A stretch of 64,000 bases of DNA from an uncultured Amylibacter sp. (lineage in GTDB: Bacteria; Pseudomonadota; Alphaproteobacteria; Rhodobacterales; Rhodobacteraceae), in the NCBI GenBank assembly GCA_943846615.1, contig OX044354.1, positions 1,815,001-1,879,000 of the forward strand, in the 5' to 3' direction. Position 1 is the first letter of the stretch. Every line of letters starts with the position of its first letter. Positions 1 through 64,000 of the stretch are shown one piece after another. Below the pieces are notes generated by a model, which worked only from the letters and a program-made list of their open reading frames with translations, had not been told where the DNA came from and searched no databases. A program made the translations under genes and the position numbers.

Positions 1-1
1 T

Positions 2-280
2 GTATTTGATGGCGGTGGTTCGGCGAATTTGGCGTTGGCACCGATTTTCCAACAGCGTCTAAAGGATACGATGCCTGATTTACAAAAGGTTGTGATTGCT
101 GCGTTGGGTCATGGGCAACAGGTGCCTGCGTTGTACGGGGCGTTAGGGTATCACAACATGCGCCGCACGGGGCAGTCCACGGCAAATATGATCCAAGGAC
201 TACGCGATTATTTTGGGGCGCATACGTTTGAACGCACGGATGATTTGGGCGTGGCTGTGAATGGCCCGTGGCATGATTAG
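2..280 (+). CDS. gnd: 6-phosphogluconate dehydrogenase, C-terminal fragment
   Basis: This is the last 92 codons of a gene that begins before the window. The enzyme decarboxylates 6-phosphogluconate to ribulose 5-phosphate with NAD(P)+ in the oxidative pentose phosphate pathway. The visible part is the C-terminal tail of the all-helical substrate domain: [10 protein letters not shown], then the family's signature [18 protein letters not shown] close to the end, which matches the E. coli Gnd tail ([18 protein letters not shown]) from memory. Its stop overlaps the stop of the convergent DUF1285 gene by 4 bases. The apparent TTG start at position 29 is only an internal codon because the frame stays open to the window edge. 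Confidence 0.93.
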
Positions 281-870
281 GTTTCGAGTTCTACGGCAGG
301 GATAATCGGGAAGAATTCGCCACCTGAACGGACACCGAACCAATCGGTGCCGTTGTATTGTTGCGTCGTACCAATATCAACAAGACGATAGAAACTCTTG
401 CGGTCTATCAATGCCTCTAGGTTTGCGCGAATGAGGATGTAGGGGCTGGGTTCGCCCGTTTCTGCATCGCGTACAACACGGATGGGATTTTCGGCGCTGG
501 CAACTACACTATCACCAACGTGCGTGTGAAAGGTTAGTACCTGATCATCACCTGTGTTTTCCACATCAAAATCATTGGCCACGAATGGCGCGTCATCCAC
601 GACAATCCCAACCTTTTCCACGGGTGTAACCAAGAAGTAATCATCGCCATCTTTGCGAATTATGGATGAAAACAGTTTAACCAGCGGTGCCCTGCCGATG
701 GGGGTTCCCAAATAAAACCATGTACCATCACGCGCGATGCGCATGTCTAAATCGCCGCAAAATGGCGGATTCCACAAATGCACGGGCGGTGGACCCTTCT
801 TCGTGGCGGCTGTCGCGGCCTGAACGATGCTGTCTGTGTTCTCTTTTTTCAATGATGGCGGATTTGTCAT
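277..870 (-). CDS. DUF1285 family protein
   Basis: A 197-residue cytoplasmic protein without signal peptide or membrane segment. The centre contains the pattern I associate with DUF1285 (PF06938): [20 protein letters not shown] near residues 40-60, followed by [24 protein letters not shown]. The family has solved structures but no established biochemical role that I can name. It is divergent from the moxR operon, whose start is 66 bp away, and in many alphaproteobacteria DUF1285 genes lie beside moxR/DUF58 genes, so a shared context is plausible. The start at 870 gives an N-terminus rich in polar residues ([14 protein letters not shown]); no better internal start was seen. Confidence 0.85.
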
Positions 871-935
871 TTGTGTTCTTTGCGATAACTGCGTTTAATA
901 GATCTCATATTATATGCGGTAACAAAGGTTTTGTC

Positions 936-1937
936 ATGACAAGTAAGTTAGCCAAAGAAATTGATGCGTTGAGTGTGAAATTGGCATCGGCCAAAGAACA
1001 GATTGCCACGCGGATAATTGGACAGGATCGCGTCGTAGAGTTGGCGATGATTGCCTTGTTGTCTGGTGGACATGGATTGTTGGTGGGCGCGCCCGGTTTG
1101 GCGAAAACGCGGTTGGTGGAAACGTTGGGCGTTGTCATGGGGCTGGATGGTAAGCGGGTGCAGTTTACACCTGATTTGATGCCGTCGGATATTTTGGGGT
1201 CTGAGGTTTTGGAAACCGGCGCGGATGGTGCACGCAGTTTTAGATTTATCAAAGGGCCTGTGTTCGCACAGTTGTTGATGGCCGATGAAATCAACCGTGC
1301 ATCGCCGCGTACGCAATCCGCGCTGTTGCAGGCGATGCAGGAACATCGTGTGACCATAGCGGGGCAAGAATATGATTTGCCAGAACCGTTTCATGTATTG
1401 GCGACACAAAACCCGATCGAACAAGAGGGTACGTATCCATTGCCAGAGGCGCAGTTGGATCGGTTTTTGGTGCAGATTGATGTGGGCATGCCGAACCGTG
1501 AAAATGAGCGTGCGATACTGGAGGCGACGACGGGTGTGGATAATGCCGTTGCCGCGCAGGTTTTAAGTGGTGATGAATTGATCGCGGCCCAAAATATTGT
1601 GCGCCAGATGCCTGTGGGTGATGCGGTGGTCGAAGCGATTTTGGATTTGGTGCGTTCCGCGCGACCAGACGAGCCAAGCGCAAGCGATACCGTAAAAGAG
1701 TTGGTGAGCTGGGGTCCGGGCCCGCGAGCGGCGCAGGCGTTGATGTTGGCCGTGCGTGCGCGGGCGTTGGTGCGGGGAAATCTGGCACCTTCATTGGATG
1801 ATGTTGCGGCGTTGGCACAGCCTGTTTTGGTGCATCGTATGGCGTTGGGATTTGCGGCGCGGGCGCAGGGTGCGGATTTGCGGGGCTTGATCGCGGATAT
1901 CAGCAATAAGGCGACAGGGGCAGAGGCGGCCGCTTGA
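936..1937 (+). CDS. MoxR-family AAA+ ATPase
   Basis: A 333-residue AAA+ ATPase of the MoxR family, thought to act as a chaperone-like factor that matures or activates partner complexes with von Willebrand A domains. Walker A GAPGLAKT lies near residues 51-58, Walker B with MADEINRASP near 113-122, sensor 1 in ATQNP near 156-160, and the MoxR motif PEAQLDRF near 169-176. The open frame extends upstream to 687 but that part overlaps the divergent gene; ATG at 936 has AAGG just upstream and starts at the usual MoxR N-terminus. It is the first gene of a four-gene operon and overlaps the next by 4 bases. Confidence 0.92.
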   Translation: MTSKLAKEIDALSVKLASAKEQIATRIIGQDRVVELAMIALLSGGHGLLVGAPGLAKTRLVETLGVVMGLDGKRVQFTPDLMPSDILGSEVLETGADGARSFRFIKGPVFAQLLMADEINRASPRTQSALLQAMQEHRVTIAGQEYDLPEPFHVLATQNPIEQEGTYPLPEAQLDRFLVQIDVGMPNRENERAILEATTGVDNAVAAQVLSGDELIAAQNIVRQMPVGDAVVEAILDLVRSARPDEPSASDTVKELVSWGPGPRAAQALMLAVRARALVRGNLAPSLDDVAALAQPVLVHRMALGFAARAQGADLRGLIADISNKATGAEAAA

Positions 1938-2815
1938 GTGAGAATTCTGCCATAACTTTGCGCGGAGATGCGCAAGCGATATCGGCGGGCGTGCCCGCGT
2001 TAATTGCGCGTGCGCGGCGGTTGGCGGCAACGTTATCAATGGGTGTGCATGGGCGCAGGCGTTCGGGGCATGGCGAAGAGTTTTGGCAATATCGTCAGGC
2101 AGATGTCGGCGACAGTGCGCGTGACATTGATTGGCGCAGATCGGCGCAAGGAGATCAATTTTTTATCCGCCAGACCGAATGGCAGACCGCGCAGGCGGTG
2201 CATTTTTGGGTAGATCAAAGCGCATCGATGCAGTTTTGCGCAGGTAATCCAGAGGTGTCTAAATCGGCGCGAGCGAATACATTGGCGATGGCTGTTGCGA
2301 TTTTGCTGGCCAAAGGTGGTGAGCGGTTCGCACATTTGGAGGATCTGGAGCGGCCTAAATCTGGCGAGGTACAGGTCAATAAGTTTGCGGCGCATTTGGT
2401 TGCGGGTGGTGATGTCGATGATTACGGGCACCCAGAGACCAAGCCAATAGCCAAAGGTGCGCGGGCCGTTTTCATTTCGGATTTTCTGGGTGATTGGGAT
2501 GGAATTGTGACGGGTGTTTCACGGGTTGCCGATCAGGATGTTCAGGGCGCGTTGGTTCAGGTTTTGGATCCTCAAGAGTTGGAATTTCCGTTCAAGGGGC
2601 GGACAGTTTTCGAAAGCATGAAGGGCACGTTGTCGTTTGAGGCGAGGCGTGCGAATGGCATGCGGGATGCGTATTTGGAACGGCTGTTGGAACGCCAAGA
2701 TGCGTTGCGGGCGTTGGCGCGACGTACGGGATGGCGTTTTTTAAGCCACCAAACGGACAGTTCTGCGCAGGCCGCGTTACTGTGGATTTATGCGGCATTG
2801 GAGGCACGGGCGTGA
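1934..2815 (+). CDS. DUF58 domain protein of the MoxR operon
   Basis: A 293-residue soluble protein with the DUF58 signature GEEFWQYRQADVGDSARDID followed by WRRSAQGDQFFIRQ, residues about 50-80. After it comes a von Willebrand A-like fold starting with VDQSASM near residue 92, where D-x-S-x-S resembles a MIDAS metal site. DUF58 proteins are typical partners of MoxR ATPases, probably as the client or adaptor. The start is an unusual TTG at 1934 that overlaps the moxR stop; no in-frame ATG lies before the conserved part, so the TTG start looks real. The stop overlaps the next GTG start by 4 bases, implying translational coupling. Confidence 0.9.
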   Translation: MSENSAITLRGDAQAISAGVPALIARARRLAATLSMGVHGRRRSGHGEEFWQYRQADVGDSARDIDWRRSAQGDQFFIRQTEWQTAQAVHFWVDQSASMQFCAGNPEVSKSARANTLAMAVAILLAKGGERFAHLEDLERPKSGEVQVNKFAAHLVAGGDVDDYGHPETKPIAKGARAVFISDFLGDWDGIVTGVSRVADQDVQGALVQVLDPQELEFPFKGRTVFESMKGTLSFEARRANGMRDAYLERLLERQDALRALARRTGWRFLSHQTDSSAQAALLWIYAALEARA

Positions 2816-5526
2816 TTGGGTTTCTGTCGCCATATTTGTTGCTGGGGTTACTAAGCCTGCCAATTTTGTATTGGTTGTTGCGGGCGACGCCACCTACGCC
2901 TGTAATTCGTGCCTTCCCTGCTGTTGGATTAATGCTGGGGTTGAAGAACGACGAAAACACGCCAGATCGCACGCCATGGTGGTTATTGCTATTACGCCTG
3001 TTGGCGGTTGCAGCGGTAATTATTGGGTTTGCGGGGCCCGTGATGAATCCAGTTGACCGCATTACGGGATCTGGGCGTTTGTTGATTGCAATGGATGCCA
3101 GTTGGGCCAGCGCACAGGATTGGCCCCAACGTCGCGCCAAGGTGGTGGAATTGCTGCGTCAAGCGATCCAAGATGATCGACCCGTTGCGGTACAGCGGTT
3201 AAGTGATTTGCCGCGTGGAGAGTTAGCGTTTCGCAGTGGCAATGATTGGCTGGCGGATGCGCAGGTGATCGAGCCAAATGCATGGGCACCTGATTATTCG
3301 GTTTGGGCAGATGCAGTTCAGGGGCAAAAAATTGAACAGGTGATTTGGTTGTCGGATGGGATTGCACATGATGGGCGTGATGCGTTTGTTGATGCGATCA
3401 AGGGTTTAGATGTTACGGTTTTTGAGGGGGTGTCTGAGCCGGTTGCGTTGCGCCCGTTACAGTTCGACCAAGGTGAATTGACCAGTACGGTTTTACGCCC
3501 CATTGGCACCGCGGATCAAGAAATGACGTTGGAATTGATGGGCGCCGATCCAGCGGGTGTTTTGCGTGCGTTGTCGGTACAGGACGTTACTGTTTCAGGG
3601 CGTGAATTTGACGTTTCGTTTGAATTACCCACCGAGTTGCGCAATCGTGTTCAACAGGTGCGGGTGCGTGGTGTGGCCTCGGCGGGTGCAGTGGCGGTAA
3701 CGGATGACAGTGTGCAAAGCCGCAAAATTGCGTTGATGAGCGGTAGTCAGGATCAAGAAGCGGGGACGCTGTTGTCGAACCTGCATTATCTGCGCAATGC
3801 GTTGGTTGAGACGTCGACGTTAATTGAAACGGATTTGGAAACCGCGTTGGTGGCCAGTCCCGATATTGTGATTTTTGCGGACGTCGGGCGGCTGTCCGAT
3901 ATTGAGGGAATTCAGTTGTTGGATTGGGTGCAGGGCGGCGGCACGTTGGTGCGTTTTGCCGGCCCACGTTTGGTTGGCAGTGGGATTGGGCAACGCGATG
4001 AAGATGCGCTGTTGCCTGTGCGATTGCGTTCAGGTGGGCGTGAGGTGGGATCTGCGATGGCCTGGGGTGAACCTAAACCGCTGCGTGCCTTTGCGGATAG
4101 TAGCCCGTTTTTTGGGTTGGATATTCCCGATGATGTTTTTGTGAATTCGCAGGTTTTGGCGCAGCCTGATCCGAATTTGTCCGAGCGCGTTTTGGCCAGT
4201 TTGGTTGATGGTACGCCGTTGGTGACGGCGAAAGATCAAGGTTTAGGGCGTGTGGTTTTGTTCCATGTGACAGCGAATGCGCAATGGTCGAATTTACCAC
4301 TGTCGGGGCTGTTCGTGCAAATGTTAGAGCGGTTGTCGATTTCAACAGTGCGACGTGCTGATGACGGGGATTTGGCGGGGTTGGTTTGGGCGCCACTAAA
4401 TGTAATCGATGCCTTTGGTGTGATAGAGGATGCGGCGGACATTGGTGGCGTTGAAGGCGAGGCATTGGCACAGGGCGGGATTTCGCAGATGCAACCGCCC
4501 GGGATTTATGGATATCAGGAACGTCGATTTGCGCTGAATGTTATGGGATCGGATTCTGTTGTGACGCCCGCGAAATGGGCGGCGAGTATGGAGCGAGAGG
4601 CGTTGGGGGTACAAGCGGAACGCGATTTAAAGCCGCTGTTTTTAAGCGCCGCGATGGTGATATTGATCGTGGATATTTTGGCGACATTGGGTGTTAGTGG
4701 GTTATTGGTAGCGCGTGCCAGTGTTGTGGCATTGGCGGTGATGTTTGCGGGAACAGCAGATGCACAGAATGATGCGGCGGCGATTGAGGCGGCGAATAAT
4801 ACGGTTTTGGCATATGTTGAAACGGGAGATGAACGGTTGGACCGGACATCAAATGCGGGGCTGGTTGGGCTGTCTGCGGAATTGAATCGGCGCACCGCGA
4901 TTGAACCGATTGCACCTGTAGGTGTGGATTTGGATCGTGATGAGATTTCATTTTATCCATTCCTATACTGGCCGATTTCGACCGAGCAAGCGGCACCGTC
5001 CGACATTGCGATTGCGAAGTTGAACCGCTTTATTCGTACTGGGGGAATGATTCTGTTTGATACGCGGGATGCAAATGTTTCGGGATCTTTCGGCGGTGGC
5101 ACCAAGAAGGGGCGCAAACTGCAAGAGATAGCGGCGCGGTTGGACATCCCACGACTGGAGCCCGTGCCAGAGGATCATGTTTTGACACGCAGTTTTTATT
5201 TGATGCGCGAGTTTCCAGGGCGTCATATCGGCCCGCCTGTGTGGGTAGAAGCCGCGCCGCCAGAGGTGTTGGAAGATGGTCAACCATTTCGCAATTTAAA
5301 CGATGGCGTGACGCCGGTTTTAATTGGTGGGAATGATTGGGCGTCTGCGTGGGCGATCGATGATCGTGGCAATTACATGTTCCCCGTTGGGCGTGGTCGC
5401 CAAGGCGATTTACAGCGCGAATATGCACAGCGGTTCGGTGTGAATTTGATCATGTATGTTTTGACGGGCAATTACAAAAGCGATCAGGTGCATATTCCCA
5501 GTCTGCTGGAACGGTTGGGGCAATGA
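2812..5526 (+). CDS. BatA/DUF4159 membrane protein
   Basis: A 904-residue membrane protein. The N-terminus has two hydrophobic helices (about residues 5-22 and 58-80) of the BatA type. A VWA-like region follows (LLIAMDASWAS, a degenerate D-x-S-x-S), then a long extracytoplasmic part, membrane segments near 609-645, and a C-terminal DUF4159 domain from about 660, recognisable by LAYVETGDERLDRTSNAGL and YPFLYWPIS. The frame is open from 2731, but GTG at 2812 overlaps the DUF58 stop by 4 bases and starts exactly at the first membrane helix (MIGFLSPYLLLG). It is the third gene of the moxR operon. Function is unknown; a role in envelope or periplasmic complex maturation is inferred from its partners. 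Confidence 0.85.
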   Translation: MIGFLSPYLLLGLLSLPILYWLLRATPPTPVIRAFPAVGLMLGLKNDENTPDRTPWWLLLLRLLAVAAVIIGFAGPVMNPVDRITGSGRLLIAMDASWASAQDWPQRRAKVVELLRQAIQDDRPVAVQRLSDLPRGELAFRSGNDWLADAQVIEPNAWAPDYSVWADAVQGQKIEQVIWLSDGIAHDGRDAFVDAIKGLDVTVFEGVSEPVALRPLQFDQGELTSTVLRPIGTADQEMTLELMGADPAGVLRALSVQDVTVSGREFDVSFELPTELRNRVQQVRVRGVASAGAVAVTDDSVQSRKIALMSGSQDQEAGTLLSNLHYLRNALVETSTLIETDLETALVASPDIVIFADVGRLSDIEGIQLLDWVQGGGTLVRFAGPRLVGSGIGQRDEDALLPVRLRSGGREVGSAMAWGEPKPLRAFADSSPFFGLDIPDDVFVNSQVLAQPDPNLSERVLASLVDGTPLVTAKDQGLGRVVLFHVTANAQWSNLPLSGLFVQMLERLSISTVRRADDGDLAGLVWAPLNVIDAFGVIEDAADIGGVEGEALAQGGISQMQPPGIYGYQERRFALNVMGSDSVVTPAKWAASMEREALGVQAERDLKPLFLSAAMVILIVDILATLGVSGLLVARASVVALAVMFAGTADAQNDAAAIEAANNTVLAYVETGDERLDRTSNAGLVGLSAELNRRTAIEPIAPVGVDLDRDEISFYPFLYWPISTEQAAPSDIAIAKLNRFIRTGGMILFDTRDANVSGSFGGGTKKGRKLQEIAARLDIPRLEPVPEDHVLTRSFYLMREFPGRHIGPPVWVEAAPPEVLEDGQPFRNLNDGVTPVLIGGNDWASAWAIDDRGNYMFPVGRGRQGDLQREYAQRFGVNLIMYVLTGNYKSDQVHIPSLLERLGQ

Positions 5527-7601
5527 TGGATAGTTCGATTACGTTTACGCCTTTGGTGTCGTGGGTTTTGATCTGGGTTTTTGCAGTGGTTTGTGCGCTG
5601 GGTGTTTGGTTGGCGTTTTATCGTGGGCTTTATGGTTGGTGGCTGCGGGCGTTGGCTGGGGTTTGTTTGCTGTTGGCCTTAGCTGGACCGATGATCAATC
5701 AGGAGGAACGCGAGGGTCTGAGCAATGTGGTTTTTGTTGTCGTGGATGACAGTGAAAGTCAGCGGATTTCCGATCGAGGGGGGCAAATCGATGCTGCGCT
5801 GAAGGCGATCCAAAGCCGTTTTAGTGGCGATGCAACATTTGATCTGCGTGAGGTGCGATTTGAGAATGACACGGATGCACGTGACAGCGGGTCGTTGATA
5901 ATGAGTGCGTTATCACAGGCCGCCGCCGAGGTTGCCACGACGCGGATTGCTGGTGCGATTGTGATCAGTGATGGGCGCATTCACGACGAAGTGGCGTTGA
6001 CAGAATTTCCTGCGCCTGTGCATTTGTTGCTAACGGGGCGCGATGATGATTGGGATAAGCGGTTGGAATTAATCAACGCGCCGAGTTTTGCAATTGTTGA
6101 TGAGGAAGTTATTTTACGCCTGCGGATTAACGAAGAGGGTGCGGTGCCTGCCGATAAAGCGGGGCAATCGATTTTGCGCATTGCGATTGATGGCGATGAA
6201 TATGGCACATTCCCTTTGCCCACGGATCGAGAACTGGAATTACCGATCAAGTTGAAACATGGTGGGATCAATGTTTTGCAGTTTAATGTTCTGCCTGAGG
6301 ATGGCGAGCTTACCCAGCGCAATAATAACGCTGTTTTACAGATCAATGGAGTGCGGGATCGGTTGCGGGTTTTATTGGTGTCAGGCGAACCGCATTCGGG
6401 TGAACGTACATGGCGCAATTTGTTGAAATCGGATAATGCTGTGGATCTGGTGCATTTCACGATTTTGCGCCCGCCAGAGAAACTGGACGGGGTTCCTGTG
6501 AATGAATTGTCGTTGATTGCCTTCCCTGTGCGGCAATTGTTTTCAGAGAAGATTGACGAGTTCGATTTGATTATTTTCGACCGCTTTAAGCGCCGTGGGA
6601 TGTTATCGGAACGATACCTGAGGAACGTTGTGGACTATGTCCGTGATGGTGGCGCGGTGTTGGTTGCCAGTGGAGAATATTTCGCAAGCGCCGAGAGTAT
6701 TCACCGCACTGAATTACGTGAAATTTTACCCGCCGTGCCAACCGGTCGTGTGTTCGAGGAAGGATATAAACCCCGCGTGAATGACCTGGGTGAACGCCAC
6801 CCAGTGACTCAGGGCTTGCAGGTCAACAATGCGGATGGAGAACCTGATTGGGGGCGCTGGTTCAAGTTGATCGATGCGGAACCGATCAGTGGCGATGTGG
6901 TGATGACAGGGGCGGATGATGCGCCGTTGTTGATCCTGGATCGGGTGGACGAGGGGCGCGTGGCCTTGATGTTATCGGATCAGGCTTGGTTATGGTCGCA
7001 TGGGTACGAGGGCGGAGGGCCGCAATTGGAATTGCTGCGACGCATTGCGCATTGGGCGATGCAAGAACCCGATTTGGAAGAAGAGCGTTTGAATGCAACG
7101 GTTGATGGTACGGATGTGATTGTCACACGTCGGTCATTGTTGGATGATCAACGTGATTTATTGGTTGAAAATCCCGATGGCACGACGCGAGAGATTGAGA
7201 TGAAACAAACGTCGTCTGGTCAGTGGACGGGAACTTTTGAGGGCGTTGAAAACGGGCTTTATCGATTGATTGATGGTGACCAGATGGCGGTTGTAGCGTT
7301 GGGGCCGACCTTGCCGCGGGAATTTGCACAGGTGATTTCATCGGGTTTGGCGATGGCGGATATTGTTGGGCAAACGGGTGGTGGAATTATTGCGCTGGCG
7401 GATAATGCGACGCCGTCCATTCGCGTAACGCGTGAAGGGCGTGTAGCGGCGGGGGCGAATTGGATTGGTGTCGTGGATCGCGCGGCGTTCGTTGCTAAAT
7501 CGGTGCGCCAAGTACCCGTATTGCCAGCGTGGTTATATTTGTTATTGGCGGCTGGTTTCAGTGTTTTTGCATGGTGGCGCGAGGGCCGGCGCGCAGTTTA
7601 G
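5523..7601 (+). CDS. Large membrane protein of the MoxR operon (VWA/glutamine amidotransferase-like)
   Basis: A 692-residue protein with two N-terminal membrane helices (about 11-28 and 38-56), a long extracytoplasmic region and a C-terminal helix near 670-688 (PAWLYLLLAAGFSVFAWW). The stretch VVFVVVDDSESQ after the second helix looks like the first strand of a VWA fold with a D-x-S-x-S-like site. The middle (FDLIIFDRFKRRGMLSERYL, then GGAVLVASGEYF) resembles the glutamine amidotransferase-like fold seen in such membrane proteins, without an obvious catalytic Cys. It overlaps the previous gene by 4 bases and ends the operon. The function is not known. Confidence 0.8.
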   Translation: MMDSSITFTPLVSWVLIWVFAVVCALGVWLAFYRGLYGWWLRALAGVCLLLALAGPMINQEEREGLSNVVFVVVDDSESQRISDRGGQIDAALKAIQSRFSGDATFDLREVRFENDTDARDSGSLIMSALSQAAAEVATTRIAGAIVISDGRIHDEVALTEFPAPVHLLLTGRDDDWDKRLELINAPSFAIVDEEVILRLRINEEGAVPADKAGQSILRIAIDGDEYGTFPLPTDRELELPIKLKHGGINVLQFNVLPEDGELTQRNNNAVLQINGVRDRLRVLLVSGEPHSGERTWRNLLKSDNAVDLVHFTILRPPEKLDGVPVNELSLIAFPVRQLFSEKIDEFDLIIFDRFKRRGMLSERYLRNVVDYVRDGGAVLVASGEYFASAESIHRTELREILPAVPTGRVFEEGYKPRVNDLGERHPVTQGLQVNNADGEPDWGRWFKLIDAEPISGDVVMTGADDAPLLILDRVDEGRVALMLSDQAWLWSHGYEGGGPQLELLRRIAHWAMQEPDLEEERLNATVDGTDVIVTRRSLLDDQRDLLVENPDGTTREIEMKQTSSGQWTGTFEGVENGLYRLIDGDQMAVVALGPTLPREFAQVISSGLAMADIVGQTGGGIIALADNATPSIRVTREGRVAAGANWIGVVDRAAFVAKSVRQVPVLPAWLYLLLAAGFSVFAWWREGRRAV

Positions 7602-7620
7602 AAATGGGTTGATTTTCTCT

Positions 7621-7643
7621 ATTGGTAAGTTTATTTTACCAAT
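7621..7643. promoter_or_regulatory. Palindromic operator upstream of glcDEF
   Basis: Perfect inverted repeat ATTGGTAA, 7-base spacer, TTACCAAT, lying directly before the glcD Shine-Dalgarno (GAAGGAG). The half-site TTGGT/ACCAA resembles sites of FadR-subgroup GntR regulators such as PdhR, LldR and GlcC, although their usual spacing is shorter. The location suits repression or induction by glycolate. The match is by eye; the regulator gene is not adjacent. Confidence 0.5.
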
Positions 7644-7661
7644 TACTGAAGGAGTGTTCCC

Positions 7662-9098
7662 ATGCAAATGCCGATTCCAAATGCTGATGTCTTGAGCAAA
7701 AAGGCGCATATCATCCGCCGATTGTTAGATGTGTTGCCGCCAGAGGCTGTGATTTCAGAGCCGAACGAAACACGCGCCTATGAATGTGACGCGCTGACGG
7801 CTTATCGCTGTCCGCCGATGCTGGCGGTTCTGCCCGATAGTACGCCACAGGTTTCCGATATTTTACGCATTTGTTTCGAAGAGGGGGTTCCCGTGGTACC
7901 GCGTGGTTCGGGAACATCATTAGCGGGTGGAGCGATGCCAACGGCGGACAGTGTGGTTTTGGGTGTAGCCAAGATGAATGATGTTTTGGAAACGGATTAT
8001 GAAAATCGCATCATTCGCGTGCAATCTGGGCGCACAAACCTGTCTGTTTCTGGTGCGGTTGAGGAGGAAGATTTCTTCTATGCGCCGGATCCAAGCAGTC
8101 AGTTGGCCTGTGCGATTGCGGGAAATATTGGGATGAATTCAGGCGGTGCACATTGTTTGAAATATGGTGTGACGACGAATAATTTGTTGGGTGTCACGAT
8201 GGTGATGATGGACGGCGAGGTGGCTGAAATTGGCGGGGCGCATTTGGATGCACCTGGTTTGGATTTACTGGGTGTGATTTGCGGGTCCGAGGGCCAATTG
8301 GGTGTGGTAACCGAAGCCACGCTTCGCATTTTACATAAACCCGTTGCGGCGCGGCCCGTGTTGATGGCGTTTGATGAAAACGAAGTGGCGGGTGCATGTG
8401 TGGCCGATATTATTAAGGCAGGTGTTTTGCCCGTGGCCATCGAATTCATGGATCGGTTGTGTATCGAGGCGACAGAGAATTTTGCCCATGCAGGGTATCC
8501 AGATGCAGAGGCATTGTTGATTGTCGAGGTCGAAGGATCAGAGATTGAGATTGAAGAGCAGTTGGAAAAAATCATCGCGATTGCAAAACGACATGATCCA
8601 GTCGAGTTGCGCGAGAGTAAATCGGACGAAGAGAGCGCCAAGATTTGGTTGGGGCGTAAATCTGCCTTTGGCGCGGTTGGCCAAATAGGGGATTATATGT
8701 GTTTGGATGGAACAATTCCTGTGTCCGAGTTGCCATATGTTTTACGCCGTATTGGCGAGTTAAGTGATGAATACGGATTGCAGGTTGGCAATGTTTTCCA
8801 TGCGGGCGACGGAAATATGCATCCGTTGATCTTGTTTGATGCGAACAAGCCGGGTGATTTGGAGTTATGCGAAAAGATGGGCGCAGAAGTGTTACGGTTA
8901 TGTGTCGAGGTTGGCGGTTGTCTGACGGGTGAACACGGCGTTGGCATTGAAAAACGTGATCTGATGTTTGATCAATACAACCCCGATGATATCGAGGCAC
9001 AGTTGTTCGTAAAGGATGTGTTTGATCCCAAATGGTTGTTGAATGCAGCCAAGGTATTCCCACTGTCGGCAACAGAAACTCGGCGGAATGCATCATGA
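7662..9098 (+). CDS. glcD: Glycolate oxidase, FAD-linked catalytic subunit
   Basis: A 478-residue flavoprotein subunit that oxidises glycolate (or D-lactate) to glyoxylate and passes electrons through GlcE and GlcF to the respiratory chain. The FAD-binding PCMH motif VVPRGSGTSLAGGA lies near residues 76-90, and the C-terminal oxidase domain carries HAGDGNMHPLILF and the family's GEHGVGIEKRDLM. Length and motif order fit GlcD. The first ATG at 7662 follows GAAGGAG with good spacing; a second in-frame ATG is two codons later. It is first in glcDEF and overlaps glcE by 4 bases. An inverted repeat just upstream is a likely operator. Confidence 0.95.
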   Translation: MQMPIPNADVLSKKAHIIRRLLDVLPPEAVISEPNETRAYECDALTAYRCPPMLAVLPDSTPQVSDILRICFEEGVPVVPRGSGTSLAGGAMPTADSVVLGVAKMNDVLETDYENRIIRVQSGRTNLSVSGAVEEEDFFYAPDPSSQLACAIAGNIGMNSGGAHCLKYGVTTNNLLGVTMVMMDGEVAEIGGAHLDAPGLDLLGVICGSEGQLGVVTEATLRILHKPVAARPVLMAFDENEVAGACVADIIKAGVLPVAIEFMDRLCIEATENFAHAGYPDAEALLIVEVEGSEIEIEEQLEKIIAIAKRHDPVELRESKSDEESAKIWLGRKSAFGAVGQIGDYMCLDGTIPVSELPYVLRRIGELSDEYGLQVGNVFHAGDGNMHPLILFDANKPGDLELCEKMGAEVLRLCVEVGGCLTGEHGVGIEKRDLMFDQYNPDDIEAQLFVKDVFDPKWLLNAAKVFPLSATETRRNAS

Positions 9099-10201
9099 AA
9101 CCAATGAATGAAAATGAATTAGCGCAGGCGATAAAATCTGCGGGAAAACCATTACGTATTGTTGGCGGTGGCACGCGACAGGCGCTGGGAAACGATGTTG
9201 ATGGCGGTGTGAAACTGTCCACTGCTGGTTTGACTGGAATCACGTTGTTGGAACCAGCGGCGTTGACGCTGGTTGTGCGTGCGGGCACGCCGTTACGCGA
9301 TGTGACAGCGGCGTTGGATGCGGAAAATTTGCAGTTGCCGTTTGAGCCGATGGATCATCGTGAATTGCTGAAATCATGGGGCGATACGACGATTGGCGGT
9401 GTTGCCGCATGTAATATTTCAGGGCCGCGCCGTATCCAAGCAGGGGCCTGTCGGGACAGCATGATTGGTGTGCGTTTTGTTGATGGTGCGGGCAATATTG
9501 TAAAAAATGGTGGTCGGGTGATGAAGAATGTCACGGGCTATGATTTGGTGAAGTTGATGGGCGGCAGCATGGGAACGCTGGGCGTGATCAGCGAGTTGTC
9601 GTTCAAGGTACAGCCCAAACCAGAGCGCCAAGCGACGATCACAATTCATGGGTTGAGTGATGCGGAAGGTGTTCGGGTTTTATCGCGTGCGTTGGGATCG
9701 CCTAATGATGTGACGGGGGCTGCGTTTTTGGATGGGACTGGGTTCGTGCGGATCGAAGGGTTGTCCAAATCAGTGGCGTTTCGCACGGATGCGTTGAAGA
9801 CAATTTTTAAAGATCACGAGGTTTCCGTGATGGATAATGATTTGGACGCGTGGCGTGGCATCGCGAATGCGGATGCAATTGCGGGGGACGATGGATCGAT
9901 TTGGCGGGTCTCGGTGAAGCCGACGGATGGGCCGAAATTGGTGCAGGGTTTACGCGATGCGGGGATCGCTGTGAATGCGCAATATGATTGGGGTGGTGGG
10001 TTGGTTTATCTGTCTTTGCCAGATGACTTGAATTTGCGCGATCATATGGATGGAATTTCGGGTTATGCATCCGTGTTACGCGGCAACGGTGGTGGTGCGA
10101 TGCGGATCACATCGCAAAACAAACTGACCGCACAGATCGAAAAACAGATGCGTGCTCGGTTTGATCCGCGCGGGATTTTGAACACAGGGATTATGGGATA
10201 A
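9095..10201 (+). CDS. glcE: Glycolate oxidase, second FAD-binding subunit
   Basis: A 368-residue subunit with a PCMH FAD-binding fold related to GlcD but shorter. The N-terminus shows LRIVGGGTRQALG, the first FAD-binding strand-loop, and GGRVMKNVTGYDLVKLMGGS near residues 140-160 is the typical GlcE segment. It forms the membrane-associated complex with GlcD and GlcF. ATG at 9095 overlaps the glcD stop (ATGA), while an earlier in-frame start at 9032 would lie deep inside glcD and is rejected. Its TAA stop shares one base with the glcF ATG. Confidence 0.93.
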   Translation: MKPMNENELAQAIKSAGKPLRIVGGGTRQALGNDVDGGVKLSTAGLTGITLLEPAALTLVVRAGTPLRDVTAALDAENLQLPFEPMDHRELLKSWGDTTIGGVAACNISGPRRIQAGACRDSMIGVRFVDGAGNIVKNGGRVMKNVTGYDLVKLMGGSMGTLGVISELSFKVQPKPERQATITIHGLSDAEGVRVLSRALGSPNDVTGAAFLDGTGFVRIEGLSKSVAFRTDALKTIFKDHEVSVMDNDLDAWRGIANADAIAGDDGSIWRVSVKPTDGPKLVQGLRDAGIAVNAQYDWGGGLVYLSLPDDLNLRDHMDGISGYASVLRGNGGGAMRITSQNKLTAQIEKQMRARFDPRGILNTGIMG

Positions 10202-11502
10202 TGCAGACGACGTTTACAGACGAACAGTTGAAAGAGCCTATGATTGCACGCTCAAACAAGATTTTGCGTAGCTGTGTACATTGTGGGTTTTGCACCGCGA
10301 CTTGTCCGACATATCAGGTTTTGGGCGATGAATTAGACAGCCCACGTGGGCGAATTTATCTGATCAAGGATATGTTGGAAAATAACCGCAAACCTGATGA
10401 GAAAGTGGTGAAACATGTGGATCGTTGCTTGTCATGTTTGGCCTGTATGACAACCTGTCCGTCGGGGGTGAACTACATGCATTTGGTGGATCACGCGCGG
10501 GAATATATCGAGGACAATTATAAGCGCCCGCTGTTTGATCGGATGATGCGTGCGACATTGGCACAGGTTTTACCATTTGATAAACGATTTCGCTTTGCCA
10601 TGCGTTCGGCGCAAATTGTGAAACCGTTGGCACCGATTATGCCTGCAAAAATTCGCAATATGGTGGAATTTGCGCCGAAAAAATTGCCCGTACCAAGTTT
10701 GAATGACAAGCCGCAGGCTTTTGCCGCGGAAGGTACACGCGTGAAACGTGTGGCGTTGATGACGGGGTGTGCGCAAAAAGCATTGGATACGGATATCAAC
10801 GATGCGACCATTCGATTGTTGCGCCGACATGGGTGCGAGGTGGTGGTCGCCAATGGCGCGGGATGTTGTGGGGCGTTGACGCATCACATGGGTAAGTCCA
10901 AACAGAGCCATGCCAGTGCGGCGAAAAATATCCGTGCTTGGATGGTTGAAGTGAACGGTGAAGGATTGGATGCGATTGTGATCAACACCAGTGGCTGTGG
11001 TACCACCGTGAAGGATTATGGGCATATGTTTGAGGGTGATGATATGGCCGATGATGCGGCGGTGATCGCGGGCTTGGCCAAGGATGTTTCTGAGGTGATG
11101 GTGGACTTGGGGTTGAAAACGCCAAAGGTTCCAGAAATGCGTGTGGCTTATCATGCGGCCTGTTCGTTACAGCATGGGCAGGGGATCAAAACCCATCCAA
11201 AGACGTTGCTGAAGGATGCTGGATTTACGGTTTTGGAACCCAAGGACAGCCATTTGTGTTGCGGGTCGGCGGGGACGTATAATTTGATGCAGCCTGAAAT
11301 TTCCAAGCAGTTGAAAGAGCGCAAGGTTCAGACGCTGGATGCTTTAACGCCTGATGTGATCAGTGCGGGAAATATTGGGTGTATGATGCAGATTGGGTCG
11401 GCGATTGGGGTGCCCGTGGTGCATACAGCGGAATTGTTGGATTGGGCGACGGGTGGGCCAAAACCCGCGAAATTGCGCGATCATTCTGTTGCAGCAGAGT
11501 AA
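10201..11502 (+). CDS. glcF: Glycolate oxidase, iron-sulfur subunit
   Basis: A 433-residue electron-transfer subunit. Two 4Fe-4S ferredoxin motifs are visible, CVHCGFCTATCPTY (about residues 22-35) and CLSCLACMTTCPSG (about 77-90). They are followed by two CCG-type cysteine-rich domains with GCCGALTHH and LCCGSAGTYN, as in GlcF and heterodisulfide-reductase-like subunits. It carries electrons from the flavin subunits to the quinone pool. The gene begins in a TAATG junction with glcE and closes the glc operon. No glcC regulator or malate synthase gene is nearby. Confidence 0.95.
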   Translation: MQTTFTDEQLKEPMIARSNKILRSCVHCGFCTATCPTYQVLGDELDSPRGRIYLIKDMLENNRKPDEKVVKHVDRCLSCLACMTTCPSGVNYMHLVDHAREYIEDNYKRPLFDRMMRATLAQVLPFDKRFRFAMRSAQIVKPLAPIMPAKIRNMVEFAPKKLPVPSLNDKPQAFAAEGTRVKRVALMTGCAQKALDTDINDATIRLLRRHGCEVVVANGAGCCGALTHHMGKSKQSHASAAKNIRAWMVEVNGEGLDAIVINTSGCGTTVKDYGHMFEGDDMADDAAVIAGLAKDVSEVMVDLGLKTPKVPEMRVAYHAACSLQHGQGIKTHPKTLLKDAGFTVLEPKDSHLCCGSAGTYNLMQPEISKQLKERKVQTLDALTPDVISAGNIGCMMQIGSAIGVPVVHTAELLDWATGGPKPAKLRDHSVAAE

Positions 11503-11576
11503 CGCGTGCGTTTGTTTGCGATTTGGGTTTGGACAAGGCGTGCCGTGGGGCGTAGCCTATGCCAAAGGGCCAATTT

Positions 11577-12356
11577 ATGAAACTGATACCTATTTTAATC
11601 GCCATTTGTTTTGGCTCCATCGCCTTTGCGCAATCTGATTTGCGGCTGTTGACCACAGCGGATCAGGTCAAGGCGTGGTCTGGTGTTGGGCGATTGGATG
11701 TGAAAACTCAAACGCAAGGCCGGTTTTGTTCGGGGGCGTTGATTTCACCTACCCATGTTTTGACGGCGGCGCATTGCGTGACGGATTCGGGTGTAAAATT
11801 CAACCCTATTGATGTACAGTTTTTGGCAGGGTGGCGCGATGGGCGTGCATCGGCGTATGGGCGTGCGCGACGCATTGTTGTGCATCCAGATTATAAACCT
11901 ACGGATAATGTCAGCGCTAAAAATGTGGCCACAGATTTAGCAATTGTCGAGCTGGCGGTGCCGATGAATTCCAATGGGATTCGTCCGTTTGCACGCGAGA
12001 ATCAACCCCCTGTGGGGCAAAAACTGATGGTAGTATCATACGCACATGACCGATCTGATGCGCCATCAATCCAAGAGGAATGTCATGTTTTGGCCCTGCG
12101 CCCAGGTGCGATTGTGGCCAGTTGTTCGGCGGATTTCGGGGCGTCAGGCGCGCCCATTTTTGTGATCCAAGAAGGCGTTCCTAAAATTGCATCTGTTGTG
12201 TCTGCAAAGGCAAAAATGAACGGAAATGATGTGTCATTCGGGGTTTCGCTGGGCGATCCGTTGGACGCATTGTTGAACGAATTGTCTCAAACATCATCTG
12301 TATTCCAAAGCAAGAAACCTGGTGGATCGTTAGCATCCCAATTGGGGCGCGAATAA
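11577..12356 (+). CDS. Secreted trypsin-like serine protease
   Basis: A 259-residue chymotrypsin-fold protease with an N-terminal signal peptide (MKLIPILIAICFGSIAFAQS, cleavage expected near residue 19-20). The catalytic triad is visible: His66 in LTAAHC, Asp120 in TDLAIVEL and Ser190 in GASGAP, which replaces the usual GDSGGP. Cysteines flank the site as in S1 proteases. An earlier in-frame ATG at 11559 would add six residues before the signal sequence; 11577 is preferred because it starts the signal peptide directly. The gene stands alone between glcF and hsp20. The substrate is unknown; an envelope or extracellular role is inferred. Confidence 0.88.
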   Translation: MKLIPILIAICFGSIAFAQSDLRLLTTADQVKAWSGVGRLDVKTQTQGRFCSGALISPTHVLTAAHCVTDSGVKFNPIDVQFLAGWRDGRASAYGRARRIVVHPDYKPTDNVSAKNVATDLAIVELAVPMNSNGIRPFARENQPPVGQKLMVVSYAHDRSDAPSIQEECHVLALRPGAIVASCSADFGASGAPIFVIQEGVPKIASVVSAKAKMNGNDVSFGVSLGDPLDALLNELSQTSSVFQSKKPGGSLASQLGRE

Positions 12357-12396
12357 ACGGGGTGGTAAATAAAATGTGATCAAAGCGTTCGCATGA

Positions 12397-12428
12397 CCCC
12401 TTGCTTTATTAATTTTTCTACACATATA
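12397..12428 (+). promoter_or_regulatory. Possible heat-shock (sigma-32-like) promoter of hsp20
   Basis: CCCCTTGCT at 12397-12405 and CACATATA at 12421-12428 are spaced like the -35 and -10 boxes of an RpoH promoter (consensus CTTGAA and CCCCATNT type). This would start the transcript near 12435, giving an untranslated leader of about 90 bases that contains the thermometer hairpin. The match is loose and made by eye. Confidence 0.35.
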
Positions 12429-12440
12429 TTTACCAACGGA

Positions 12441-12523
12441 TGCCCGAATGGGGTTCGTAGAATACTCGGTCTGTCCATAAGGAAGGCCATTTGAAAACGT
12501 ATCGCTTAGAGAAGGATATGCTT
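12441..12523 (+). promoter_or_regulatory. ROSE-like RNA thermometer in the hsp20 leader
   Basis: The Shine-Dalgarno AAGGA (12512-12516) sits in a hairpin: UAUC (12500-12503), a single bulged G (12504), CUU (12505-12507), loop AGAG (12508-12511), and AAGGAUA (12512-12518), which pairs perfectly except for the bulge. This is the hallmark of ROSE elements, which have a conserved UYGCU opposite the AGGA and a bulged G and occur before alphaproteobacterial small heat shock genes. Upstream, CGAA (12445-12448) and TTCG (12454-12457) can form a further stem. At low temperature the ribosome site would be closed and melt on heating. Confidence 0.72.
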
Positions 12524-13009
12524 ATGCGTAACTATGATTTTGCACCACTATACCGTTCAACAGTTGGATTCGATCGATTGGCAAATATGCTGGATCGTGC
12601 ATTGACCGCCGACACCGGAACGAACACTTACCCCCCTTATAACATCGAAAAAGCAGACGACGACAAATACCGTATTACGGTTGCCGTGTCTGGTTTTAGC
12701 GAAGATGAATTAAACGTCGAGATGCGCGAAGGCCAGTTGGTTATTTCCGCGAAAAAGGCTGAGGCGCCTGACAGTGACGTGACATTCCTGCATCGTGGCA
12801 TTGCCCAACGTGCGTTTGAAAAGCGTTTCCAATTAGCGGATCATGTGCGTCCCGTTGGCGCCGAAACCCGTGATGGTTTGCTTCATATCGATCTGGTACG
12901 CGAAGTGCCCGAAGCATTGAAACCACGCACGATTGAAATTGCAGGTGCTTCGACGATTGATGCGAAACCGACCAAGAAGGTTTCTAAGGTGAAAACCGTC
13001 GAGGTTTAA
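12524..13009 (+). CDS. Small heat shock protein, Hsp20/IbpA family
   Basis: A 161-residue alpha-crystallin-domain chaperone that holds unfolding proteins for later refolding. The N-terminus MRNYDFAPLYRSTVGFDRL is the standard IbpA/HspA opening. The alpha-crystallin domain spans about residues 33-125, with GFSEDELNVEMREGQLVIS and RAFEKRFQLADHV. The frame is open from a TTG at 12491 and from ATG 12518, but ATG 12524 lies at the right distance after AAGGA and matches the family start; this SD is the one sequestered in the thermometer hairpin. A good terminator follows at 13094-13133. The C-terminal tail is long and lysine-rich. Confidence 0.94.
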   Translation: MRNYDFAPLYRSTVGFDRLANMLDRALTADTGTNTYPPYNIEKADDDKYRITVAVSGFSEDELNVEMREGQLVISAKKAEAPDSDVTFLHRGIAQRAFEKRFQLADHVRPVGAETRDGLLHIDLVREVPEALKPRTIEIAGASTIDAKPTKKVSKVKTVEV

Positions 13010-13093
13010 CCCAAACCTACATTGCTAGCGCTGCTGTCCCCTTGCGGCGCGGCATGTCCCCAAGAATGATCTCTCCCCTGACATCTTGGGCCT

Positions 13094-13133
13094 GACGTCA
13101 CCCCATCGTTCCCGAGGGTGGCGTCTTTGTTTT
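13094..13133 (+). terminator. Intrinsic terminator after hsp20
   Basis: GACGTCACCC (13094-13103) pairs with GGGTGGCGTC (13116-13125) with one G-U pair and is followed by TTTGTTTT. It ends the hsp20 transcript and reaches the stop codon of the convergent cupin gene. Confidence 0.75.
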
Positions 13134-13500
13134 ATGCACCAACGCCAGAATAGGTATCGTCCACATCGGTAATGCCAACGCGGATTTCGATGGCGGTTAA
13201 TGGTATTTTCCCATGGTTTTCGACGCGATGGAATGTACCAGCGGGAATCTGCACCTCTTCCTCTTCTAGTAATCTGATCGCCCCAGTGGGCAGATTGACG
13301 GCTGCGCAACCCTCGACGACCATGATTTTTTTGCGGGTGTATAGGTGACATTCAGGGGTCAAAAAACCGCCAACAGGTATCGACAGACGTGAAACCAAAA
13401 TGCGTTCGTTACGCATCAATTCCACACGCTTTGCATAAGCAGGTTCGCCGATTGTGACGGCTTCTGCGTGATGCTTCTCAAATTTTGCGATCGTTCCCAT
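13132..13500 (-). CDS. Small single-domain cupin protein
   Basis: A 122-residue cupin. ECHLYTRKKIMVVEGCAAVN and LEEEEVQIPAGTFHRVENHG are the two cupin motifs in order. The arrangement resembles the C-terminal cupin of type II mannose-6-phosphate isomerase/GDP-mannose pyrophosphorylase, but it lacks the nucleotidyltransferase part. It may therefore be a stand-alone sugar-phosphate isomerase-like or simply sugar-binding protein; the substrate cannot be told. A Shine-Dalgarno-like AGAGGAT lies just before the ATG. It is convergent with hsp20 and stands alone. Confidence 0.75.
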   Translation of the reverse strand: MGTIAKFEKHHAEAVTIGEPAYAKRVELMRNERILVSRLSIPVGGFLTPECHLYTRKKIMVVEGCAAVNLPTGAIRLLEEEEVQIPAGTFHRVENHGKIPLTAIEIRVGITDVDDTYSGVGA

Positions 13501-13609
13501 AGAATCCTCTTATCTTTTTTAAAAGATTAGGAGGAATAGGGTTAATGAAAGTTGAATTTTCCCGTGTGAAGCCCGATATACGTAGCAACCTGATTGGATT
13601 GGATGCCCT

Positions 13610-14251
13610 ATGCGTTTATTTAAATGGCTTGTTATTTTGCTGATCGTCGGCTTTGTCGGGTCGATTTTGCATTACACGTTGCCGCAACGTGATGTGGTGC
13701 GGATTTTAGATGCCTATGAAAAACGCATGGATGTGGCGGCGAACAGTTTCTTCTGGGCGCAGGCGGATGCGGGAACGGTTACGAACGATACGCGCGATGT
13801 GCGGTTTATTGATACGATTCGTCCCGATGGTTCCGTGATGGTTTATCGCAACGAAGATACTGGTTTTGGCTGGCCGCCGTATTTCAAATTCGATAGTTCG
13901 GATTTGTCCGCGCAGGCGAAACAGTTGGTTTCCAGCGAGGCAGAAGCCCAATGGGTTGCTGTGCGCCATTATGGGTGGCGCAACAAATTCTTCTCGATCT
14001 TTCCGAATGCCACGTCGATGAAACCCGTGGATGGGCCAGATGCCACGTTCATTCCGTGGTTCAACATTATCTTCTTTGCCTTCTTTGGGTTGATCCTGTT
14101 GGGGATTTACCGCTTGTTGCAGAAATTCAAGCGTGACCGCATTGATCCTGTGTTGGATGATGTTGGTGAAACATGGGATACTGTCGAGGCAGGTGGTTCG
14201 CGGATTGGTAATGCCATTCGTGGCTGGTTCAAGAAATTTGGCGGGCATTAG
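13610..14251 (+). CDS. DUF1523 family membrane protein
   Basis: A 213-residue protein with an N-terminal membrane helix (about residues 3-21), an extracytoplasmic domain, a second helix near 145-166 (PWFNIIFFAFFGLILLGIYR) and a charged C-terminal tail. The conserved segments YFKFDSSDLSAQAKQL and AVRHYGWRNKFFSIFPNA identify DUF1523 (PF07509), a family found mainly in Rhodobacterales and relatives and of unknown function. It precedes ilvD by 65 bases on the same strand, but the gap contains a Shine-Dalgarno only for ilvD and no clear promoter, so co-transcription is possible. Confidence 0.88.
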   Translation: MRLFKWLVILLIVGFVGSILHYTLPQRDVVRILDAYEKRMDVAANSFFWAQADAGTVTNDTRDVRFIDTIRPDGSVMVYRNEDTGFGWPPYFKFDSSDLSAQAKQLVSSEAEAQWVAVRHYGWRNKFFSIFPNATSMKPVDGPDATFIPWFNIIFFAFFGLILLGIYRLLQKFKRDRIDPVLDDVGETWDTVEAGGSRIGNAIRGWFKKFGGH

Positions 14252-14316
14252 AATCCCCTAGCATTTCCGCATCAATTTTGGCAAAACCTGAACAGCAAAC
14301 AGTTTAGGTGACCAAA

Positions 14317-16158
14317 ATGATCCCATATCGCTCCAGAACAACAACACATGGCCGTAACATGGCAGGTGCGCGCGGCCTTTGGCGTGCGACAGGCATGACT
14401 GATGATGACTTCGGTAAACCGATCATCGCGGTGGTAAATTCATTTACGCAATTTGTTCCAGGTCACGTGCACTTGAAAGATATTGGTCAGCTGGTAGCGG
14501 GTGAGATTGAAGCCGCAGGCGGTGTTGCCAAGGAATTCAACACGATTGCTGTCGATGATGGCATCGCGATGGGGCACGACGGCATGTTGTATTCATTGCC
14601 GTCACGCGAAGTGATTGCCGACAGTGTTGAGTACATGGTGAACGCACACTGTGCCGATGCGATGGTGTGTATTTCGAACTGTGATAAAATTACGCCTGGT
14701 ATGATGATGGCGGCGTTGCGTTTGGATATTCCCGTGGTGTTCGTTTCCGGTGGCCCGATGGAGGCTGGTAAGGTCGATATCGACGGTGATCTGCGCAAGG
14801 TCGATTTGGTTGATGCCATGATCGAGGCGGCGAACCCAGAGATGTCGGATGAAAACGTTCAAGCGATTGAAGAGGCAGCTTGTCCGACGTGTGGTTCCTG
14901 TTCAGGTATGTTTACGGCCAACTCAATGAACTGTTTGGCCGAGGCGCTGGGTCTGGCGTTGCCAGGTAACGGTTCCACATTGGCGACGCATACAAAACGC
15001 GAGGCATTGTTTCGCGAGGCAGGTCGTTTGATTGTTGATTTGACCAAGCGCCATTATGAAAAAGGCGAAACAGGTTTGACTGCGCGTGGCATTGCGACCA
15101 AGGCAGCATTTGAAAATGCCATGACGATGGATATCACCATGGGTGGATCGACGAATACGATCCTGCACCTGTTGGCGATGGCAATCGAGGCGGAGGTTGA
15201 TTTCACGGTTGATGATATTGACCGTTTGTCACGCACCACGCCGTGTTTGTGTAAAGTGGCCCCCGCGGTAGCGAATGTTCACATGGAAGATGTGCATCGC
15301 GCCGGCGGTATTTTTGCCCTGTTAGGCGAATTGGATCGTTGTGGGTTGTTGGATACGACAGTGTCCACGGTTCACACCCCCACGATGGCCCAAGCGATTG
15401 CGAATTGGGATGTGGCGATCACCAATAACAAAGCAGCGCATGATTTGTTCTTGGCGGCACCGGGTGGTGTTCGTACGGTTCAAGCATTCAGCCAATCACG
15501 TGAATATAATGAATTGGATGTGGATCGCGCCAACGGTGTTATTCGCAACCAAGATAATGCGCACAGCAAGGACGGCGGATTGGCCGTTCTGTTCGGAAAC
15601 ATTGCCCAAGAAGGCTGTGTTGTAAAAACCGCAGGCGTCGACGACAGCATCTTGAAATTCAGCGGCCCCGCGATTGTTTGCGAGAGCCAAGATACTGCTG
15701 TGAACCGCATTTTGAACAAAGAAGTTTCTGCCGGTGATGTTGTTATTATTCGTTACGAAGGCCCAAAGGGTGGCCCTGGTATGCAGGAAATGTTGTACCC
15801 AACATCGTATCTGAAATCGATGCGTTTGGGCAAAGCCTGTGCGTTGATTACCGATGGTCGTTTTTCTGGCGGAACGTCTGGATTATCCATTGGCCACGTT
15901 TCACCCGAAGCTGCCGAGGGTGGTAATATTGGGTTGATCAAGGAAGGTGATATCATTGAGATTGATATCCCGAACCGTAAGATTGATGTGAAATTGACGG
16001 ACGCGGAATTAGATGCGCGTCGCGCAGAAATGATCGCCAAGGGCGATGGCGCTTGGGCACCAGAAGAGGTGCGTAAGCGTAAGATCAGCCGTGCGTTGCG
16101 GGTTTATGCCGCCAACGTTGGCAACGCCAGCCAAGGTGCGGTGCGTCTGGAACCATAG
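14317..16158 (+). CDS. ilvD: Dihydroxy-acid dehydratase
   Basis: A 613-residue iron-sulfur enzyme that dehydrates 2,3-dihydroxy-isovalerate and 2,3-dihydroxy-3-methylvalerate to the 2-keto acids of valine and isoleucine synthesis. It matches E. coli IlvD closely from memory. Seen are [20 protein letters not shown] at the start, the cluster cysteines in CISNCDK and [28 protein letters not shown], and [20 protein letters not shown] near the end. A GTG start at 14308 is open, but AGGTGA at 14306-14311 serves as Shine-Dalgarno for ATG 14317, which also matches the family N-terminus. A strong terminator follows, so the gene is the end of its transcript. Confidence 0.97.
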
Positions 16159-16182
16159 ACCGACAATCAATATGATATTCTT

Positions 16183-16208
16183 AAGGGCGCCATCTGAGCG
16201 CCCTTTTT
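16183..16208 (+). terminator. Intrinsic terminator after ilvD
   Basis: AAGGGCGC (16183-16190), loop CATCTGA, GCGCCCTT (16198-16205) followed by a T run. It is a compact canonical terminator 25 bases after the ilvD stop. Confidence 0.9.
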
Positions 16209-16338
16209 GTTCGCGCTGTGCAACACCATAGTTCTATTTGGATTTTCTTGTAAAAAGGGCTGGTTTTTCCATTTCCTGAATGTAACTTTGGTTAATAACC
16301 GCGAAACACGATGGCGGATTGCGAAGGGCGAGGTGTAC

Positions 16339-18219
16339 ATGGGGGTGTTCCAATTGACCAAGGGCTTAGATGCCCTTGTTGGTGTTATGGCTGCGTTGCT
16401 GGCTGTGCATGCGATTTATGTCGCTGGTTGGGGCGTGTATGATACCACCAAGGTCTATGGGATAACTGTTTGGCTGGCCTTGATGGTTGGCTTGTTGGGC
16501 TTGGCCTCACGTGGTGGGGCGATCAATTGCCTCTTTCATATAGTCATCGCCTTGGCGACCACGTTTTTGTTGTACCGTTGGTCTGGCATAATGCTCGAAC
16601 AGGATGAGTTCTTCGTCAATATCAGCGATGGCGATATGATGCTGGCTTGGGTTTCGTTCGTGATTATCGGATATGTGACATTACGTTATTTTGGGTGGCC
16701 GATGGTGATCGTTTATGTGGCGATGATTGTCTATGCGTTGTTACCCTATAGTTTTGGTGGCGCACAGTTGGATTGGACATCCGTCGCAGATCGCCAATGG
16801 TTCACCACTGACGGCGTCTTTGGGAGACCTGTTCAGGTCGTATCGACGATTGTTTTGATTTTCATCGTCTTTGGCGCGGTTTTGCAAGCTTCGGGTGCGG
16901 GTGAGATATTGCTGAAAATGGCGTTCGCTGCGACCGGGCGATTTGCGGGCGGGCCTGCGCATGCATCGATTGTTGGGTCGGCGTTGTTTGGCACCATGTC
17001 GGGTGCTGCGGTGGCAAATGTTGTATCCACAGGTGTGTTTACAATCCCGATTATTAAGAAGGCTGGGTTCAAAGCGAAATTTGCCGGCGCGGTGGAAGCG
17101 TCGGCATCAACGGGTGGGCAGATCATGCCACCCGTTATGGGTGTGGTTGCGTTCATAATGGCTGATGTAACATCGATCCCGTATTTGCAAATTGTTGTCG
17201 CAGCGATCTTGCCTGCATTGTTTTATTATGCGTCGTTGTTTTTGGTCGTTCTAATTGAGGCACGCAAGCAAGGTATTGGTGCGACGCCTGCCATTGATCG
17301 CCAACAGATCAGTTTGCCTGATTGGATCAAAAGTATCGCTTTTTGGGTTCCGCTGGGTGTGATCATTGCCGTGTTACTGACGGGACGTACACCGCAGAAC
17401 GCAGGTTTTTATGCCATGCTGATGGCCACGATATGTAGTTTGGTTTTATTCCCGAAGTTTCGCAATCCTTTGGTCTGGTATCAGGCATTGGTTGATGCAG
17501 GCAAAACAGCGGCGCAGTTGATGATCGTTGTGGCTTGTGTGGGTGTTGTGATTGGGTTGGTGAATATGACCGGTGTCGGATTACGTTTCGCCGACCTGAT
17601 ACGTGCGATGTCAGGTGACAGCCTGTTTGTGGCGCTGTTGTTGGTCATGCTGGGCTGTTTGATCATGGGAATGGGTGTGCCGACTGTTACGGCGTATTTA
17701 ATCTTGGCGTTGGTGATGGGCCCCGTTTTAGAAAACCTTGGTATCCCGAAAATCGCGGCGCATATGTTTATGGTTTATTTTGGCGTTTTATCGGTGGTGA
17801 CGCCGCCGGTGGCGTTGGCCGCATTTGCTGCGGCACCAATTGCGGGCGCACGTCCGATGGAAACAGGGTTTGAGGCGGTGAGATTGTCCATCGCAGGGTT
17901 CATTATTCCGTTTGCTTTTGTGTATCGTCCAGACATATTGATTATCGAGGGATTCACAATTTTAGGTTTAACGGTTTCAATCGTTGGTTTCCTGTTGTCG
18001 ACATGGTTGATCGTTACAGGGCTAGCAAAGTTCGAAAAATGGCAGTTATCTAGGGTTGAGTGCATTTTAAGACTGCTTATGGCATTCTTTATCTTGACAC
18101 CTCCGCCAATGGACGCTGTTGTAAGCGTATACAATGTGGCAGGATTTGCGTTTGCGTTGGGACTGATTGGGTTTCACCATTTGGTGGGTGAAAAAGTGAA
18201 GACGGATGTTTTCACATAG
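16339..18219 (+). CDS. TRAP transporter fused permease (TAXI type)
   Basis: A 626-residue integral membrane protein with about 16 or more hydrophobic segments. Small (DctQ-like) and large (DctM-like) permease parts are fused, as in TAXI systems. The DctM part shows FAGGPAHASIVGSALFGTMS, EASASTGGQIMPPVMGVVAF and MGMGVPTVTAYLILALVMGP, all typical of the 4TM/12TM fused family. ATG 16339 follows GAGGTG, and the longer frame from 16207 is discarded because it runs through the ilvD terminator. A short palindrome GGTTAATAACC at 16290-16300 may be an operator. It sits 18 bases before its solute-binding partner. Confidence 0.93.
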   Translation: MGVFQLTKGLDALVGVMAALLAVHAIYVAGWGVYDTTKVYGITVWLALMVGLLGLASRGGAINCLFHIVIALATTFLLYRWSGIMLEQDEFFVNISDGDMMLAWVSFVIIGYVTLRYFGWPMVIVYVAMIVYALLPYSFGGAQLDWTSVADRQWFTTDGVFGRPVQVVSTIVLIFIVFGAVLQASGAGEILLKMAFAATGRFAGGPAHASIVGSALFGTMSGAAVANVVSTGVFTIPIIKKAGFKAKFAGAVEASASTGGQIMPPVMGVVAFIMADVTSIPYLQIVVAAILPALFYYASLFLVVLIEARKQGIGATPAIDRQQISLPDWIKSIAFWVPLGVIIAVLLTGRTPQNAGFYAMLMATICSLVLFPKFRNPLVWYQALVDAGKTAAQLMIVVACVGVVIGLVNMTGVGLRFADLIRAMSGDSLFVALLLVMLGCLIMGMGVPTVTAYLILALVMGPVLENLGIPKIAAHMFMVYFGVLSVVTPPVALAAFAAAPIAGARPMETGFEAVRLSIAGFIIPFAFVYRPDILIIEGFTILGLTVSIVGFLLSTWLIVTGLAKFEKWQLSRVECILRLLMAFFILTPPPMDAVVSVYNVAGFAFALGLIGFHHLVGEKVKTDVFT

Positions 18220-18237
18220 TATGAGGGAAGAAGAATT

Positions 18238-19263
18238 ATGAACCGTTTTACAAAAGCATGTTTGTTGGGTGCGGCCGCTGTGTCGATGGCGACATCTGCC
18301 ATTGCGCAGGAAAAATTGAAAATGGCAACGATTGCGCCAGGCTCTTCTGCCTATTTGGTGATGACCACAATGGCATCAACCGTAAATGCCCATCAAGATG
18401 ATTACGAAGTGATCGTGGATGCGACGGGCGCCGCGACCAAGCACATGGTCGAAGCCGCGCAAGGTAAGTTGGACGTCGTAATGTCATCTCCAATTATCTA
18501 CAATTTGATGGCCAAAGGTGCCGCGATGTACAAGAATTTGGATACAGCGCCAGAATTGTCTGAAAACCTAAGTCTGATGTTCTGGTTCCCTTATGGCGCG
18601 TATCACATCGTGACATATGCAGATTCTGGCATCGAGAGCATCGAAGATTTACGCGATAAGCGCGTGTTCTTAGGACCTCCAGGTGGTGGTGCATATAATA
18701 CGGCCAAGGGCTGGGTTTCTGCGTTGACGGGCATGGAGCCTGGTGCGGATTATACACCCGTAAAGGCATCATGGGGCGCCGCGTTACAAGGCTTCCAAGA
18801 TCGTCAGTTTGACGTCTACATCAGTGGTGGCATTCCACCGTACCCACAGATTGAACAGCTATCATTGACATCCAAGCTGCGCATTGTTGGGTTAAACAAG
18901 GCGCAGGCGGATTCTGTTTTGGCGGGCCGTAATGAAGCCGCAAAGAATGCGGTTACGGCGCTAGGTCGTAGTTTAGATGTGATTAAACAGGGTGTTTACG
19001 GTGATGGTGTTGTAAATGAAGAAGATGTTTACACAATCGGATCATTGGTCGGCGTGGCTGCACGATTGGATTTGTCCGATGATGCAGTTTACCAGATGAC
19101 AAAATCGTTCTGGGAAAACATTGAAGAGATCAGAAAAACAGCACCTTACATGAATGATGTAAATCTAGAAACGGCCTTTGCTGCATCGAATCTGAAACTA
19201 CATCCAGGTGCGTTGAAATACTACACCGAGGCGGGCGTGAATATTCCTGCGTCGCTTAAGTAA
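18238..19263 (+). CDS. TAXI-family TRAP solute-binding protein
   Basis: A 341-residue periplasmic binding protein with a clear signal peptide ending in TSAIAQE. KMATIAPGSSAYLVMTTMAS at the mature N-terminus and FLGPPGGGAYNTAKGWVSAL in the middle are typical of TAXI (TRAP-associated extracytoplasmic immunogenic) proteins. It delivers substrate to the fused permease encoded 18 bases upstream. The substrate of TAXI systems is rarely known; the sulfatase-like enzyme 16 bases downstream suggests a sulfated or phosphonate/phosphate-ester compound or its product. The start has GGAAGAAG as Shine-Dalgarno. Confidence 0.92.
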   Translation: MNRFTKACLLGAAAVSMATSAIAQEKLKMATIAPGSSAYLVMTTMASTVNAHQDDYEVIVDATGAATKHMVEAAQGKLDVVMSSPIIYNLMAKGAAMYKNLDTAPELSENLSLMFWFPYGAYHIVTYADSGIESIEDLRDKRVFLGPPGGGAYNTAKGWVSALTGMEPGADYTPVKASWGAALQGFQDRQFDVYISGGIPPYPQIEQLSLTSKLRIVGLNKAQADSVLAGRNEAAKNAVTALGRSLDVIKQGVYGDGVVNEEDVYTIGSLVGVAARLDLSDDAVYQMTKSFWENIEEIRKTAPYMNDVNLETAFAASNLKLHPGALKYYTEAGVNIPASLK

Positions 19264-19279
19264 CACCGGCACAGTTTCC

Positions 19280-20944
19280 ATGGTGCATAGGGCGAAGAAT
19301 ATACTGTTCATCATGTATGATCAGTTGCGTCATGACTATTTGTCCTGCGCGGGTCATAAAACATTACATACCCCCCATTTCGACCGCGTGGCCGAGATGG
19401 GGGTTCGTTTTTCGCGTTGCTATGTGCAATCCCCCGTTTGTGGTGCGTCGCGGATGTCGTTTTACACGGGGCGATACACACACAGCCATGGTGCACAGTG
19501 GAATGGATTTCCGTTGCGTGTGGGTGAACACACGCTTGGCGATCATCTACGAAAAATCGGCATGGGCTGCCATTTGATTGGCAAAACCCATATGCGCGCG
19601 GACAAGGATGGCATGGAACGGTTGGGGATGTCGGAAACGTCCCAAATCGGTTTGCGCCAATCGGAATGTGGTTTCGACAGTTATATCCGAGAGGATGGCA
19701 TGGTGCCTGTAGGCCCCGATGGGTTTTATGATGACCGCCGTTCGCCGTATAATGAATATCTGAAATCCAAGGGATATGGCGGGGATAATCCGTGGCATGA
19801 TAATGCCAATGCGGGACGGACCGATGATGGCGATATTGCCAGCGGATTTTTGATGAAAAATGCGGATATGCCCGCGAATGTGCGTGAAGAGGATAGCGAG
19901 ACGCCGTGGTTGACCAGCCGCACGATTGATTTCATTGAGGAGCAAGGCGACGATCCGTGGTTGGCGCATGTTTCATATATCAAGCCGCATTGGCCCTATA
20001 TCGTGCCGGCGCCGTATCATCAATTATATGGAACGGATGACATTCAGCCGCTGAACCGCGCGGATGGGGAAATGGAAAACCCGCATCCCGTTTACGAAGG
20101 TTTTGCGACCAATCGCATTGGTCAGGCGTTTCAACGCCAAGAGGTGCGCGATGTTGTGATCCCGGCGTATATGTCATTGATCAAGCAGTGTGATGATCAG
20201 TTGGGGCGGTTGTTAAAGCATCTGGAAGATACGGATCGCATGAAGGATACGATGATCGTTTTAACGTCCGATCATGGTGATTATTTGGGCGATCATTTCA
20301 TGGGCGAAAAAGATCTGTTTCATGACTGTTCGGCCAAAGTGCCATTGATCATCTATGATCCCAGCTCCGCCGCCGATGGGACGCGTGGCAGCGTCTGTGA
20401 TGAGCTGGTCGAGAGTATTGATTGTGTTGCGACGTTTATTGAAGTCGCGGGTGGTGAAGTGCCAGAACATATCGTCGAAGGGCGATCGTTGGTGCCATTC
20501 TTGCACGGTGAGGTGCCAGATGATTGGCGTGAATTTGCGATCAGTGAGTATGATTATTCGATTACTCCTGCGGCGGCGAAGGTTGGGTTAGAGCCGCGCG
20601 ATTGTCGGTTGATGATGGTGGCGGACAAGAAGTGGAAGTTATTCCATGCCGAGGGCGGGATTCGCCCGATGCTGTTTGATTTGGAAAATGACCCAAACGA
20701 GTTAGATGATTTATGCAAAGACGGGCGTGCGCCCGAAGAAGTGTTAGATTTGATGTATGAACGATTGGGGCACTGGGCGCGGCGGATGTCGCAACGCGTG
20801 ACCAAATCCGAGGATGATATTAAGGCGATGCGCGGAAAATCTGGTCGGCGTGGCGTTTTGCTGGGCTTGTATGACGGCAGTGAAGTTGATGACGAACTGT
20901 TGTGTAAATATGTCGGCCCTGCGGATGGTGATTATACCCCTTGA
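19280..20944 (+). CDS. Sulfatase / phosphonate monoester hydrolase-like enzyme
   Basis: A 554-residue alkaline-phosphatase-superfamily hydrolase. The metal-binding start ILFIMYDQLRHDY is followed by SPVCGASRMSFYTGR, where Cys54 in C-x-A-x-R is the residue converted to formylglycine in sulfatases and phosphonate monoester hydrolases. A second metal region is TSDHGDYLGDH near 330. The C-terminal EYDYSITP...DCRLMM pattern resembles the Rhizobium phosphonate monoester hydrolase more than choline sulfatase, from memory. There is no signal peptide, so the enzyme is cytoplasmic and probably acts on material brought in by the TRAP system 16 bases upstream. Confidence 0.85.
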   Translation: MVHRAKNILFIMYDQLRHDYLSCAGHKTLHTPHFDRVAEMGVRFSRCYVQSPVCGASRMSFYTGRYTHSHGAQWNGFPLRVGEHTLGDHLRKIGMGCHLIGKTHMRADKDGMERLGMSETSQIGLRQSECGFDSYIREDGMVPVGPDGFYDDRRSPYNEYLKSKGYGGDNPWHDNANAGRTDDGDIASGFLMKNADMPANVREEDSETPWLTSRTIDFIEEQGDDPWLAHVSYIKPHWPYIVPAPYHQLYGTDDIQPLNRADGEMENPHPVYEGFATNRIGQAFQRQEVRDVVIPAYMSLIKQCDDQLGRLLKHLEDTDRMKDTMIVLTSDHGDYLGDHFMGEKDLFHDCSAKVPLIIYDPSSAADGTRGSVCDELVESIDCVATFIEVAGGEVPEHIVEGRSLVPFLHGEVPDDWREFAISEYDYSITPAAAKVGLEPRDCRLMMVADKKWKLFHAEGGIRPMLFDLENDPNELDDLCKDGRAPEEVLDLMYERLGHWARRMSQRVTKSEDDIKAMRGKSGRRGVLLGLYDGSEVDDELLCKYVGPADGDYTP

Positions 20945-20999
20945 TATTCAATGGCGTATTCGCCAGTTTGGTACGGGCTGAAATCACACAGGTGCCGAT

Positions 21000-22349
21000 A
21001 TGGGACAATCTACGACTTTGATCAAAAATGCAGACGTTGTTGTGACAATGGATGTGGGGCGGCGCGAATTAAAGGTCGCGGATATCCTGATAACCGATGG
21101 TGAGATTACCGCCGTAGGACATGATCTGGGCGTTGCTGATAATGTGATTGACGCGCAGGGCTGTGTTGTGACGCCTGGGTTGATCAATACGCACCATCAC
21201 CTGTTTCAGTCATTGGTACGCGGTGTGCCTGCGGGGCAGGATGCGTTGTTGTTTGGATGGTTGAAAACGCTGTACCCGATTTTTCAGCAGATGCAGGGCG
21301 AAGACATGTATGTGTCGGCGCAATCTGGTTTGGGTGAATTGGCGCTGTCTGGGTGTACGTTAAGTTCGGATCACCAGTATATTTTCCCAAATGACGTGAT
21401 GATGGAACATGCGATTAATGGCGCACAATCCATTGGGGTGCGTTTCCACGCAACCCGTGGTGCGATGTCCGTAGGCGAGAGCAATGGTGGATTGCCACCG
21501 GACAGTTTGGTGGAAAAAGAGCCAGATATCCTGCGTGATTTTGAACGGGTGATTTCCGAGCTGCATGACCCATCCTCTAATGCGATGGTGCAGGTGGCGT
21601 TGGCGCCGTGTTCACCGTTTACCGTGTCCGAGGGATTGATGCGCGATGCGGCGATGATGGCGGTGGATAAGGGTGTGATGTTGCATACCCATTTGGCGGA
21701 GAATGACGAAGATATTGCGTATTCGATTGAGAACTTTGGCTGTCGCCCAGGTGAATATGCTGAGCGGTTGGGCTGGACGGGGGACCATGTTTGGCATGCG
21801 CATTGTGTGAAGTTGGATGCATCCGAGATTGATTTGTTTGCGCGATCCAAAACGGGTGTGGCCCATTGTCCGTGTTCGAATTGTCGTTTGGGTAGTGGTA
21901 TCGCGCCCGTTCGTGCGATGCGGGATGCGGGGGTTAAGGTTGGTTTGGGCGTTGACGGATCGGCATCCAATGATGCGGCGCATCTGTTGTCCGAGGCGCG
22001 GCAGACGTTGTTGTTACAGCGCGTGCAAAATGGGGCGGATGCGATGAAAGCGCGCGAGGCGTTGGAGATTGCGACCCTTGGCGGTGCGTCTGTTTTGAAC
22101 CGTTCGGATTTGGGATCTATTGCCGTTGGAAAGCGCGCGGATATTGCGATTTGGGATGTGACCGGATTGGCGGCGGCGGGGGCGTGGGATCCTGTGGCGG
22201 CGTTGGTTTTGAACGGGCCGTTTAATGTGCGGGATTTGCTGGTTGAGGGGAAGCCCGTGGTGGCCGAGGGACAGTTGGTGAACCAAGAAGAGGGTATGAT
22301 TGTTGAGCGGGTGAATAAGAGGGTTCAACGCCTGATGAACGCCGTTTAA
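21000..22349 (+). CDS. 8-oxoguanine deaminase (amidohydrolase)
   Basis: A 449-residue zinc amidohydrolase of the Atz/Trz group. Metal and substrate ligands are visible: INTHHHLFQSLVRG (H-x-H), MLHTHLAEN, WHAHCVKLD, and LGVDGSASNDAAHL. The sequence HCPCSNCRLGSGIAPVRAMR is characteristic of the 8-oxoguanine deaminase group described from Pseudomonas aeruginosa, which turns 8-oxoguanine into urate. This fits the purine-catabolic neighbours well. Guanine-type or other hydrolytic deamination cannot be excluded from sequence alone. The gene starts 55 bases after the sulfatase gene; a 5-bp stem-loop TGGCG-TATT-CGCCA lies in that gap (20952-20965). Confidence 0.85.
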   Translation: MGQSTTLIKNADVVVTMDVGRRELKVADILITDGEITAVGHDLGVADNVIDAQGCVVTPGLINTHHHLFQSLVRGVPAGQDALLFGWLKTLYPIFQQMQGEDMYVSAQSGLGELALSGCTLSSDHQYIFPNDVMMEHAINGAQSIGVRFHATRGAMSVGESNGGLPPDSLVEKEPDILRDFERVISELHDPSSNAMVQVALAPCSPFTVSEGLMRDAAMMAVDKGVMLHTHLAENDEDIAYSIENFGCRPGEYAERLGWTGDHVWHAHCVKLDASEIDLFARSKTGVAHCPCSNCRLGSGIAPVRAMRDAGVKVGLGVDGSASNDAAHLLSEARQTLLLQRVQNGADAMKAREALEIATLGGASVLNRSDLGSIAVGKRADIAIWDVTGLAAAGAWDPVAALVLNGPFNVRDLLVEGKPVVAEGQLVNQEEGMIVERVNKRVQRLMNAV

Positions 22350-22354
22350 TCGAA

Positions 22355-22370
22355 TGTCCCCATGGGGACA
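22355..22370. repeat. Perfect 16-base palindrome
   Basis: TGTCCCCATGGGGACA, six bases after the 8-oxoguanine deaminase stop. It is not followed by a T run, so it is either a protein-binding site or an mRNA 3'-end stabilising hairpin. Confidence 0.6.
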
Positions 22371-22418
22371 GGGGGTTAAGTATTTGAAGAAATTATATTT
22401 TTTATAGAAGAGTTTAAA

Positions 22419-23188
22419 ATGAAATTTGAGATTGCCAAACATGCGTTTGGATTGATTGCGCGGAACATTGGAATGGCTGTGCGGATTGTCGTATTACCGT
22501 GGATATTGATCCGGATGCTGAATTATGTGCTTCTATTCCTGTTGTTTATCACGGGGCTTGGTCAAGCTGAGACGATTCCTGGCAGTGGCGTTTTTTTGGT
22601 ATGGAATCTTTTCCATTTTGTGGTGGTTTTCGCGGGGACTGTTTGGATAATGATCGGCTGGAACCGATTTATTCTGTTGGACGATCTGACAGATACAAAT
22701 TGGCCGCAATGGAGTTGGGCGCTGGTTAAGGCTTACTTGATCCGTTTTTTCTTTATCGTCACTGCTTTGATCGTGCCGCTTCTAATTACCATCCTGGTTT
22801 CGACTGTGTTGAACGAGGCGCGTGGTGAACATTTAGGCGCCAATGCACACACACTATTGATGCGTATACTATCCGAAGTCGTAACTTGCATGTTGTTCTT
22901 TTATTGTCTTTTTCGCATCAGTTTGGGGTTGCCGTCGGCGGCGCTGGGTAAACGCATGTATATTCGTGAATCATTTTCCAAAACCAAATCTTATGGCGGC
23001 GACATTTGGGGGCGAGTTTCGTAGTTTCTTTGATGTTTCTAATTGAACGGGCCTTAGAGACTGATTCTGCGCCAACTATGCTTACCAACATGGCAGATGC
23101 GATCGTTGGCGCGTTTACCATTTTATATTTTGCCAGCAGTATGATCACGCTTTACGGTGTCGCCGAAGAAGGGCGCGCGCTGAATTAA
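22419..23188 (+). pseudogene. Polytopic membrane protein with a -1 frameshift
   Basis: Two overlapping frames form one membrane protein of about 256 residues. The first frame (22419-23024) encodes MKFEIAKHAFGLIARNIGMA and about five hydrophobic segments, then stops after GGDIWGRVS. The second frame carries on from the same point as WGASFVVSLMFLIER and ends in [15 protein letters not shown] at 23188. The break is at a GGGGG run (about 23006-23012); adding one G restores a continuous frame. The family is unrecognised. It may be a true inactivating mutation, a sequencing or assembly indel, or slippage. It sits inside the purine locus and overlaps the stop of uraH by 4 bases. Confidence 0.75.
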
Positions 23189-23532
23189 CTGCCCCGATAG
23201 GTCGAATACCCAAACGGCGAGAGCAGCAGTGGGACGTGGTAGTGGCTGTCCGCATCATTGATGCCGAAGGCGATAGGGATTATGTCCAAGAATAATGGTT
23301 CCGCCAATTCTGGGTTTTGGGCGCGGAGATAATCGCCAGCATGGAAATCGAGGCGGTAGGTGCCTGTGGTGAAATCCGATGCGGGTAGGATTTGTGCATC
23401 AGTGCGACCATCAACGTTTGTTGTCATGGTCGTGATCAGGTCATCGCCGCGATACAGAGCGATTTTTAGGTTGGCGGCAGGGAGGCCTGTAGCGGTATCC
23501 AGTACGTGTGTTGTTAGAAATCCGTTTGGCAT
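23185..23532 (-). CDS. uraH: 5-hydroxyisourate hydrolase (transthyretin-like)
   Basis: A 115-residue member of the transthyretin-related family, which hydrolyses 5-hydroxyisourate to OHCU in urate breakdown. The start [19 protein letters not shown] and the end [18 protein letters not shown] carry the signature residues, including the C-terminal YRGS tetrapeptide that separates the enzyme from transthyretin hormone carriers. GGAGG precedes the ATG at 23532; the frame upstream of it is not conserved. It is divergent from puuE-uraD, with a 122-base shared promoter region containing a GGAAAATTTTCC palindrome. Confidence 0.95.
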
Positions 23533-23589
23533 TGTGTCCTCCGTTTTTGCGCGGTTCACATTGGCATTGTGGAGGGGTGATTGGAAGGG

Positions 23590-23601
23590 GGAAAATTTTC
23601 C
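23590..23601. promoter_or_regulatory. Palindrome in the uraH/puuE divergent promoter region
   Basis: GGAAAATTTTCC is a perfect 12-base inverted repeat, extended imperfectly by flanking GGAAGG and CTTCCCC. It lies midway between the two divergent starts and is a candidate operator for coordinated control of urate catabolism. Confidence 0.4.
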
Positions 23602-23654
23602 TTCCCCTATTGCGATTTTTGACGGATATTGACGGGCAGACCAAGGAGTGCGCA

Positions 23655-25073
23655 ATGAGTAGATACCCCAGAGACATGTGTGGCTATGCCGCTGATACAC
23701 CCGTTGCGGATTGGCCGAATGCGGCCAAGATCGCCGTGCAGTTCGTTGTGAATTACGAAGAGGGTGGTGAGAATAATATCCTGCATGATGATGAGGCGTC
23801 GGAGGCGTTTTTGTCAGAAATTGTCGGCGCGGCGGCGTGGACGGGGCAACGCCATTGGAACATGGAGAGTATTTATGAATACGGTGCGCGGGCCGGGTTT
23901 TGGCGATTGCATCGCTTGTTTACGCGCCATGAAATCCCCGTGACGGTTTATGGCGTAGCCACCGCATTGGCGCGTTCGCCCGAACAGGTGGATGCGATGA
24001 TTGATGCGGATTGGGAAATTGCCAGCCACGGGTTGAAGTGGATTGAGTATAAGGATTTTGAGCCGCATCACGAACGGGATCACATTCAGCGTGCCAAGGC
24101 GTTGCATGAGCAGGTTACGGGCGATGCACCACGTGGCTGGTATACGGGGCGGTGTTCGGTGAACACCGTTGATTTGATCACTGCGGATGGGTCGTTTGAT
24201 TATGTATCGGACAGTTATGCCGATGATTTGCCGTATTGGTATTGTAAGGGTGGGCGCGAGCAGTTGGTTATTCCATATACGTTGGATGCCAATGATATGC
24301 GGTTTGCGACGCCGCAGGGGTTTAATTCGGGGGATCAGTTTTTCACCTATCTTAAGGACAGTTTCGATGCGCTGTACGAGGAAGGCGTGGATGGGCGGCC
24401 CAAGATGATGTCGATTGGTTTGCATTGCCGATTGGCGGGGCGACCAGGCCGTGTGCAGGCGATTAAGAAGTTCATTGAATATGCCAAGGGGCATGAGGCG
24501 GTTTGGTTTGCCAAGCGGATTGAGATTGCAGAACATTGGCATAAACATCACCCTGCGCCTGATCGTAAGGCGCAGCCAACCGCGATGTCGCGTGATGCGT
24601 TTGTGGAAGCATACGGTTCCATATTCGAGCATTCACCATGGATTGCAGAACGTGCGTATGATGCTGAATTGGGGGCGGCGAATAATACCGCACGTGGTTT
24701 GAAATCGGCGATGGCGATGCAGTTTCGGATGGCCAGCGAGGAAGAGCGTTTGAATGTGTTAAAGGCGCATCCTGATTTGGCGGGCAAGTTAGCGGCGGCG
24801 AAGCGGTTGACGGCAGAGAGTACCGCCGAGCAGGCCAGTGCAGGGCTGGATGCGTTGACGGTCGAAGAACATGCGGAGTTTACGCATTTGAATACGGAAT
24901 ATACCAGCAAGCACGGGTTTCCGTTTATCATCGCGGTAAAGGGTTTGACCAAGGATCAGATCATTTCGCAATTCAAAGCGAGGGTGTTTAATCCGCGTGA
25001 GGTGGAATTTAAGACGGCCTGTAAACAGGTGGAACGGATCGCGCTGTTGCGCCTTAAGGAGGTTTTGCCATGA
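23655..25073 (+). CDS. puuE: Bifunctional allantoinase (PuuE) - OHCU decarboxylase (UraD) fusion
   Basis: A 472-residue fusion. The N-terminal about 300 residues are a PuuE-type, metal-independent allantoinase of the polysaccharide-deacetylase fold ([43 protein letters not shown]). The C-terminal about 160 residues are OHCU decarboxylase ([20 protein letters not shown] with its catalytic His, and [12 protein letters not shown]). The protein thus makes S-allantoin from OHCU and opens it to allantoate. ATG 23655 follows CAAGGAG; the earlier open frame overlaps uraH and is not coding. It overlaps the next gene by 4 bases. Such fusions are known in Rhodobacterales. Confidence 0.94.
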
Positions 25074-25888
25074 GTTATTACGCACCCAAGGGGGGATTGT
25101 TGCCGCAAACTGTGACACCACAAGGGCGGGCGAAGTTTACCGAGAGTTATTGTTTTATCCCGTCCGAGGTGTTCAGCGATATTGTGACGTCGAACCTGCC
25201 GTTTTGGACGCAGACACGTGCATGGATCATAGCGCGACCATTATCTGGGTTCGCAGAGACATTCGCGCAATATGTGGTCGAGGTGTCGCCCGGTGGGGGA
25301 TCGACTAACCCAGAGCCGGATCCGAAAGCGCAGGCAGTTTTGTTCGTCGTGTCGGGCAAGATCGAAGTGACGATCGATAGCAAGACCCATACATTGAATG
25401 AGGGGGGGTATGCCTATATTCCTGCGGGTATGAAGTGGACGGTGGAGAATACGTCGCGTGATGTGGCAACGTTTCATTGGGTGCGCAAGCAGTATGAATT
25501 TGTTACTGGGATTGGGATGCCGACGGCATTTGTAACATCGGATCAAGACGTCGAACCGACGGTGATGCCCGATTGTGATGGCGTTTGGTCGACGACGCGG
25601 TTTGTCGATCCCAGCGATATGCGCCATGATATGCATGTGAATATTGTGACGTTCCAAAAGGGCGGTTTGATCCCGTTTGAGGAAACCCATGTAATGGAGC
25701 ACGGGTTATACGTGTTGCAGGGCACGGCGAAGTATTTGTTGAACCAAGATTGGTATGATGTGGAGCCCGGTGATTTCATGTGGTTGCGCGCCTTTTCACC
25801 TCAAGCATGTGTGGCGACCAGCGATGAACCATTTCGGTATTTGTTATACAAGGACGTGAACCGCCATCCGAAATTGAGTGTCAGATGA
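25070..25888 (+). CDS. allE: (S)-ureidoglycine aminohydrolase
   Basis: A 272-residue bicupin. YYAPKGGLLPQT and YCFIPSEVFSDIVTSNLPFW at the N-terminus are hallmarks of ureidoglycine aminohydrolase (YlbA/AllE), the manganese enzyme that turns (S)-ureidoglycine into (S)-ureidoglycolate and ammonia. The C-terminal cupin ends in EPGDFMWLRAFSPQACVATS, with EETHVMEHGLYVLQG supplying metal ligands. It starts in an ATGA overlap with the puuE-uraD fusion and overlaps allA by 4 bases, so the three genes are translationally coupled. Confidence 0.93.
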   Translation: MSYYAPKGGLLPQTVTPQGRAKFTESYCFIPSEVFSDIVTSNLPFWTQTRAWIIARPLSGFAETFAQYVVEVSPGGGSTNPEPDPKAQAVLFVVSGKIEVTIDSKTHTLNEGGYAYIPAGMKWTVENTSRDVATFHWVRKQYEFVTGIGMPTAFVTSDQDVEPTVMPDCDGVWSTTRFVDPSDMRHDMHVNIVTFQKGGLIPFEETHVMEHGLYVLQGTAKYLLNQDWYDVEPGDFMWLRAFSPQACVATSDEPFRYLLYKDVNRHPKLSVR

Positions 25889-26361
25889 ACGTAAAGGTAC
25901 AGCCGTTAACGGCAGAAGCGTTTGCCCCCTATGGCGAGGTGTTGGAATGTACGGGCGCGAGTATCACTATCAATCAAGGCAATTGTCAGCGGTTTCACGA
26001 TCTGGCGGGTTTGGATATGGATGGCGGACAGGTTGGGATCAGCCTGTTCCATGCGAAATTACGCACATTACCGTATGAATTAGACTTGATGGAGCGCCAT
26101 CCGTTGGGCAGTCAGGCGTTTATCCCGATGAGTGAGGATGGGTTTTTGATACTGGTTGCGGACGATGATGATGGGGTGCCTGTCAATATAAGAGCATTTG
26201 TCAGCGTACCCAATCAGGGGATCAATTTACACAAGAACATATGGCATGGTGTTTTGACCCCACTGGAGGGTTCTGGACGGTTCGTTGTGGTTGATCGAAT
26301 AGGTGAAGGAAACAATCTAGAAGAATTTCCGTTGCTCGATCCTGTGCGAATCGTTCGTTAA
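25885..26361 (+). CDS. allA: Ureidoglycolate lyase
   Basis: A 158-residue cupin-like enzyme that splits ureidoglycolate into glyoxylate and urea, the last step of this branch of purine catabolism. PLTAEAFAPYGEVLE opens the protein, and MERHPLGSQAFIPM plus INLHKNIWHGVLTPL are conserved in AllA. The glyoxylate formed is the same product as that of glcDEF in this window. The gene overlaps allE by 4 bases and is the last of the puuE-allE-allA run; the permease follows 131 bases later with its own leader. Confidence 0.94.
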   Translation: MNVKVQPLTAEAFAPYGEVLECTGASITINQGNCQRFHDLAGLDMDGGQVGISLFHAKLRTLPYELDLMERHPLGSQAFIPMSEDGFLILVADDDDGVPVNIRAFVSVPNQGINLHKNIWHGVLTPLEGSGRFVVVDRIGEGNNLEEFPLLDPVRIVR

Positions 26362-26452
26362 CCCCACATGGGGGTTGTCACCGTGACTAAAGAATTTTCT
26401 TGATTTTGCGCGAAATTCTGCCACTTTTCCCCTAAGTGCGCACAAAGCGCAC
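26360..26452 (+). promoter_or_regulatory. Structured region between allA and the urate/xanthine permease
   Basis: Three inverted repeats lie here: AACCCC/GGGGTT (26360-26376), GTCAC-C-GTGAC (26377-26387) and the perfect hairpin GTGCGC-ACAAA-GCGCAC (26436-26452). The first may end the allA message, although no T run follows. The last lies in the likely leader of the permease and could be a regulatory RNA element or operator. No known riboswitch consensus was recognised. Confidence 0.4.
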
Positions 26453-26492
26453 CTTAAGCACGCCCAAAGAGGCGTAAATCAAGGGGATAAAA

Positions 26493-27812
26493 ATGACAGA
26501 TAGTACGACAAATAACCTATCGGATCCAAATGCGATGCCAGCAATGGGCACAGCAATTCCGTTAGGACTTCAACACGTATTGGCGATGTTTGCGTCAAAC
26601 GTAACACCATCCATTATCGTTGCTGGTGCCGCCGGTTTGGCGTTTGGTGGTGCAGAGCAAGTTTACCTGATCCAAATGGCGATGTTGTTCGCAGGTATTG
26701 CAACGCTGTTCCAAACAATGGGCATGGGTCCGATTGGTGCGCGTTTGCCGATCATGCAGGGTACGAGTTTCGCATTTGTTGGTGTTTTGGCAGGTGTTGC
26801 CGCGACCCAAGGTTTGGGTGTTGCGTTAACGGCCTGTATCATCGGTGGTTTGATCCACTTTGCGCTGGGCGGCGTGATTGATAAAATTCGTTTCTTGTTC
26901 CCACCATTGGTAACAGGTTTGGTTATTTTGGCGATTGGTTTGTACCTGATCCCTGTTGCGATTAAATACGCAGCTGGTGGTGCAGCATCATTCCAAATGG
27001 AAGCTGAAAGTTTCGGTTCATTGAAGCACTGGTCTGTTGCGTTGACAGTTGTTGTGGTTTCACTGGGTTGCAAATTCTTTGGTAAGGGTTTGGTTTCAAC
27101 GGCTGCGATTTTGATCGGTTTGATTGCTGGTTACATCGTTGCATATGTCTCTGGCATGGTTAGCTTTGCCGCAGTGGGCAAGGCGTCATGGGTAGCGTTG
27201 CCAAAAGTGTTGCCATACGGTTTTGAATTCAGTCTGGGCGCTGTTATCGCCGTGACGTTGGTTTCCATCGTTTCAGCGATCGAAACAGTTGGTGACGCAT
27301 CCGCGACAACCAAAGCGGGCGCAGGACGCGATGCAACAGATGCAGAAATCAAAGGCGCAACATATGCCGATGGTTTGGGTACTGCGGTTGCGGGTGTATT
27401 CGGTGGCTTGCCAAATACATCGTTTTCGCAAAACGTTGGTATCGTGGGTATGACTGGTGTGATGTCACGCCACGTTGTGACAATCGGTGGTATCATCCTG
27501 ATCGTTTGTGGTTTGTTGCCAAAAATCGGTGCGGTTATTGCGTCGATGCCATTGCCAGTATTGGGTGGTGGTGTGATCGTGATGTTCGGTATGGTTGCAG
27601 CAGCTGGTTTGAACATGTTGACCGAAGTTAAGATGAACCGTCGTAACATGATTATCATAGCGGTTTCACTGGCATTTGGTTTGGGTTTGAACTTGGTTCC
27701 GACAGCTGTTCAATATCTGCCAGGTGTTATTAAAACACTTGCGACGTCTGCGGTTGCACCGACGGCGTTGGCAGCGGTTCTGTTGAACTTGTTCTTGCCG
27801 CAAGAAGACTAA
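26493..27812 (+). CDS. Urate/xanthine:cation symporter (NCS2 family)
   Basis: A 439-residue nucleobase permease with about 14 hydrophobic segments. GLQHVLAMFASNVTPSIIV at the N-terminus is the NCS2 opening, PIMQGTSFAFVG lies in helix 3, SAIETVGDASATTKAGAGRD is the substrate-site region, and GGLPNTSFSQNVGIVGMTGV is the NCS2 signature loop. The spectrum is most likely urate and/or xanthine, as in UacT, PucJ and similar carriers, given its place between allA and xdhA. Codon choice is visibly more biased (GGT, CCA, GCA) than in neighbouring enzymes, suggesting strong expression. A terminator follows at 27830. Confidence 0.9.
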   Translation: MTDSTTNNLSDPNAMPAMGTAIPLGLQHVLAMFASNVTPSIIVAGAAGLAFGGAEQVYLIQMAMLFAGIATLFQTMGMGPIGARLPIMQGTSFAFVGVLAGVAATQGLGVALTACIIGGLIHFALGGVIDKIRFLFPPLVTGLVILAIGLYLIPVAIKYAAGGAASFQMEAESFGSLKHWSVALTVVVVSLGCKFFGKGLVSTAAILIGLIAGYIVAYVSGMVSFAAVGKASWVALPKVLPYGFEFSLGAVIAVTLVSIVSAIETVGDASATTKAGAGRDATDAEIKGATYADGLGTAVAGVFGGLPNTSFSQNVGIVGMTGVMSRHVVTIGGIILIVCGLLPKIGAVIASMPLPVLGGGVIVMFGMVAAAGLNMLTEVKMNRRNMIIIAVSLAFGLGLNLVPTAVQYLPGVIKTLATSAVAPTALAAVLLNLFLPQED

Positions 27813-27829
27813 TCTAATTACATTTTTGA

Positions 27830-27860
27830 AAGGCCCTGCGTGTTTGCGTGGGGCCTTTTT
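27830..27860 (+). terminator. Intrinsic terminator after the urate/xanthine permease
   Basis: AAGGCCC (27830-27836) pairs with GGGCCTT (27851-27857) around a 14-base loop and runs into a T stretch, 18 bases after the stop. The xdh genes therefore need their own promoter. Confidence 0.85.
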
Positions 27861-27972
27861 GTTTGCGTGAATGGGTTTTTCGTGCAAAACTGGTGTCAAC
27901 AAATTGCGATTGTTTTACGCCGCATCGGATGATCGTAGTTGCCTGTTTTAAAGAAGGTGGCGGATATAATTC

Positions 27973-29343
27973 ATGGACATTTCGTTTCTTCTGAACGGGG
28001 AGACAGTTCAGCTGACCGTTGAGGATCCTACGGTTACTGTTTTGGATTGGTTGCGTGAAACCCAAGGCCTTTGCGGTACCAAAGAGGGTTGCAATGAGGG
28101 GGATTGTGGCGCTTGTACCGTGATGGTCAGTGATGCAAGTGGCAATCAAGCCCTGAATTCCTGTATTTTGTTTTTACCACAGTTGAATGGCAAAGCGTTG
28201 CGCACCGTCGAGGGGTTGGCGACGGGCGATGAATTGCACCCTGTGCAGCAGGCGATGGTTGATGAGCATGGATCGCAGTGTGGGTTTTGTACGCCCGGGT
28301 TTGTGATGTCGATGGCAACTGCGCATGCAAATGATGCGGTGGATCATGATGATCAGTTGGTAGGAAATCTGTGCCGGTGTACGGGCTATGCGCCGATTAT
28401 TCGTGCGGCGAAAAAGGTTGAGGGTGCACCAAAGCCCGAATGGTTGGGGCGTGACCGATGGTTTGTGGATCGGATGTTGAAAGAGCATGATTACGCATCG
28501 CCAACCGTCCTGTATGAATTTGCTGCGTGGTACAAAGAGAACCCAGATGCGACGTTAATTGCAGGCGCCACGGATGTGGGATTGTGGGTGACCAAGGGGT
28601 TGCGCGATTTGGGTAAGGTTTGCTTTTTAAAACAGATTGAAGAGCTGGCGGTAATTGAGAAGACCGAGAATGGTTTGGTGATTGGTGCGGGTGCGTCCAT
28701 TGCACAAGTGCGTGATGCGGTTGAGCCGTATTACAGAGATTTTGCGGAAATGTTGCGCCGATTTGCATCGGAGCAGGTTCGCAACGCGGGTACGATTGGT
28801 GGGAATATCGCCAATGGTTCGCCGATTGGGGATTGCCCGCCGGCGTTGATTGCGTTGGGTGCGACGATCACTTTGCAATGTGGATTTGAAACGCGCGAAT
28901 TGGCGATTGAGGACTTTTTCATCGAGTATGGCAAGCAGGACATCGGCGCTGGTGAATTTGTGCGCAGCATTTTTATTCCTGATCAGCCTGATCGGGTGAA
29001 GTGTTATAAGTTATCCAAGCGGTTCGACCAGGACATTTCTGCGGTCTGTGGATGTATTTCGATAACGGTTACGGATGGTGTCGTTACAGATGCACGGGTT
29101 GCATTTGGTGGTATGGCAGGGACGCCGAGGCGGGCATTGGCGGTTGAGAAAGCATTGATTTCGAAACCTTGGACATATGAGAGTGTTGCCGGTGTTTTAC
29201 CGCGGATGATGCTGGATTTCATTCCGATGACGGATATGCGTGCCAGTGCGGAATATCGCATGAAAGCGGCGCAAGGCATGTTGCAACGATACGTTTTGGA
29301 AGATTTTGATCATGAAACACGGGTGTTGGAGGTGTCGTCATGA
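27973..29343 (+). CDS. xdhA: Xanthine dehydrogenase small subunit
   Basis: A 456-residue subunit with two 2Fe-2S clusters and FAD. The plant-type cluster cysteines are in GTKEGCNEGDCGACTV (about 36-51), and the second cluster is in CGFCTPGFVMS and LCRCTGYAPI (about 95-140). The FAD domain follows from about residue 180 (LIAGATDVGLWVTKG, GTIGGNIANGSPIGD). It passes electrons from the molybdenum subunit to NAD+ during oxidation of hypoxanthine and xanthine to urate. The gene follows the permease terminator and overlaps xdhB by 4 bases. Confidence 0.96.
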   Translation: MDISFLLNGETVQLTVEDPTVTVLDWLRETQGLCGTKEGCNEGDCGACTVMVSDASGNQALNSCILFLPQLNGKALRTVEGLATGDELHPVQQAMVDEHGSQCGFCTPGFVMSMATAHANDAVDHDDQLVGNLCRCTGYAPIIRAAKKVEGAPKPEWLGRDRWFVDRMLKEHDYASPTVLYEFAAWYKENPDATLIAGATDVGLWVTKGLRDLGKVCFLKQIEELAVIEKTENGLVIGAGASIAQVRDAVEPYYRDFAEMLRRFASEQVRNAGTIGGNIANGSPIGDCPPALIALGATITLQCGFETRELAIEDFFIEYGKQDIGAGEFVRSIFIPDQPDRVKCYKLSKRFDQDISAVCGCISITVTDGVVTDARVAFGGMAGTPRRALAVEKALISKPWTYESVAGVLPRMMLDFIPMTDMRASAEYRMKAAQGMLQRYVLEDFDHETRVLEVSS

Positions 29344-31631
29344 GCATCCATAAACCAACACCGCACGAGGCCGCAACGCTGCACGTTACAGGGCGGGCGC
29401 GATATACGGATGATGTGCCATTGCCCAGCAATACGTTGCATCTGGCATTTGGTGTGTCCAGCGTGGCCTTTGGGCAGATTGCGGATTTAAATTTATCAGC
29501 GGTAGAGGCCGCCAAGGGTGTTGTGGCCGTTTATACGGCGGCAGATATTCCAGGGGAAAACGATGTATCCCCGATTGCGCATGACGAGGTAATGTTGGCG
29601 CAGGCTTGGGTGCAATATGCAGGGCAGCCGATATTTTTAGTGGTGGCAGACAGCCATTTGAACGCGCGAAAAGCGGCGCGGTTGGCGCAGGTATCGTATA
29701 CGGAACATACCCCCAGCTTGTCTGTGGATCAGGCGATGGCGGGGGATAACCCGTTTGAGAAAGCACAAAAATTTCGCAAGGGCGAGCCCCAAGATGCATT
29801 GAAGGCATCGGCGCATCAAATATCTGGTCGCATTGATATGGGCGGGCAGGAACATTTCTATCTGGAGGGACAGGTGGCGGCGGCGATCCCGCAGGAAAAT
29901 GGCGATATGTTGGTGCATTCATCCACGCAACATCCCACAGAGGTTCAACATAAAGTGGCGCATATTTTGGATGTACCGTTTAATGCCGTGCGTGTGGAAA
30001 CGCGCCGCATGGGTGGTGGATTTGGCGGCAAGGAAAGTCAGGCTAATTTGCCCGCGGGTGCCTGTGCGCTGGCGGCGCATTTGACGGGGCGCCCATGTAA
30101 AATGCGTTATGATCGCGATGATGACATGATTATCACCGGCAAGCGGCATGATTTTCGGATTGAGTATAACGTTGGATTTGATGACAGCGGCAAATTGAAT
30201 TCCGTGATCATGGAACATTTCACGCGGTGCGGTTGGGCGATGGATTTATCCCTGCCTGTGGCGGATCGGGCGATGTTTCATTCGGACAATGCGTATAACC
30301 TGCCGCATGCGGAAATCGTATCGCATCGGTTGCGCACAAATATGGCCAGTGCAACGGCGTATCGTGGGTTTGGCGGCCCGCAGGGTGCATTGGCGATTGA
30401 GCGAGTGATGGATCATATTGCGTCGCATTTGGGTGTTGATCCGTTGGCGGTGCGGCGTGCGAATTTTTATGTGAACGGGGACACAACGCCGTATCATATG
30501 GAAATCAGCGACAGTGTGATTGCGCCGCTGGTGGATCAATTGGCAGCATCGTCGGATTATGAAAAGCGCCGCGCGGAAATTGAAGCGGAGAATTTGGCGA
30601 ACTCAACAGCGATTTTGCGCCGTGGGATTGCGTTGACGCCCGTGAAGTTTGGGATTTCGTTTACGTTGACGAAATACAATCAGGCAGGTGCGTTGGTGCA
30701 TATTTACACCGATGGTTCCATTCATATGAACCATGGCGGTACCGAAATGGGGCAGGGCTTGTTCACCAAGGTGGGGCAGGTTGCGGCGCATGAATTTGGT
30801 GTGACGTTGGATGACGTGAAGATCACGGCGACGGATACCGCGAAGGTGCCCAATACGTCGGCGACAGCGGCATCGTCGGGGACCGATTTGAATGGCATGG
30901 CGGTGCAGGATGCCTGTGAGACGTTGAAGGCGCGGTTGCAAAAAATGCTGCGTGGGCACTTCAAGACCAAGGCTGTGGCGAAGTTTGCCGATGGGCGGAT
31001 CACGCTGGGCAAACATCAGATCGCGTTCAAGGATGCGGTTGCGATGGCCTATGATGCACGCATTCAGTTGTCTGCGACTGGATTTTACACGACGCCGAAA
31101 ATTAAGTGGGATCGCGAAGCAGGTCGTGGGCATCCGTTTTATTATTTCGCCTATGGTGCGGCAGTGTCTGAGGTTGTGATTGATACGCTGACGGGTGAGA
31201 ACCGTATTTTGCGCACTGACATTTTGCATGATGCGGGTAAGTCGTTAAACCAGGCCATTGATGTCGGTCAGATTGAGGGCGGATTTGTGCAGGGGGCAGG
31301 TTGGTTGACGACGGAAGAGTTGGTCTGGGATGCAAAGGGGCATTTGAAAACCCATGCGCCCAGCACGTATAAAATCCCAGCCTGTTCGGACCGCCCACCC
31401 GTGTTCAATGTTGAACTGTTTGAAAATGAAAATGTTGAACCGACGATCCATAAGTCCAAGGCCGTTGGTGAGCCGCCGTTTCTGTTAGGGATGTCGGTGT
31501 TTTTCGCGTTAAGCCATGCGATTGGATCCGCGGGAAACAGGGATGTGTACCCTAGTCTGAATGCACCCGCGACACCTGAAGAGGTGTTGAAAACGATCTA
31601 TCGACTGGACGGGGGCGGATATGGGTATTGA
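29340..31631 (+). CDS. xdhB: Xanthine dehydrogenase molybdenum-binding subunit
   Basis: A 763-residue catalytic subunit that holds the molybdopterin cofactor. The N-terminal ATLHVTGRARYTDDVP, the cofactor motif RMGGGFGGKESQA (about 222-234), TAYRGFGGPQGALAIERVMD near 340-360, HGGTEMGQGL near 465, and the C-terminal KAVGEPPFLLGMSVFFAL with its catalytic Glu are all in place. With XdhA it oxidises hypoxanthine and xanthine to urate. The start ATGA overlaps xdhA; the end overlaps xdhC by 11 bases. Confidence 0.96.
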   Translation: MSIHKPTPHEAATLHVTGRARYTDDVPLPSNTLHLAFGVSSVAFGQIADLNLSAVEAAKGVVAVYTAADIPGENDVSPIAHDEVMLAQAWVQYAGQPIFLVVADSHLNARKAARLAQVSYTEHTPSLSVDQAMAGDNPFEKAQKFRKGEPQDALKASAHQISGRIDMGGQEHFYLEGQVAAAIPQENGDMLVHSSTQHPTEVQHKVAHILDVPFNAVRVETRRMGGGFGGKESQANLPAGACALAAHLTGRPCKMRYDRDDDMIITGKRHDFRIEYNVGFDDSGKLNSVIMEHFTRCGWAMDLSLPVADRAMFHSDNAYNLPHAEIVSHRLRTNMASATAYRGFGGPQGALAIERVMDHIASHLGVDPLAVRRANFYVNGDTTPYHMEISDSVIAPLVDQLAASSDYEKRRAEIEAENLANSTAILRRGIALTPVKFGISFTLTKYNQAGALVHIYTDGSIHMNHGGTEMGQGLFTKVGQVAAHEFGVTLDDVKITATDTAKVPNTSATAASSGTDLNGMAVQDACETLKARLQKMLRGHFKTKAVAKFADGRITLGKHQIAFKDAVAMAYDARIQLSATGFYTTPKIKWDREAGRGHPFYYFAYGAAVSEVVIDTLTGENRILRTDILHDAGKSLNQAIDVGQIEGGFVQGAGWLTTEELVWDAKGHLKTHAPSTYKIPACSDRPPVFNVELFENENVEPTIHKSKAVGEPPFLLGMSVFFALSHAIGSAGNRDVYPSLNAPATPEEVLKTIYRLDGGGYGY

Positions 31632-32547
31632 TATAGATGCGTTGATTGCTGCCGTTGCGGATGGCCCTGTTTCGCGAATTTTGATTGTGGATCACAAGGG
31701 GTCGACGCCGCGCCATACGGGGACGTCGATGCTGGTTTGGAGTGATCGTACAGAAGGCACGATTGGTGGCGGTGCGTTGGAATTGCGCGCGATTGAAATT
31801 GCGCGAACGGTTTTGGATCATGGCAAACCAGTGGATGAAACCATCCCGTTGGGGCCAGCGTTGGGGCAATGTTGCGGTGGGTCTGTGCGGATTGTAGTGG
31901 AACGGTTTGATGCGGGTTCGGTGATCCCTGATGGGGATGTTTTTGTACGAGCGCTTGGTGATGTGAGCGAGAGTTTGGCGGTTAAACAGCGACGTATCGC
32001 ATTGCGCAATAAATCAGAAGTGGCGCGTTTGGAATTTGTGGATGGTTGGTTGTTTGAACCGATAAAGCCCGCCAACCGACAGTTGTGGCTGTATGGGGCA
32101 GGTCATGTGGGACGTGCGATTTTGGATGTTTTGGATGGGTTGAATTTTGATATTACATGGGTTGATACGGCGCTGGATCGGTTTCCAGATGGCGCCAAAG
32201 CAACGCCATTGGTTGCTGTCGCCCCCAGTGATGCGGCGCGACTGGCGCCGCCAGAGGCAGATCATTTGATTATGACCTACAGTCATGTTTTTGATCTGGA
32301 TTTGTGTCATCAAATTTTATCGCAACCGCATGGATCGGTTGGGGTAATTGGATCAGCAACCAAGTGGGCGCGGTTTTCAAGGCGGTTACGCGCATTGGGG
32401 CATGAGGCGGATGCAGTGAATTCCGTGATGTGTCCGATTGGTGATCCAAGTTTGGGAAATGAGCCAAAGGCGATTGCGATTGGTGTGGCGGCGGAATTGA
32501 TTAAATTGCGTGATGTACAACAGATCTTAGGGAGAGATGTGGGATGA
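31621..32547 (+). CDS. xdhC: Xanthine dehydrogenase accessory protein
   Basis: A 308-residue maturation factor that binds molybdopterin, directs its sulfuration and inserts it into XdhB. The N-terminal DHKGSTPRHTGTSMLV and GTIGGGALELRAI, the cysteine motif LGQCCGGSVRIV, and the Rossmann segment LWLYGAGHVGRAILDVLDG are typical. Another family segment is GVIGSATKWARFSRRL. It overlaps xdhB by 11 bases and the following ABC ATPase gene by 4 bases, so dehydrogenase assembly and purine import appear to share one transcript. Confidence 0.94.
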   Translation: MGIDIDALIAAVADGPVSRILIVDHKGSTPRHTGTSMLVWSDRTEGTIGGGALELRAIEIARTVLDHGKPVDETIPLGPALGQCCGGSVRIVVERFDAGSVIPDGDVFVRALGDVSESLAVKQRRIALRNKSEVARLEFVDGWLFEPIKPANRQLWLYGAGHVGRAILDVLDGLNFDITWVDTALDRFPDGAKATPLVAVAPSDAARLAPPEADHLIMTYSHVFDLDLCHQILSQPHGSVGVIGSATKWARFSRRLRALGHEADAVNSVMCPIGDPSLGNEPKAIAIGVAAELIKLRDVQQILGRDVG

Positions 32548-34037
32548 GTTTGATTGCGTTAAATGGGTTGACCAAAGCGTACCCGGGTGTGGTGGCGAAT
32601 GATGATGTCAGTTTCGATATTGATCGCGGTGAGGTACATGCGCTGTTGGGGGAAAACGGCGCTGGAAAATCAACGTTGGTGAAGATGATTTATGGGTTGG
32701 TAAAGCCCGATAGCGGGACAATGGTTTTTGATGGTGAGGATTTCGCTCCTGCGGAACCGCGTGCTGCACGGATTGCCGGCGTGGCGATGGTCTTCCAACA
32801 TTTTTCACTGTTCGAGGCGCTCAATGTTGCGGAAAATATTGCGCTGGGGATGGAAAACCCGCCCAAGCCGCGCGTGTTGTCCGAACAAATTCGCGAGGTA
32901 TCGAGCAAGTATGGATTGACGCTGGACCCTGATCGTTTGGTTGGTGATTTGTCGGTTGGTGAACGTCAGCGTGTGGAGATTATTCGCTGTCTTTTACAGG
33001 ATCCAAAGTTGTTGATTATGGACGAGCCAACATCTGTTTTGACACCGCAAGAGGTAGAGGTTTTGTTCGAAACATTGCGCAGATTGCGCGATGAGGGGAC
33101 GTCGATTTTGTACATCTCACATAAGCTGGAAGAGATAAAAGCGTTGTGCGAACGCGCGACGATACTGCGCCATGGCAAAGTAGTGGGCACGTGTATTCCC
33201 AAAAATGAAACTGCCAAGAGCATGGCAGAAATGATGGTTGGGGCGAAGTTGAAGACGCCAAAGAAATCGAAGACGACTTTTGGGAAGACCTTGTTGGCGG
33301 CTAAGGATTTGTCATTGAAATCGGTTGATCCATTTGGAACGAGTTTGAAGAATATCAATTTTAAACTGCGTGCAGGCGAGGTGATGGGAATTGCGGGTGT
33401 TGCAGGGAATGGACAGGATGAATTGATGCTGGCGCTGTCTGGCGAGGCGTTGACCGATGCCGAGGGTATACAGATGGACAGTGTTTGGGTGGGCGCAGAT
33501 GGGCCGACCGAACGGCGGTTGCGTGGGTTATTGACCGCGCCAGAGGAACGTTTGGGACATGCAGCTGCGCCTGATATGAGTTTGACGGAAAATACGTTGT
33601 TGTCAGGATTTTATCGCCAGAAATTAGGACGCCGTGGGTTTGTGAATTTTGAAGGCGCCACTGCGTTTGCGCAGAAGGTTGTGGAGGAATTTGATGTTCG
33701 TACGCCGTCGGTTCGTAATGCAGCTAAATCGCTGTCTGGAGGGAACCTGCAGAAATTTGTTGTTGGGCGCGAGGTGTTGCAAGAACCAACGGTATTCGTT
33801 GTGAACCAACCCACGTGGGGCGTGGATGCGGCGGCAGCAGCGGCCATTCGTCAATCACTGTTGGAATTGGCATCGGGTGGTGCCGGTGTGATTGTAATTA
33901 GCCAAGATTTGGATGAGTTGATGGAGATTTCAGATACGTTCGCCGTGCTTTCAGAAGGGGAAATGTCTGAGCCACGCCCAGCCAAGGGCGTGAGCGTCGA
34001 AGAAATTGGCCTGATGATGGGAGGGACAAAAGTATGA
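32544..34037 (+). CDS. ABC importer ATPase, BmpA/nucleoside type (double domain)
   Basis: A 497-residue protein with two ABC domains, as in the sugar/nucleoside CUT2-like importers. Domain 1 has Walker A LLGENGAGKSTLVKM (about 36-50), signature LSVGERQRVEI and Walker B LLIMDEPTSVL. Domain 2 has a degenerate Walker A (GVAGNGQDELM) and signature LSGGNLQKFV. Such an asymmetric arrangement is normal for this family. Together with two permeases and a BmpA binding protein downstream it probably imports purine nucleosides or bases, as the xdh genes directly upstream suggest. Confidence 0.92.
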   Translation: MSLIALNGLTKAYPGVVANDDVSFDIDRGEVHALLGENGAGKSTLVKMIYGLVKPDSGTMVFDGEDFAPAEPRAARIAGVAMVFQHFSLFEALNVAENIALGMENPPKPRVLSEQIREVSSKYGLTLDPDRLVGDLSVGERQRVEIIRCLLQDPKLLIMDEPTSVLTPQEVEVLFETLRRLRDEGTSILYISHKLEEIKALCERATILRHGKVVGTCIPKNETAKSMAEMMVGAKLKTPKKSKTTFGKTLLAAKDLSLKSVDPFGTSLKNINFKLRAGEVMGIAGVAGNGQDELMLALSGEALTDAEGIQMDSVWVGADGPTERRLRGLLTAPEERLGHAAAPDMSLTENTLLSGFYRQKLGRRGFVNFEGATAFAQKVVEEFDVRTPSVRNAAKSLSGGNLQKFVVGREVLQEPTVFVVNQPTWGVDAAAAAAIRQSLLELASGGAGVIVISQDLDELMEISDTFAVLSEGEMSEPRPAKGVSVEEIGLMMGGTKV

Positions 34038-35116
34038 TCCGTTTAGAGCAAAGAGCAAACCCGTCAAAAGAGATGGTTATGTGGACGCCCGTTATTGCGG
34101 TTATCGCGACGATGATCGTTGGTGGGTTATTGTTTGTCGCATTGGGTAAAAACCCGTTCGAGGCAATTCGTATGATCTTTTGGGACCCATTGATGGGGGC
34201 AAATGCATCGTATTACCGTGGGCAAATTTTGGTGAAAGCGGCGCCATTGATTATGATCGCGCTGGGGCTGTCATTTGGGTTTCGCGCAGGGATTTGGAAT
34301 ATTGGGGCCGAGGGGCAGTTTATCATGGGGGCCGTTGTGGGTGGGGCCACTGGGTTGGCGCTGTATCCGATGGACAGTTTTATTGTGTTTCCGTTGATGA
34401 TTGTGATGGGTGCGTTGGGTGGTTTTTTGTGGGCGATGATACCTGCGGTTTTGAAAATCAAGTTTAATGCCAACGAAATTCTGGTGTCTTTGATGTTGGT
34501 GTATGTGGCGATTAATTTCTTGTCCGGCATGGTAACGGGTGTTTTGCGTAATCCTGATGGGTTTAATTTTCCAGAGAGCCGTTCGTTTCAGGAATTTCCC
34601 GCCGCAAACAATGCGGAATTGTGGGCCGGGACGGGTGTGCATTGGGGGGTGTTGGTGACACTGGGTTTGGTGGTTGCGGCCTATGTTATTTTAACGCGAC
34701 ACATATTTGGGTTTAACATTCGTTTGGCGGGCCAAGCGCCGCGTGCCGCGAAGTTCGCAGGCGTTAGCCCGAACAAGATGATTGCGATTTGTTTAGGTTT
34801 GTCTGGCGCGCTGGCTGGAATGGCAGGGCTGTTTGAGGTGACGGGGCCTGCGGGTAAGTTATCGACGACGTTCCCTGTGGGATATGGATTTACGGCGATC
34901 ATCGTGGCCTTCCTTGGGCGATTGCATCCTATTGGGATTTTGTTGGCTGGTTTGTTGTTGGCTGTGACGTATGTGGGCGGTGATATTATTCAATCGAAAT
35001 TAAGCCTGCCAAAGGCATCGATCCAAGTGTTCCAAGGCATGTTGTTATTCTTCTTATTGGCAGTAGATGTTCTGGTGAATTTTCGTATCCGATTAACCAA
35101 TCAGGGGGCAGTGTAA
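34034..35116 (+). CDS. ABC importer permease 1 (BmpA/nucleoside type)
   Basis: A 360-residue integral membrane protein with about eight to ten hydrophobic segments. FRAGIWNIGAEGQFIMGAVV is the conserved loop of this permease family (BPD_transp_2), followed by LKIKFNANEILVSLMLVYVA. It overlaps the ATPase gene by 4 bases and shares one base with the next permease gene (TAATG). It pairs with the second permease to form the channel of the presumed purine/nucleoside importer. Confidence 0.92.
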   Translation: MIRLEQRANPSKEMVMWTPVIAVIATMIVGGLLFVALGKNPFEAIRMIFWDPLMGANASYYRGQILVKAAPLIMIALGLSFGFRAGIWNIGAEGQFIMGAVVGGATGLALYPMDSFIVFPLMIVMGALGGFLWAMIPAVLKIKFNANEILVSLMLVYVAINFLSGMVTGVLRNPDGFNFPESRSFQEFPAANNAELWAGTGVHWGVLVTLGLVVAAYVILTRHIFGFNIRLAGQAPRAAKFAGVSPNKMIAICLGLSGALAGMAGLFEVTGPAGKLSTTFPVGYGFTAIIVAFLGRLHPIGILLAGLLLAVTYVGGDIIQSKLSLPKASIQVFQGMLLFFLLAVDVLVNFRIRLTNQGAV

Positions 35117-36039
35117 TGGATATTTCGATTGTATCATTGGTTGCGACGTTGATCGTGGCAGCGACGCCGATCCTGTTGGCGGCGACGGGTGAATTGATTG
35201 TGGAGAAAGCCGGCGTTTTGAACCTTGGTGTAGAGGGCATGATGATTATCGGTGCCATCTGTGGATTTATCGCTGCGGTGAATACTAGTAGTCCGTTGAT
35301 GGGTTTTGTGGCCGCAGCAGCGGCTGGTGCGGCGCTTTCATTTCTATTCGCGATCCTGACGCAATATTTGTTAGCGAACCAAGTCGCGTCTGGATTGGCG
35401 TTGACGTTGTTTGGATTGGGATTGGCGGCGTTGTTGGGGCATTCCTATGCAGGGATTAAACCGCCCAGTTCACCAAAGATGGAATGGGGCGGATTGGCGG
35501 ATTTACCCGTCGTTGGGCCGATTTTGTTCAATCATGATTTGATGGTTTATTTCAGCATCCTGTTGGTAATCGCGGTGTGGGTGTTTTTGAAATTTACACG
35601 TGGTGGTTTGATCCTGCGCGCAGTCGGTGAAAACCATGATGCGGCGCATGCGTTGGGATACAAAGTGGTGCGCATTCGCGTATTGGCAATTATGTTTGGC
35701 GGCGCTTGTGCGGGGTTGGGTGGGGCATACCTGTCGCTGATCCGTGTGCCGCAGTGGACCGAGGGTATGACCGCTGGTGCGGGTTGGATTGCCTTGGCGA
35801 TTGTCGTTTTTGCCAGCTGGAAGCCGTGGCGATTGATTTTGGGTGCCTATTTGTTCGGCGGGGTGACAATTTTACAGCTGAATTTGCAGGCAAATGGCGT
35901 TGATATACCAGTTTCCTATCTTTCGATGGCGCCATACCTTGTGACGATCATCGTTCTGGTTATTATGTCCGCTGATCGCGCGCGTGCGTCGCTGAATGCG
36001 CCTGCGTCATTGGGTAAAATATTTAACGCCTCGCATTAG
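35116..36039 (+). CDS. ABC importer permease 2 (BmpA/nucleoside type)
   Basis: A 307-residue membrane protein of the same BPD_transp_2 family as the upstream permease. The conserved loop here is EKAGVLNLGVEGMMIIGAIC (about 34-53), and LRAVGENHDAAHALGYKVVR is the cytoplasmic coupling helix region. About eight hydrophobic segments are seen. It is joined to permease 1 in a TAATG overlap and followed 45 bases later by the binding-protein gene. Confidence 0.92.
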   Translation: MDISIVSLVATLIVAATPILLAATGELIVEKAGVLNLGVEGMMIIGAICGFIAAVNTSSPLMGFVAAAAAGAALSFLFAILTQYLLANQVASGLALTLFGLGLAALLGHSYAGIKPPSSPKMEWGGLADLPVVGPILFNHDLMVYFSILLVIAVWVFLKFTRGGLILRAVGENHDAAHALGYKVVRIRVLAIMFGGACAGLGGAYLSLIRVPQWTEGMTAGAGWIALAIVVFASWKPWRLILGAYLFGGVTILQLNLQANGVDIPVSYLSMAPYLVTIIVLVIMSADRARASLNAPASLGKIFNASH

Positions 36040-36084
36040 AGGTTTTGTAACGGGTCGATGACCCAACTTCAGGGGAGAAAACAA

Positions 36085-37197
36085 ATGAAGTTTCCAAAGT
36101 GGATAATTCTGGTGCTTGCAGCAGCAGTTGCCGCATATATCTATATTTCTGGGCAATCAGACAAGGATATGGCAGAAGTCGAAGGCGATAAAACAAAGGT
36201 TGGCTTTGTATATGTTGGCCCAGTCGGTGATTTCGGTTGGTCATATGAGCACGACCAAGGCCGCCAAGCGGTTGAAGCGGAATTTGGCGACAAGGTTGAA
36301 ACCATGTTTGTTGAATCAGTGCCAGAAGGTGCAGATTCAGAACGTGTGATGACGCAGATGGCGCTGGACGGTGCAGATCTGATTTTCACAACATCGTTTG
36401 GTTACATGGACCCGACAATCAACGTTGCGAAAAAGTTCCCGAATGTGAAATTCGAACACGCGACAGGTTACAAGCAAGCAGATAACGTTTCCACGTATTC
36501 AGCGCGTTTCTACGAAGGTCGTTCTGTGATTGGTCACATTGCGGGTCACATGACGGAAAGCAACACAATCGGTTACATCGCGTCATTCCCAATTCCAGAA
36601 GTTATTCGCGGAATTAACTCTGCATACATCGCGGCCAAGGCTGTGAATCCTGATGTGAAAATGAAAATCGTTTGGGTGTACACGTGGTTTGATCCAGGCA
36701 AAGAAGCGGATGCGGCGACGGCGTTGATTGAACAGGGTGCGGACATCATCATGCAGCACACTGATTCACCAGCGGCAATGACGATTGCAGAAGAAAAAGG
36801 CATTTTGGCATTTGGTCAAGCGTCTGACATGAAGCAATTCGGTCCTAACGCGCGTTTGTCATCAATCATTGATGATTGGGCACCATACTATATCGCACGT
36901 ACAAAGGCGGTTATGGACGGCACATGGGAATCCACAGCAACGTGGGATGGTATCAAAGAGGGCATGGTTGCCATCGGTGATTTTTCCGACAAGATCCCAG
37001 CGGACGTTCAGGCATCTGCGACGGCGCTGAAAGAAGCATTGTCAGCGGGTACAACGCACAGCTTTACTGGCCCATTGAACAAGCAAGACGGCACGCCGTG
37101 GTTGGCAGCGGGTGAAACCGCCACTGACTTTGGTGATGATGGTTTAGCTGGTATGAACTTCTATGTTGAAGGCGTTGAAGGCGACGTTCCACAATAA
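36085..37197 (+). CDS. BmpA-family substrate-binding protein
   Basis: A 370-residue periplasmic protein anchored or cleaved after an N-terminal hydrophobic helix (WIILVLAAAVAAYIYI, residues 6-21); there is no lipobox cysteine. The binding fold begins with KVGFVYVGPVGDFGWSYEH, the BmpA/PBP1-type motif, and NVKFEHATGYK and TDSPAAMTIAEEKG follow. Members bind purine nucleosides or bases, consistent with the xdh context. The frame opens at 36058, but ATG 36085 has AGGGGAG upstream. Codon use is highly biased, as expected for an abundant binding protein. A strong terminator follows. Confidence 0.92.
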   Translation: MKFPKWIILVLAAAVAAYIYISGQSDKDMAEVEGDKTKVGFVYVGPVGDFGWSYEHDQGRQAVEAEFGDKVETMFVESVPEGADSERVMTQMALDGADLIFTTSFGYMDPTINVAKKFPNVKFEHATGYKQADNVSTYSARFYEGRSVIGHIAGHMTESNTIGYIASFPIPEVIRGINSAYIAAKAVNPDVKMKIVWVYTWFDPGKEADAATALIEQGADIIMQHTDSPAAMTIAEEKGILAFGQASDMKQFGPNARLSSIIDDWAPYYIARTKAVMDGTWESTATWDGIKEGMVAIGDFSDKIPADVQASATALKEALSAGTTHSFTGPLNKQDGTPWLAAGETATDFGDDGLAGMNFYVEGVEGDVPQ

Positions 37198-37218
37198 ATC
37201 AAACTTTTACGACAAAGA

Positions 37219-37250
37219 GGGGCCTGCAACCTGTGTTGCGGGCCCTTTTT
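37219..37250 (+). terminator. Intrinsic terminator after the BmpA gene
   Basis: GGGCCTGCAAC (to 37230), loop CTGT, GTTGCGGGCCC (37235-37245), then TTTTT. It ends the purine/importer operon immediately before the convergent DUF4259 gene stop. Confidence 0.9.
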
Positions 37251-37251
37251 G

Positions 37252-37902
37252 TTAGAGGTCGATATCTTGGGATTTTTTGAATTGTTCCAACAGATCAGCG
37301 TGGGGGGATCCATCGGCATTGAAGTGGGGCGGATTGAACGTTCTCTGTAGACAATCGCGGTCCGCATAGAGTGTCATGCTGACCAATATCCCGTCATCAC
37401 TGGAAGCGGTTAATTCTACCTCTTCATTTGGATCAATGTCCTTCCGACACAGATAACAGACAGCGCCGATTTTTGCTGGCTCGATAAATTCTGGCTTTGG
37501 GGGCGTATAGTCATTACTTAGATCAAGGCGAGTAAGTAGATCATTTGTGGCGTTCAGCCAGTCCGCATATGCATCCGATTCTTGCCACAGATCGCGTAAT
37601 TCCGAGTGGCTTTGAACCTGTCTGATTGCTATGGTTGCCATCTCGATCAGATCACTGTTTACGATGTCAAAAGATGTTAGGTTTTCAGCCACTTCATTTG
37701 GCAGGTCTATGCTGGGGCGGTTAAGGGTTGCGGCGACAATTTCGGCAGCGGCCAAGATTTCACAGGCATGATCAAGTTCGATGCAATCCTGCTTTGAGGT
37801 ATTGATTTTGAATGTCTGCGCCAGATTTTGTCCTGCGCGCATTTCCGCGACGAAATCGAGGGCGGTATCATTGCCAAAGTTGCTTGTGCTCCATGTGCCC
37901 AT
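37252..37902 (-). CDS. DUF4259 family protein
   Basis: A 216-residue cytoplasmic protein. The N-terminus MGTWSTSNFGNDTALDFVAE is the recognisable DUF4259 opening (PF14078). A second conserved stretch, CEILAAAEIVAATLNRPS, follows. Near residue 165 CYLCRKDID gives a C-x-x-C that might bind metal. The function is unknown. The start at 37902 matches the family; an upstream ATG at 37956 in the same frame adds 18 unconserved residues. The stop lies against the terminator of the convergent bmpA gene. Confidence 0.8.
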   Translation of the reverse strand: MGTWSTSNFGNDTALDFVAEMRAGQNLAQTFKINTSKQDCIELDHACEILAAAEIVAATLNRPSIDLPNEVAENLTSFDIVNSDLIEMATIAIRQVQSHSELRDLWQESDAYADWLNATNDLLTRLDLSNDYTPPKPEFIEPAKIGAVCYLCRKDIDPNEEVELTASSDDGILVSMTLYADRDCLQRTFNPPHFNADGSPHADLLEQFKKSQDIDL

Positions 37903-37956
37903 ATCTGGTTTCCTTGTTTTTAAATACCTAAGGTAGCATGGATATACCCATTGCAC

Positions 37957-37989
37957 ACAAAAAAGCCGCGCAGGAAACCTGCGCGGCTT
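37957..37989 (-). terminator. Intrinsic terminator of the exported fibre-like gene
   Basis: Read on the minus strand: AAGCCGCGCAGG, loop TTT, CCTGCGCGGCTT, then a T run (the A run at 37957-37964 on the plus strand). A perfect 12-bp stem, 20 bases after the stop of the gene ending at 38010. Confidence 0.9.
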
Positions 37990-38009
37990 TACTTCAGCGG
38001 TTGCTGAAT

Positions 38010-39176
38010 TTATTTTTCCAACTGTTCCAAACGCAATGCCAACGCCGCGATTGTTTCGCGTTGTTTTTGCATCTCTTGGTTCATTTGGTCGATGTAGATG
38101 TGCGCGTGCTCTAACTCGTTCAACATGCCACCAATTTTGTGGGTTATGTTCATTGTTGGCGCATCTTCTGGTGTTGGGCCAACGTTAGGCAAGAAGCTGT
38201 TTGCGTACATTGCAGCGGCGTGTTCTTGGATCGTTGGCAAATCGTATGTTTCGTCGAACACACGGTCACAACCTGCGTCACAGGCGTTGCCTGTTCCTGT
38301 TGTGATTGTGCCCGTTGCGATAATATCACCATCGATATCCACGGTGTTGGTGGCTGTAATGCCCAAACGGAACAAGTTGTTCGAGGCAGCTTCATCGATT
38401 TTAAACATTTTGTTGCCGCCGTTGATGCCGATGTTGAAGCGACCTGAATCGTCTTGGTTTTGAATTAACCAATCAGAGGTGGCTGAATCCAACAGGATCG
38501 TGGAATCGTTCGCCCCCTTAGAGATGTGCAAGCTGGCAGTAGCATTCCGAATACCAAGACCGATGTTGTTATCGCTGTCGATAACAATGGCGTTGTCATC
38601 TGCGCCAGGTAGGATTTTAAATGGAAGTTTGCTGCCATTTGTTACGTCGCGTACGAAGAAATTGGTTTCATTCGCTGCGATGTCGAATGTTTGTGGTGTA
38701 AATCCGCTCGAACCATCTTGCTGCAAGCGAAGTGTTGGACTGTCACCGTCGACAACTTGAAGTTCAACAACGGGTGTTGCTGTACCGAAACCAATGCGTC
38801 CGCCGTCATCTACATACAATGCATTGCTTGGCGCAGTTGCTTCGATTGTGAAGGGTGTGCGACCGCCGGTAATATCATCAATTGAAAACTTGTTCGCGCC
38901 GCCGTTTGATGAATCGTTGAATGTTAGCTGCCAATCATTTGATGGGAAGCTGGCTGATGTTGATGTATCAACCGCGCCAATGCGTAGGTTGTTTTCTTTC
39001 AGGCGTAGTGTATCGAAGCCGAAGCTCTCGCCGTTCACACAGTCCATGCCGATACATGCGCTGCCATCAACGATTAAATCGTCTAGGATTACCTGGTCAG
39101 CAGACGCTGATGCGCCGATCATTCCGATTGCAAAACCAGCAATCGCTGTTGTTTTTAATTTCGCTAAATTAGTCAT
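38010..39176 (-). CDS. Exported fibre-like protein with C-terminal coiled coil
   Basis: A 388-residue secreted protein with signal peptide (cleavage expected after GASASA). The mature N-terminus reads VDGSACIGMDCVNGESFGFD, with two close cysteines. Beta-rich repeats follow, of the kind GRIGFGTATPVVELQVVDG and NNIGLGIRNATASLHISKG, resembling the LGIGT-P repeats of phage tail fibres and trimeric surface proteins. From about residue 315 come EHAAAMYANSFLPNVG and NELEHAHIYIDQMNQEMQ, then a heptad-like coiled coil to the end. I recognise the pattern as a recurrent exported family in marine proteobacteria, but no function is known to me. The Shine-Dalgarno is AAAGGAG. Confidence 0.75.
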   Translation of the reverse strand: MTNLAKLKTTAIAGFAIGMIGASASADQVILDDLIVDGSACIGMDCVNGESFGFDTLRLKENNLRIGAVDTSTSASFPSNDWQLTFNDSSNGGANKFSIDDITGGRTPFTIEATAPSNALYVDDGGRIGFGTATPVVELQVVDGDSPTLRLQQDGSSGFTPQTFDIAANETNFFVRDVTNGSKLPFKILPGADDNAIVIDSDNNIGLGIRNATASLHISKGANDSTILLDSATSDWLIQNQDDSGRFNIGINGGNKMFKIDEAASNNLFRLGITATNTVDIDGDIIATGTITTGTGNACDAGCDRVFDETYDLPTIQEHAAAMYANSFLPNVGPTPEDAPTMNITHKIGGMLNELEHAHIYIDQMNQEMQKQRETIAALALRLEQLEK

Positions 39177-39215
39177 ATTTCGCTCCTTTGTTGAGGCACT
39201 GGTGCAAGCAGTGCG

Positions 39216-39485
39216 TTATTCTTCTTTGATGTCTTCTGGTTTTGAAATGACGCCGCGGGCCACGAAAAACATTCCGTTTGCTGAAAATGGTACAAACATT
39301 TCTTTCTTTGCCGCTGCGCCACGACCATTGTTTTGCGGGTTTTTGATTTCCTGCACTTCACTGGTCGCTGCCGTTAGTTCGTATTGATATGCGCCATCCA
39401 TGACCTTGGCGAGATCACGCAAATTAAAGACTGGTGTTCCGCGATCGGATTTAACCGTTTGAATGGTTCCGTCCGGAGAGGTCAC
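39216..39485 (-). pseudogene. Truncated small exported protein, partner of the fibre-like gene
   Basis: About 89 residues beginning VTSPDGTIQTVKSDRGTPVF and ending ARGVISKPEDIKEE. The 39-base spacing and order suggest it belongs with the following fibre-like gene. The expected signal peptide is missing: the frame continues upstream only as IASIWFENWGDLSNAAF to a stop at 39552, with no ATG and no Shine-Dalgarno before the GTG at 39485. The upstream part overlaps antisense to an UnbV-like remnant, so a deletion or insertion probably removed its 5' end. Function is unknown. Confidence 0.6.
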
Positions 39486-39499
39486 AACAAAGGCCGCGT

Positions 39500-39697
39500 T
39501 TGAAAGATCACCCCAATTTTCAAACCATATTGATGCAATTGGGCGGTGGATTTATGTCATTTGATGCGTTGGACGTGCATTTTGGATTGGGGGATGTCCA
39601 GAATGTGAAATCCGTTTCCGTTCGCTGGCCTGATGGTGGCGTCGATGAATTTGGGCCGCTGACCGCTGGTGCGATTTATGGTGTTACGCGCCACTAA
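39500..39697 (+). pseudogene. Remnant of an ASPIC/UnbV-domain protein (C-terminus only)
   Basis: About 50 recognisable residues, from LGGGFMSFDALDVHFGLGDV (about 39542) to VRWPDGGVDEFGPLTAG and a stop at 39697. The H-F-G-L-G and V-R-W-P-D-G motifs are the end of the ASPIC/UnbV domain, which normally closes secreted FG-GAP repeat proteins of 500-1100 residues. Nothing upstream in this frame is coding beyond a stop at 39452. It is therefore a 5'-truncated remnant that meets the minus-strand remnant head-on at about 39490-39540. Its stop overlaps the phosphopantetheinyl transferase stop by 14 bases. Confidence 0.65.
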
Positions 39698-40415
39698 CAT
39701 CCATTGCATCGTGAACGAGCCACGTCAGGATTTTACCACCCAAGTTTTGATATTGTAAGTTGAACACCTCACCCTCCTTCAGGGTCGGATGCAGGGTTTG
39801 GGTCAGCCTCAGTTGAACCTGATCCTCGGTTGGGTGTGCGTGGATCGTGGCAGCGTCAAAGCCGAAGAAGGATTTAACGATGGGAAACAGCGCCTTGTAT
39901 AGTGTCTCCTTGGCCGAGAACAACAGCGTGGCGAAATACTGTTCTGTTAATGCGGATTGGGATGTGAAAACCGCGATGTCGTGTTCGGACATTGCGACAT
40001 GGCGCACAGAGCGTAATGCGTTATCGCCAAGCAGCCATTCCACATCTATGCCAACATAACGGTTTGGTGCTGTGGTCAATATACATGCACAATATTCGCG
40101 AGAATGCGTAATGGAACCCTGGACACCTGCGGGCCAAATCGGGTTTCTTTTCTCGCCGCTTAGAACGGTTTGTGGTGGGATGTTTAGACGCGTGAACCCG
40201 CCTGCTACCAATGCACGCCCCGCCAAGTATTCCGATTTCCGCTTATCAACGGCGGCGCTCAATGAAGTAGGGAGCGCGATGTTGTAAGCCGAGAAGAGTG
40301 CATCGCTGAAACCGTCAGGCGAAAATGCAGCGTGCAAAATAAGCGTCTGCGCCGCGCCTGTGCCGATTTGTTGCGGCACCTCCAAGAATTTTTTTACTGT
40401 GCCATCACTCGGCAT
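39684..40415 (-). CDS. 4'-phosphopantetheinyl transferase (EntD-like)
   Basis: A 243-residue enzyme that moves phosphopantetheine from coenzyme A to carrier proteins. The magnesium and CoA site motifs are clear: VGIDVEWLLG (about 140-149) and LFSAKETLYKALFPIV (about 185-200), with the preceding GSITHSREYCACIL typical of the EntD/Sfp group. There is no NRPS, PKS or siderophore gene in the window, so its target carrier protein lies elsewhere. The stop overlaps the UnbV remnant. The next gene upstream, an exporter-type ABC protein, is on the same strand 131 bases away. Confidence 0.87.
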   Translation of the reverse strand: MPSDGTVKKFLEVPQQIGTGAAQTLILHAAFSPDGFSDALFSAYNIALPTSLSAAVDKRKSEYLAGRALVAGGFTRLNIPPQTVLSGEKRNPIWPAGVQGSITHSREYCACILTTAPNRYVGIDVEWLLGDNALRSVRHVAMSEHDIAVFTSQSALTEQYFATLLFSAKETLYKALFPIVKSFFGFDAATIHAHPTEDQVQLRLTQTLHPTLKEGEVFNLQYQNLGGKILTWLVHDAMDVSGA

Positions 40416-40546
40416 TTTTTCTACCTTTTCGGCGTCCCTGAGCAGGGTTTGGCAGGAATGGCTGCGAAAGTAAATGAACGCTGGTGTGAGACATCATGTG
40501 AATAGCCGATGTATGATGTCGTCACTTTCATAACTGTGCTTTCGAC

Positions 40547-42382
40547 TTAATCTGTGGAAATATATCCGCCCGTTTGGTGTTGCCACAGGCTGGCATATAG
40601 ACCGTTTAATGCGATTAGTTCATCATGCGATCCCTGTTCGATGACTTTGCCTTCGTCCAGAACCAATATCCGATCCATCTGTGCGATGGTCGACAGGCGA
40701 TGCGCGATGGCGACGACGGTTTTGCCGTGCATCATTTCGCTCAGTGTGCGTTGAATTTGCGCCTCCACCTCGCTGTCTAGTGCGCTGGTGGCTTCGTCTA
40801 GCAATAGGATAGGAGCATCCTTCAAAATCACTCGCGCCAGTGCGATGCGTTGGCGTTGACCACCAGATAGTTTCACACCACGTTCGCCGACCTGTGCATC
40901 GTAACCGCGATTCCCAAAGCTATCCTCGAGGTCCAGTATGAACTCATGCGCTTCGGCTTGCTTGGCGGCTTGATGGATTTGAGCCTCTGTTGCGTCTGGT
41001 CGACCATAGATTAAGTTTTCCTTGATTGATCTGTGCAGCAACGAGTTTTCCTGTTGAACCATGCCGATCTGCTTGCGCACACTGCTTTGAGTGACAGTTT
41101 TCACGTCTTGGTCGTCAATAAATATTTGCCCGTTTTCAGGGTCGTACAAACGCAGTAATGCCTTGATCAATGTGGACTTCCCCGCGCCCGAACGCCCGAC
41201 CAAGCCGATCTTTTCACCCGCTTCAATCTGGATGTTGATACTGGAAAGGCCACCGTGATTTTTGCCGTAATGGTGGCTGAGGTTGGTTACGGTTATCGCA
41301 CCTTTGCGTAAATCGATGTCTTTGGCATTTGGAGCGTCGACCAGACCAATGGGTTGGGAAATGGTTTCCAGACCTTCGGAAACGACGCCAAGGTAGCGGA
41401 AAAATCCGGCTAATGCACCCATGATCCAACCTGTCATGGAATTGATCCGCAAAGCCAAAGTCCCCGCCGCGGCGACTGAGCCAACGGTGGCGGTGCCCGA
41501 TGACCACATCATCAAGGCCCAGCCGGTAATGCTGATGATTAGGATACCGTTCAGCGTCGAAAACCCAGCCTCCATCACCGTTAGAATGCGGTTTTCCGCG
41601 GTGTATGTTTGGCGGTGATTTTCCAAAATATCGTAGGCATATGCGGTTTCGCGATCATTGTGTGAAAACAATTTCACGGATTGGATGTTGGAAAAACTGT
41701 CAACGATAAAGCCTAACGATCGGCTGCGTGCGGCAGAGCTGGCGCGCGACGCGGGGCGGATGCGTTTGAGTGACCAACGTAAAAGTGCGAGGTACAGGAT
41801 CAGCCAGAGGCCCAGCGGGATCAGAAGTCGGGTGTCTGCGTTTGCCAACAGGATACTGGCGCCAACGATGTAAGCGATTGAGAAGGTCAACACTTCCATC
41901 ATGATGAAGGCCAAATCGCCTGTCGCGGCGGGGAGCTGCATAACACGTGATGAAATGCGACCCGCAAAATCGTTTTCGAACCAACCAACAGGCTGTTTAG
42001 AAATATGGCGAAATGCACGCCAACGACCAAGTGCCGCCAAGTTGGGTTGGATTGAGAGTTTGATCAGAGAAGTGTTGAGAATTTGCACCAAAGGGCGCAG
42101 AAACAAAACGAAAATGACGACGAAGATAAGTTCGCTACGGTGTTGTTCCCAAAACGCCGCAGGTGACGTATCATTCAACATATCGATCAAGCGACCAAGG
42201 TAATAAATCAGCCCGATTTCAGCCACTGCAACCAAGGCTGAAACAAACAGGTTGATCGCCATCACCTTACGAAATGGCTGGGTATACATCGCCAAGAACG
42301 GCCACAGTTTGGTAGGGGGAGTGTCGCTATTCACAGGTTCGATATAAGGATCGACAAGTGATTCGAAAAATTTGAAGTACAT
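40547..42382 (-). CDS. Exporter-type ABC transporter (fused permease and ATPase), copy 1
   Basis: A 611-residue half-transporter: about six membrane helices (residues 60-330), then an ABC domain with Walker A GLVGRSGAGKSTLIK, signature KLSGGQRQRIALARV, Walker B LLLDEATSALDSE and the H-loop HRLST. The architecture is MsbA-like (ABCB type) and predicts export, although a few importers share the fold. ATG 42382 (MYFKFFESLVDPYIEPVN) is preferred over the first ATG at 42445 because the paralogue at 49883 begins alike. It is divergent from the dctP gene, with a TAGTATACTA palindrome between them. The substrate is unknown. Confidence 0.9.
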   Translation of the reverse strand: MYFKFFESLVDPYIEPVNSDTPPTKLWPFLAMYTQPFRKVMAINLFVSALVAVAEIGLIYYLGRLIDMLNDTSPAAFWEQHRSELIFVVIFVLFLRPLVQILNTSLIKLSIQPNLAALGRWRAFRHISKQPVGWFENDFAGRISSRVMQLPAATGDLAFIMMEVLTFSIAYIVGASILLANADTRLLIPLGLWLILYLALLRWSLKRIRPASRASSAARSRSLGFIVDSFSNIQSVKLFSHNDRETAYAYDILENHRQTYTAENRILTVMEAGFSTLNGILIISITGWALMMWSSGTATVGSVAAAGTLALRINSMTGWIMGALAGFFRYLGVVSEGLETISQPIGLVDAPNAKDIDLRKGAITVTNLSHHYGKNHGGLSSINIQIEAGEKIGLVGRSGAGKSTLIKALLRLYDPENGQIFIDDQDVKTVTQSSVRKQIGMVQQENSLLHRSIKENLIYGRPDATEAQIHQAAKQAEAHEFILDLEDSFGNRGYDAQVGERGVKLSGGQRQRIALARVILKDAPILLLDEATSALDSEVEAQIQRTLSEMMHGKTVVAIAHRLSTIAQMDRILVLDEGKVIEQGSHDELIALNGLYASLWQHQTGGYISTD

Positions 42383-42470
42383 TTTATTCCCGTTTGGCGT
42401 GTTAAATTGGTGTGGGAGTGGTGGTGTCAGAATTCCCATCAGCATCGATTTTGAAAATTATCCTTTAATA

Positions 42471-42482
42471 CTAGTATACTAG
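42471..42482. promoter_or_regulatory. GntR-type operator in the ABC/dctP divergent region
   Basis: CTAGTATACTAG is a perfect 12-base palindrome whose core TAGTATACTA fits the general FadR-subgroup pattern (GT-x-x-AC in inverted repeat). It lies 112 bases before dctP and 88 before the ABC gene. The most likely ligand is the GntR protein encoded at the end of the dct operon (46187-46909). Confidence 0.5.
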
Positions 42483-42534
42483 CGTGTCATTTTAAATCAC
42501 TAAATGCCGGAAAGAAAAATATTTTTTATTCAAG

Positions 42535-42564
42535 TTGTAAATATTTGTAAGTCGTGACTATATT
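42535..42564 (+). promoter_or_regulatory. Candidate promoter of the dctPQM operon
   Basis: TTGTAA (42535-42540) and TATATT (42559-42564) are separated by 18 bases, near sigma-70 consensus, with the start expected about 24 bases before the dctP ATG. A second TTGTAA at 42545 makes the -35 choice uncertain. Confidence 0.45.
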
Positions 42565-42594
42565 TGCAAACAAATTTTTTCTGGGAGGATTAAA

Positions 42595-43581
42595 ATGAAA
42601 TTTTCGACAATTCTTGGCCGCGGTGCCGTTGCTGTTGCAGCTGCAACATTAAGCGTTATGGCAACTGCCGCGACTGCAAAAGATTGGAAAGGCTGGAACA
42701 TCCACGTTGTAGACTATCCTGTATCACATGGCATGGAATCGTTCATGGCGGAAGTGACTGAAAAAACCGGTGTTAAGGGTAAAATTTTCCACGCTGGGGT
42801 TTTGGGTTCACAACCAGATGCGATCGAGCAGCTTCGCTTGGGCATCATTGATTTTGGTGTATTCAGCCTAGGGCCGATGGGCCAATCAGTACCAGCAACT
42901 AATGTTGTTTCACTACCATTCATCTTCAAAGGCATCCCACAGATGTACGAATTGATGGATGGCGAAGGTGGCGAGGCAATCGGTAAAGCACTTGAAGAAA
43001 AGGGCATTGTTGCATTGGGTTACTACGATGCGGGCGCACGTTCATTCTACAACAAAATCAGACCTGTAAACACACCGTCTGATGTTGAAGGCATGAAAAT
43101 TCGTGTTATGAACAACGACTTGTTCGTTGGCATGGTTAACTCTATGGGCGGTAACGCAACACCAATGGCGTTTGCTGAAGTTTACCAATCTATCAAAACA
43201 AACGTTGTAGATGGCGCGGAAAACAACCCACCATCATACGAGTCTACAAGCCACTTTGAAGTTGCGAAGTACTACTCTTTGACACAACACTTGATCATTC
43301 CAGAGTGTCTGTGCATGAGCAAGAAAACGTTTGACGCATTGACCGCGGATCAACAAGCGGCTGTTAAAGCGGCTGGTAAAGCATCAACTGATCTACAGCG
43401 CGAGTTGTGGCAGGCACGTGAAGCTGCTTCTATGAAAATCGTTCTAGACGGTGGTGTTACAGTAAACGAAGTTGCTGACAAAGCGCCTTTCCAGGCAGCG
43501 ATGAAGCCAGTTTACGACAACTACTTGGCAGCTAACCCAGAAATGACTGACTTGGTTAACTTGTTCCGTAACGCTAAATAA
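42595..43581 (+). CDS. dctP: TRAP solute-binding protein, DctP family
   Basis: A 328-residue periplasmic binding protein with a signal peptide ending ATAATAKDW. The ligand-clamping Arg is in GMKIRVMNNDLFVGM, and the A-E-N-N loop appears as VVDGAENNPPSYESTSHFE, typical of DctP proteins for sugar acids and other carboxylates. The neighbouring UxuA/UxuB and ManD enzymes point to a uronate or aldonate. GGGAGGAT precedes the ATG. The codon bias is strong (AACAAC, GGT, CCA), suggesting very high expression. A terminator-like hairpin separates it from the permease genes, a common way to keep the binding protein in excess. Confidence 0.94.
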   Translation: MKFSTILGRGAVAVAAATLSVMATAATAKDWKGWNIHVVDYPVSHGMESFMAEVTEKTGVKGKIFHAGVLGSQPDAIEQLRLGIIDFGVFSLGPMGQSVPATNVVSLPFIFKGIPQMYELMDGEGGEAIGKALEEKGIVALGYYDAGARSFYNKIRPVNTPSDVEGMKIRVMNNDLFVGMVNSMGGNATPMAFAEVYQSIKTNVVDGAENNPPSYESTSHFEVAKYYSLTQHLIIPECLCMSKKTFDALTADQQAAVKAAGKASTDLQRELWQAREAASMKIVLDGGVTVNEVADKAPFQAAMKPVYDNYLAANPEMTDLVNLFRNAK

Positions 43582-43598
43582 TTTTAGCAACTGATATT

Positions 43599-43635
43599 GG
43601 ATGCGCCATGCACAGCTGTGGCGCATCCTTTTTTA
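43599..43635 (+). terminator. Partial terminator/attenuator between dctP and dctQ
   Basis: GGATGCGCCA (43599-43608) pairs perfectly with TGGCGCATCC (43619-43628), followed by TTTTTT. Since dctQ has no separate promoter visible in the 14 bases that follow, the hairpin probably terminates most transcripts after dctP and lets some through. Confidence 0.8.
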
Positions 43636-43649
43636 TTGAGGGATATATC

Positions 43650-44180
43650 GTGGAAAATCACCCCGCATGGATTGGGCGCATTGAACGCGTCTTGGATTGG
43701 TTAGCATGGATCTGCATCTTGGCGGCATCTTTGGGACTGGTCATTTTGGTTGCCACTTTTGGGTGGTTGGTTTTTGGGCGGTACGTTCTGAACGTGACCC
43801 CAACGTGGGTTGAGCAGCTGGCATTAGTGCTGGTGTGTTATATCGCCTATCTGGGCGCCGCCGTTGGTATCCACGAAAATACGCACCTTGGTGTGACTTT
43901 ATTCCGCGACGCATTTGGCTGTGGCGTCAGTACGTTTCTAAAGATCATCATTGATATCATTTTGGCCGTGTTTGGTTTGATGATGTTTATTGCATGTATC
44001 GAGTTATACAATTTTGGCTGGGACACGTTGTTGCCCATGCTGAATATCCCCGAAAGTATCCGAACATTATCCGCGCTGTTGTGTGGTGGATTTGTTTTTG
44101 TCTTTGCTGGTTTACGCGCGGTTTTCCGCATCGTTTGCTTGGCCAAAGGAATTACCTATATCGAAAAAGGCGCATCATAA
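43650..44180 (+). CDS. dctQ: TRAP transporter small permease, DctQ family
   Basis: A 176-residue protein with four membrane helices (DWLAWICILAASLGLVILVA, VEQLALVLVCYIAYLGAAVG, a central one near 100-120 and a last near 140-160). The start is GTG 43650, which follows GAGGGAT. The ATG at 43608 opens the same frame but lies inside the terminator stem before it. GIHENTHLGVTLF is a typical DctQ loop. It ends one base before the dctM ATG. Confidence 0.9.
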   Translation: MENHPAWIGRIERVLDWLAWICILAASLGLVILVATFGWLVFGRYVLNVTPTWVEQLALVLVCYIAYLGAAVGIHENTHLGVTLFRDAFGCGVSTFLKIIIDIILAVFGLMMFIACIELYNFGWDTLLPMLNIPESIRTLSALLCGGFVFVFAGLRAVFRIVCLAKGITYIEKGAS

Positions 44181-44181
44181 T

Positions 44182-45462
44182 ATGGGACTAACTTTACTTC
44201 TTATCGTCTTTGGATTGTGTGTTGTGATGGGCGTGCCCGTCGCATTTGCCATGGGAATCGCAGCTGCCTCGGCCTTTTGGTACGAGGGTTTCCCGCTGTT
44301 GATTACGTTCCAGCGTTCTATTGCGGGCATTTCTGTTTTCTCTTTGTTGGCCATTCCGTTTTTCGTGTTTGCGGGGGAATTGATGTTGCACGGGGGCATA
44401 GCCGTGCGGCTGGTCCGCTTTGCTGGTGCATTGGTAGGCCACGTACGTGGCGGACTTGCGTCTGTTAACATCTTCTCCAGCATGTTGTTTGGCGGTATTT
44501 CTGGTTCCGCGGTTGCTGATATTTCTGCGCTGGGTTCAATCATGATCCCCGTGATGAAAGAACGTGGTTATCGCGCAGATTATGCTGTGAACGTGACGGT
44601 GACGTCATCGATTGCGGGCATCGTTATTCCACCCAGCCACAATATGATTATTTATGCTGTGGCCGCGGGTGGTGGCATATCGATTTCCAAATTGTTCTTG
44701 GCGGGTGTTCTTCCGGGTATCTTGATGTGTGTGTGTTTGGCCGTCGCGGCATATGCGATTGCGATCAAACATAACTATCCTGCGGAAAAATTCCCAGGTT
44801 GGGGCGCCGTTTGGGTTGCATCGCTTGCTGCGATCCCCGGTTTGATAACAGCTGTTATCATCGTTGGTGGTGTTCTGTCTGGTGTCTTTACCGTGACTGA
44901 ATCTGGTGCCTTTGGTGCAATTTATGCGCTGGTCATTACGTTCTTCGTTTATCGTTCGTTGGATTGGGAGGGCTTCAAAACCTCTGTTGTGTCTGCGGTT
45001 CGCACGACGGCGATGGTGATGGTTTTGATCGGCTTTGCCAGCTCGTTCGCATACCTGTTGGCGCTGTACCAAGTGCCTGACAAACTCAGTTCTTTCATGT
45101 TGGGGATTTCGGAAGAGAAGATTTATGTGCTGTTGATGATCAACCTAATGTTGCTGATCCTTGGTATGATCATGGATATGGCTGCGCTGATTTTGATCTG
45201 TACGCCGATCTTCCTTCCGATTGTTAAGGATCTGGGCATGGACCCGCATCAGTTCGGCATCATGTTGTTGGTGAACCTTGGGCTTGGGCTGTGTACGCCA
45301 CCTGTGGGGACCTGCCTGTTTGTGGGGTGTGCGGTAGGTAAGATTAAAATCGAGGAAACGCTGAAATCAATATGGCCGTTCTATCTTGCAATTTTGGCTG
45401 CGTTGATTTTGGTCACTTATGTCCCTGCTGTGTCGTTATTCTTGCCGTCGCTGCTTGAATAG
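44182..45462 (+). CDS. dctM: TRAP transporter large permease, DctM family
   Basis: A 426-residue permease of about 12 helices. Typical DctM segments are VNIFSSMLFGGISGSAVADI, SSIAGIVIPPSHNMIIYAVA, and a C-terminal LGLGLCTPPVGTCLFVGCAV. It forms the sodium-coupled channel with DctQ. ATG 44182 begins at the first helix, whereas the longer frame from 44083 runs back into dctQ and is discarded. It leads into the RraA-like gene with 32 bases between. Confidence 0.94.
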   Translation: MGLTLLLIVFGLCVVMGVPVAFAMGIAAASAFWYEGFPLLITFQRSIAGISVFSLLAIPFFVFAGELMLHGGIAVRLVRFAGALVGHVRGGLASVNIFSSMLFGGISGSAVADISALGSIMIPVMKERGYRADYAVNVTVTSSIAGIVIPPSHNMIIYAVAAGGGISISKLFLAGVLPGILMCVCLAVAAYAIAIKHNYPAEKFPGWGAVWVASLAAIPGLITAVIIVGGVLSGVFTVTESGAFGAIYALVITFFVYRSLDWEGFKTSVVSAVRTTAMVMVLIGFASSFAYLLALYQVPDKLSSFMLGISEEKIYVLLMINLMLLILGMIMDMAALILICTPIFLPIVKDLGMDPHQFGIMLLVNLGLGLCTPPVGTCLFVGCAVGKIKIEETLKSIWPFYLAILAALILVTYVPAVSLFLPSLLE

Positions 45463-45494
45463 TGAATTATACTTCTAATGTGCAAGGAGGTTAC

Positions 45495-46202
45495 ATGGCG
45501 CAATTATCTCGTGAAATTTCTGAGCGTCTTATGGGCGTTAGCACCGCAACCCTGACTACAGCGTTATTCAAACGCGGCTTTCGTAATGTGTTCATCCAAG
45601 GGCCGCAACGCATGAACAAAGGGGCGAATATGGTCGGCCCTGCGTATACTTTGCGGTATATCCCAGCGCGTGAGGATCTGGATGGATTGGATTGTTTCGA
45701 AAACCCCGCAAATCCACAACGCAAAGCGGTAGAGGAGTGTCCCTTAGGTGCGGTGTTTGTGATTGATTCACGACAGGATGCTACGGCCGCGTCTGCAGGC
45801 TGCATTTTGGTGACGCGGTTACAGATATTGGGGTGCCACGGTGTGGTCACAGATGGTGGATTTCGCGATTCACCTGAAATCGAACAGCTGGAAATACCTT
45901 CATATCATGTGCGTCCTAGTGCGCCGACGAACCTGACGAAACACCATGCGGTGGCGATTGATGATCCGATTGCATGTGGTGGTGTTGCGGTGTTCCCGGG
46001 CGATATTATGGTTGGTGACAATGAGGGTGTGGTTTGTATTCCGTTGCATTTGGTTGACGAAATCTCGGAGATTGCAGTAGAGATGACCTTGTTTGAAGAT
46101 TTTGTGCTAGAAAAGGTACAGAATGGGGCGTCGATTGTGGGGTTATACCCGCCGACAGATCCCAAGACCTTAGAAGAGTATGAAGAATGGCAAAATCAGT
46201 AA
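45495..46202 (+). CDS. RraA-like aldolase/decarboxylase
   Basis: A 235-residue protein of the RraA / HMG aldolase superfamily. The characteristic G-x-V-x-D-G-x-x-R-D appears as GVVTDGGFRDSPEIE, and GDNEGVVCIP is the second conserved region. Members include 4-hydroxy-4-methyl-2-oxoglutarate/4-carboxy-4-hydroxy-2-oxoadipate aldolases, oxaloacetate decarboxylases and the RNase E inhibitor RraA. The place in a TRAP sugar-acid operon favours an enzymatic role on a keto-acid. AAGGAGG precedes ATG 45495; the earlier GTG at 45462 is weaker. It overlaps the GntR gene by 16 bases. Confidence 0.85.
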   Translation: MAQLSREISERLMGVSTATLTTALFKRGFRNVFIQGPQRMNKGANMVGPAYTLRYIPAREDLDGLDCFENPANPQRKAVEECPLGAVFVIDSRQDATAASAGCILVTRLQILGCHGVVTDGGFRDSPEIEQLEIPSYHVRPSAPTNLTKHHAVAIDDPIACGGVAVFPGDIMVGDNEGVVCIPLHLVDEISEIAVEMTLFEDFVLEKVQNGASIVGLYPPTDPKTLEEYEEWQNQ

Positions 46203-46909
46203 ACGCGATTAATAACCTGTCGAAACCCGCGAAGGACAGGAAGCTGTCTGATCGGGTCTATGATGATATTCTGGCGATGATACTTAATGGTGAAATTCCC
46301 GTTGGTGCAAAGTTACCGACCGAACATTCATTGTGCGAACGTCTGGATGTATCACGCCCCGTTTTGCGCCAATCTCTAAAACAGCTACGCGAAGATGGGG
46401 TTGTCGTGTCGCGGCAAGGATCGGGATCGTATGTGCAACGGCGACCAGAGGGCGCCGTTTTCGAATTTGCCTCTGTTGGATCGATTGCGGACATCCAACG
46501 TACCTTTGAATTTCGCACGGCAATCGAGGGCGAAGCTGCGTTTTTGGCAGCGATGCGCCGCAGTGACGACGATTTGAAGAAGTTACGCGGATTGTTGTCG
46601 GATTTGGATGAATATATCGCCGAAGGTCGGTTGGGCGTGAATGCAGACGAGGCATTTCACGAGGCGATTTGTACCGCATCGGGTAATCAATATTTCAATA
46701 CCGCTCGCAAATCCATGCAGGCCAATATTATGACGGGTTTGAACCTGACTCGGAACCTGTCGTTGACGAAGCCAGATGGGCGAATGGAGATGGTTCAACG
46801 AGAACACTATGCGATTTTGGACGCGATAGAATCCCAAGATCAAAATGGCGCGCGCGATGCAATGCGCGCCCACATCGAAAACGCGAAAACACGTGTGTTC
46901 GAGGGGTAA
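46187..46909 (+). CDS. GntR-family transcriptional regulator (FadR subgroup)
   Basis: A 240-residue regulator. The winged helix-turn-helix spans about residues 20-85 (SDRVYDDILAMILNGEIPVG, LPTEHSLCERLDVSRPVLRQ, RQGSGSYVQRRPEG). An all-helical FCD effector domain follows, with the metal-site-like EFRTAIEGEAAFLA and DEAFHEAICTASGN. It overlaps the RraA-like gene, so it is co-transcribed with the TRAP operon and likely controls it through the TAGTATACTA palindrome at 42471, using a sugar-acid effector. Confidence 0.9.
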   Translation: MAKSVNAINNLSKPAKDRKLSDRVYDDILAMILNGEIPVGAKLPTEHSLCERLDVSRPVLRQSLKQLREDGVVVSRQGSGSYVQRRPEGAVFEFASVGSIADIQRTFEFRTAIEGEAAFLAAMRRSDDDLKKLRGLLSDLDEYIAEGRLGVNADEAFHEAICTASGNQYFNTARKSMQANIMTGLNLTRNLSLTKPDGRMEMVQREHYAILDAIESQDQNGARDAMRAHIENAKTRVFEG

Positions 46910-46943
46910 CCCAAACACCAACTAAAAACCAAAGGAATAGAAA

Positions 46944-47459
46944 ATGACAAATACCAAGCCACAGGTCGGCGCAGTCGTCGAAAAAATGACTTTCTCTTCG
47001 GTGAATGGTGATCCGATTTCAATCGGTGGTGCCAGCGATACTTGGTCTATTTTGTTCGTATATCGCGGTCGTCACTGTCCACGTTGTAAACGGTTCTTGA
47101 ACAAACTGAATGCAGTTTTGCCGCAATGGACATCCGAAATGAAGGTCATCGTCGTATCCGCGGATACCGAGGAAAAAGCGATTGCGGACAAAGCAGAATT
47201 CGGCTGGGATTTTGATTTGTGTTACGGCATGACGGTGGATCAGATGCGATCACTTGGCCTGTACGTCACTAAACCTTTGTCAGATGCCGAAACGACGGGG
47301 CTGTTTTCCGAACCAGGTGCGTTCGCGATGCGTCCCAACGGCGAATTGATGTTGGTCGACATTTCCAACGGCCCAGCCGCACGCCCCGATTTAGAGGAGC
47401 TGTTGGATGGTATGAAATTCAACATCGAAAACGACCGTCCCGTGCGCGGCACGGTCTAG
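46944..47459 (+). CDS. Peroxiredoxin-like AhpC/TSA-type protein
   Basis: A 171-residue thioredoxin-fold protein. The active site appears as FVYRGRHCPRCKRFLNKLNA, a C-x-x-C near residues 44-47 where peroxiredoxins usually have T-x-x-C; this suggests a redoxin that can form an internal disulfide. VVSADTEEKAIADKAEFGWD and a later PGAFAMRPNGELMLVDI are typical of the AhpC-TSA fold. It is 34 bases downstream of the GntR gene with its own Shine-Dalgarno AAAGGAAT. The link to the sugar-acid operon is unclear. Confidence 0.8.
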   Translation: MTNTKPQVGAVVEKMTFSSVNGDPISIGGASDTWSILFVYRGRHCPRCKRFLNKLNAVLPQWTSEMKVIVVSADTEEKAIADKAEFGWDFDLCYGMTVDQMRSLGLYVTKPLSDAETTGLFSEPGAFAMRPNGELMLVDISNGPAARPDLEELLDGMKFNIENDRPVRGTV

Positions 47460-47483
47460 GATTTTAAAGGTGGGTGTCTGTGG

Positions 47484-48710
47484 TTAGTAATTCCACAGCG
47501 TCCCATCTTCGAGCCGTACAACCGGGTGGCTACCTGCTACATAGCTGTAACGTTCGACCTCTTTCTCATCGAAATCCACACCCAAGCCCGGTGCGTCACT
47601 GACGTAAACCATGCCATTTTCCATGCGATGTTCAGATGGAAATAATGCGTCGCATTCTGGCGTGCCAAGAACCAAGTATTCTTGGATTCCAAAATTCGGA
47701 GCCCATGCATTCAGATGCGCTTGTGCTGCCATACATAGGGGCGAATGGCTGGGTGCGCCGTGGAATCCGGTGCGCACATGGTGGAAGCTTGCTAAGTCAA
47801 CAATGCGCTTCACGGGAGTGATACCGCCCGCATATGTCACGGCGACACGAATGAAGTCGATCAGCTCGTTTTCGATCAATTTATTGCAATCATATGGTGA
47901 ATTAAATACCTCGCCAATCGCGATTGGCACGGTGGAATGTTGACGCATCATGCGTAGCGCATCTTGGTCTTCGGCGGGTGTAGGGTCCTCTAGCCAGAAC
48001 AAACCAACTGGTTCAACGGCCTTAGCAAATTCCGCGGCTTCGCGTGGTCGCAAGCGGTGATGCACGTCGTGCAGTATTTTCAGTTCAGGCCCGAAACGCT
48101 CGCGGATTTGCATCAAGGCGTCTGGCATGTAACGCATGTATCGATCCGTATCCCAGATTTCCACCTTGGGTCGAATGCCACTGAAATCGGTGATATAATT
48201 TTCAACATCCCCTTTGTCCTCGGCGACGCCGTATCCCGCGGTCGACATACCTGGAATGCCGCATTGGACACGAACCGCTTTGTATCCTTGCTCTACATAG
48301 AGCGAAACGGAATCCATCAAATCCTCTAAATCTGAACCCGTCGCATGTGCATAAACCATCGCACCCTCGCGGCTCTTGCCGCCAAACAGTTGGTACAGCG
48401 GCATGTTCGCCAACTTGCCCTTTATGTCCCACAGCGCCATGTCTATGGCACCATATGCCGCCATTGCAATCGGGCCACCGCGAAAATATGCACCGCGATA
48501 TAGGTATTGCCAAATGTCTTCGCTGTTGCGGGGATCCATCCCGATCAGGGCGGGGATCAGGTAATCCTGTAGATATTTCGCAGGCAGGGTTTCACGGTTA
48601 TTCAACGTTGCATCACCCAGACCATATACGCCTTGATCCGTCATGATTTTAAGCGTCACGTAATTCTTCTTGGGGCCGCCAACAAATACCTGTGCGTCTG
48701 TGATTTTCAT
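47484..48710 (-). CDS. manD: Mannonate dehydratase-type enolase-superfamily enzyme (ManD/RspA)
   Basis: A 408-residue member of the mandelate-racemase/enolase superfamily, ManD subgroup. MKITDAQVFVGGPKKNYVTL at the start, IWQYLYRGAYFRGGPIAMAA (about 67-86), the catalytic HDVHHRLRPREAAEFAK region with its metal ligand, WLEDPTPAEDQ, and GIQEYLVLG all match ManD. The ManD group dehydrates D-mannonate and/or D-gluconate to 2-keto-3-deoxygluconate, although some members are very slow. It is the last gene of a minus-strand operon that also has UxuA, which performs the same reaction by another fold. Overlaps the preceding gene by 4 bases. Confidence 0.87.
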   Translation of the reverse strand: MKITDAQVFVGGPKKNYVTLKIMTDQGVYGLGDATLNNRETLPAKYLQDYLIPALIGMDPRNSEDIWQYLYRGAYFRGGPIAMAAYGAIDMALWDIKGKLANMPLYQLFGGKSREGAMVYAHATGSDLEDLMDSVSLYVEQGYKAVRVQCGIPGMSTAGYGVAEDKGDVENYITDFSGIRPKVEIWDTDRYMRYMPDALMQIRERFGPELKILHDVHHRLRPREAAEFAKAVEPVGLFWLEDPTPAEDQDALRMMRQHSTVPIAIGEVFNSPYDCNKLIENELIDFIRVAVTYAGGITPVKRIVDLASFHHVRTGFHGAPSHSPLCMAAQAHLNAWAPNFGIQEYLVLGTPECDALFPSEHRMENGMVYVSDAPGLGVDFDEKEVERYSYVAGSHPVVRLEDGTLWNY

Positions 48711-49873
48711 GGTGCTTCCTTCAAGGTTTGGGACCGGGTTAACTCGCTAACATCTGTCCAGTTTTCATTTTTACGGATCACATCGATCAGTTGTTGGTAC
48801 TGACAGCCATCCTTGAATGTTTGGTATTCATGGGACGGATGACCAATGACATCATTTACCAGCGCCCGTGCCAGATAGTGCCAACAGACCTCGGTGTCGC
48901 CTATGACCTTGGGGGTGTCATCGATGATGGTTTGGGGTGTTGGGATTGGTTGCCATGTTTTATCCGCGCCGTAATGATGTAACTGACCCGTGCCATAATG
49001 TCCTTGGATATAGATCGCGCCTTTGGTGCCATAAAAGATGATGTGATCATCGTTGAAACGGGGCACCAGACCGCCGTGTTTGAACAAAACCGATACGGGT
49101 TGGTTGGCCAGTTTGCTGTCGATTCTGGCCTGAACGGTATACGACCACTCAACATCGCTGTCGCCCCATTTCAGCGCAGGATCATCCAAATCCGTTGGGA
49201 TCAAATTGCGCCGCGTCATAAAGTTGTGAACCCCTTCAACGATAGGCGCTTTGCCCAGATCATCGCGTACATCGCCAATGATCCCGGTGATGTTTTCACC
49301 GATCACAGATGTCACAATCGACAGGGTATGCGTGAAGTTGTTGTTCAAACGCCCGCCACCCGCCGCCACGGTGTGCGACCAACCAAATGGGATTTCGCGT
49401 TCCAGATTGAAATGCGACATACATTCAACCTCGGTCGGTTCGCCAATTGCCCCATCGGCGACCATTTGTTTGGCATGCAGGATGCTGGGCGTATAACGAA
49501 AGCTGGAGGCGTAGGCGGTTTTGAGGTCCTTGGTCTTGGCCAACTGATATAACTCCAGCGCTGTTTCGCCGCTGTGGGTCATGGGTTTGTCACAGAAAAT
49601 ATGACATCCATGCTCAATTGCGAGCAAGATACTGTCGTAGTGGGCACCGCCTGGCGTCGCGATTGAGACGATGTCTGGTTTGCATGTCTCTAGGGCCGCC
49701 TGCCAATCTGTCCCTGCGTATGGAATAACCAACCTCTCTGACACTTCTTTAACAACGCTGGGTGTGCGGCCAACCATGCCGACTACGTCTGCGCCTGCCG
49801 CGCGAAAGGCCGCTGTATGACCTTCGCCCGCGAAACCTGTTCCTGAAATTAATACCGTTGGTTTGCGATCCAT
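48707..49873 (-). CDS. Gfo/Idh/MocA-family oxidoreductase
   Basis: A 388-residue NAD(P)-dependent sugar-type dehydrogenase. The Rossmann loop is VLISGTGFAGEGHTAAFRAA (residues 7-26) and the family's K-P motif appears as CDKPMTHSGETAL near 95-107. A C-terminal alpha/beta domain follows with a likely catalytic His in NFTHTLSIVTSV. Substrates in this family are sugars, sugar acids or inositols; the surrounding genes suggest a uronate or aldonate. It lies 9 bases after the ABC gene and overlaps manD by 4 bases on the minus strand. Confidence 0.87.
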   Translation of the reverse strand: MDRKPTVLISGTGFAGEGHTAAFRAAGADVVGMVGRTPSVVKEVSERLVIPYAGTDWQAALETCKPDIVSIATPGGAHYDSILLAIEHGCHIFCDKPMTHSGETALELYQLAKTKDLKTAYASSFRYTPSILHAKQMVADGAIGEPTEVECMSHFNLEREIPFGWSHTVAAGGGRLNNNFTHTLSIVTSVIGENITGIIGDVRDDLGKAPIVEGVHNFMTRRNLIPTDLDDPALKWGDSDVEWSYTVQARIDSKLANQPVSVLFKHGGLVPRFNDDHIIFYGTKGAIYIQGHYGTGQLHHYGADKTWQPIPTPQTIIDDTPKVIGDTEVCWHYLARALVNDVIGHPSHEYQTFKDGCQYQQLIDVIRKNENWTDVSELTRSQTLKEAP

Positions 49874-49882
49874 TTTGTATCC

Positions 49883-51736
49883 CTATTCTGTTTCAGTGTC
49901 GATAAAACCACCCGATTGGCGGCCCCAGAAACTGGCGTATAAACCGCCCATTTTTTTCAACTCTTCGTGCGTACCTTGTTCCGCGATCTTACCTTGGTCC
50001 AGTACCACGATGCGATCCATTTGGGCGATGGTCGACAATCTGTGCGCCACGGCGATGACGGTTTTATTTTGCATCACACCAACCAATGATTCTTGGATTT
50101 CAGCTTCTACTTCGCTGTCCAGCGCGCTGGTGGCTTCGTCCAAGATCAGGATAGGGGCGTCCTTCAATATCACGCGTGCCAATGCCACGCGTTGACGTTG
50201 ACCGCCTGATAATTTCACGCCACGTTCACCCACATGTGCATCATAGCCGCTGTTGCCCTTGTTGTCGCGCAGACCTGTAATGAAATCATCCGCACAGGCC
50301 AATTTTGTTGCCTTGAACAATTGTTCGTCGGACACATCTGTGCGTCCCAATAATATGTTGTCTTTGACCGAACGGTTTAACAATGCCGCCTGTTGGGCGA
50401 CCATGCCGATGGCACCGCGTAGGCTGTCTTGATCGACAACGCGAATGTCTTGGTCGTCCACGGAAATCGAACCTTCCTCTGCTTCAAAAAAACGCAGAAT
50501 CAAGTTCACCAATGTTGATTTCCCTGCGCCAGAACGCCCAACCAAGCCAATCTTCTCACCAGGTTTTATCGCCAACGAAATGCCGTCTAAACCACCGCTA
50601 TCTTGGCCATAGTGATGTCGTAGGTCTTTGATCTCGATGCCACCTTTGTTGACGACCAATTGTGGGGCATCATCTGCCTGTGGAATGGCAATAGGTTGGC
50701 CGATGGTGCGAAGAGCTTCTTGTAATGACCCCACGCGCAGGAAGACCCACCATATAGAATCCAAAATCCAATCCGCCATTGTTGTGATCCGGAGGGATAG
50801 CGCTATCATTGCCGACACCACTCCGATGGTTGCGATCCCGCTGGCCCACAGCCAGATGCCGTAACCGATAAAACCAACCATAACGACCGCTTCCAGCATG
50901 ATGAGTGTCGTCCACAACGCCACACTGATTTGGCGGGTTTCAAACAAGCGCTGGCGGGTATCCTCGAGGCAAATGCGTTGCTCTGATGCGATCTGATTTT
51001 TTGGGGCGAATAATTTCAATGTGTCAAAGTTCGAAAACCCATCCACCACAGTTCCAACCAATGCAGATTTCGCGGATTGAAATGCCTGTTGAGCGTTGAC
51101 CATGCGTGGAATAACCCAAGTGAGGATAGCGACATAGAGCCCAAGCCACAGCAATAGCGGCACGGCTAGCCAAATGTCCGTACCTGCCATCAAAACAACG
51201 ACACCGATCATGTAAACAACGCCAAAACCAAACGCGTTAATCGCCTTGTAAATAATATCGGCGACATGGTTGCCAATTTCGACAAAACGCCCCGATGTGC
51301 GCCCCGATAGATCCTCTTGGAACCAACCCACGGATTGGCGGATTAAATGATCGTATGCACGCCAACGTACTAAATTGGCCGCATTACAGTTCAATGCAAT
51401 GTCGTTAACTCCAAGGCGTAAAAACTGTACGAATGGGCGTAAGAATAATACAATCAAGGCAGCAATTACCAACCCAGTGCCGTGGGTTTCCCACAGATTG
51501 GCAGGTGAACTGGCAACCAATATGTCGATGATCTGGCCGGCATAACGGATCAACCATACCTCAACCATGGCGGCACAAGTTGTTGCCAAAACGCTGGCGA
51601 TTAAGACATAGCGCAGAGGTTTGAAATGGGATTTCAAATACGGCCAAACTGTTGAATGCGGTTTTGCTCCGTTCAGGTCATATGGATCGATGGAGTTCAG
51701 AAAAAATCGCGTAATGCGTTCATATGGCCCAGTCAT
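49883..51736 (-). CDS. Exporter-type ABC transporter (fused permease and ATPase), copy 2
   Basis: A 617-residue half-transporter, clearly paralogous to the one at 40547-42382: the same N-terminal pattern (FFLNSIDPYDLNGAKPHSTV, WPYL), six helices, Walker A GLVGRSGAGKSTLVN, signature KLSGGQRQRVALARV and ILILDEATSALDSEVEAEIQ. Both copies keep all ATPase motifs, so they could be homodimers or a pair. It is embedded in the run uxuA-uxuB-ABC-oxidoreductase-manD on the minus strand, unusual company for an exporter. A TTGTACAA palindrome lies 29 bases upstream of the start. Confidence 0.9.
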   Translation of the reverse strand: MTGPYERITRFFLNSIDPYDLNGAKPHSTVWPYLKSHFKPLRYVLIASVLATTCAAMVEVWLIRYAGQIIDILVASSPANLWETHGTGLVIAALIVLFLRPFVQFLRLGVNDIALNCNAANLVRWRAYDHLIRQSVGWFQEDLSGRTSGRFVEIGNHVADIIYKAINAFGFGVVYMIGVVVLMAGTDIWLAVPLLLWLGLYVAILTWVIPRMVNAQQAFQSAKSALVGTVVDGFSNFDTLKLFAPKNQIASEQRICLEDTRQRLFETRQISVALWTTLIMLEAVVMVGFIGYGIWLWASGIATIGVVSAMIALSLRITTMADWILDSIWWVFLRVGSLQEALRTIGQPIAIPQADDAPQLVVNKGGIEIKDLRHHYGQDSGGLDGISLAIKPGEKIGLVGRSGAGKSTLVNLILRFFEAEEGSISVDDQDIRVVDQDSLRGAIGMVAQQAALLNRSVKDNILLGRTDVSDEQLFKATKLACADDFITGLRDNKGNSGYDAHVGERGVKLSGGQRQRVALARVILKDAPILILDEATSALDSEVEAEIQESLVGVMQNKTVIAVAHRLSTIAQMDRIVVLDQGKIAEQGTHEELKKMGGLYASFWGRQSGGFIDTETE

Positions 51737-51764
51737 TTCTTGCCTCTAACTCGTAAATAATCAT

Positions 51765-51786
51765 TTGTACAATATCTGAATTGTAC
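51765..51786. promoter_or_regulatory. Possible GntR operator before ABC copy 2
   Basis: TTGTACAA (51765-51772) is a perfect palindrome and a second half-site TTGTAC starts at 51781, in the 68-base gap between uxuB and the ABC gene. A related ATACAAGTTGACAAG is found at about 54539 between uxuA and its divergent GntR gene. The similarity is suggestive only. Confidence 0.35.
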
Positions 51787-51804
51787 GCCTTTTTGTGCCG
51801 ACGT

Positions 51805-53277
51805 CTATGGGGTAATCTGTTGTGAGATTGCGCCTGCGCATCCAACTTCCAACGCATATTTCAGCGTGTTTTGGATATGCCCGTACCATTGTGGATTATC
51901 CCGAAGGGCCGGTGGTATGAAATCGGGTAACGCATGCAGTTGCGCAACAATTTCAATCGCCGTTTGCGGTTGTTGATTTAATACGTTGGCGATTTCCGCG
52001 CCTCGTGGATCGCGCAATTCATATGTTGTGCCATCGTCCAAACGCCCCAAACAATACCGCATCCACATCGCGGTGGCGAAGGCGAAGGGCTGCAAATCCT
52101 GACCGTTTTCCAACGCGATCATCGCGGGGCTAAAAATGCGTTGTGGCAATTTCTGGGTTCCATCCATCGCGATTTGATATGTTTCATGCGCAATTGCTGG
52201 ATTGCGAAAGCGATCCGCCAAGGCATCGGCATATTCATTGAAATCGATTCCCGACAGCACGGGTAGTAATTGTGCGGCGTTAGACAGATGGCGTTGAACC
52301 AGTTTTTCCAAATGCGGATTGGACATAACATCGCGCACATATTTGTGCCCCGTCAAAAAGCCAGCATAGGCCAGCATTGAATGGCTACCGTTAAGCATCG
52401 TCAACTTCATTGCCTCGTACGGCCCGACATCCGGCACAAACAGTGCACCACCGGCCTCCCATTGCGGGCGACCTGATGGGAAATTGTCTTCGATCACCCA
52501 TTGGATAAAGGGTTCGGTTTCAATGGCCGCTTGGTCTTCACATCCCGTTTGCGCCAATGCCTCTGCTTGTGTTTCGGGGATGGCGGCGGGGGTGATTCGA
52601 TCCACCATGGATGATGGGAATGCGATGTTGTCCGCGATCCAATTAGCTACATCATCACCTTGTGTCAGGCGGGCGAAACCCACTACGCCATCTCGCAATA
52701 ATGCGCCGTTTTCAGGCAGGTTATCACAGGATAAAACGGTGAATGGTAAATGACCCTGCTTGCGGCGCTGAATGATCGCAGCCGTTAACAATCCCAACAC
52801 GCCCGATGGCGTATCTGGATTACCAAGGTCCGCGGCAACAGAGGGATGGTTTGTATCGGGTGTGCGGGTCGATTGATCCACGCCGTATCCTTTTTCTGTA
52901 ACCGTCAGGGTGACGATACGGATCGCGGGATCGCACAGTGCGCGCAACGTCGCGCCGCTATCCACAGCAATCACATGATCGATTGCATTAATTACCCGCG
53001 CCTTTGTCCCCGAGCCATCGCGTTCGAGTAGGGTATACAGACCGTTTTGGGGGGTCATCGCGCGCGCAATAGCGTCAGAACGCAAACTGACACCAACAAT
53101 GCGCCAATCGCCGCCATTCGCGGCCAGCGCATCATCCGTCATCACCGCTTGATGGGCGCGATGAAATGCACCGATGCCCAAATGCACAATGCCAACACCG
53201 CATTTTGATGCGTCATAGCTTGGGCGCAGAGCAGGGCCATTGATTGATTGAATGTTGGTCAGGCGTGAAATGCTCAT
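51805..53277 (-). CDS. uxuB: Fructuronate reductase / mannitol dehydrogenase-family protein
   Basis: A 490-residue polyol-specific long-chain dehydrogenase. IVHLGIGAFHRAHQAVMTDD (about 29-48) is the family's NAD-binding opening, VTLTVTEKGYGVD follows, and KLTMLNGSHSMLAYAGFLTG near 285-305 carries the catalytic Lys/Asn/His set. Next to uxuA the best reading is D-fructuronate reduction to D-mannonate (UxuB). Mannitol or arabinitol dehydrogenase cannot be ruled out. It overlaps uxuA by 4 bases (ATGA). Confidence 0.87.
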   Translation of the reverse strand: MSISRLTNIQSINGPALRPSYDASKCGVGIVHLGIGAFHRAHQAVMTDDALAANGGDWRIVGVSLRSDAIARAMTPQNGLYTLLERDGSGTKARVINAIDHVIAVDSGATLRALCDPAIRIVTLTVTEKGYGVDQSTRTPDTNHPSVAADLGNPDTPSGVLGLLTAAIIQRRKQGHLPFTVLSCDNLPENGALLRDGVVGFARLTQGDDVANWIADNIAFPSSMVDRITPAAIPETQAEALAQTGCEDQAAIETEPFIQWVIEDNFPSGRPQWEAGGALFVPDVGPYEAMKLTMLNGSHSMLAYAGFLTGHKYVRDVMSNPHLEKLVQRHLSNAAQLLPVLSGIDFNEYADALADRFRNPAIAHETYQIAMDGTQKLPQRIFSPAMIALENGQDLQPFAFATAMWMRYCLGRLDDGTTYELRDPRGAEIANVLNQQPQTAIEIVAQLHALPDFIPPALRDNPQWYGHIQNTLKYALEVGCAGAISQQITP

Positions 53278-54491
53278 GAATCTAATCCGAATTCGGTGTG
53301 CTCTAATGCCGTCATAATTCCACGTAATTCCGCCAATCCCTTTAAACGACCAATTGATGGATAACCTGGTTGCGGATTGCGCCCCAGATCATCCAAAATA
53401 TCCTGTCCGTGATCTGGACGAAAGGGAATCGATACATCTGGGCGACCCTCTTTGCGACGCTTCTTCTCTTGGCGAATGATTGCGGCAATCAATGCGACCA
53501 TATCAGTGCCACCACCCAAATGCTCCGCTTCGTGAAAGCTTCCGATGATATCATCACTCTCGCGTTGGACATTGCGCATATGGATGAAATGGACACGATC
53601 GCCTAAACGATCCATGATGCCCGCCAAATTATTATCTGGACGCGCACCCAACGAACCCGAACACAATGTCACCCCGTTTGCAGGAATGTCGACAGCATCC
53701 ATGATGTATTGATAGTCGGCTTCGGTAGACATTACTCGTGGCAACCCCAACAGGGAAAACGGTGGATCATCTGGGTGGCAACACAAGCGTATTCCCAATT
53801 CTTGTGCGTGGGGCGCGACCTGTTCCAAAAAGGAGACCAGATGTTTGCGCAATTGATCAGGTGAAATATTATCATAGGCTGCCAAATGCGCCCGCACATT
53901 ATCCAACGTCATACTGTCCGCGGCACCAGGTAGGCCACAAACGATGTTTTTGTTCAGATCGATACGTTGTTCATCTGTCATCTGATCGAAACGCTGTGTG
54001 GCAGCATCGATCACGTCGGCTGGGAAATCATCACGCGCACCTGCGCGTTTCAAGATATGCAAATCAAAGGCGGCGAAATCGATCAAATCGAACCGCATGC
54101 AGGTGGCGCCATTGGCCAATCGATGTGCCAAATCCGTACGTGTCCAATCCAAAACAGGCATGAAATTGTAACAAACAATCTCGATTCCAGCGTTGTGCAA
54201 ATTTGTCAGGCTTTCCTTATAGGCTGCAATATCGGTCTGCCAATTATTTGTCTGGCGCTTGATGTCTTCGGAAACGGGCAGGCTTTCGACCACGTCCCAT
54301 TTCAAACCCGATGGCGATCCGTCTTTCATCGTGGCGATCTCGTGTTGACGCTGTGCAATGTCCGTGGGTGTCCACACAATGCCAGGAGGATGATCGTGCA
54401 ACGCAGATACCACGCCCTGAACGCCCGCCTGACACATGTCATCAATTGAAACGAAATCATGTGGTCCAAACCACCGCCAAGTTTGCTGCAT
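53274..54491 (-). CDS. uxuA: Mannonate dehydratase
   Basis: A 405-residue TIM-barrel enzyme that dehydrates D-mannonate to 2-keto-3-deoxygluconate. MQQTWRWFGPHDFVSIDDMC at the start (E. coli UxuA opens MEQTWRWYGPNDPV from memory), ALHDHPPGIVW, YNFMPVLDWTRTDL, CCHPDDPPFSLLGLPRVMST and LCSGSLGARPDNN are family motifs including metal ligands. The frame is open to 54734, but ATG 54491 is the homologous start. It heads the minus-strand operon and is divergent from a GntR gene 70 bases away. No glucuronate isomerase or KDG kinase gene is in the window. Confidence 0.95.
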   Translation of the reverse strand: MQQTWRWFGPHDFVSIDDMCQAGVQGVVSALHDHPPGIVWTPTDIAQRQHEIATMKDGSPSGLKWDVVESLPVSEDIKRQTNNWQTDIAAYKESLTNLHNAGIEIVCYNFMPVLDWTRTDLAHRLANGATCMRFDLIDFAAFDLHILKRAGARDDFPADVIDAATQRFDQMTDEQRIDLNKNIVCGLPGAADSMTLDNVRAHLAAYDNISPDQLRKHLVSFLEQVAPHAQELGIRLCCHPDDPPFSLLGLPRVMSTEADYQYIMDAVDIPANGVTLCSGSLGARPDNNLAGIMDRLGDRVHFIHMRNVQRESDDIIGSFHEAEHLGGGTDMVALIAAIIRQEKKRRKEGRPDVSIPFRPDHGQDILDDLGRNPQPGYPSIGRLKGLAELRGIMTALEHTEFGLDS

Positions 54492-54561
54492 TTGTGGGTC
54501 CCGCAATTTTATCCAGATGACACAAATACCAACTTCCATACAAGTTGACAAGCCTGCCACC

Positions 54562-55302
54562 ATGACCGACAATATTACGCGAAAGGCACCGCCAAAAATG
54601 ACCGATTCCAACAGAGATATGACAACGCTAAAAGATGGAGCGGTGGTTCCGCAGCTACATCTTATTTTGCGGGATCGGATTGTCACTGGTGACCTGATCC
54701 CTGGGCAACGTGTGTCGGAAACCGAATTCGCCAAGGCCTATAGTATTTCGCGCCAACCCGTGCGCGAAACGTTTATCAAGCTGGCAGAGGAAGATTTAGT
54801 TGTGGTCAAACCGCAGCGCGGAACATTCGTGACACGCATATCCGTGCCTGCCGTTTTAACCGCACGCTTTATCCGCGAAGCCGTCGAAGCAGACATCGTT
54901 CGCATCGCCACAGATCGCGCGACACCAGATATAATCGCAAAACTAGATATAGCCGTCGAGCAACAACGCATCACGGCGAAATCGGGAACTCCAGCCGAAT
55001 TCATGCAGTTGGACCAAGCATTCCACCACCAATTGGCAGAATTTGCAGGCAAGCGCGATGTTACGAATTACCTGCGCGTCCTTAACATCCCCGTAAACCG
55101 CGTGCGAAATATCAGTGCACGCCAATTTTCGCCTGACAGATTGATTGCACAGCACGCCAAAATCGTTGACGAAATGCGTAAACATAACCCGACAGCGGCG
55201 ATGGAACAGATGCGCGCTCACCTGCGCGAAATAAACATAGACTTGCCCCATATCGTAAAAGCAAACCCAGATTTTTTTGAAGGTACAGAAACGCTCTCAT
55301 GA
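54562..55302 (+). CDS. GntR-family regulator (FadR/VanR subgroup), probably of the uxu genes
   Basis: A regulator of up to 246 residues. The winged helix region is LHLILRDRIVTGDLIPGQRV, then FAKAYSISRQPVRETFIKLA and KPQRGTFVTRIS; the FCD domain follows with FIREAVEADIVRIA and LDQAFHHQLAEFAGKRDVTN. Its divergent position to uxuA suggests it controls hexuronate catabolism, as UxuR/ExuR do in other bacteria. The start is uncertain: ATG 54562 has no good Shine-Dalgarno, ATG 54598 has AAAGG 11 bases upstream, and 54619 is also possible. It overlaps the AGE gene by 4 bases. Confidence 0.87.
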   Translation: MTDNITRKAPPKMTDSNRDMTTLKDGAVVPQLHLILRDRIVTGDLIPGQRVSETEFAKAYSISRQPVRETFIKLAEEDLVVVKPQRGTFVTRISVPAVLTARFIREAVEADIVRIATDRATPDIIAKLDIAVEQQRITAKSGTPAEFMQLDQAFHHQLAEFAGKRDVTNYLRVLNIPVNRVRNISARQFSPDRLIAQHAKIVDEMRKHNPTAAMEQMRAHLREINIDLPHIVKANPDFFEGTETLS

Positions 55303-56516
55303 CCACATCAATCAGCACCCCGATCTCGCAAAACCATCCAGACAGTGCTGCGTCGCCAGATACATGGGTAGCATGGTTCTGGGATGATTTTTTTCCAAAT
55401 TGGATTAATCGGGCCAAAGATCCAATGGGTATAGGGTTTTTCGATTTACTAGATGAAAACGGACACCCGCCCGCCCAACCCTCAAAAACGATTTTGGCAC
55501 AGGCGCGCTTGTTGTTCACTTTTTCCCATTTGGCGTTGTTGTCTGGCAATCCAAAATACCAAGCCGCTGCGCGTGATGCACGCGATGCCTTGGTGCATTT
55601 TCGCAAGCCTTCAGGTTTGTATCGTTGTCGCGTTGGTCGCGATGGTGCATTGGACGATGATCCGACGAGTGACCTGGCCAGCAGCTATGACCAAACATTT
55701 ATTATTTTGTCATTGTCCACATGGGGCAAGCTGGATCGATCCGAAGATGTGAGTGAAGAGTTAGAGAACCATTGGAACGCCGTCGAAGCCAATCTTATCG
55801 ATCCTGTCACGAGCATGTTTTTGGAACACGACGGCATCACCGATCCTGTCGCCAACACCGCGCCACAACGCGCCCAAAACCCCCATATGCATATGTTCGA
55901 AGCCGCGCTTCAAGCGTTTGAGATGACAGGCGACAAAAAATGGTTGGAACGCGCGCAATCCAAACGCGCAGTGGGTCTGAAATATTTCTTGGATACTGAC
56001 AGCGGTACAATCGCAGAATTCATCGCACCTGACCTGTCGATCCTGCCAGGTCGCGAAGGCGAGCGCCGCGAAATCGGCCACCAATGCGAATGGGCATGGT
56101 TGTTGTTGCGAGAAGTAGAATTGGGCGGCGACCCTGCAATGGCAGATGTTGCAAACCGTATGCTGGATTTTGCCGACAACCATGGTTTTGCCACAGATGG
56201 CATCATGAAAGGCGCGGCGTTTGACGCGCTTTCTGCCAACACAGAGTGGCGCGAAGATAAGTTTTTGCTGTGGCCTCAAACCGAAGCCATCAAAACATAT
56301 GCCGTTCGCGCATCCGATGCGGATTTTACCGCCAAAGCGAAAAGGTTGGCGCAGGTTATCTTCAAACAGTACTTCGCCAACCGCGCGGCCTATGTGAATC
56401 AGCTTGATGAAGATGGTAATGTCTTGTGGGCCGAAGGTTTGAGCCGTTTGCATTATCATCTGGTTTTGGCTCTGACAGAGGGTGCACGCGCTAACCTTTG
56501 GTCGGCACCGCACTAA
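55299..56516 (+). CDS. AGE-family sugar epimerase/isomerase
   Basis: A 405-residue (alpha/alpha)6-barrel protein of the N-acylglucosamine 2-epimerase family. QARLLFTFSHLALLSG, NPHMHMFEAALQAFEMTG (catalytic-site His region), REIGHQCEWAWLLLREVE and LLWPQTEAIKTYA give the usual series of active-site His/Glu/Trp. The family includes N-acetylglucosamine epimerase, cellobiose epimerase and mannose/fructose isomerase; the subgroup cannot be set from motifs alone. Coupled to the GntR gene by a 4-base overlap and near uxuA/uxuB, it probably feeds a hexose or uronate into that pathway. Confidence 0.85.
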   Translation: MTTSISTPISQNHPDSAASPDTWVAWFWDDFFPNWINRAKDPMGIGFFDLLDENGHPPAQPSKTILAQARLLFTFSHLALLSGNPKYQAAARDARDALVHFRKPSGLYRCRVGRDGALDDDPTSDLASSYDQTFIILSLSTWGKLDRSEDVSEELENHWNAVEANLIDPVTSMFLEHDGITDPVANTAPQRAQNPHMHMFEAALQAFEMTGDKKWLERAQSKRAVGLKYFLDTDSGTIAEFIAPDLSILPGREGERREIGHQCEWAWLLLREVELGGDPAMADVANRMLDFADNHGFATDGIMKGAAFDALSANTEWREDKFLLWPQTEAIKTYAVRASDADFTAKAKRLAQVIFKQYFANRAAYVNQLDEDGNVLWAEGLSRLHYHLVLALTEGARANLWSAPH

Positions 56517-56572
56517 AAGGCTTGCGCATGGTGATATGTTCCCGCACTCTTTGATCATTAACGGAGGGTGCG

Positions 56573-57547
56573 ATGGCGGATAAACATGATACTGCAATGA
56601 TGGAAAATCTGTACTGGTGGGGTATTCCGACACTGTTTCGCGCCGAACATGGAACCGTGGCGGGCAAGGATATTGCCCTTGTTGGCGTGCCGCACTCCGC
56701 CGGCAATGGTACAACGGAACGCGATCAACATTTAGGCCCGCGCGCTGTGCGCAACATTTCCGCCGTTCATCGCCGCGTTCACGGCGCGTTCGACATCGAT
56801 CCATGGGTAATGGCCGATGTTGCCGATTTGGGCGATGTGCCGTTTCCACGCGCGAACGACAACGAACACTGTATTCAGCAAATAACCGATTTCTATCGTG
56901 AGATCGATAAGGCAGGCGCGCGGCCTGTTTCCATCGGCGGCGATCATTCGATAACGGGTGGGATCGTTCAGGCATTGGGTGGCGGAAATTTAACGAACGG
57001 CGAACCCCTCAGTTTCCTGCACTTGGATGCGCATACGGATGTTTTCACCAAGGTTGATCATTTTTTGGGGGCGGAAAAATCGGCGGCGCATTGGGGCGCA
57101 TATCTGGCAGATCAGGGGCAGGTTGATCCAAAACGCTCGATGCAAATTGGATTACGGGGGCATCCACGCACGTTGGATTGGCTGCAACCCAGTTATGATT
57201 ATGGTTACAACGTCGTAACGATGGCAGAATACCGTAAACGCGGTGCGGCTAACGTGATTGAGCAAATCAAAGAGGTGCTGGATGGTCGCCCAGTTTACAT
57301 TACGTTTGATCTGGATTGTTTGGATTGTACCGTTGCACCAGGTGTTTCAAATCTGGAACCATCGGAAAACGGATTTTCAATGGACGAAGCCATGGAATTA
57401 GTTCGTTCCGTGCGTGGGATGAATGTGGTGGGCGGGGATGTTGTGTGCCTGATGCCGACCAAAGACGCGCCAAATCAAATTACGGCGCATCGCGCCGCGG
57501 CGGTTATGTTTGAGATGATTTCAATAGTTGCGGAGAATGTGAAATGA
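56573..57547 (+). CDS. Ureohydrolase (agmatinase/guanidino-acid hydrolase family)
   Basis: A 324-residue arginase/agmatinase-family enzyme. The metal ligands are present: H125 in GGDHS, D152, H154 and D156 in LDAHTD, and D246 and D248 in TFDLDCLD. After this the usual D-P-x-x-A-P-G is replaced by DCTVAPG, with Cys252 at the proline position, and a GTTERDQHLGPRAVRN loop stands where agmatinases have GTTNRPGARFGPRAIR. The substrate is therefore uncertain: agmatine, guanidinobutyrate, guanidinopropionate or free guanidine are candidates. A. GGAGGG precedes ATG 56573. It overlaps the DUF1989 gene by 4 bases. Confidence 0.87.
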   Translation: MADKHDTAMMENLYWWGIPTLFRAEHGTVAGKDIALVGVPHSAGNGTTERDQHLGPRAVRNISAVHRRVHGAFDIDPWVMADVADLGDVPFPRANDNEHCIQQITDFYREIDKAGARPVSIGGDHSITGGIVQALGGGNLTNGEPLSFLHLDAHTDVFTKVDHFLGAEKSAAHWGAYLADQGQVDPKRSMQIGLRGHPRTLDWLQPSYDYGYNVVTMAEYRKRGAANVIEQIKEVLDGRPVYITFDLDCLDCTVAPGVSNLEPSENGFSMDEAMELVRSVRGMNVVGGDVVCLMPTKDAPNQITAHRAAAVMFEMISIVAENVK

Positions 57548-58401
57548 AACCTAATGGAACTAATCCCATCCCCGCCGATGCCCGCGCACGTCGCGCCGAA
57601 CCCGTCGTAATTTGTTATCCAACGGACACGCTCCCCCCGTTTGATCGCGCGTTTTATGATGGTGTGCGCGAAGGGATGGAATTGATCGACGCTGTCACTG
57701 TACCGCCACGCCAAGGGAACACGGCGCATGTCCCCGCAGGCCACATCTTCCGCATCGTATCGGTTGATGGACCACAGGTTGGTGATTTGAACCTGTGGAA
57801 CGCCAATGACCTGAGTGAACGGTTCTATTCGGGCAAAACGCGCGCATTGCACGGTACACATTTGGGCGTCGGAGACAAAATGTGGTCAACATTTCCCTCA
57901 ATGCGCCCAATGGCGACCATTATCGGTGACACATTGGATTGGTACGGATTTGACGCGGATGGTGGATCGGTTCACGATGTTATCGGTACGCGCTGTGACC
58001 CCTATACCAACAACTTGTTGACCGACGATCAATACCACCATTGTTGTCATTCAAACTTAACAAGGGCCTTGGCTGACGCCAAAGACATGACATTACAACA
58101 GGCGGAACCATTGGTGCATGATGTAATGAATGTGTTCATGTGTACGGGATTTACCCATAAAACTCACCAATATTTCATGAAGGCCAGCCCGGTGCGCCCC
58201 GGCGATTACATCGAAATGTTCGCCGAAATTGACCTGTTGGTTGGATTATCCGCCTGCCCAGGTGGAGATTGCGGATCAGAACATTCCAGCGATGTCGTCA
58301 CATGTTATCCGTTGGTTATCGAGGTGTATAAGCCAACCGCCGATTTGGGTGACTGGCAATCCCCAGCGCCAAATAAATATGATCGAAGTCACGGACGTTG
58401 A
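57544..58401 (+). CDS. DUF1989 / urea-carboxylase-associated family protein
   Basis: A 285-residue DUF1989 protein. VTVPPRQGNTAHVPAGHIFR, DGPQVGDLNLWNANDLSERF and a C-terminal ACPGGDCGSEHSSDVV are typical; two cysteines in YHHCCHSNL and those in the C-terminal motif may bind zinc. Family members CgdA and CgdB form carboxyguanidine deiminase in guanidine degradation, while others accompany urea carboxylase or amine transporters. The 4-base overlap with a ureohydrolase gene suggests a joint role in splitting a guanidino compound. No urea carboxylase gene is nearby. Confidence 0.85.
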   Translation: MKPNGTNPIPADARARRAEPVVICYPTDTLPPFDRAFYDGVREGMELIDAVTVPPRQGNTAHVPAGHIFRIVSVDGPQVGDLNLWNANDLSERFYSGKTRALHGTHLGVGDKMWSTFPSMRPMATIIGDTLDWYGFDADGGSVHDVIGTRCDPYTNNLLTDDQYHHCCHSNLTRALADAKDMTLQQAEPLVHDVMNVFMCTGFTHKTHQYFMKASPVRPGDYIEMFAEIDLLVGLSACPGGDCGSEHSSDVVTCYPLVIEVYKPTADLGDWQSPAPNKYDRSHGR

Positions 58402-58466
58402 TAAATAATTTGCCACTTGGTGCATTTAGGCATTGTAGACTCGGGTCAGGGCGGCTACATCAGCGT

Positions 58467-58543
<77 letters not shown>

Positions 58544-58555
58544 ACAATATTTCGT

Positions 58556-58936
58556 CAATGTTTGTAAAACCTCCCCTATCTGGGGCGTCCTGGACGAATC
58601 TAGCTTCTCCTTTTAATGCTAAAGTGAGTAATCCAGAGAAGGCGCCTTCCAGCACTATATCCTACTTTCCCTTCACTCATGGGGACGTGGATTGGCGAAC
58701 TGTATTCCCTGATAGACGACGTTTGCCTGGCTCAAGGAACTCCTTGCACCAAATCTAAAGCAAGCTTTCCGCAATGCCTTCGCGACGACACAAAGCGGAT
58801 ATACTTTCTTCGTCACTCAAGTCCGCCAAGAAAATACGGATATTTTTTCCAAAGAATATTTTTGACTGGTTTTACGGTGAATGCTCTTCTCCAATTTATC
58901 CGCAACCGCTTCCGACTGTCCTGAACTCTTTGTCAT
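58556..58936 (-). mobile_element. Decayed IS3-family transposase (OrfA) remnant
   Basis: On the minus strand a start at 58936 gives MTKSSGQSEAVADKLEKSIH and RKTSQKYSLEK. After a one-base shift at an A run, the next frame reads NIRIFLADLSDEESISALCR, REGIAESLL, stop, IWCKEFLEPGKRRLSGNT, then VRQSTSP, stop, VK. This is the OrfA of IS3-type elements (helix-turn-helix with ALCRREGIAESL and FLEAGKRRLSGD in intact copies, from memory). One frameshift and at least two in-frame stops make it inactive. A worn tail (LLTLALKG) reaches toward 58600. It begins 13 bases after the tRNA. Confidence 0.72.
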
Positions 58937-59340
58937 GCTTAATTCCTAATTGTTAAGATGAGCAAGAACCCCTCCACTATTCAAATGCTTAAAATTGTCC
59001 CAAAAGTGCTGACCTTAAACAGTCACGAATAGAGCAAAAGCTGGGGATCGGATGAAATGCTTACCCTTCGTCGGTTGCATTTTAATAAGTGCAGCTGCAA
59101 AATTAATATGAGCAGAAAAGCATATAAAACCGAACCCCCGGAAATGAAATGGCATAGCTAAACGACTATAAGAGGCGCAAGATTGGGAGCATTTCTAAAA
59201 CAGGCTGAAAAATAGGCGATTATGTGAGTTCCTGTTGAAATCTTGATCAATTCGCAGGTTTTGCATTTTCCCTGACTTCAGAGTTTGCCTTCTATCTTTG
59301 TTTTTCGTTAGCAGGAAGAATAAACTCCTAGAGGCCAGTT
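58937..59340. other. Gene-poor, AT-rich stretch between IS remnant and nasT
   Basis: No convincing gene is seen. The first part probably includes the leader and end of the decayed IS, although no terminal repeat pair could be fixed. A 46-codon frame on the minus strand (59155 to 59015, MPFHFRGFGFICFSAHINFA...) is open but has no recognisable family or Shine-Dalgarno. The last about 100 bases must hold the nasT promoter; AGAGG lies before the TTG start. Base composition differs from the flanking genes, consistent with acquired debris. Confidence 0.5.
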
Positions 59341-59925
59341 TTGTCCAAGCCACTTCATATTGTTGTAATAGATCCTCATAAAGAGCGTGCGTTCCTGATT
59401 GTCGATGGATTAAGGGAGGAGTGGGACTACAAGGTCACCGTCATTGGCGAAACATCTGGGTTGGCACGTAAACTAGGCGAGCTACAACCAGACATTATCC
59501 TGATCGATTTGGAAAACCCATCCAGGGACAGCTTTGAGCAGATCGTTTTGGCTCTGGGCGCGAGTGAACGACCGGTTGCGATGTTTGTGGATCATAGCGA
59601 TCAGCAAATGATGCGCGCTGCAATCGATGCCGGTATTAGCGCCTATGTCGTTGATGGCTTGCGCAAGGATCGGATCACACCAGTCTTGGAAACAGCGATT
59701 GCACGGTTTCACGCGTTCCACCGCATGAAAACAGAATTGGAAACAACCAAGGCCGCGCTGGCGGAACGTAAAACTATCGATCGAGCCAAAGGTGTTCTGA
59801 TGAAAGCGCGTGGGATGTCCGAAGAGGACGCATACGCATTGTTACGCAAAACCGCCATGGATCAAGGCCGCAAGCTATCAGAAGTTGCCGATGGGTTAGT
59901 CGATGCAGCGGGGTTGTTGTTATGA
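59341..59925 (+). CDS. nasT: NasT, ANTAR-type nitrate/nitrite response regulator (antiterminator)
   Basis: A 194-residue regulator: a receiver-like domain (HIVVIDPHKERAFLIVDGLR, ILIDLENPSRDSFEQI with a candidate Asp) and a C-terminal ANTAR RNA-binding domain from about 134 (RKTIDRAKGVLMKARGMSEE, DAYALLRKTAMDQGRKLSEV). NasT binds two-hairpin leaders and prevents termination; NasS holds it inactive until nitrate or nitrite is present. The start is TTG 59341 after AGAGG; no ATG fits the N-terminus. It overlaps nasS by 4 bases. The matching RNA target is found at 61150-61267. Confidence 0.93.
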   Translation: MSKPLHIVVIDPHKERAFLIVDGLREEWDYKVTVIGETSGLARKLGELQPDIILIDLENPSRDSFEQIVLALGASERPVAMFVDHSDQQMMRAAIDAGISAYVVDGLRKDRITPVLETAIARFHAFHRMKTELETTKAALAERKTIDRAKGVLMKARGMSEEDAYALLRKTAMDQGRKLSEVADGLVDAAGLLL

Positions 59926-61082
59926 GTGCGCCAATTAACATCGGTTTTGTGCCTCTGACAGATGCTGCGCCATTAATCATTGCGCATGAAATGGGTTTCG
60001 CCCGCGAAGAGGGAATATCCTTGAATCTTAGCCGCGAGTTGAACTGGTCAACGGTTCGCGACAAATTGGGGTTTGGCATACTAGACGGTGCACATCTTCT
60101 TCTCCCTTTGGCGTTGTCATTGTCGTTGGGCGTTGGCCCAGTCTTTTGCGAAATTGATGTCGCGATGATTATGAACATGAATGGAAATGCGCTGGTGGTT
60201 AACCATCAGCTGGCAAATGCGTTGAGGGTTGCGGGGTGCCAGATTGGCGATGCACGCTCTTTCGCGACAACAATGATAAAACTGACCTCGAATGCTCCAG
60301 TTAGAATAGCCGTGCCATATATGGACAGCATGCATGTAACGATGTTGCGCCATTTGATCCTACGTTTGGATAAACGCCCTGAGGATATTTTTGAATTCCA
60401 CGTTTCATCGCCATCCGCTATCGAAAGTCTTTTGAGAAGCGGCGACGTAGATGCTTTCATGGTTGGTGCGCCTTGGGGCTCGAAGGCCGTAGAGAACGAT
60501 ACTGGGTGCTGGATGCTCAGCTCCAATTCAATTTGGCAAGGTGCGCCCGAGAAGGTGTTAGGTCTGCGGCGTGGTTGGGTGCGTGAAAATGAAGAATTGG
60601 GCGTTCGATTGACGCGTGCTGTTTATCGCGGTGCGAACTGGGTTGCCAACAGATCAAATGCATCTGTAGCAAGTGAGATTTTATCGCGTTCGGAATATCT
60701 GGATATGGATGCGTCACTGATTGAATACAATCTACGTGGGGAGGTTGTCGTAAATTCCAGCGGAACAACCATTTTTGATCCATTGGCGATACAGTTTGAC
60801 GCAAATCGAATCGGGTTTCCATGGCACAGCAGTATTGGCTGGGTGGCTGAGCAGAACGCTTCATCATGGAAGATTGATAAATCCGTCGCGCGTCAGTTAT
60901 CGACCGAATGTTGTCGCACGGATTTGTACCGCAAAGCGCTCGAATCGATCTATGGGCCTGTGCCATCGGCCAATGCCAAGTTGGAGGGTAGCTTGGCTGA
61001 ATTGACGCCAGTGTCTGGCAGCAATAACCCCATTTTGGGCCCCGATGCCTTTTTTGATGGCGAAATTTATGACCCTGCCTAA
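59922..61082 (+). CDS. nasS: NasS, nitrate/nitrite sensor related to NrtA
   Basis: A 386-residue cytoplasmic protein of the NrtA/CmpA binding-protein fold, without a signal peptide. INIGFVPLTDAAPLIIAHEM opens it, and LDGAHLLLPLALSLSLG and VGAPWGSKAVEND correspond to ligand-site regions of NrtA. NasS binds nitrate or nitrite and releases NasT. The relation to NrtA encoded 200 bases downstream is visible ([20 protein letters not shown] there). It shares a 4-base overlap with nasT, so the pair is made together. Confidence 0.92.
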   Translation: MSAPINIGFVPLTDAAPLIIAHEMGFAREEGISLNLSRELNWSTVRDKLGFGILDGAHLLLPLALSLSLGVGPVFCEIDVAMIMNMNGNALVVNHQLANALRVAGCQIGDARSFATTMIKLTSNAPVRIAVPYMDSMHVTMLRHLILRLDKRPEDIFEFHVSSPSAIESLLRSGDVDAFMVGAPWGSKAVENDTGCWMLSSNSIWQGAPEKVLGLRRGWVRENEELGVRLTRAVYRGANWVANRSNASVASEILSRSEYLDMDASLIEYNLRGEVVVNSSGTTIFDPLAIQFDANRIGFPWHSSIGWVAEQNASSWKIDKSVARQLSTECCRTDLYRKALESIYGPVPSANAKLEGSLAELTPVSGSNNPILGPDAFFDGEIYDPA

Positions 61083-61112
61083 AATTTGAACAGAAAATAA
61101 ACGTCAATAATA

Positions 61113-61141
61113 TTGACCCTTTCCTAACCTTTTCTTATCCT
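61113..61141 (+). promoter_or_regulatory. Sigma-70-type promoter of nrtABC
   Basis: TTGACC (61113-61118), 17-base spacer, TATCCT (61136-61141). The start is expected near 61148, just at the base of the first ANTAR hairpin, which supports the reading. Confidence 0.65.
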
Positions 61142-61149
61142 AAGGCCAC

Positions 61150-61211
61150 GAACGACAACGATGTCGATCACGGCCCATCCTCCCGGGCCTCCTTCCAAGC
61201 AACGCCGCTTG
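61150..61211 (+). promoter_or_regulatory. ANTAR-binding two-hairpin motif (NasT target)
   Basis: Hairpin P1: GAACGAC (61150-61156), hexaloop AACGAT, GTCGATC (61163-61169) with one A-A mismatch. Hairpin P2: CAAGC (61196-61200), hexaloop AACGCC, GCTTG (61207-61211). Both loops have A at position 1 and G at position 4, the known ANTAR recognition rule. P2 shares 61204-61211 with the 5' arm of the following terminator, so NasT binding and termination are mutually exclusive. A GGCCC/GGGCC stem may form in the linker. Confidence 0.82.
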
Positions 61212-61267
61212 ATCCAAGTACACAGTGAAAATTTGCGCTGTGTGGTTTGATCAAGCGGCTTTTTTTA
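61204..61267 (+). terminator. Leader terminator controlled by NasT
   Basis: GCCGCTTGATC (61204-61214) pairs perfectly with GATCAAGCGGC (61249-61259), with an inner stem CACAG/CTGTG (61221-61225/61238-61242), followed by TTTTTTT. It lies between the promoter and nrtA and its 5' arm overlaps ANTAR hairpin P2. Confidence 0.88.
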
Positions 61268-61281
61268 TTCGGAGTTTACGA

Positions 61282-62625
61282 ATGCGTATAAAAACAATTT
61301 TAATGACAGCGGCCGCAACAGTGCTGACATCATTCCCGGCATTGGCAGAGATGCTGGATGTCGAGAAAGACGAGCTAAAGCTGGGCTTTATCAAGCTTAC
61401 CGATATGGCCCCGCTTGCGATTGCATATGAAAAGGGCTTCTTCGAAGATGAAGGCCTGTTTGTAACCATCGAGCCGCAAGCGAACTGGAAGGTTCTGTTG
61501 GACGGCGTGATTGATGGCACATTGGACGGCGCGCACATGCTGGCGGGTCAACCATTGGCGGCGACGATTGGTTTCGGAACCAAGGCACATATCGTGACGC
61601 CGTTTTCAATGGATTTGAACGGTAACGGCATCACGGTTTCAAACACCATTTGGGAAGAGATGAAACAATATGTTCCCAAGGACGAAGCGGGCAAACCAAT
61701 CCACCCGATTTCAGCATCAGCATTGAAACCAATTGTTGATCGTTACAAAGACGAAGGTAAGCCGTTCAACATGGGTATGGTTTTCCCAGTGTCTACACAC
61801 AACTACGAATTACGTTACTGGTTGGCATCTGGGGGTATTCACCCAGGTCTATACACCGAAGACAATATCTCTGGTCAGGTTGATGCGGATGTGCTGTTGT
61901 CTGTGACGCCTCCACCACAAATGCCCGCGACAATGGAAGCGGGAACGATCTTGGGTTACTGCGTAGGCGAGCCTTGGAACCAAGCTGCCGTATTCAAAGG
62001 TATCGGTGTTCCAGTTATTACGGATTACGAAATTTGGAAAAACAACCCTGAGAAAGTCTTTGGCATGACCAAGGAATTCACAGAGAAAAACCCAAATACG
62101 ACGATCGCACTTACCAAGGCTTTGATCCGTGCCGCTGAATGGTTGGACGCGGATAACAACGCCAACCGCGCCGAAGCTGTGGAAATCCTAAGTCGTCCTG
62201 AATATGTAGGTGCTGACGAAGAGGTCATCGCGAACTCTATGACAGGTACATTCGAGTACGAAAAAGGTGACAAGCGTGAGATCCCCGATTTCAACGTGTT
62301 CTTCCGCTACAACGCGACCTACCCATTCTACTCAGATGCGATTTGGTACCTGACGCAAATGCGTCGCTGGGGTCAAATCACAGAAGCGAAGCCAGCTGAA
62401 TGGTACGCCCAAGTTGCGGCAGACGTTTACCAGCCTGATTTGTACCTGAAAGCCGCCCAAATGTTGGTCGACGAAGGTTTGATCAAAGCCGCCGACATCC
62501 CATTTGGTACAGACGGTTACAAACCTGCAACCAGCGCGTTTATCGACGGGATCGAATATGACGGCAAGAAGCCACTTGAATACTTGAACGCCCTGACAAT
62601 CGGCAACAAAGACAACGCGTCTTAA
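61282..62625 (+). CDS. nrtA: Nitrate/nitrite ABC transporter substrate-binding protein
   Basis: A 447-residue periplasmic binding protein with signal peptide ([20 protein letters not shown], cleavage expected after ALA). [39 protein letters not shown] and [16 protein letters not shown] are typical of NrtA. The related CmpA binds bicarbonate, but the NasT/NasS genes and ANTAR leader favour nitrate/nitrite. ATG 61282 follows the leader terminator with CGGAG as Shine-Dalgarno; the frame open from 61225 runs through the terminator stem. Codon use is strongly biased, as for other binding proteins here. Confidence 0.94.
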
Positions 62626-62631
62626 TCATTC

Positions 62632-62657
62632 ACCGCCCCCAATAATCTGGGGGCGGT
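62632..62657 (+). repeat. Intercistronic hairpin between nrtA and nrtB
   Basis: ACCGCCCCC (62632-62640), loop AATAATCT, GGGGGCGGT (62649-62657), a perfect 9-bp GC-rich stem without a T run. It probably protects the 3' end of the nrtA message and lowers nrtB expression relative to the binding protein. Confidence 0.7.
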
Positions 62658-62679
62658 AACCATAAAAGAGAGTAAAACA

Positions 62680-63753
62680 ATGACCGCAATTGCAGACCCA
62701 AAAATGGAAAAAGGCGCACGTAAAGAGCGCTTCTTTTCAAAGGTAAACGCAGCCGACAAATATGTTTCTGTCCTTGGCTTGGCTTGGATAACCCCACTGT
62801 TGAAAATCATCGGTGGCGATGACCCGCGCTCAAACGGCAAAGAAATATGGAGATTGTTGGGTGTGCCATTGCTGGCCATCATATTATTCCTGTCCGCCTG
62901 GGGCGTTTTGGCACCAAAGGTTGTCACATCCTTGGGTGCCGTACCTGGCCCAGCGCAGGTTTGGGAACAATTCGGAAAATTAAACGATGATCACGCGCGT
63001 CAACGTGATAAAGAGACGGCATTTTACGAACGCCAAGATATCCGCAACGACAAACTGATTGCCGCGGGTAAAGAGGACAAGGTTAAGCACCGCAACTTTA
63101 CAGGTGCACCAACATATTACGATCAAATCTGGACATCATTGAAAACTGTATTTTTTGGCTTCCTTATCGCAACAGTGCTGGCGGTTCCCCTTGGGATTGC
63201 GGGTGGCCTATCGCCATATGTCTCTGCTGGTATGAACCCCATCATTCAAATTTTCAAACCCGTTTCACCGCTGGCATGGCTGCCGATTGTGACGATGGTC
63301 GTTTCTGCCACGGTTACATCAGCAGAGCCATTGTTGGCGAAATCATTCTTGGTTTCCGCCATCACCGTAACCCTATGTTCTATCTGGCCGACATTAATCA
63401 ATACGACGTTGGGTGTGGCCAGTATCGACAAGGATTTGGTGAACGTCAGTAAAGTTCTGAAACTCGGGACTTGGACAAAAATCACCAAGCTGGTTTTGCC
63501 ATCTGCATTACCATTGATCTTTACCGGTTTGCGTCTGTCTCTGGGTGTGGGTTGGATGGTTTTGATCGCCGCTGAAATGCTGGCTCAGAACCCGGGTTTG
63601 GGGAAATTCGTTTGGGATGAATTCCAAAACGGTTCCAGCCAATCGTTAGCGAAAATCATGGTGGCTGTTTTGACAATTGGGATCATCGGATACCTACTGG
63701 ACCGCCTGATGTACGCCCTGCAATCAATGTTCACCTTCACAAGTAACAGGTAA
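62680..63753 (+). CDS. nrtB: Nitrate/nitrite ABC transporter permease
   Basis: A 357-residue permease. A cytoplasmic N-terminus leads to a helix at about 62-82 (LGVPLLAIILFLSAWGVLAP), then an inserted charged region of about 60 residues (AQVWEQFGKLNDDHARQRDK...), then five helices of the BPD_transp_1 domain. The coupling motif is seen in VSKVLKLGTWTKITKLVLPS and LGVGWMVLIAAEMLAQNPGL. The long charged insertion is found in proteobacterial NrtB. It is followed 4 bases later by the ATPase gene. Confidence 0.93.
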   Translation: MTAIADPKMEKGARKERFFSKVNAADKYVSVLGLAWITPLLKIIGGDDPRSNGKEIWRLLGVPLLAIILFLSAWGVLAPKVVTSLGAVPGPAQVWEQFGKLNDDHARQRDKETAFYERQDIRNDKLIAAGKEDKVKHRNFTGAPTYYDQIWTSLKTVFFGFLIATVLAVPLGIAGGLSPYVSAGMNPIIQIFKPVSPLAWLPIVTMVVSATVTSAEPLLAKSFLVSAITVTLCSIWPTLINTTLGVASIDKDLVNVSKVLKLGTWTKITKLVLPSALPLIFTGLRLSLGVGWMVLIAAEMLAQNPGLGKFVWDEFQNGSSQSLAKIMVAVLTIGIIGYLLDRLMYALQSMFTFTSNR

Positions 63754-63757
63754 GATC

Positions 63758-64000
63758 ATGAGCATTCTATCATTACAAAATGTAGCCAAGTCATACGGCG
63801 ACAGTAACATCCTGAAGGACATCAACCTAGAGGTCGAGGAAGGAGAATTTATCGCCATCCTCGGATTTTCAGGATCGGGAAAATCAACTCTGATGAACAT
63901 TCTAACAGGATTGGAAATACCAGATTCTGGCGACGCGTTGTACAATGGAAAGCCGATTACAGAGCCCAGCCCAGAGCGCGGTCTAGTATTCCAAAGTTAC
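63758..64000 (+). CDS. nrtC: Nitrate/nitrite ABC transporter ATPase, N-terminal fragment
   Basis: The first 81 codons are visible before the window ends: MSILSLQNVAKSYGDSNILK, then the Walker A motif as LGFSGSGKSTLMNIL (about 36-50) and the Q-loop GLVFQSY at the edge. The signature and Walker B lie beyond. It starts 4 bases after nrtB. Whether it is the short NrtD-type or the long NrtC-type ATPase with a fused binding domain cannot be told from this fragment. Confidence 0.92.
   Translation, partial: MSILSLQNVAKSYGDSNILKDINLEVEEGEFIAILGFSGSGKSTLMNILTGLEIPDSGDALYNGKPITEPSPERGLVFQSY

Follow-up and report, generated by a model that had tools for sequence, protein, structure and literature searches.

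The stretch between nasS and nrtA in the window (the whole 64,000 nucleotides analysed here, from an Amylibacter-like marine genome) is very probably a NasT-controlled transcription antiterminator placed before the nitrate genes, in the form of an element that has three hairpins in the Rhodobacteraceae. This kind of switch is already documented. The leader is a further member of the ANTAR kind, and its third hairpin makes the Rhodobacteraceae leaders a variant.

Leader anatomy and the genes around it

The whole leader lies in the gap between the end of the nasS stop codon (61082) and the ATG of nrtA (61282), directly downstream of nasT-nasS, as the earlier note had placed it. The features of the region are as follows.

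59341-59925, + strand: nasT, 194 aa, TTG start as listed; response-regulator-like domain and ANTAR RNA-binding domain
59922-61082, + strand: nasS, nitrate-binding-protein-like (Pfam NMT1_2, E 4.4e-50), overlapping nasT by 4 bases
61113-61141, + strand: sigma-70-like promoter, TTGACC (61113-61118), 17-nt spacer, TATCCT (61136-61141); 9/12 match
61153-61166, + strand: hairpin P1, CGAC(AACGAU)GUCG, hexaloop with A at position 1 and G at position 4 (A1/G4), from sequence, fold and relatives
61172-61189, + strand: middle (third) hairpin, GGCCC(AUCCUCCC)GGGCC, from the fold and from purine-1/G4 loops at the same place in relatives
61196-61211, + strand: hairpin P2, CAAGC(AACGCC)GCUUG, A1/G4 hexaloop, from the fold and relatives
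61204-61259, + strand: terminator hairpin, arms 61204-61214 (5') and 61249-61259 (3'), -36.5 kcal/mol
61260-61266, + strand: terminator U-tract, U7 (TTTTTTT), from the sequence
61282-62625, + strand: nrtA, first gene after the leader, 447 aa from the chosen ATG (Pfam NMT1_2, E 8.8e-97)
62680-63753, + strand: nrtB, nitrate ABC permease (TIGR01183 ntrB, E 1.6e-45, 155.3 bits, below the cut-off of 209.05)
63758-64000, + strand: first part of nrtC, whose full product in the genome has 561 aa and two ATPase domains (TIGR01184, 595.9 bits, above cut-off)

Both A1/G4 hexaloops reported in the earlier note are read directly in the window, and so is the overlap between P2 and the 5' arm of the terminator, which have eight bases in common (61204-61211). 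Its other statements on the anatomy have to be narrowed. The terminator it called perfect is so in its outer 11 bp. The promoter it proposed is present as a sigma-70-like sequence and is a weak match, with one match of this type found against 0.8 expected in shuffles, which is not significant alone. The two-hairpin picture is right in that P1 and P2 are real, but it overlooked the hairpin at 61172-61189. This middle hairpin stands in the 29-nt linker between P1 and P2, 5 nt from P1 and 6 nt from P2. It keeps a strong stem, but G4 is missing from its loop AUCCUCCC. A loop with G4 in another register was rejected, the loop having no G at all. Near the promoter, the window carries an inverted repeat with 6-base arms, GTCAATAATATTGAC (61103-61117), which overlaps the -35 box and is possibly an operator. 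The middle loop also includes the anti-Shine-Dalgarno-like motif CCUCC (61179-61183), a motif that occurs between P2 and the U-tract in 24/73 family leaders compared to 5.4 expected.

Folding with RNAfold supports two mutually exclusive forms. Positions 61148-61270 fold into the terminator form (-53.9 kcal/mol, z -8.0), and the RNA up to 61216 folds into P1, the middle hairpin and P2 (-23.3 kcal/mol, z -4.1). RNAfold adds one pair atop P1, leaving a 4-nt loop, and the hexaloop is the ANTAR-type reading of this hairpin. Enforcing P2 in the full leader gives -38.8 kcal/mol, a cost of about 15 kcal/mol that would have to be met by bound protein or by co-transcriptional timing. A loose pattern of hexaloop plus terminator has three copies in the window and zero to five per resampled window (13 in 12 windows); among the three, the one at 61201 is the only copy with an 11-base arm and seven T. 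A promoter and terminator scan of the window listed no terminator at the leader, because that scan has a loop limit of 3-8 and a contiguous-stem rule. Rfam scans gave no ANTAR-type match in the leader, and Rfam 15 may or may not include such a model; the weak miRNA-family matches that they returned there were rejected.

The ANTAR model has a single match in the genome, the nasT just upstream of the leader (E 4.8e-22, 77.9 bits). Its receiver part matches Pfam Response_reg at E 9.8e-7 and 29.4 bits, slightly below the cut-off of 30.2. A profile of 16 NasT relatives matches the structures 1s8n (a putative antiterminator, the best match) and 6wsh ("response regulator"), which we take to be EutV, and also 4akk, a nitrate regulatory protein, over the ANTAR part. 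The neighboring gene is named nasS from its position beside nasT and by analogy with Paracoccus denitrificans. No signal peptide was seen by eye in NasS, and the NrtA N-terminus looks signal-like by eye. A receiver-like ANTAR protein is encoded beside a predicted cytoplasmic NrtA-like protein. The nearest named genomes by NasT, among 80 loci kept, are those of Amylibacter kogurei (83%) and A. marinus (77%).

Behind the leader, nrtA, nrtB, nrtC, nirB, a nitrate reductase gene and a glycosyltransferase-like gene follow on one strand. A longer GTG start for nrtA, at 61225, is present in the ORF list. Beyond the window, NirB scores above cut-off (TIGR02374), and the best model for the molybdopterin nitrate reductase is NasC (493.5 bits, below its cut-off of 1100). 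The genes downstream therefore comprise a nitrate importer, NirB and a putative assimilatory nitrate reductase, and from their order we infer that the one leader could control the whole operon. Upstream of nasT, a tRNA gene (58467-58540, Rfam gathering level) separates it from a row of genes at 54436-58401 that encode a GntR/FCD regulator, a GlcNAc-2-epimerase-like protein, an arginase-family protein and a DUF1989 protein; this row is perhaps, as a guess, a cluster for breaking down nitrogen compounds that adjoins the nitrate cluster.

Published homologues suggest how such a leader would work. Without nitrate, NasS would hold NasT, the leader would fold as the terminator, and transcription would end before nrtA. 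With nitrate or nitrite, NasS would let NasT go, and free NasT would bind the A1/G4 hexaloops of P1 and P2. P2 would then retain the eight bases needed by the terminator, and polymerase would continue into nrtABC-nirB and the nitrate reductase gene. The middle hairpin would divide the long distance between P1 and P2 into two shorter ones.

Conservation in the Rhodobacteraceae

The leader is conserved in the family. Of the 198 family genomes sampled, 73 (counting the window's own) have NrtA at E <= 1e-100, and we took all 73 upstream regions (loci L003-L075, the window being L003). With no rule on loop letters, a P2-type hexaloop overlaps the 5' arm of a terminator in 63/73 leaders, and these loops have A1 in 60, G4 in 60 and both in 59. 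In the other ten, either a simple finder settled on a different stem or the overlap rule excluded every hexaloop hairpin. A search for the longest hexaloop hairpin further upstream gave one in 54/73 leaders, with A1 and G4 in 40, and some of the 14 without them are middle hairpins taken as P1. The earlier note had named loss of the loop positions, or of the overlap, in relatives that keep nrtA as the outcome that would overturn its reading; what is found instead is retention of A1/G4 in 59/63 P2 loops.

For alignment, P1 and P2 were picked with a purine at loop position 1 and G4 required, and the P1 loop was looked for 23-75 nt upstream of the P2 loop. Manual placement was used for P1 in seven loci (L051, where P2 was placed manually too, L023, L016, L039, L035, L024 and L006) and for P2 in L052 and L059; L006 and L059, with P1 absent or doubtful, were excluded, leaving 71 leaders. 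By alignment, P1 has A1 in 70 and G4 in 71, and P2 has A1 in 69 and G4 in 71; these counts are overstated because of the loop-letter rule and the hand work, and the count without a rule is the proper test. In L020, L023, L039, L073 and L075 the middle hairpin has approximately an A1/G4 hexaloop, so the label P1 is a choice there.

RNAalifold recovered three hairpins from the 71 leaders. Across the three helices, 91.6% of 920 cells are paired, and 159 double-sided changes are present, where shuffles give 44.5 and slid versions no more than 59. We then used a covariance model (R2) made from 58 matches in 57/80 named loci, with the window's genome excluded and two Amylibacter included. The 58 matches had themselves been found with a model (R1) built with the window's leader among its 71, and they include a few doubtful ones, for example L169, L199 and the minus strand of L175. 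In the window, R2 matches the leader at 43.3 bits (E 5.8e-8), and the next matches reach 8.8 and 8.1 bits; across the genome, with 150 of 469 first-look candidates scored, no other match was reported at E <= 1. The fold and covariance search that the earlier note had proposed as a check thus bears out the element, with both forms folding, and its NasT/ANTAR reading is supported by the lone ANTAR match next door, the conserved P2 loops and the R2 match. A scan of 385 class genomes with R1 gave matches at E <= 0.001 in six genomes; it is not used as a survey because only 12 candidates per genome were scored.

The same 73 leaders carry further signals upstream. TTGA occurs 30-60 nt before the P1 loop in 30/73, where 14.3 would be expected; 26 occurrences form a peak at 40-49 nt, and the window's TTGA lies at 44 nt. 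A larger TTGA peak, 120-159 nt before the P1 loop and about the end of nasS, may be coding. Within about 110 nt before the P1 loop, 47/73 leaders have the palindrome TGCNGCANTGCNGCA with at most two mismatches (1.3 expected, maximum 3 in 50 resamplings); it is absent in the window and present before P. denitrificans nasA.

The leader might instead be an ordinary terminator separating two operons, its ANTAR-like hairpins being accidental; in favour of this, loose hexaloop-plus-terminator patterns arise by chance about once per 64 kb. We consider this very improbable given the R2 match, the covariation and the conservation of both loops and their overlap across genera. Judged from sequence, the comparative evidence is stronger than the chance statistics of the window.

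The middle hairpin inside and outside the family

The linker between P1 and P2 is 19-47 nt long (median 32) in the 71 leaders, the window included, with lengths that depend on the rule-based choice of P1 and P2. In 49/71 linkers there is a hairpin whose loop of 6 or 7 nt has a purine at position 1 and G4; 200 shuffles gave 9.5 on average and 18 at most, and some of the 49 will be chance hairpins. No enrichment is seen for loops of the same kind in which position 4 is A, C or T (7, 11 and 6, versus 11.8, 15.8 and 10.7 expected). When loops are taken by minimum energy with no letter rule, G4 is present in 53/69 (8.7 in shuffles, maximum 15). A second set with energy-defined loops gives G4 in 36/49 (8.4 expected, maximum 15), although this set was chosen by R1 and is pattern-biased. 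By alignment, the middle loop has G4 in 62/71, with A at position 1 in 39/71 and G in 27/71. The linker counts are not independent of one another, since related genera have a common ancestry, but unpaired linker columns outside the loop have 28-51% identity, except for one with 68%. Five family leaders (L152, L165, L170, from Cognatishimia maritima, L172 and L175) have three A1/G4 hexaloops.

Covariation in the middle helix alone is mixed. It has 15 double-sided changes versus 2.6 in shuffles, a level reached by 2/500, but versions slid by -3 or +1 have 15 and 14 such cells, and 48/500 shuffles reach its count of pairs changed on both sides. Its paired cells (89.0%, slid versions at most 70.5%) and covariation score (0.421, slid versions at most 0.204) stand clear. 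By energy, single middle hairpins are mostly not significant (p <= 0.05 in 14/71, median 0.19).

The dimensions of the hairpin vary as well. The loop has 7 nt in 26/49 and 6 nt in 23/49. The gap from P1 has a median of 12 nt and is at least 13 nt in 23/49, and the gap to P2 has a median of 5 nt and is less than 5 nt in 17/49, so that these gaps do not fall neatly in the EutV range. A longer, different hairpin occupies the site in L005. In A. kogurei, G4 is counted from a GCCC/GGGC stem with an 8-nt loop that is able to close further, and in A. marinus the G is at position 5.

Beyond the family, 37 of 289 class genomes encode a NasT relative at E <= 1e-25. The window's genome is one of them, and the other 36 gave 37 loci, which were scanned by script and by eye. 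Three A1/G4 hexaloops are present in L133, L142 and L130, with no U-tract seen behind those of L130, and L117 has a hexaloop middle hairpin with G1 and G4. Pairs with gaps of 2-9 nt are present in L113, L119, L121, L132, L136, L139 and L146, and five Mesorhizobium loci have pairs with a 3-nt gap. In L127, L134 and L138, with linkers of 28-33 nt, no middle hairpin was seen by script and eye, and other loci showed no complete element in the same scan. Counted by model score, R2 gave 17 candidate matches at E <= 1 among the 37 loci (two below 1e-8, L112 and L117, seven at 0.0007-0.024 and eight weaker). The third hairpin is neither universal nor restricted to one genus.

Known systems and readings of the three-hairpin leader

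The closest documented system is nasA of P. denitrificans, where an ANTAR protein NasT and a nitrate-sensing NasS are likewise encoded beside a leader that lies between nasS and the structural genes, which there are nasABGHC rather than nrtABC. NasS-NasT dissociates with nitrate or nitrite, and NasT shifts the nasA leader RNA (PMC3795266). A leader hairpin is required there for nitrate induction (PMC3795266, PMC5424462): mutating hairpin HI severely lowered expression, and a chromosomal HI mutant showed no growth on nitrate (PMC5424462). Hairpin HII is described in the same source as not needed for nitrate induction. In the P. denitrificans nasA leader (L154, 7743-8026) we found three tandem purine-1/G4 hexaloops, one with a 3-bp stem, and no U-tract terminator by scan. 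The printed positions of HI and HII, 137 and 91 bp before nasA (PMC5424462), mismatch the centres of the hairpins found here (-152, -127 and -104).

The EutV leaders of Enterococcus and Listeria resemble the window's leader in having two A1/G4 hexaloop hairpins, of which P2 excludes the terminator. They differ in their linker, which has 5-12 nt (PMC3369931) compared to 29 nt with an inserted hairpin in the window. In the E. faecalis eut leaders, linkers of 3 or 14 nt led to a drastic loss of induction (PMC3369931), and 20 extra linker nucleotides abolished EutV antitermination in vitro (PMC8934654). The long linker marks a variant rather than an exclusion from the kind, since the search definition of PMC3369931 allows a variable linker. 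The nasF leader of Klebsiella oxytoca is likewise a two-hairpin ANTAR RNA before a nitrate operon, and its regulator NasR prefers A1 and G4 in SELEX (PMC7496416). NasR itself senses nitrate, whereas sensing would be expected in NasS in the window's system. AmiC-AmiR, with a different ligand and operon, resembles it in that a binding-protein-like sensor holds an ANTAR protein, a likeness to NasS-NasT suggested in PMC3795266. A largely surface-level search of mostly non-subscription literature brought up no account of an ANTAR leader with three hairpins.

Antitermination by NasT remains the favoured account of the leader as a whole, although the 29-nt linker is beyond the tolerance of EutV, the window's middle loop lacks G4, the promoter is a weak match, and mutating HII in P. 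denitrificans left nitrate induction nearly intact according to PMC5424462. What the middle hairpin contributes is less certain. It may simply compact the linker and bring P1 and P2 close, the loop letters being inherited and not read. The strong pairing of the helix, the longer and different hairpin in L005 and the window, which keeps the stem after losing the loop signature, are consistent with this reading, but inheritance alone is hard to credit for a G4 so much better conserved than the unpaired linker around it. We regard this as quite plausible, if short of probable, for the family at large. In the window's Amylibacter-like lineage, where the stem alone appears to remain, the middle hairpin is most likely a spacer because of this loss.

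In many relatives the middle loop resembles a further ANTAR site, and the hairpin might instead be a third site, with NasT handed on from P1 by way of the middle hairpin to P2, or with all three held by a larger NasT oligomer; such a site would be compatible with a relay along the nascent RNA. The excess of purine-1/G4 loops in the linkers, the persistence of G4 when no letter rule is applied, the leaders with three A1/G4 hexaloops inside and outside the family, and a NasT oligomer of about six (PMC3795266) point in this direction. The divided loop size, the mixed A and G at position 1, the absence of G4 in the window and the shifted G of A. marinus do not. Its standing is further lowered by P1-middle gaps that are longer than 12 nt in about half of the cases, with many middle-P2 gaps also outside the EutV range, and by three long-linker leaders outside the family that lack such a hairpin. 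We therefore hold it only tentatively, and are equally guarded about the fuller proposal, possible but rather doubtful, that Rhodobacteraceae NasT leaders are three-site antiterminators with a co-transcriptional NasT relay, from which window-type lineages lost the middle site and kept a spacer stem. A working pair made up of the middle hairpin and P2, with P1 as an extra recruitment site, would have a short gap as in EutV and in the short-gap pairs outside the family. This is unlikely, as conservation is higher in the P1 loop than in the middle one, and such a pair is impossible in the window, where G4 is missing from the middle loop.

The third hairpin is relevant to a published question about EutV, whose dimer is argued to contact each hexaloop individually (PMC8934654), namely whether the dimer sits on both hexaloops at once or contacts them sequentially. 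Leaders with three candidate sites, together with a near relative without the middle signature, are natural material for comparing stepping with simultaneous binding. Should the third site prove real, leaders of this type would escape target searches that presuppose a short linker, and if NasT is relayed, the distance between P1 and P2 can far exceed the limit measured for EutV. In two of the leaders outside the family (L115 and L120), a short-gap pair is also preceded by A1/G4 hexaloop hairpins at a distance of 94-133 nt, a layout suggestive of two putative ANTAR elements per leader.
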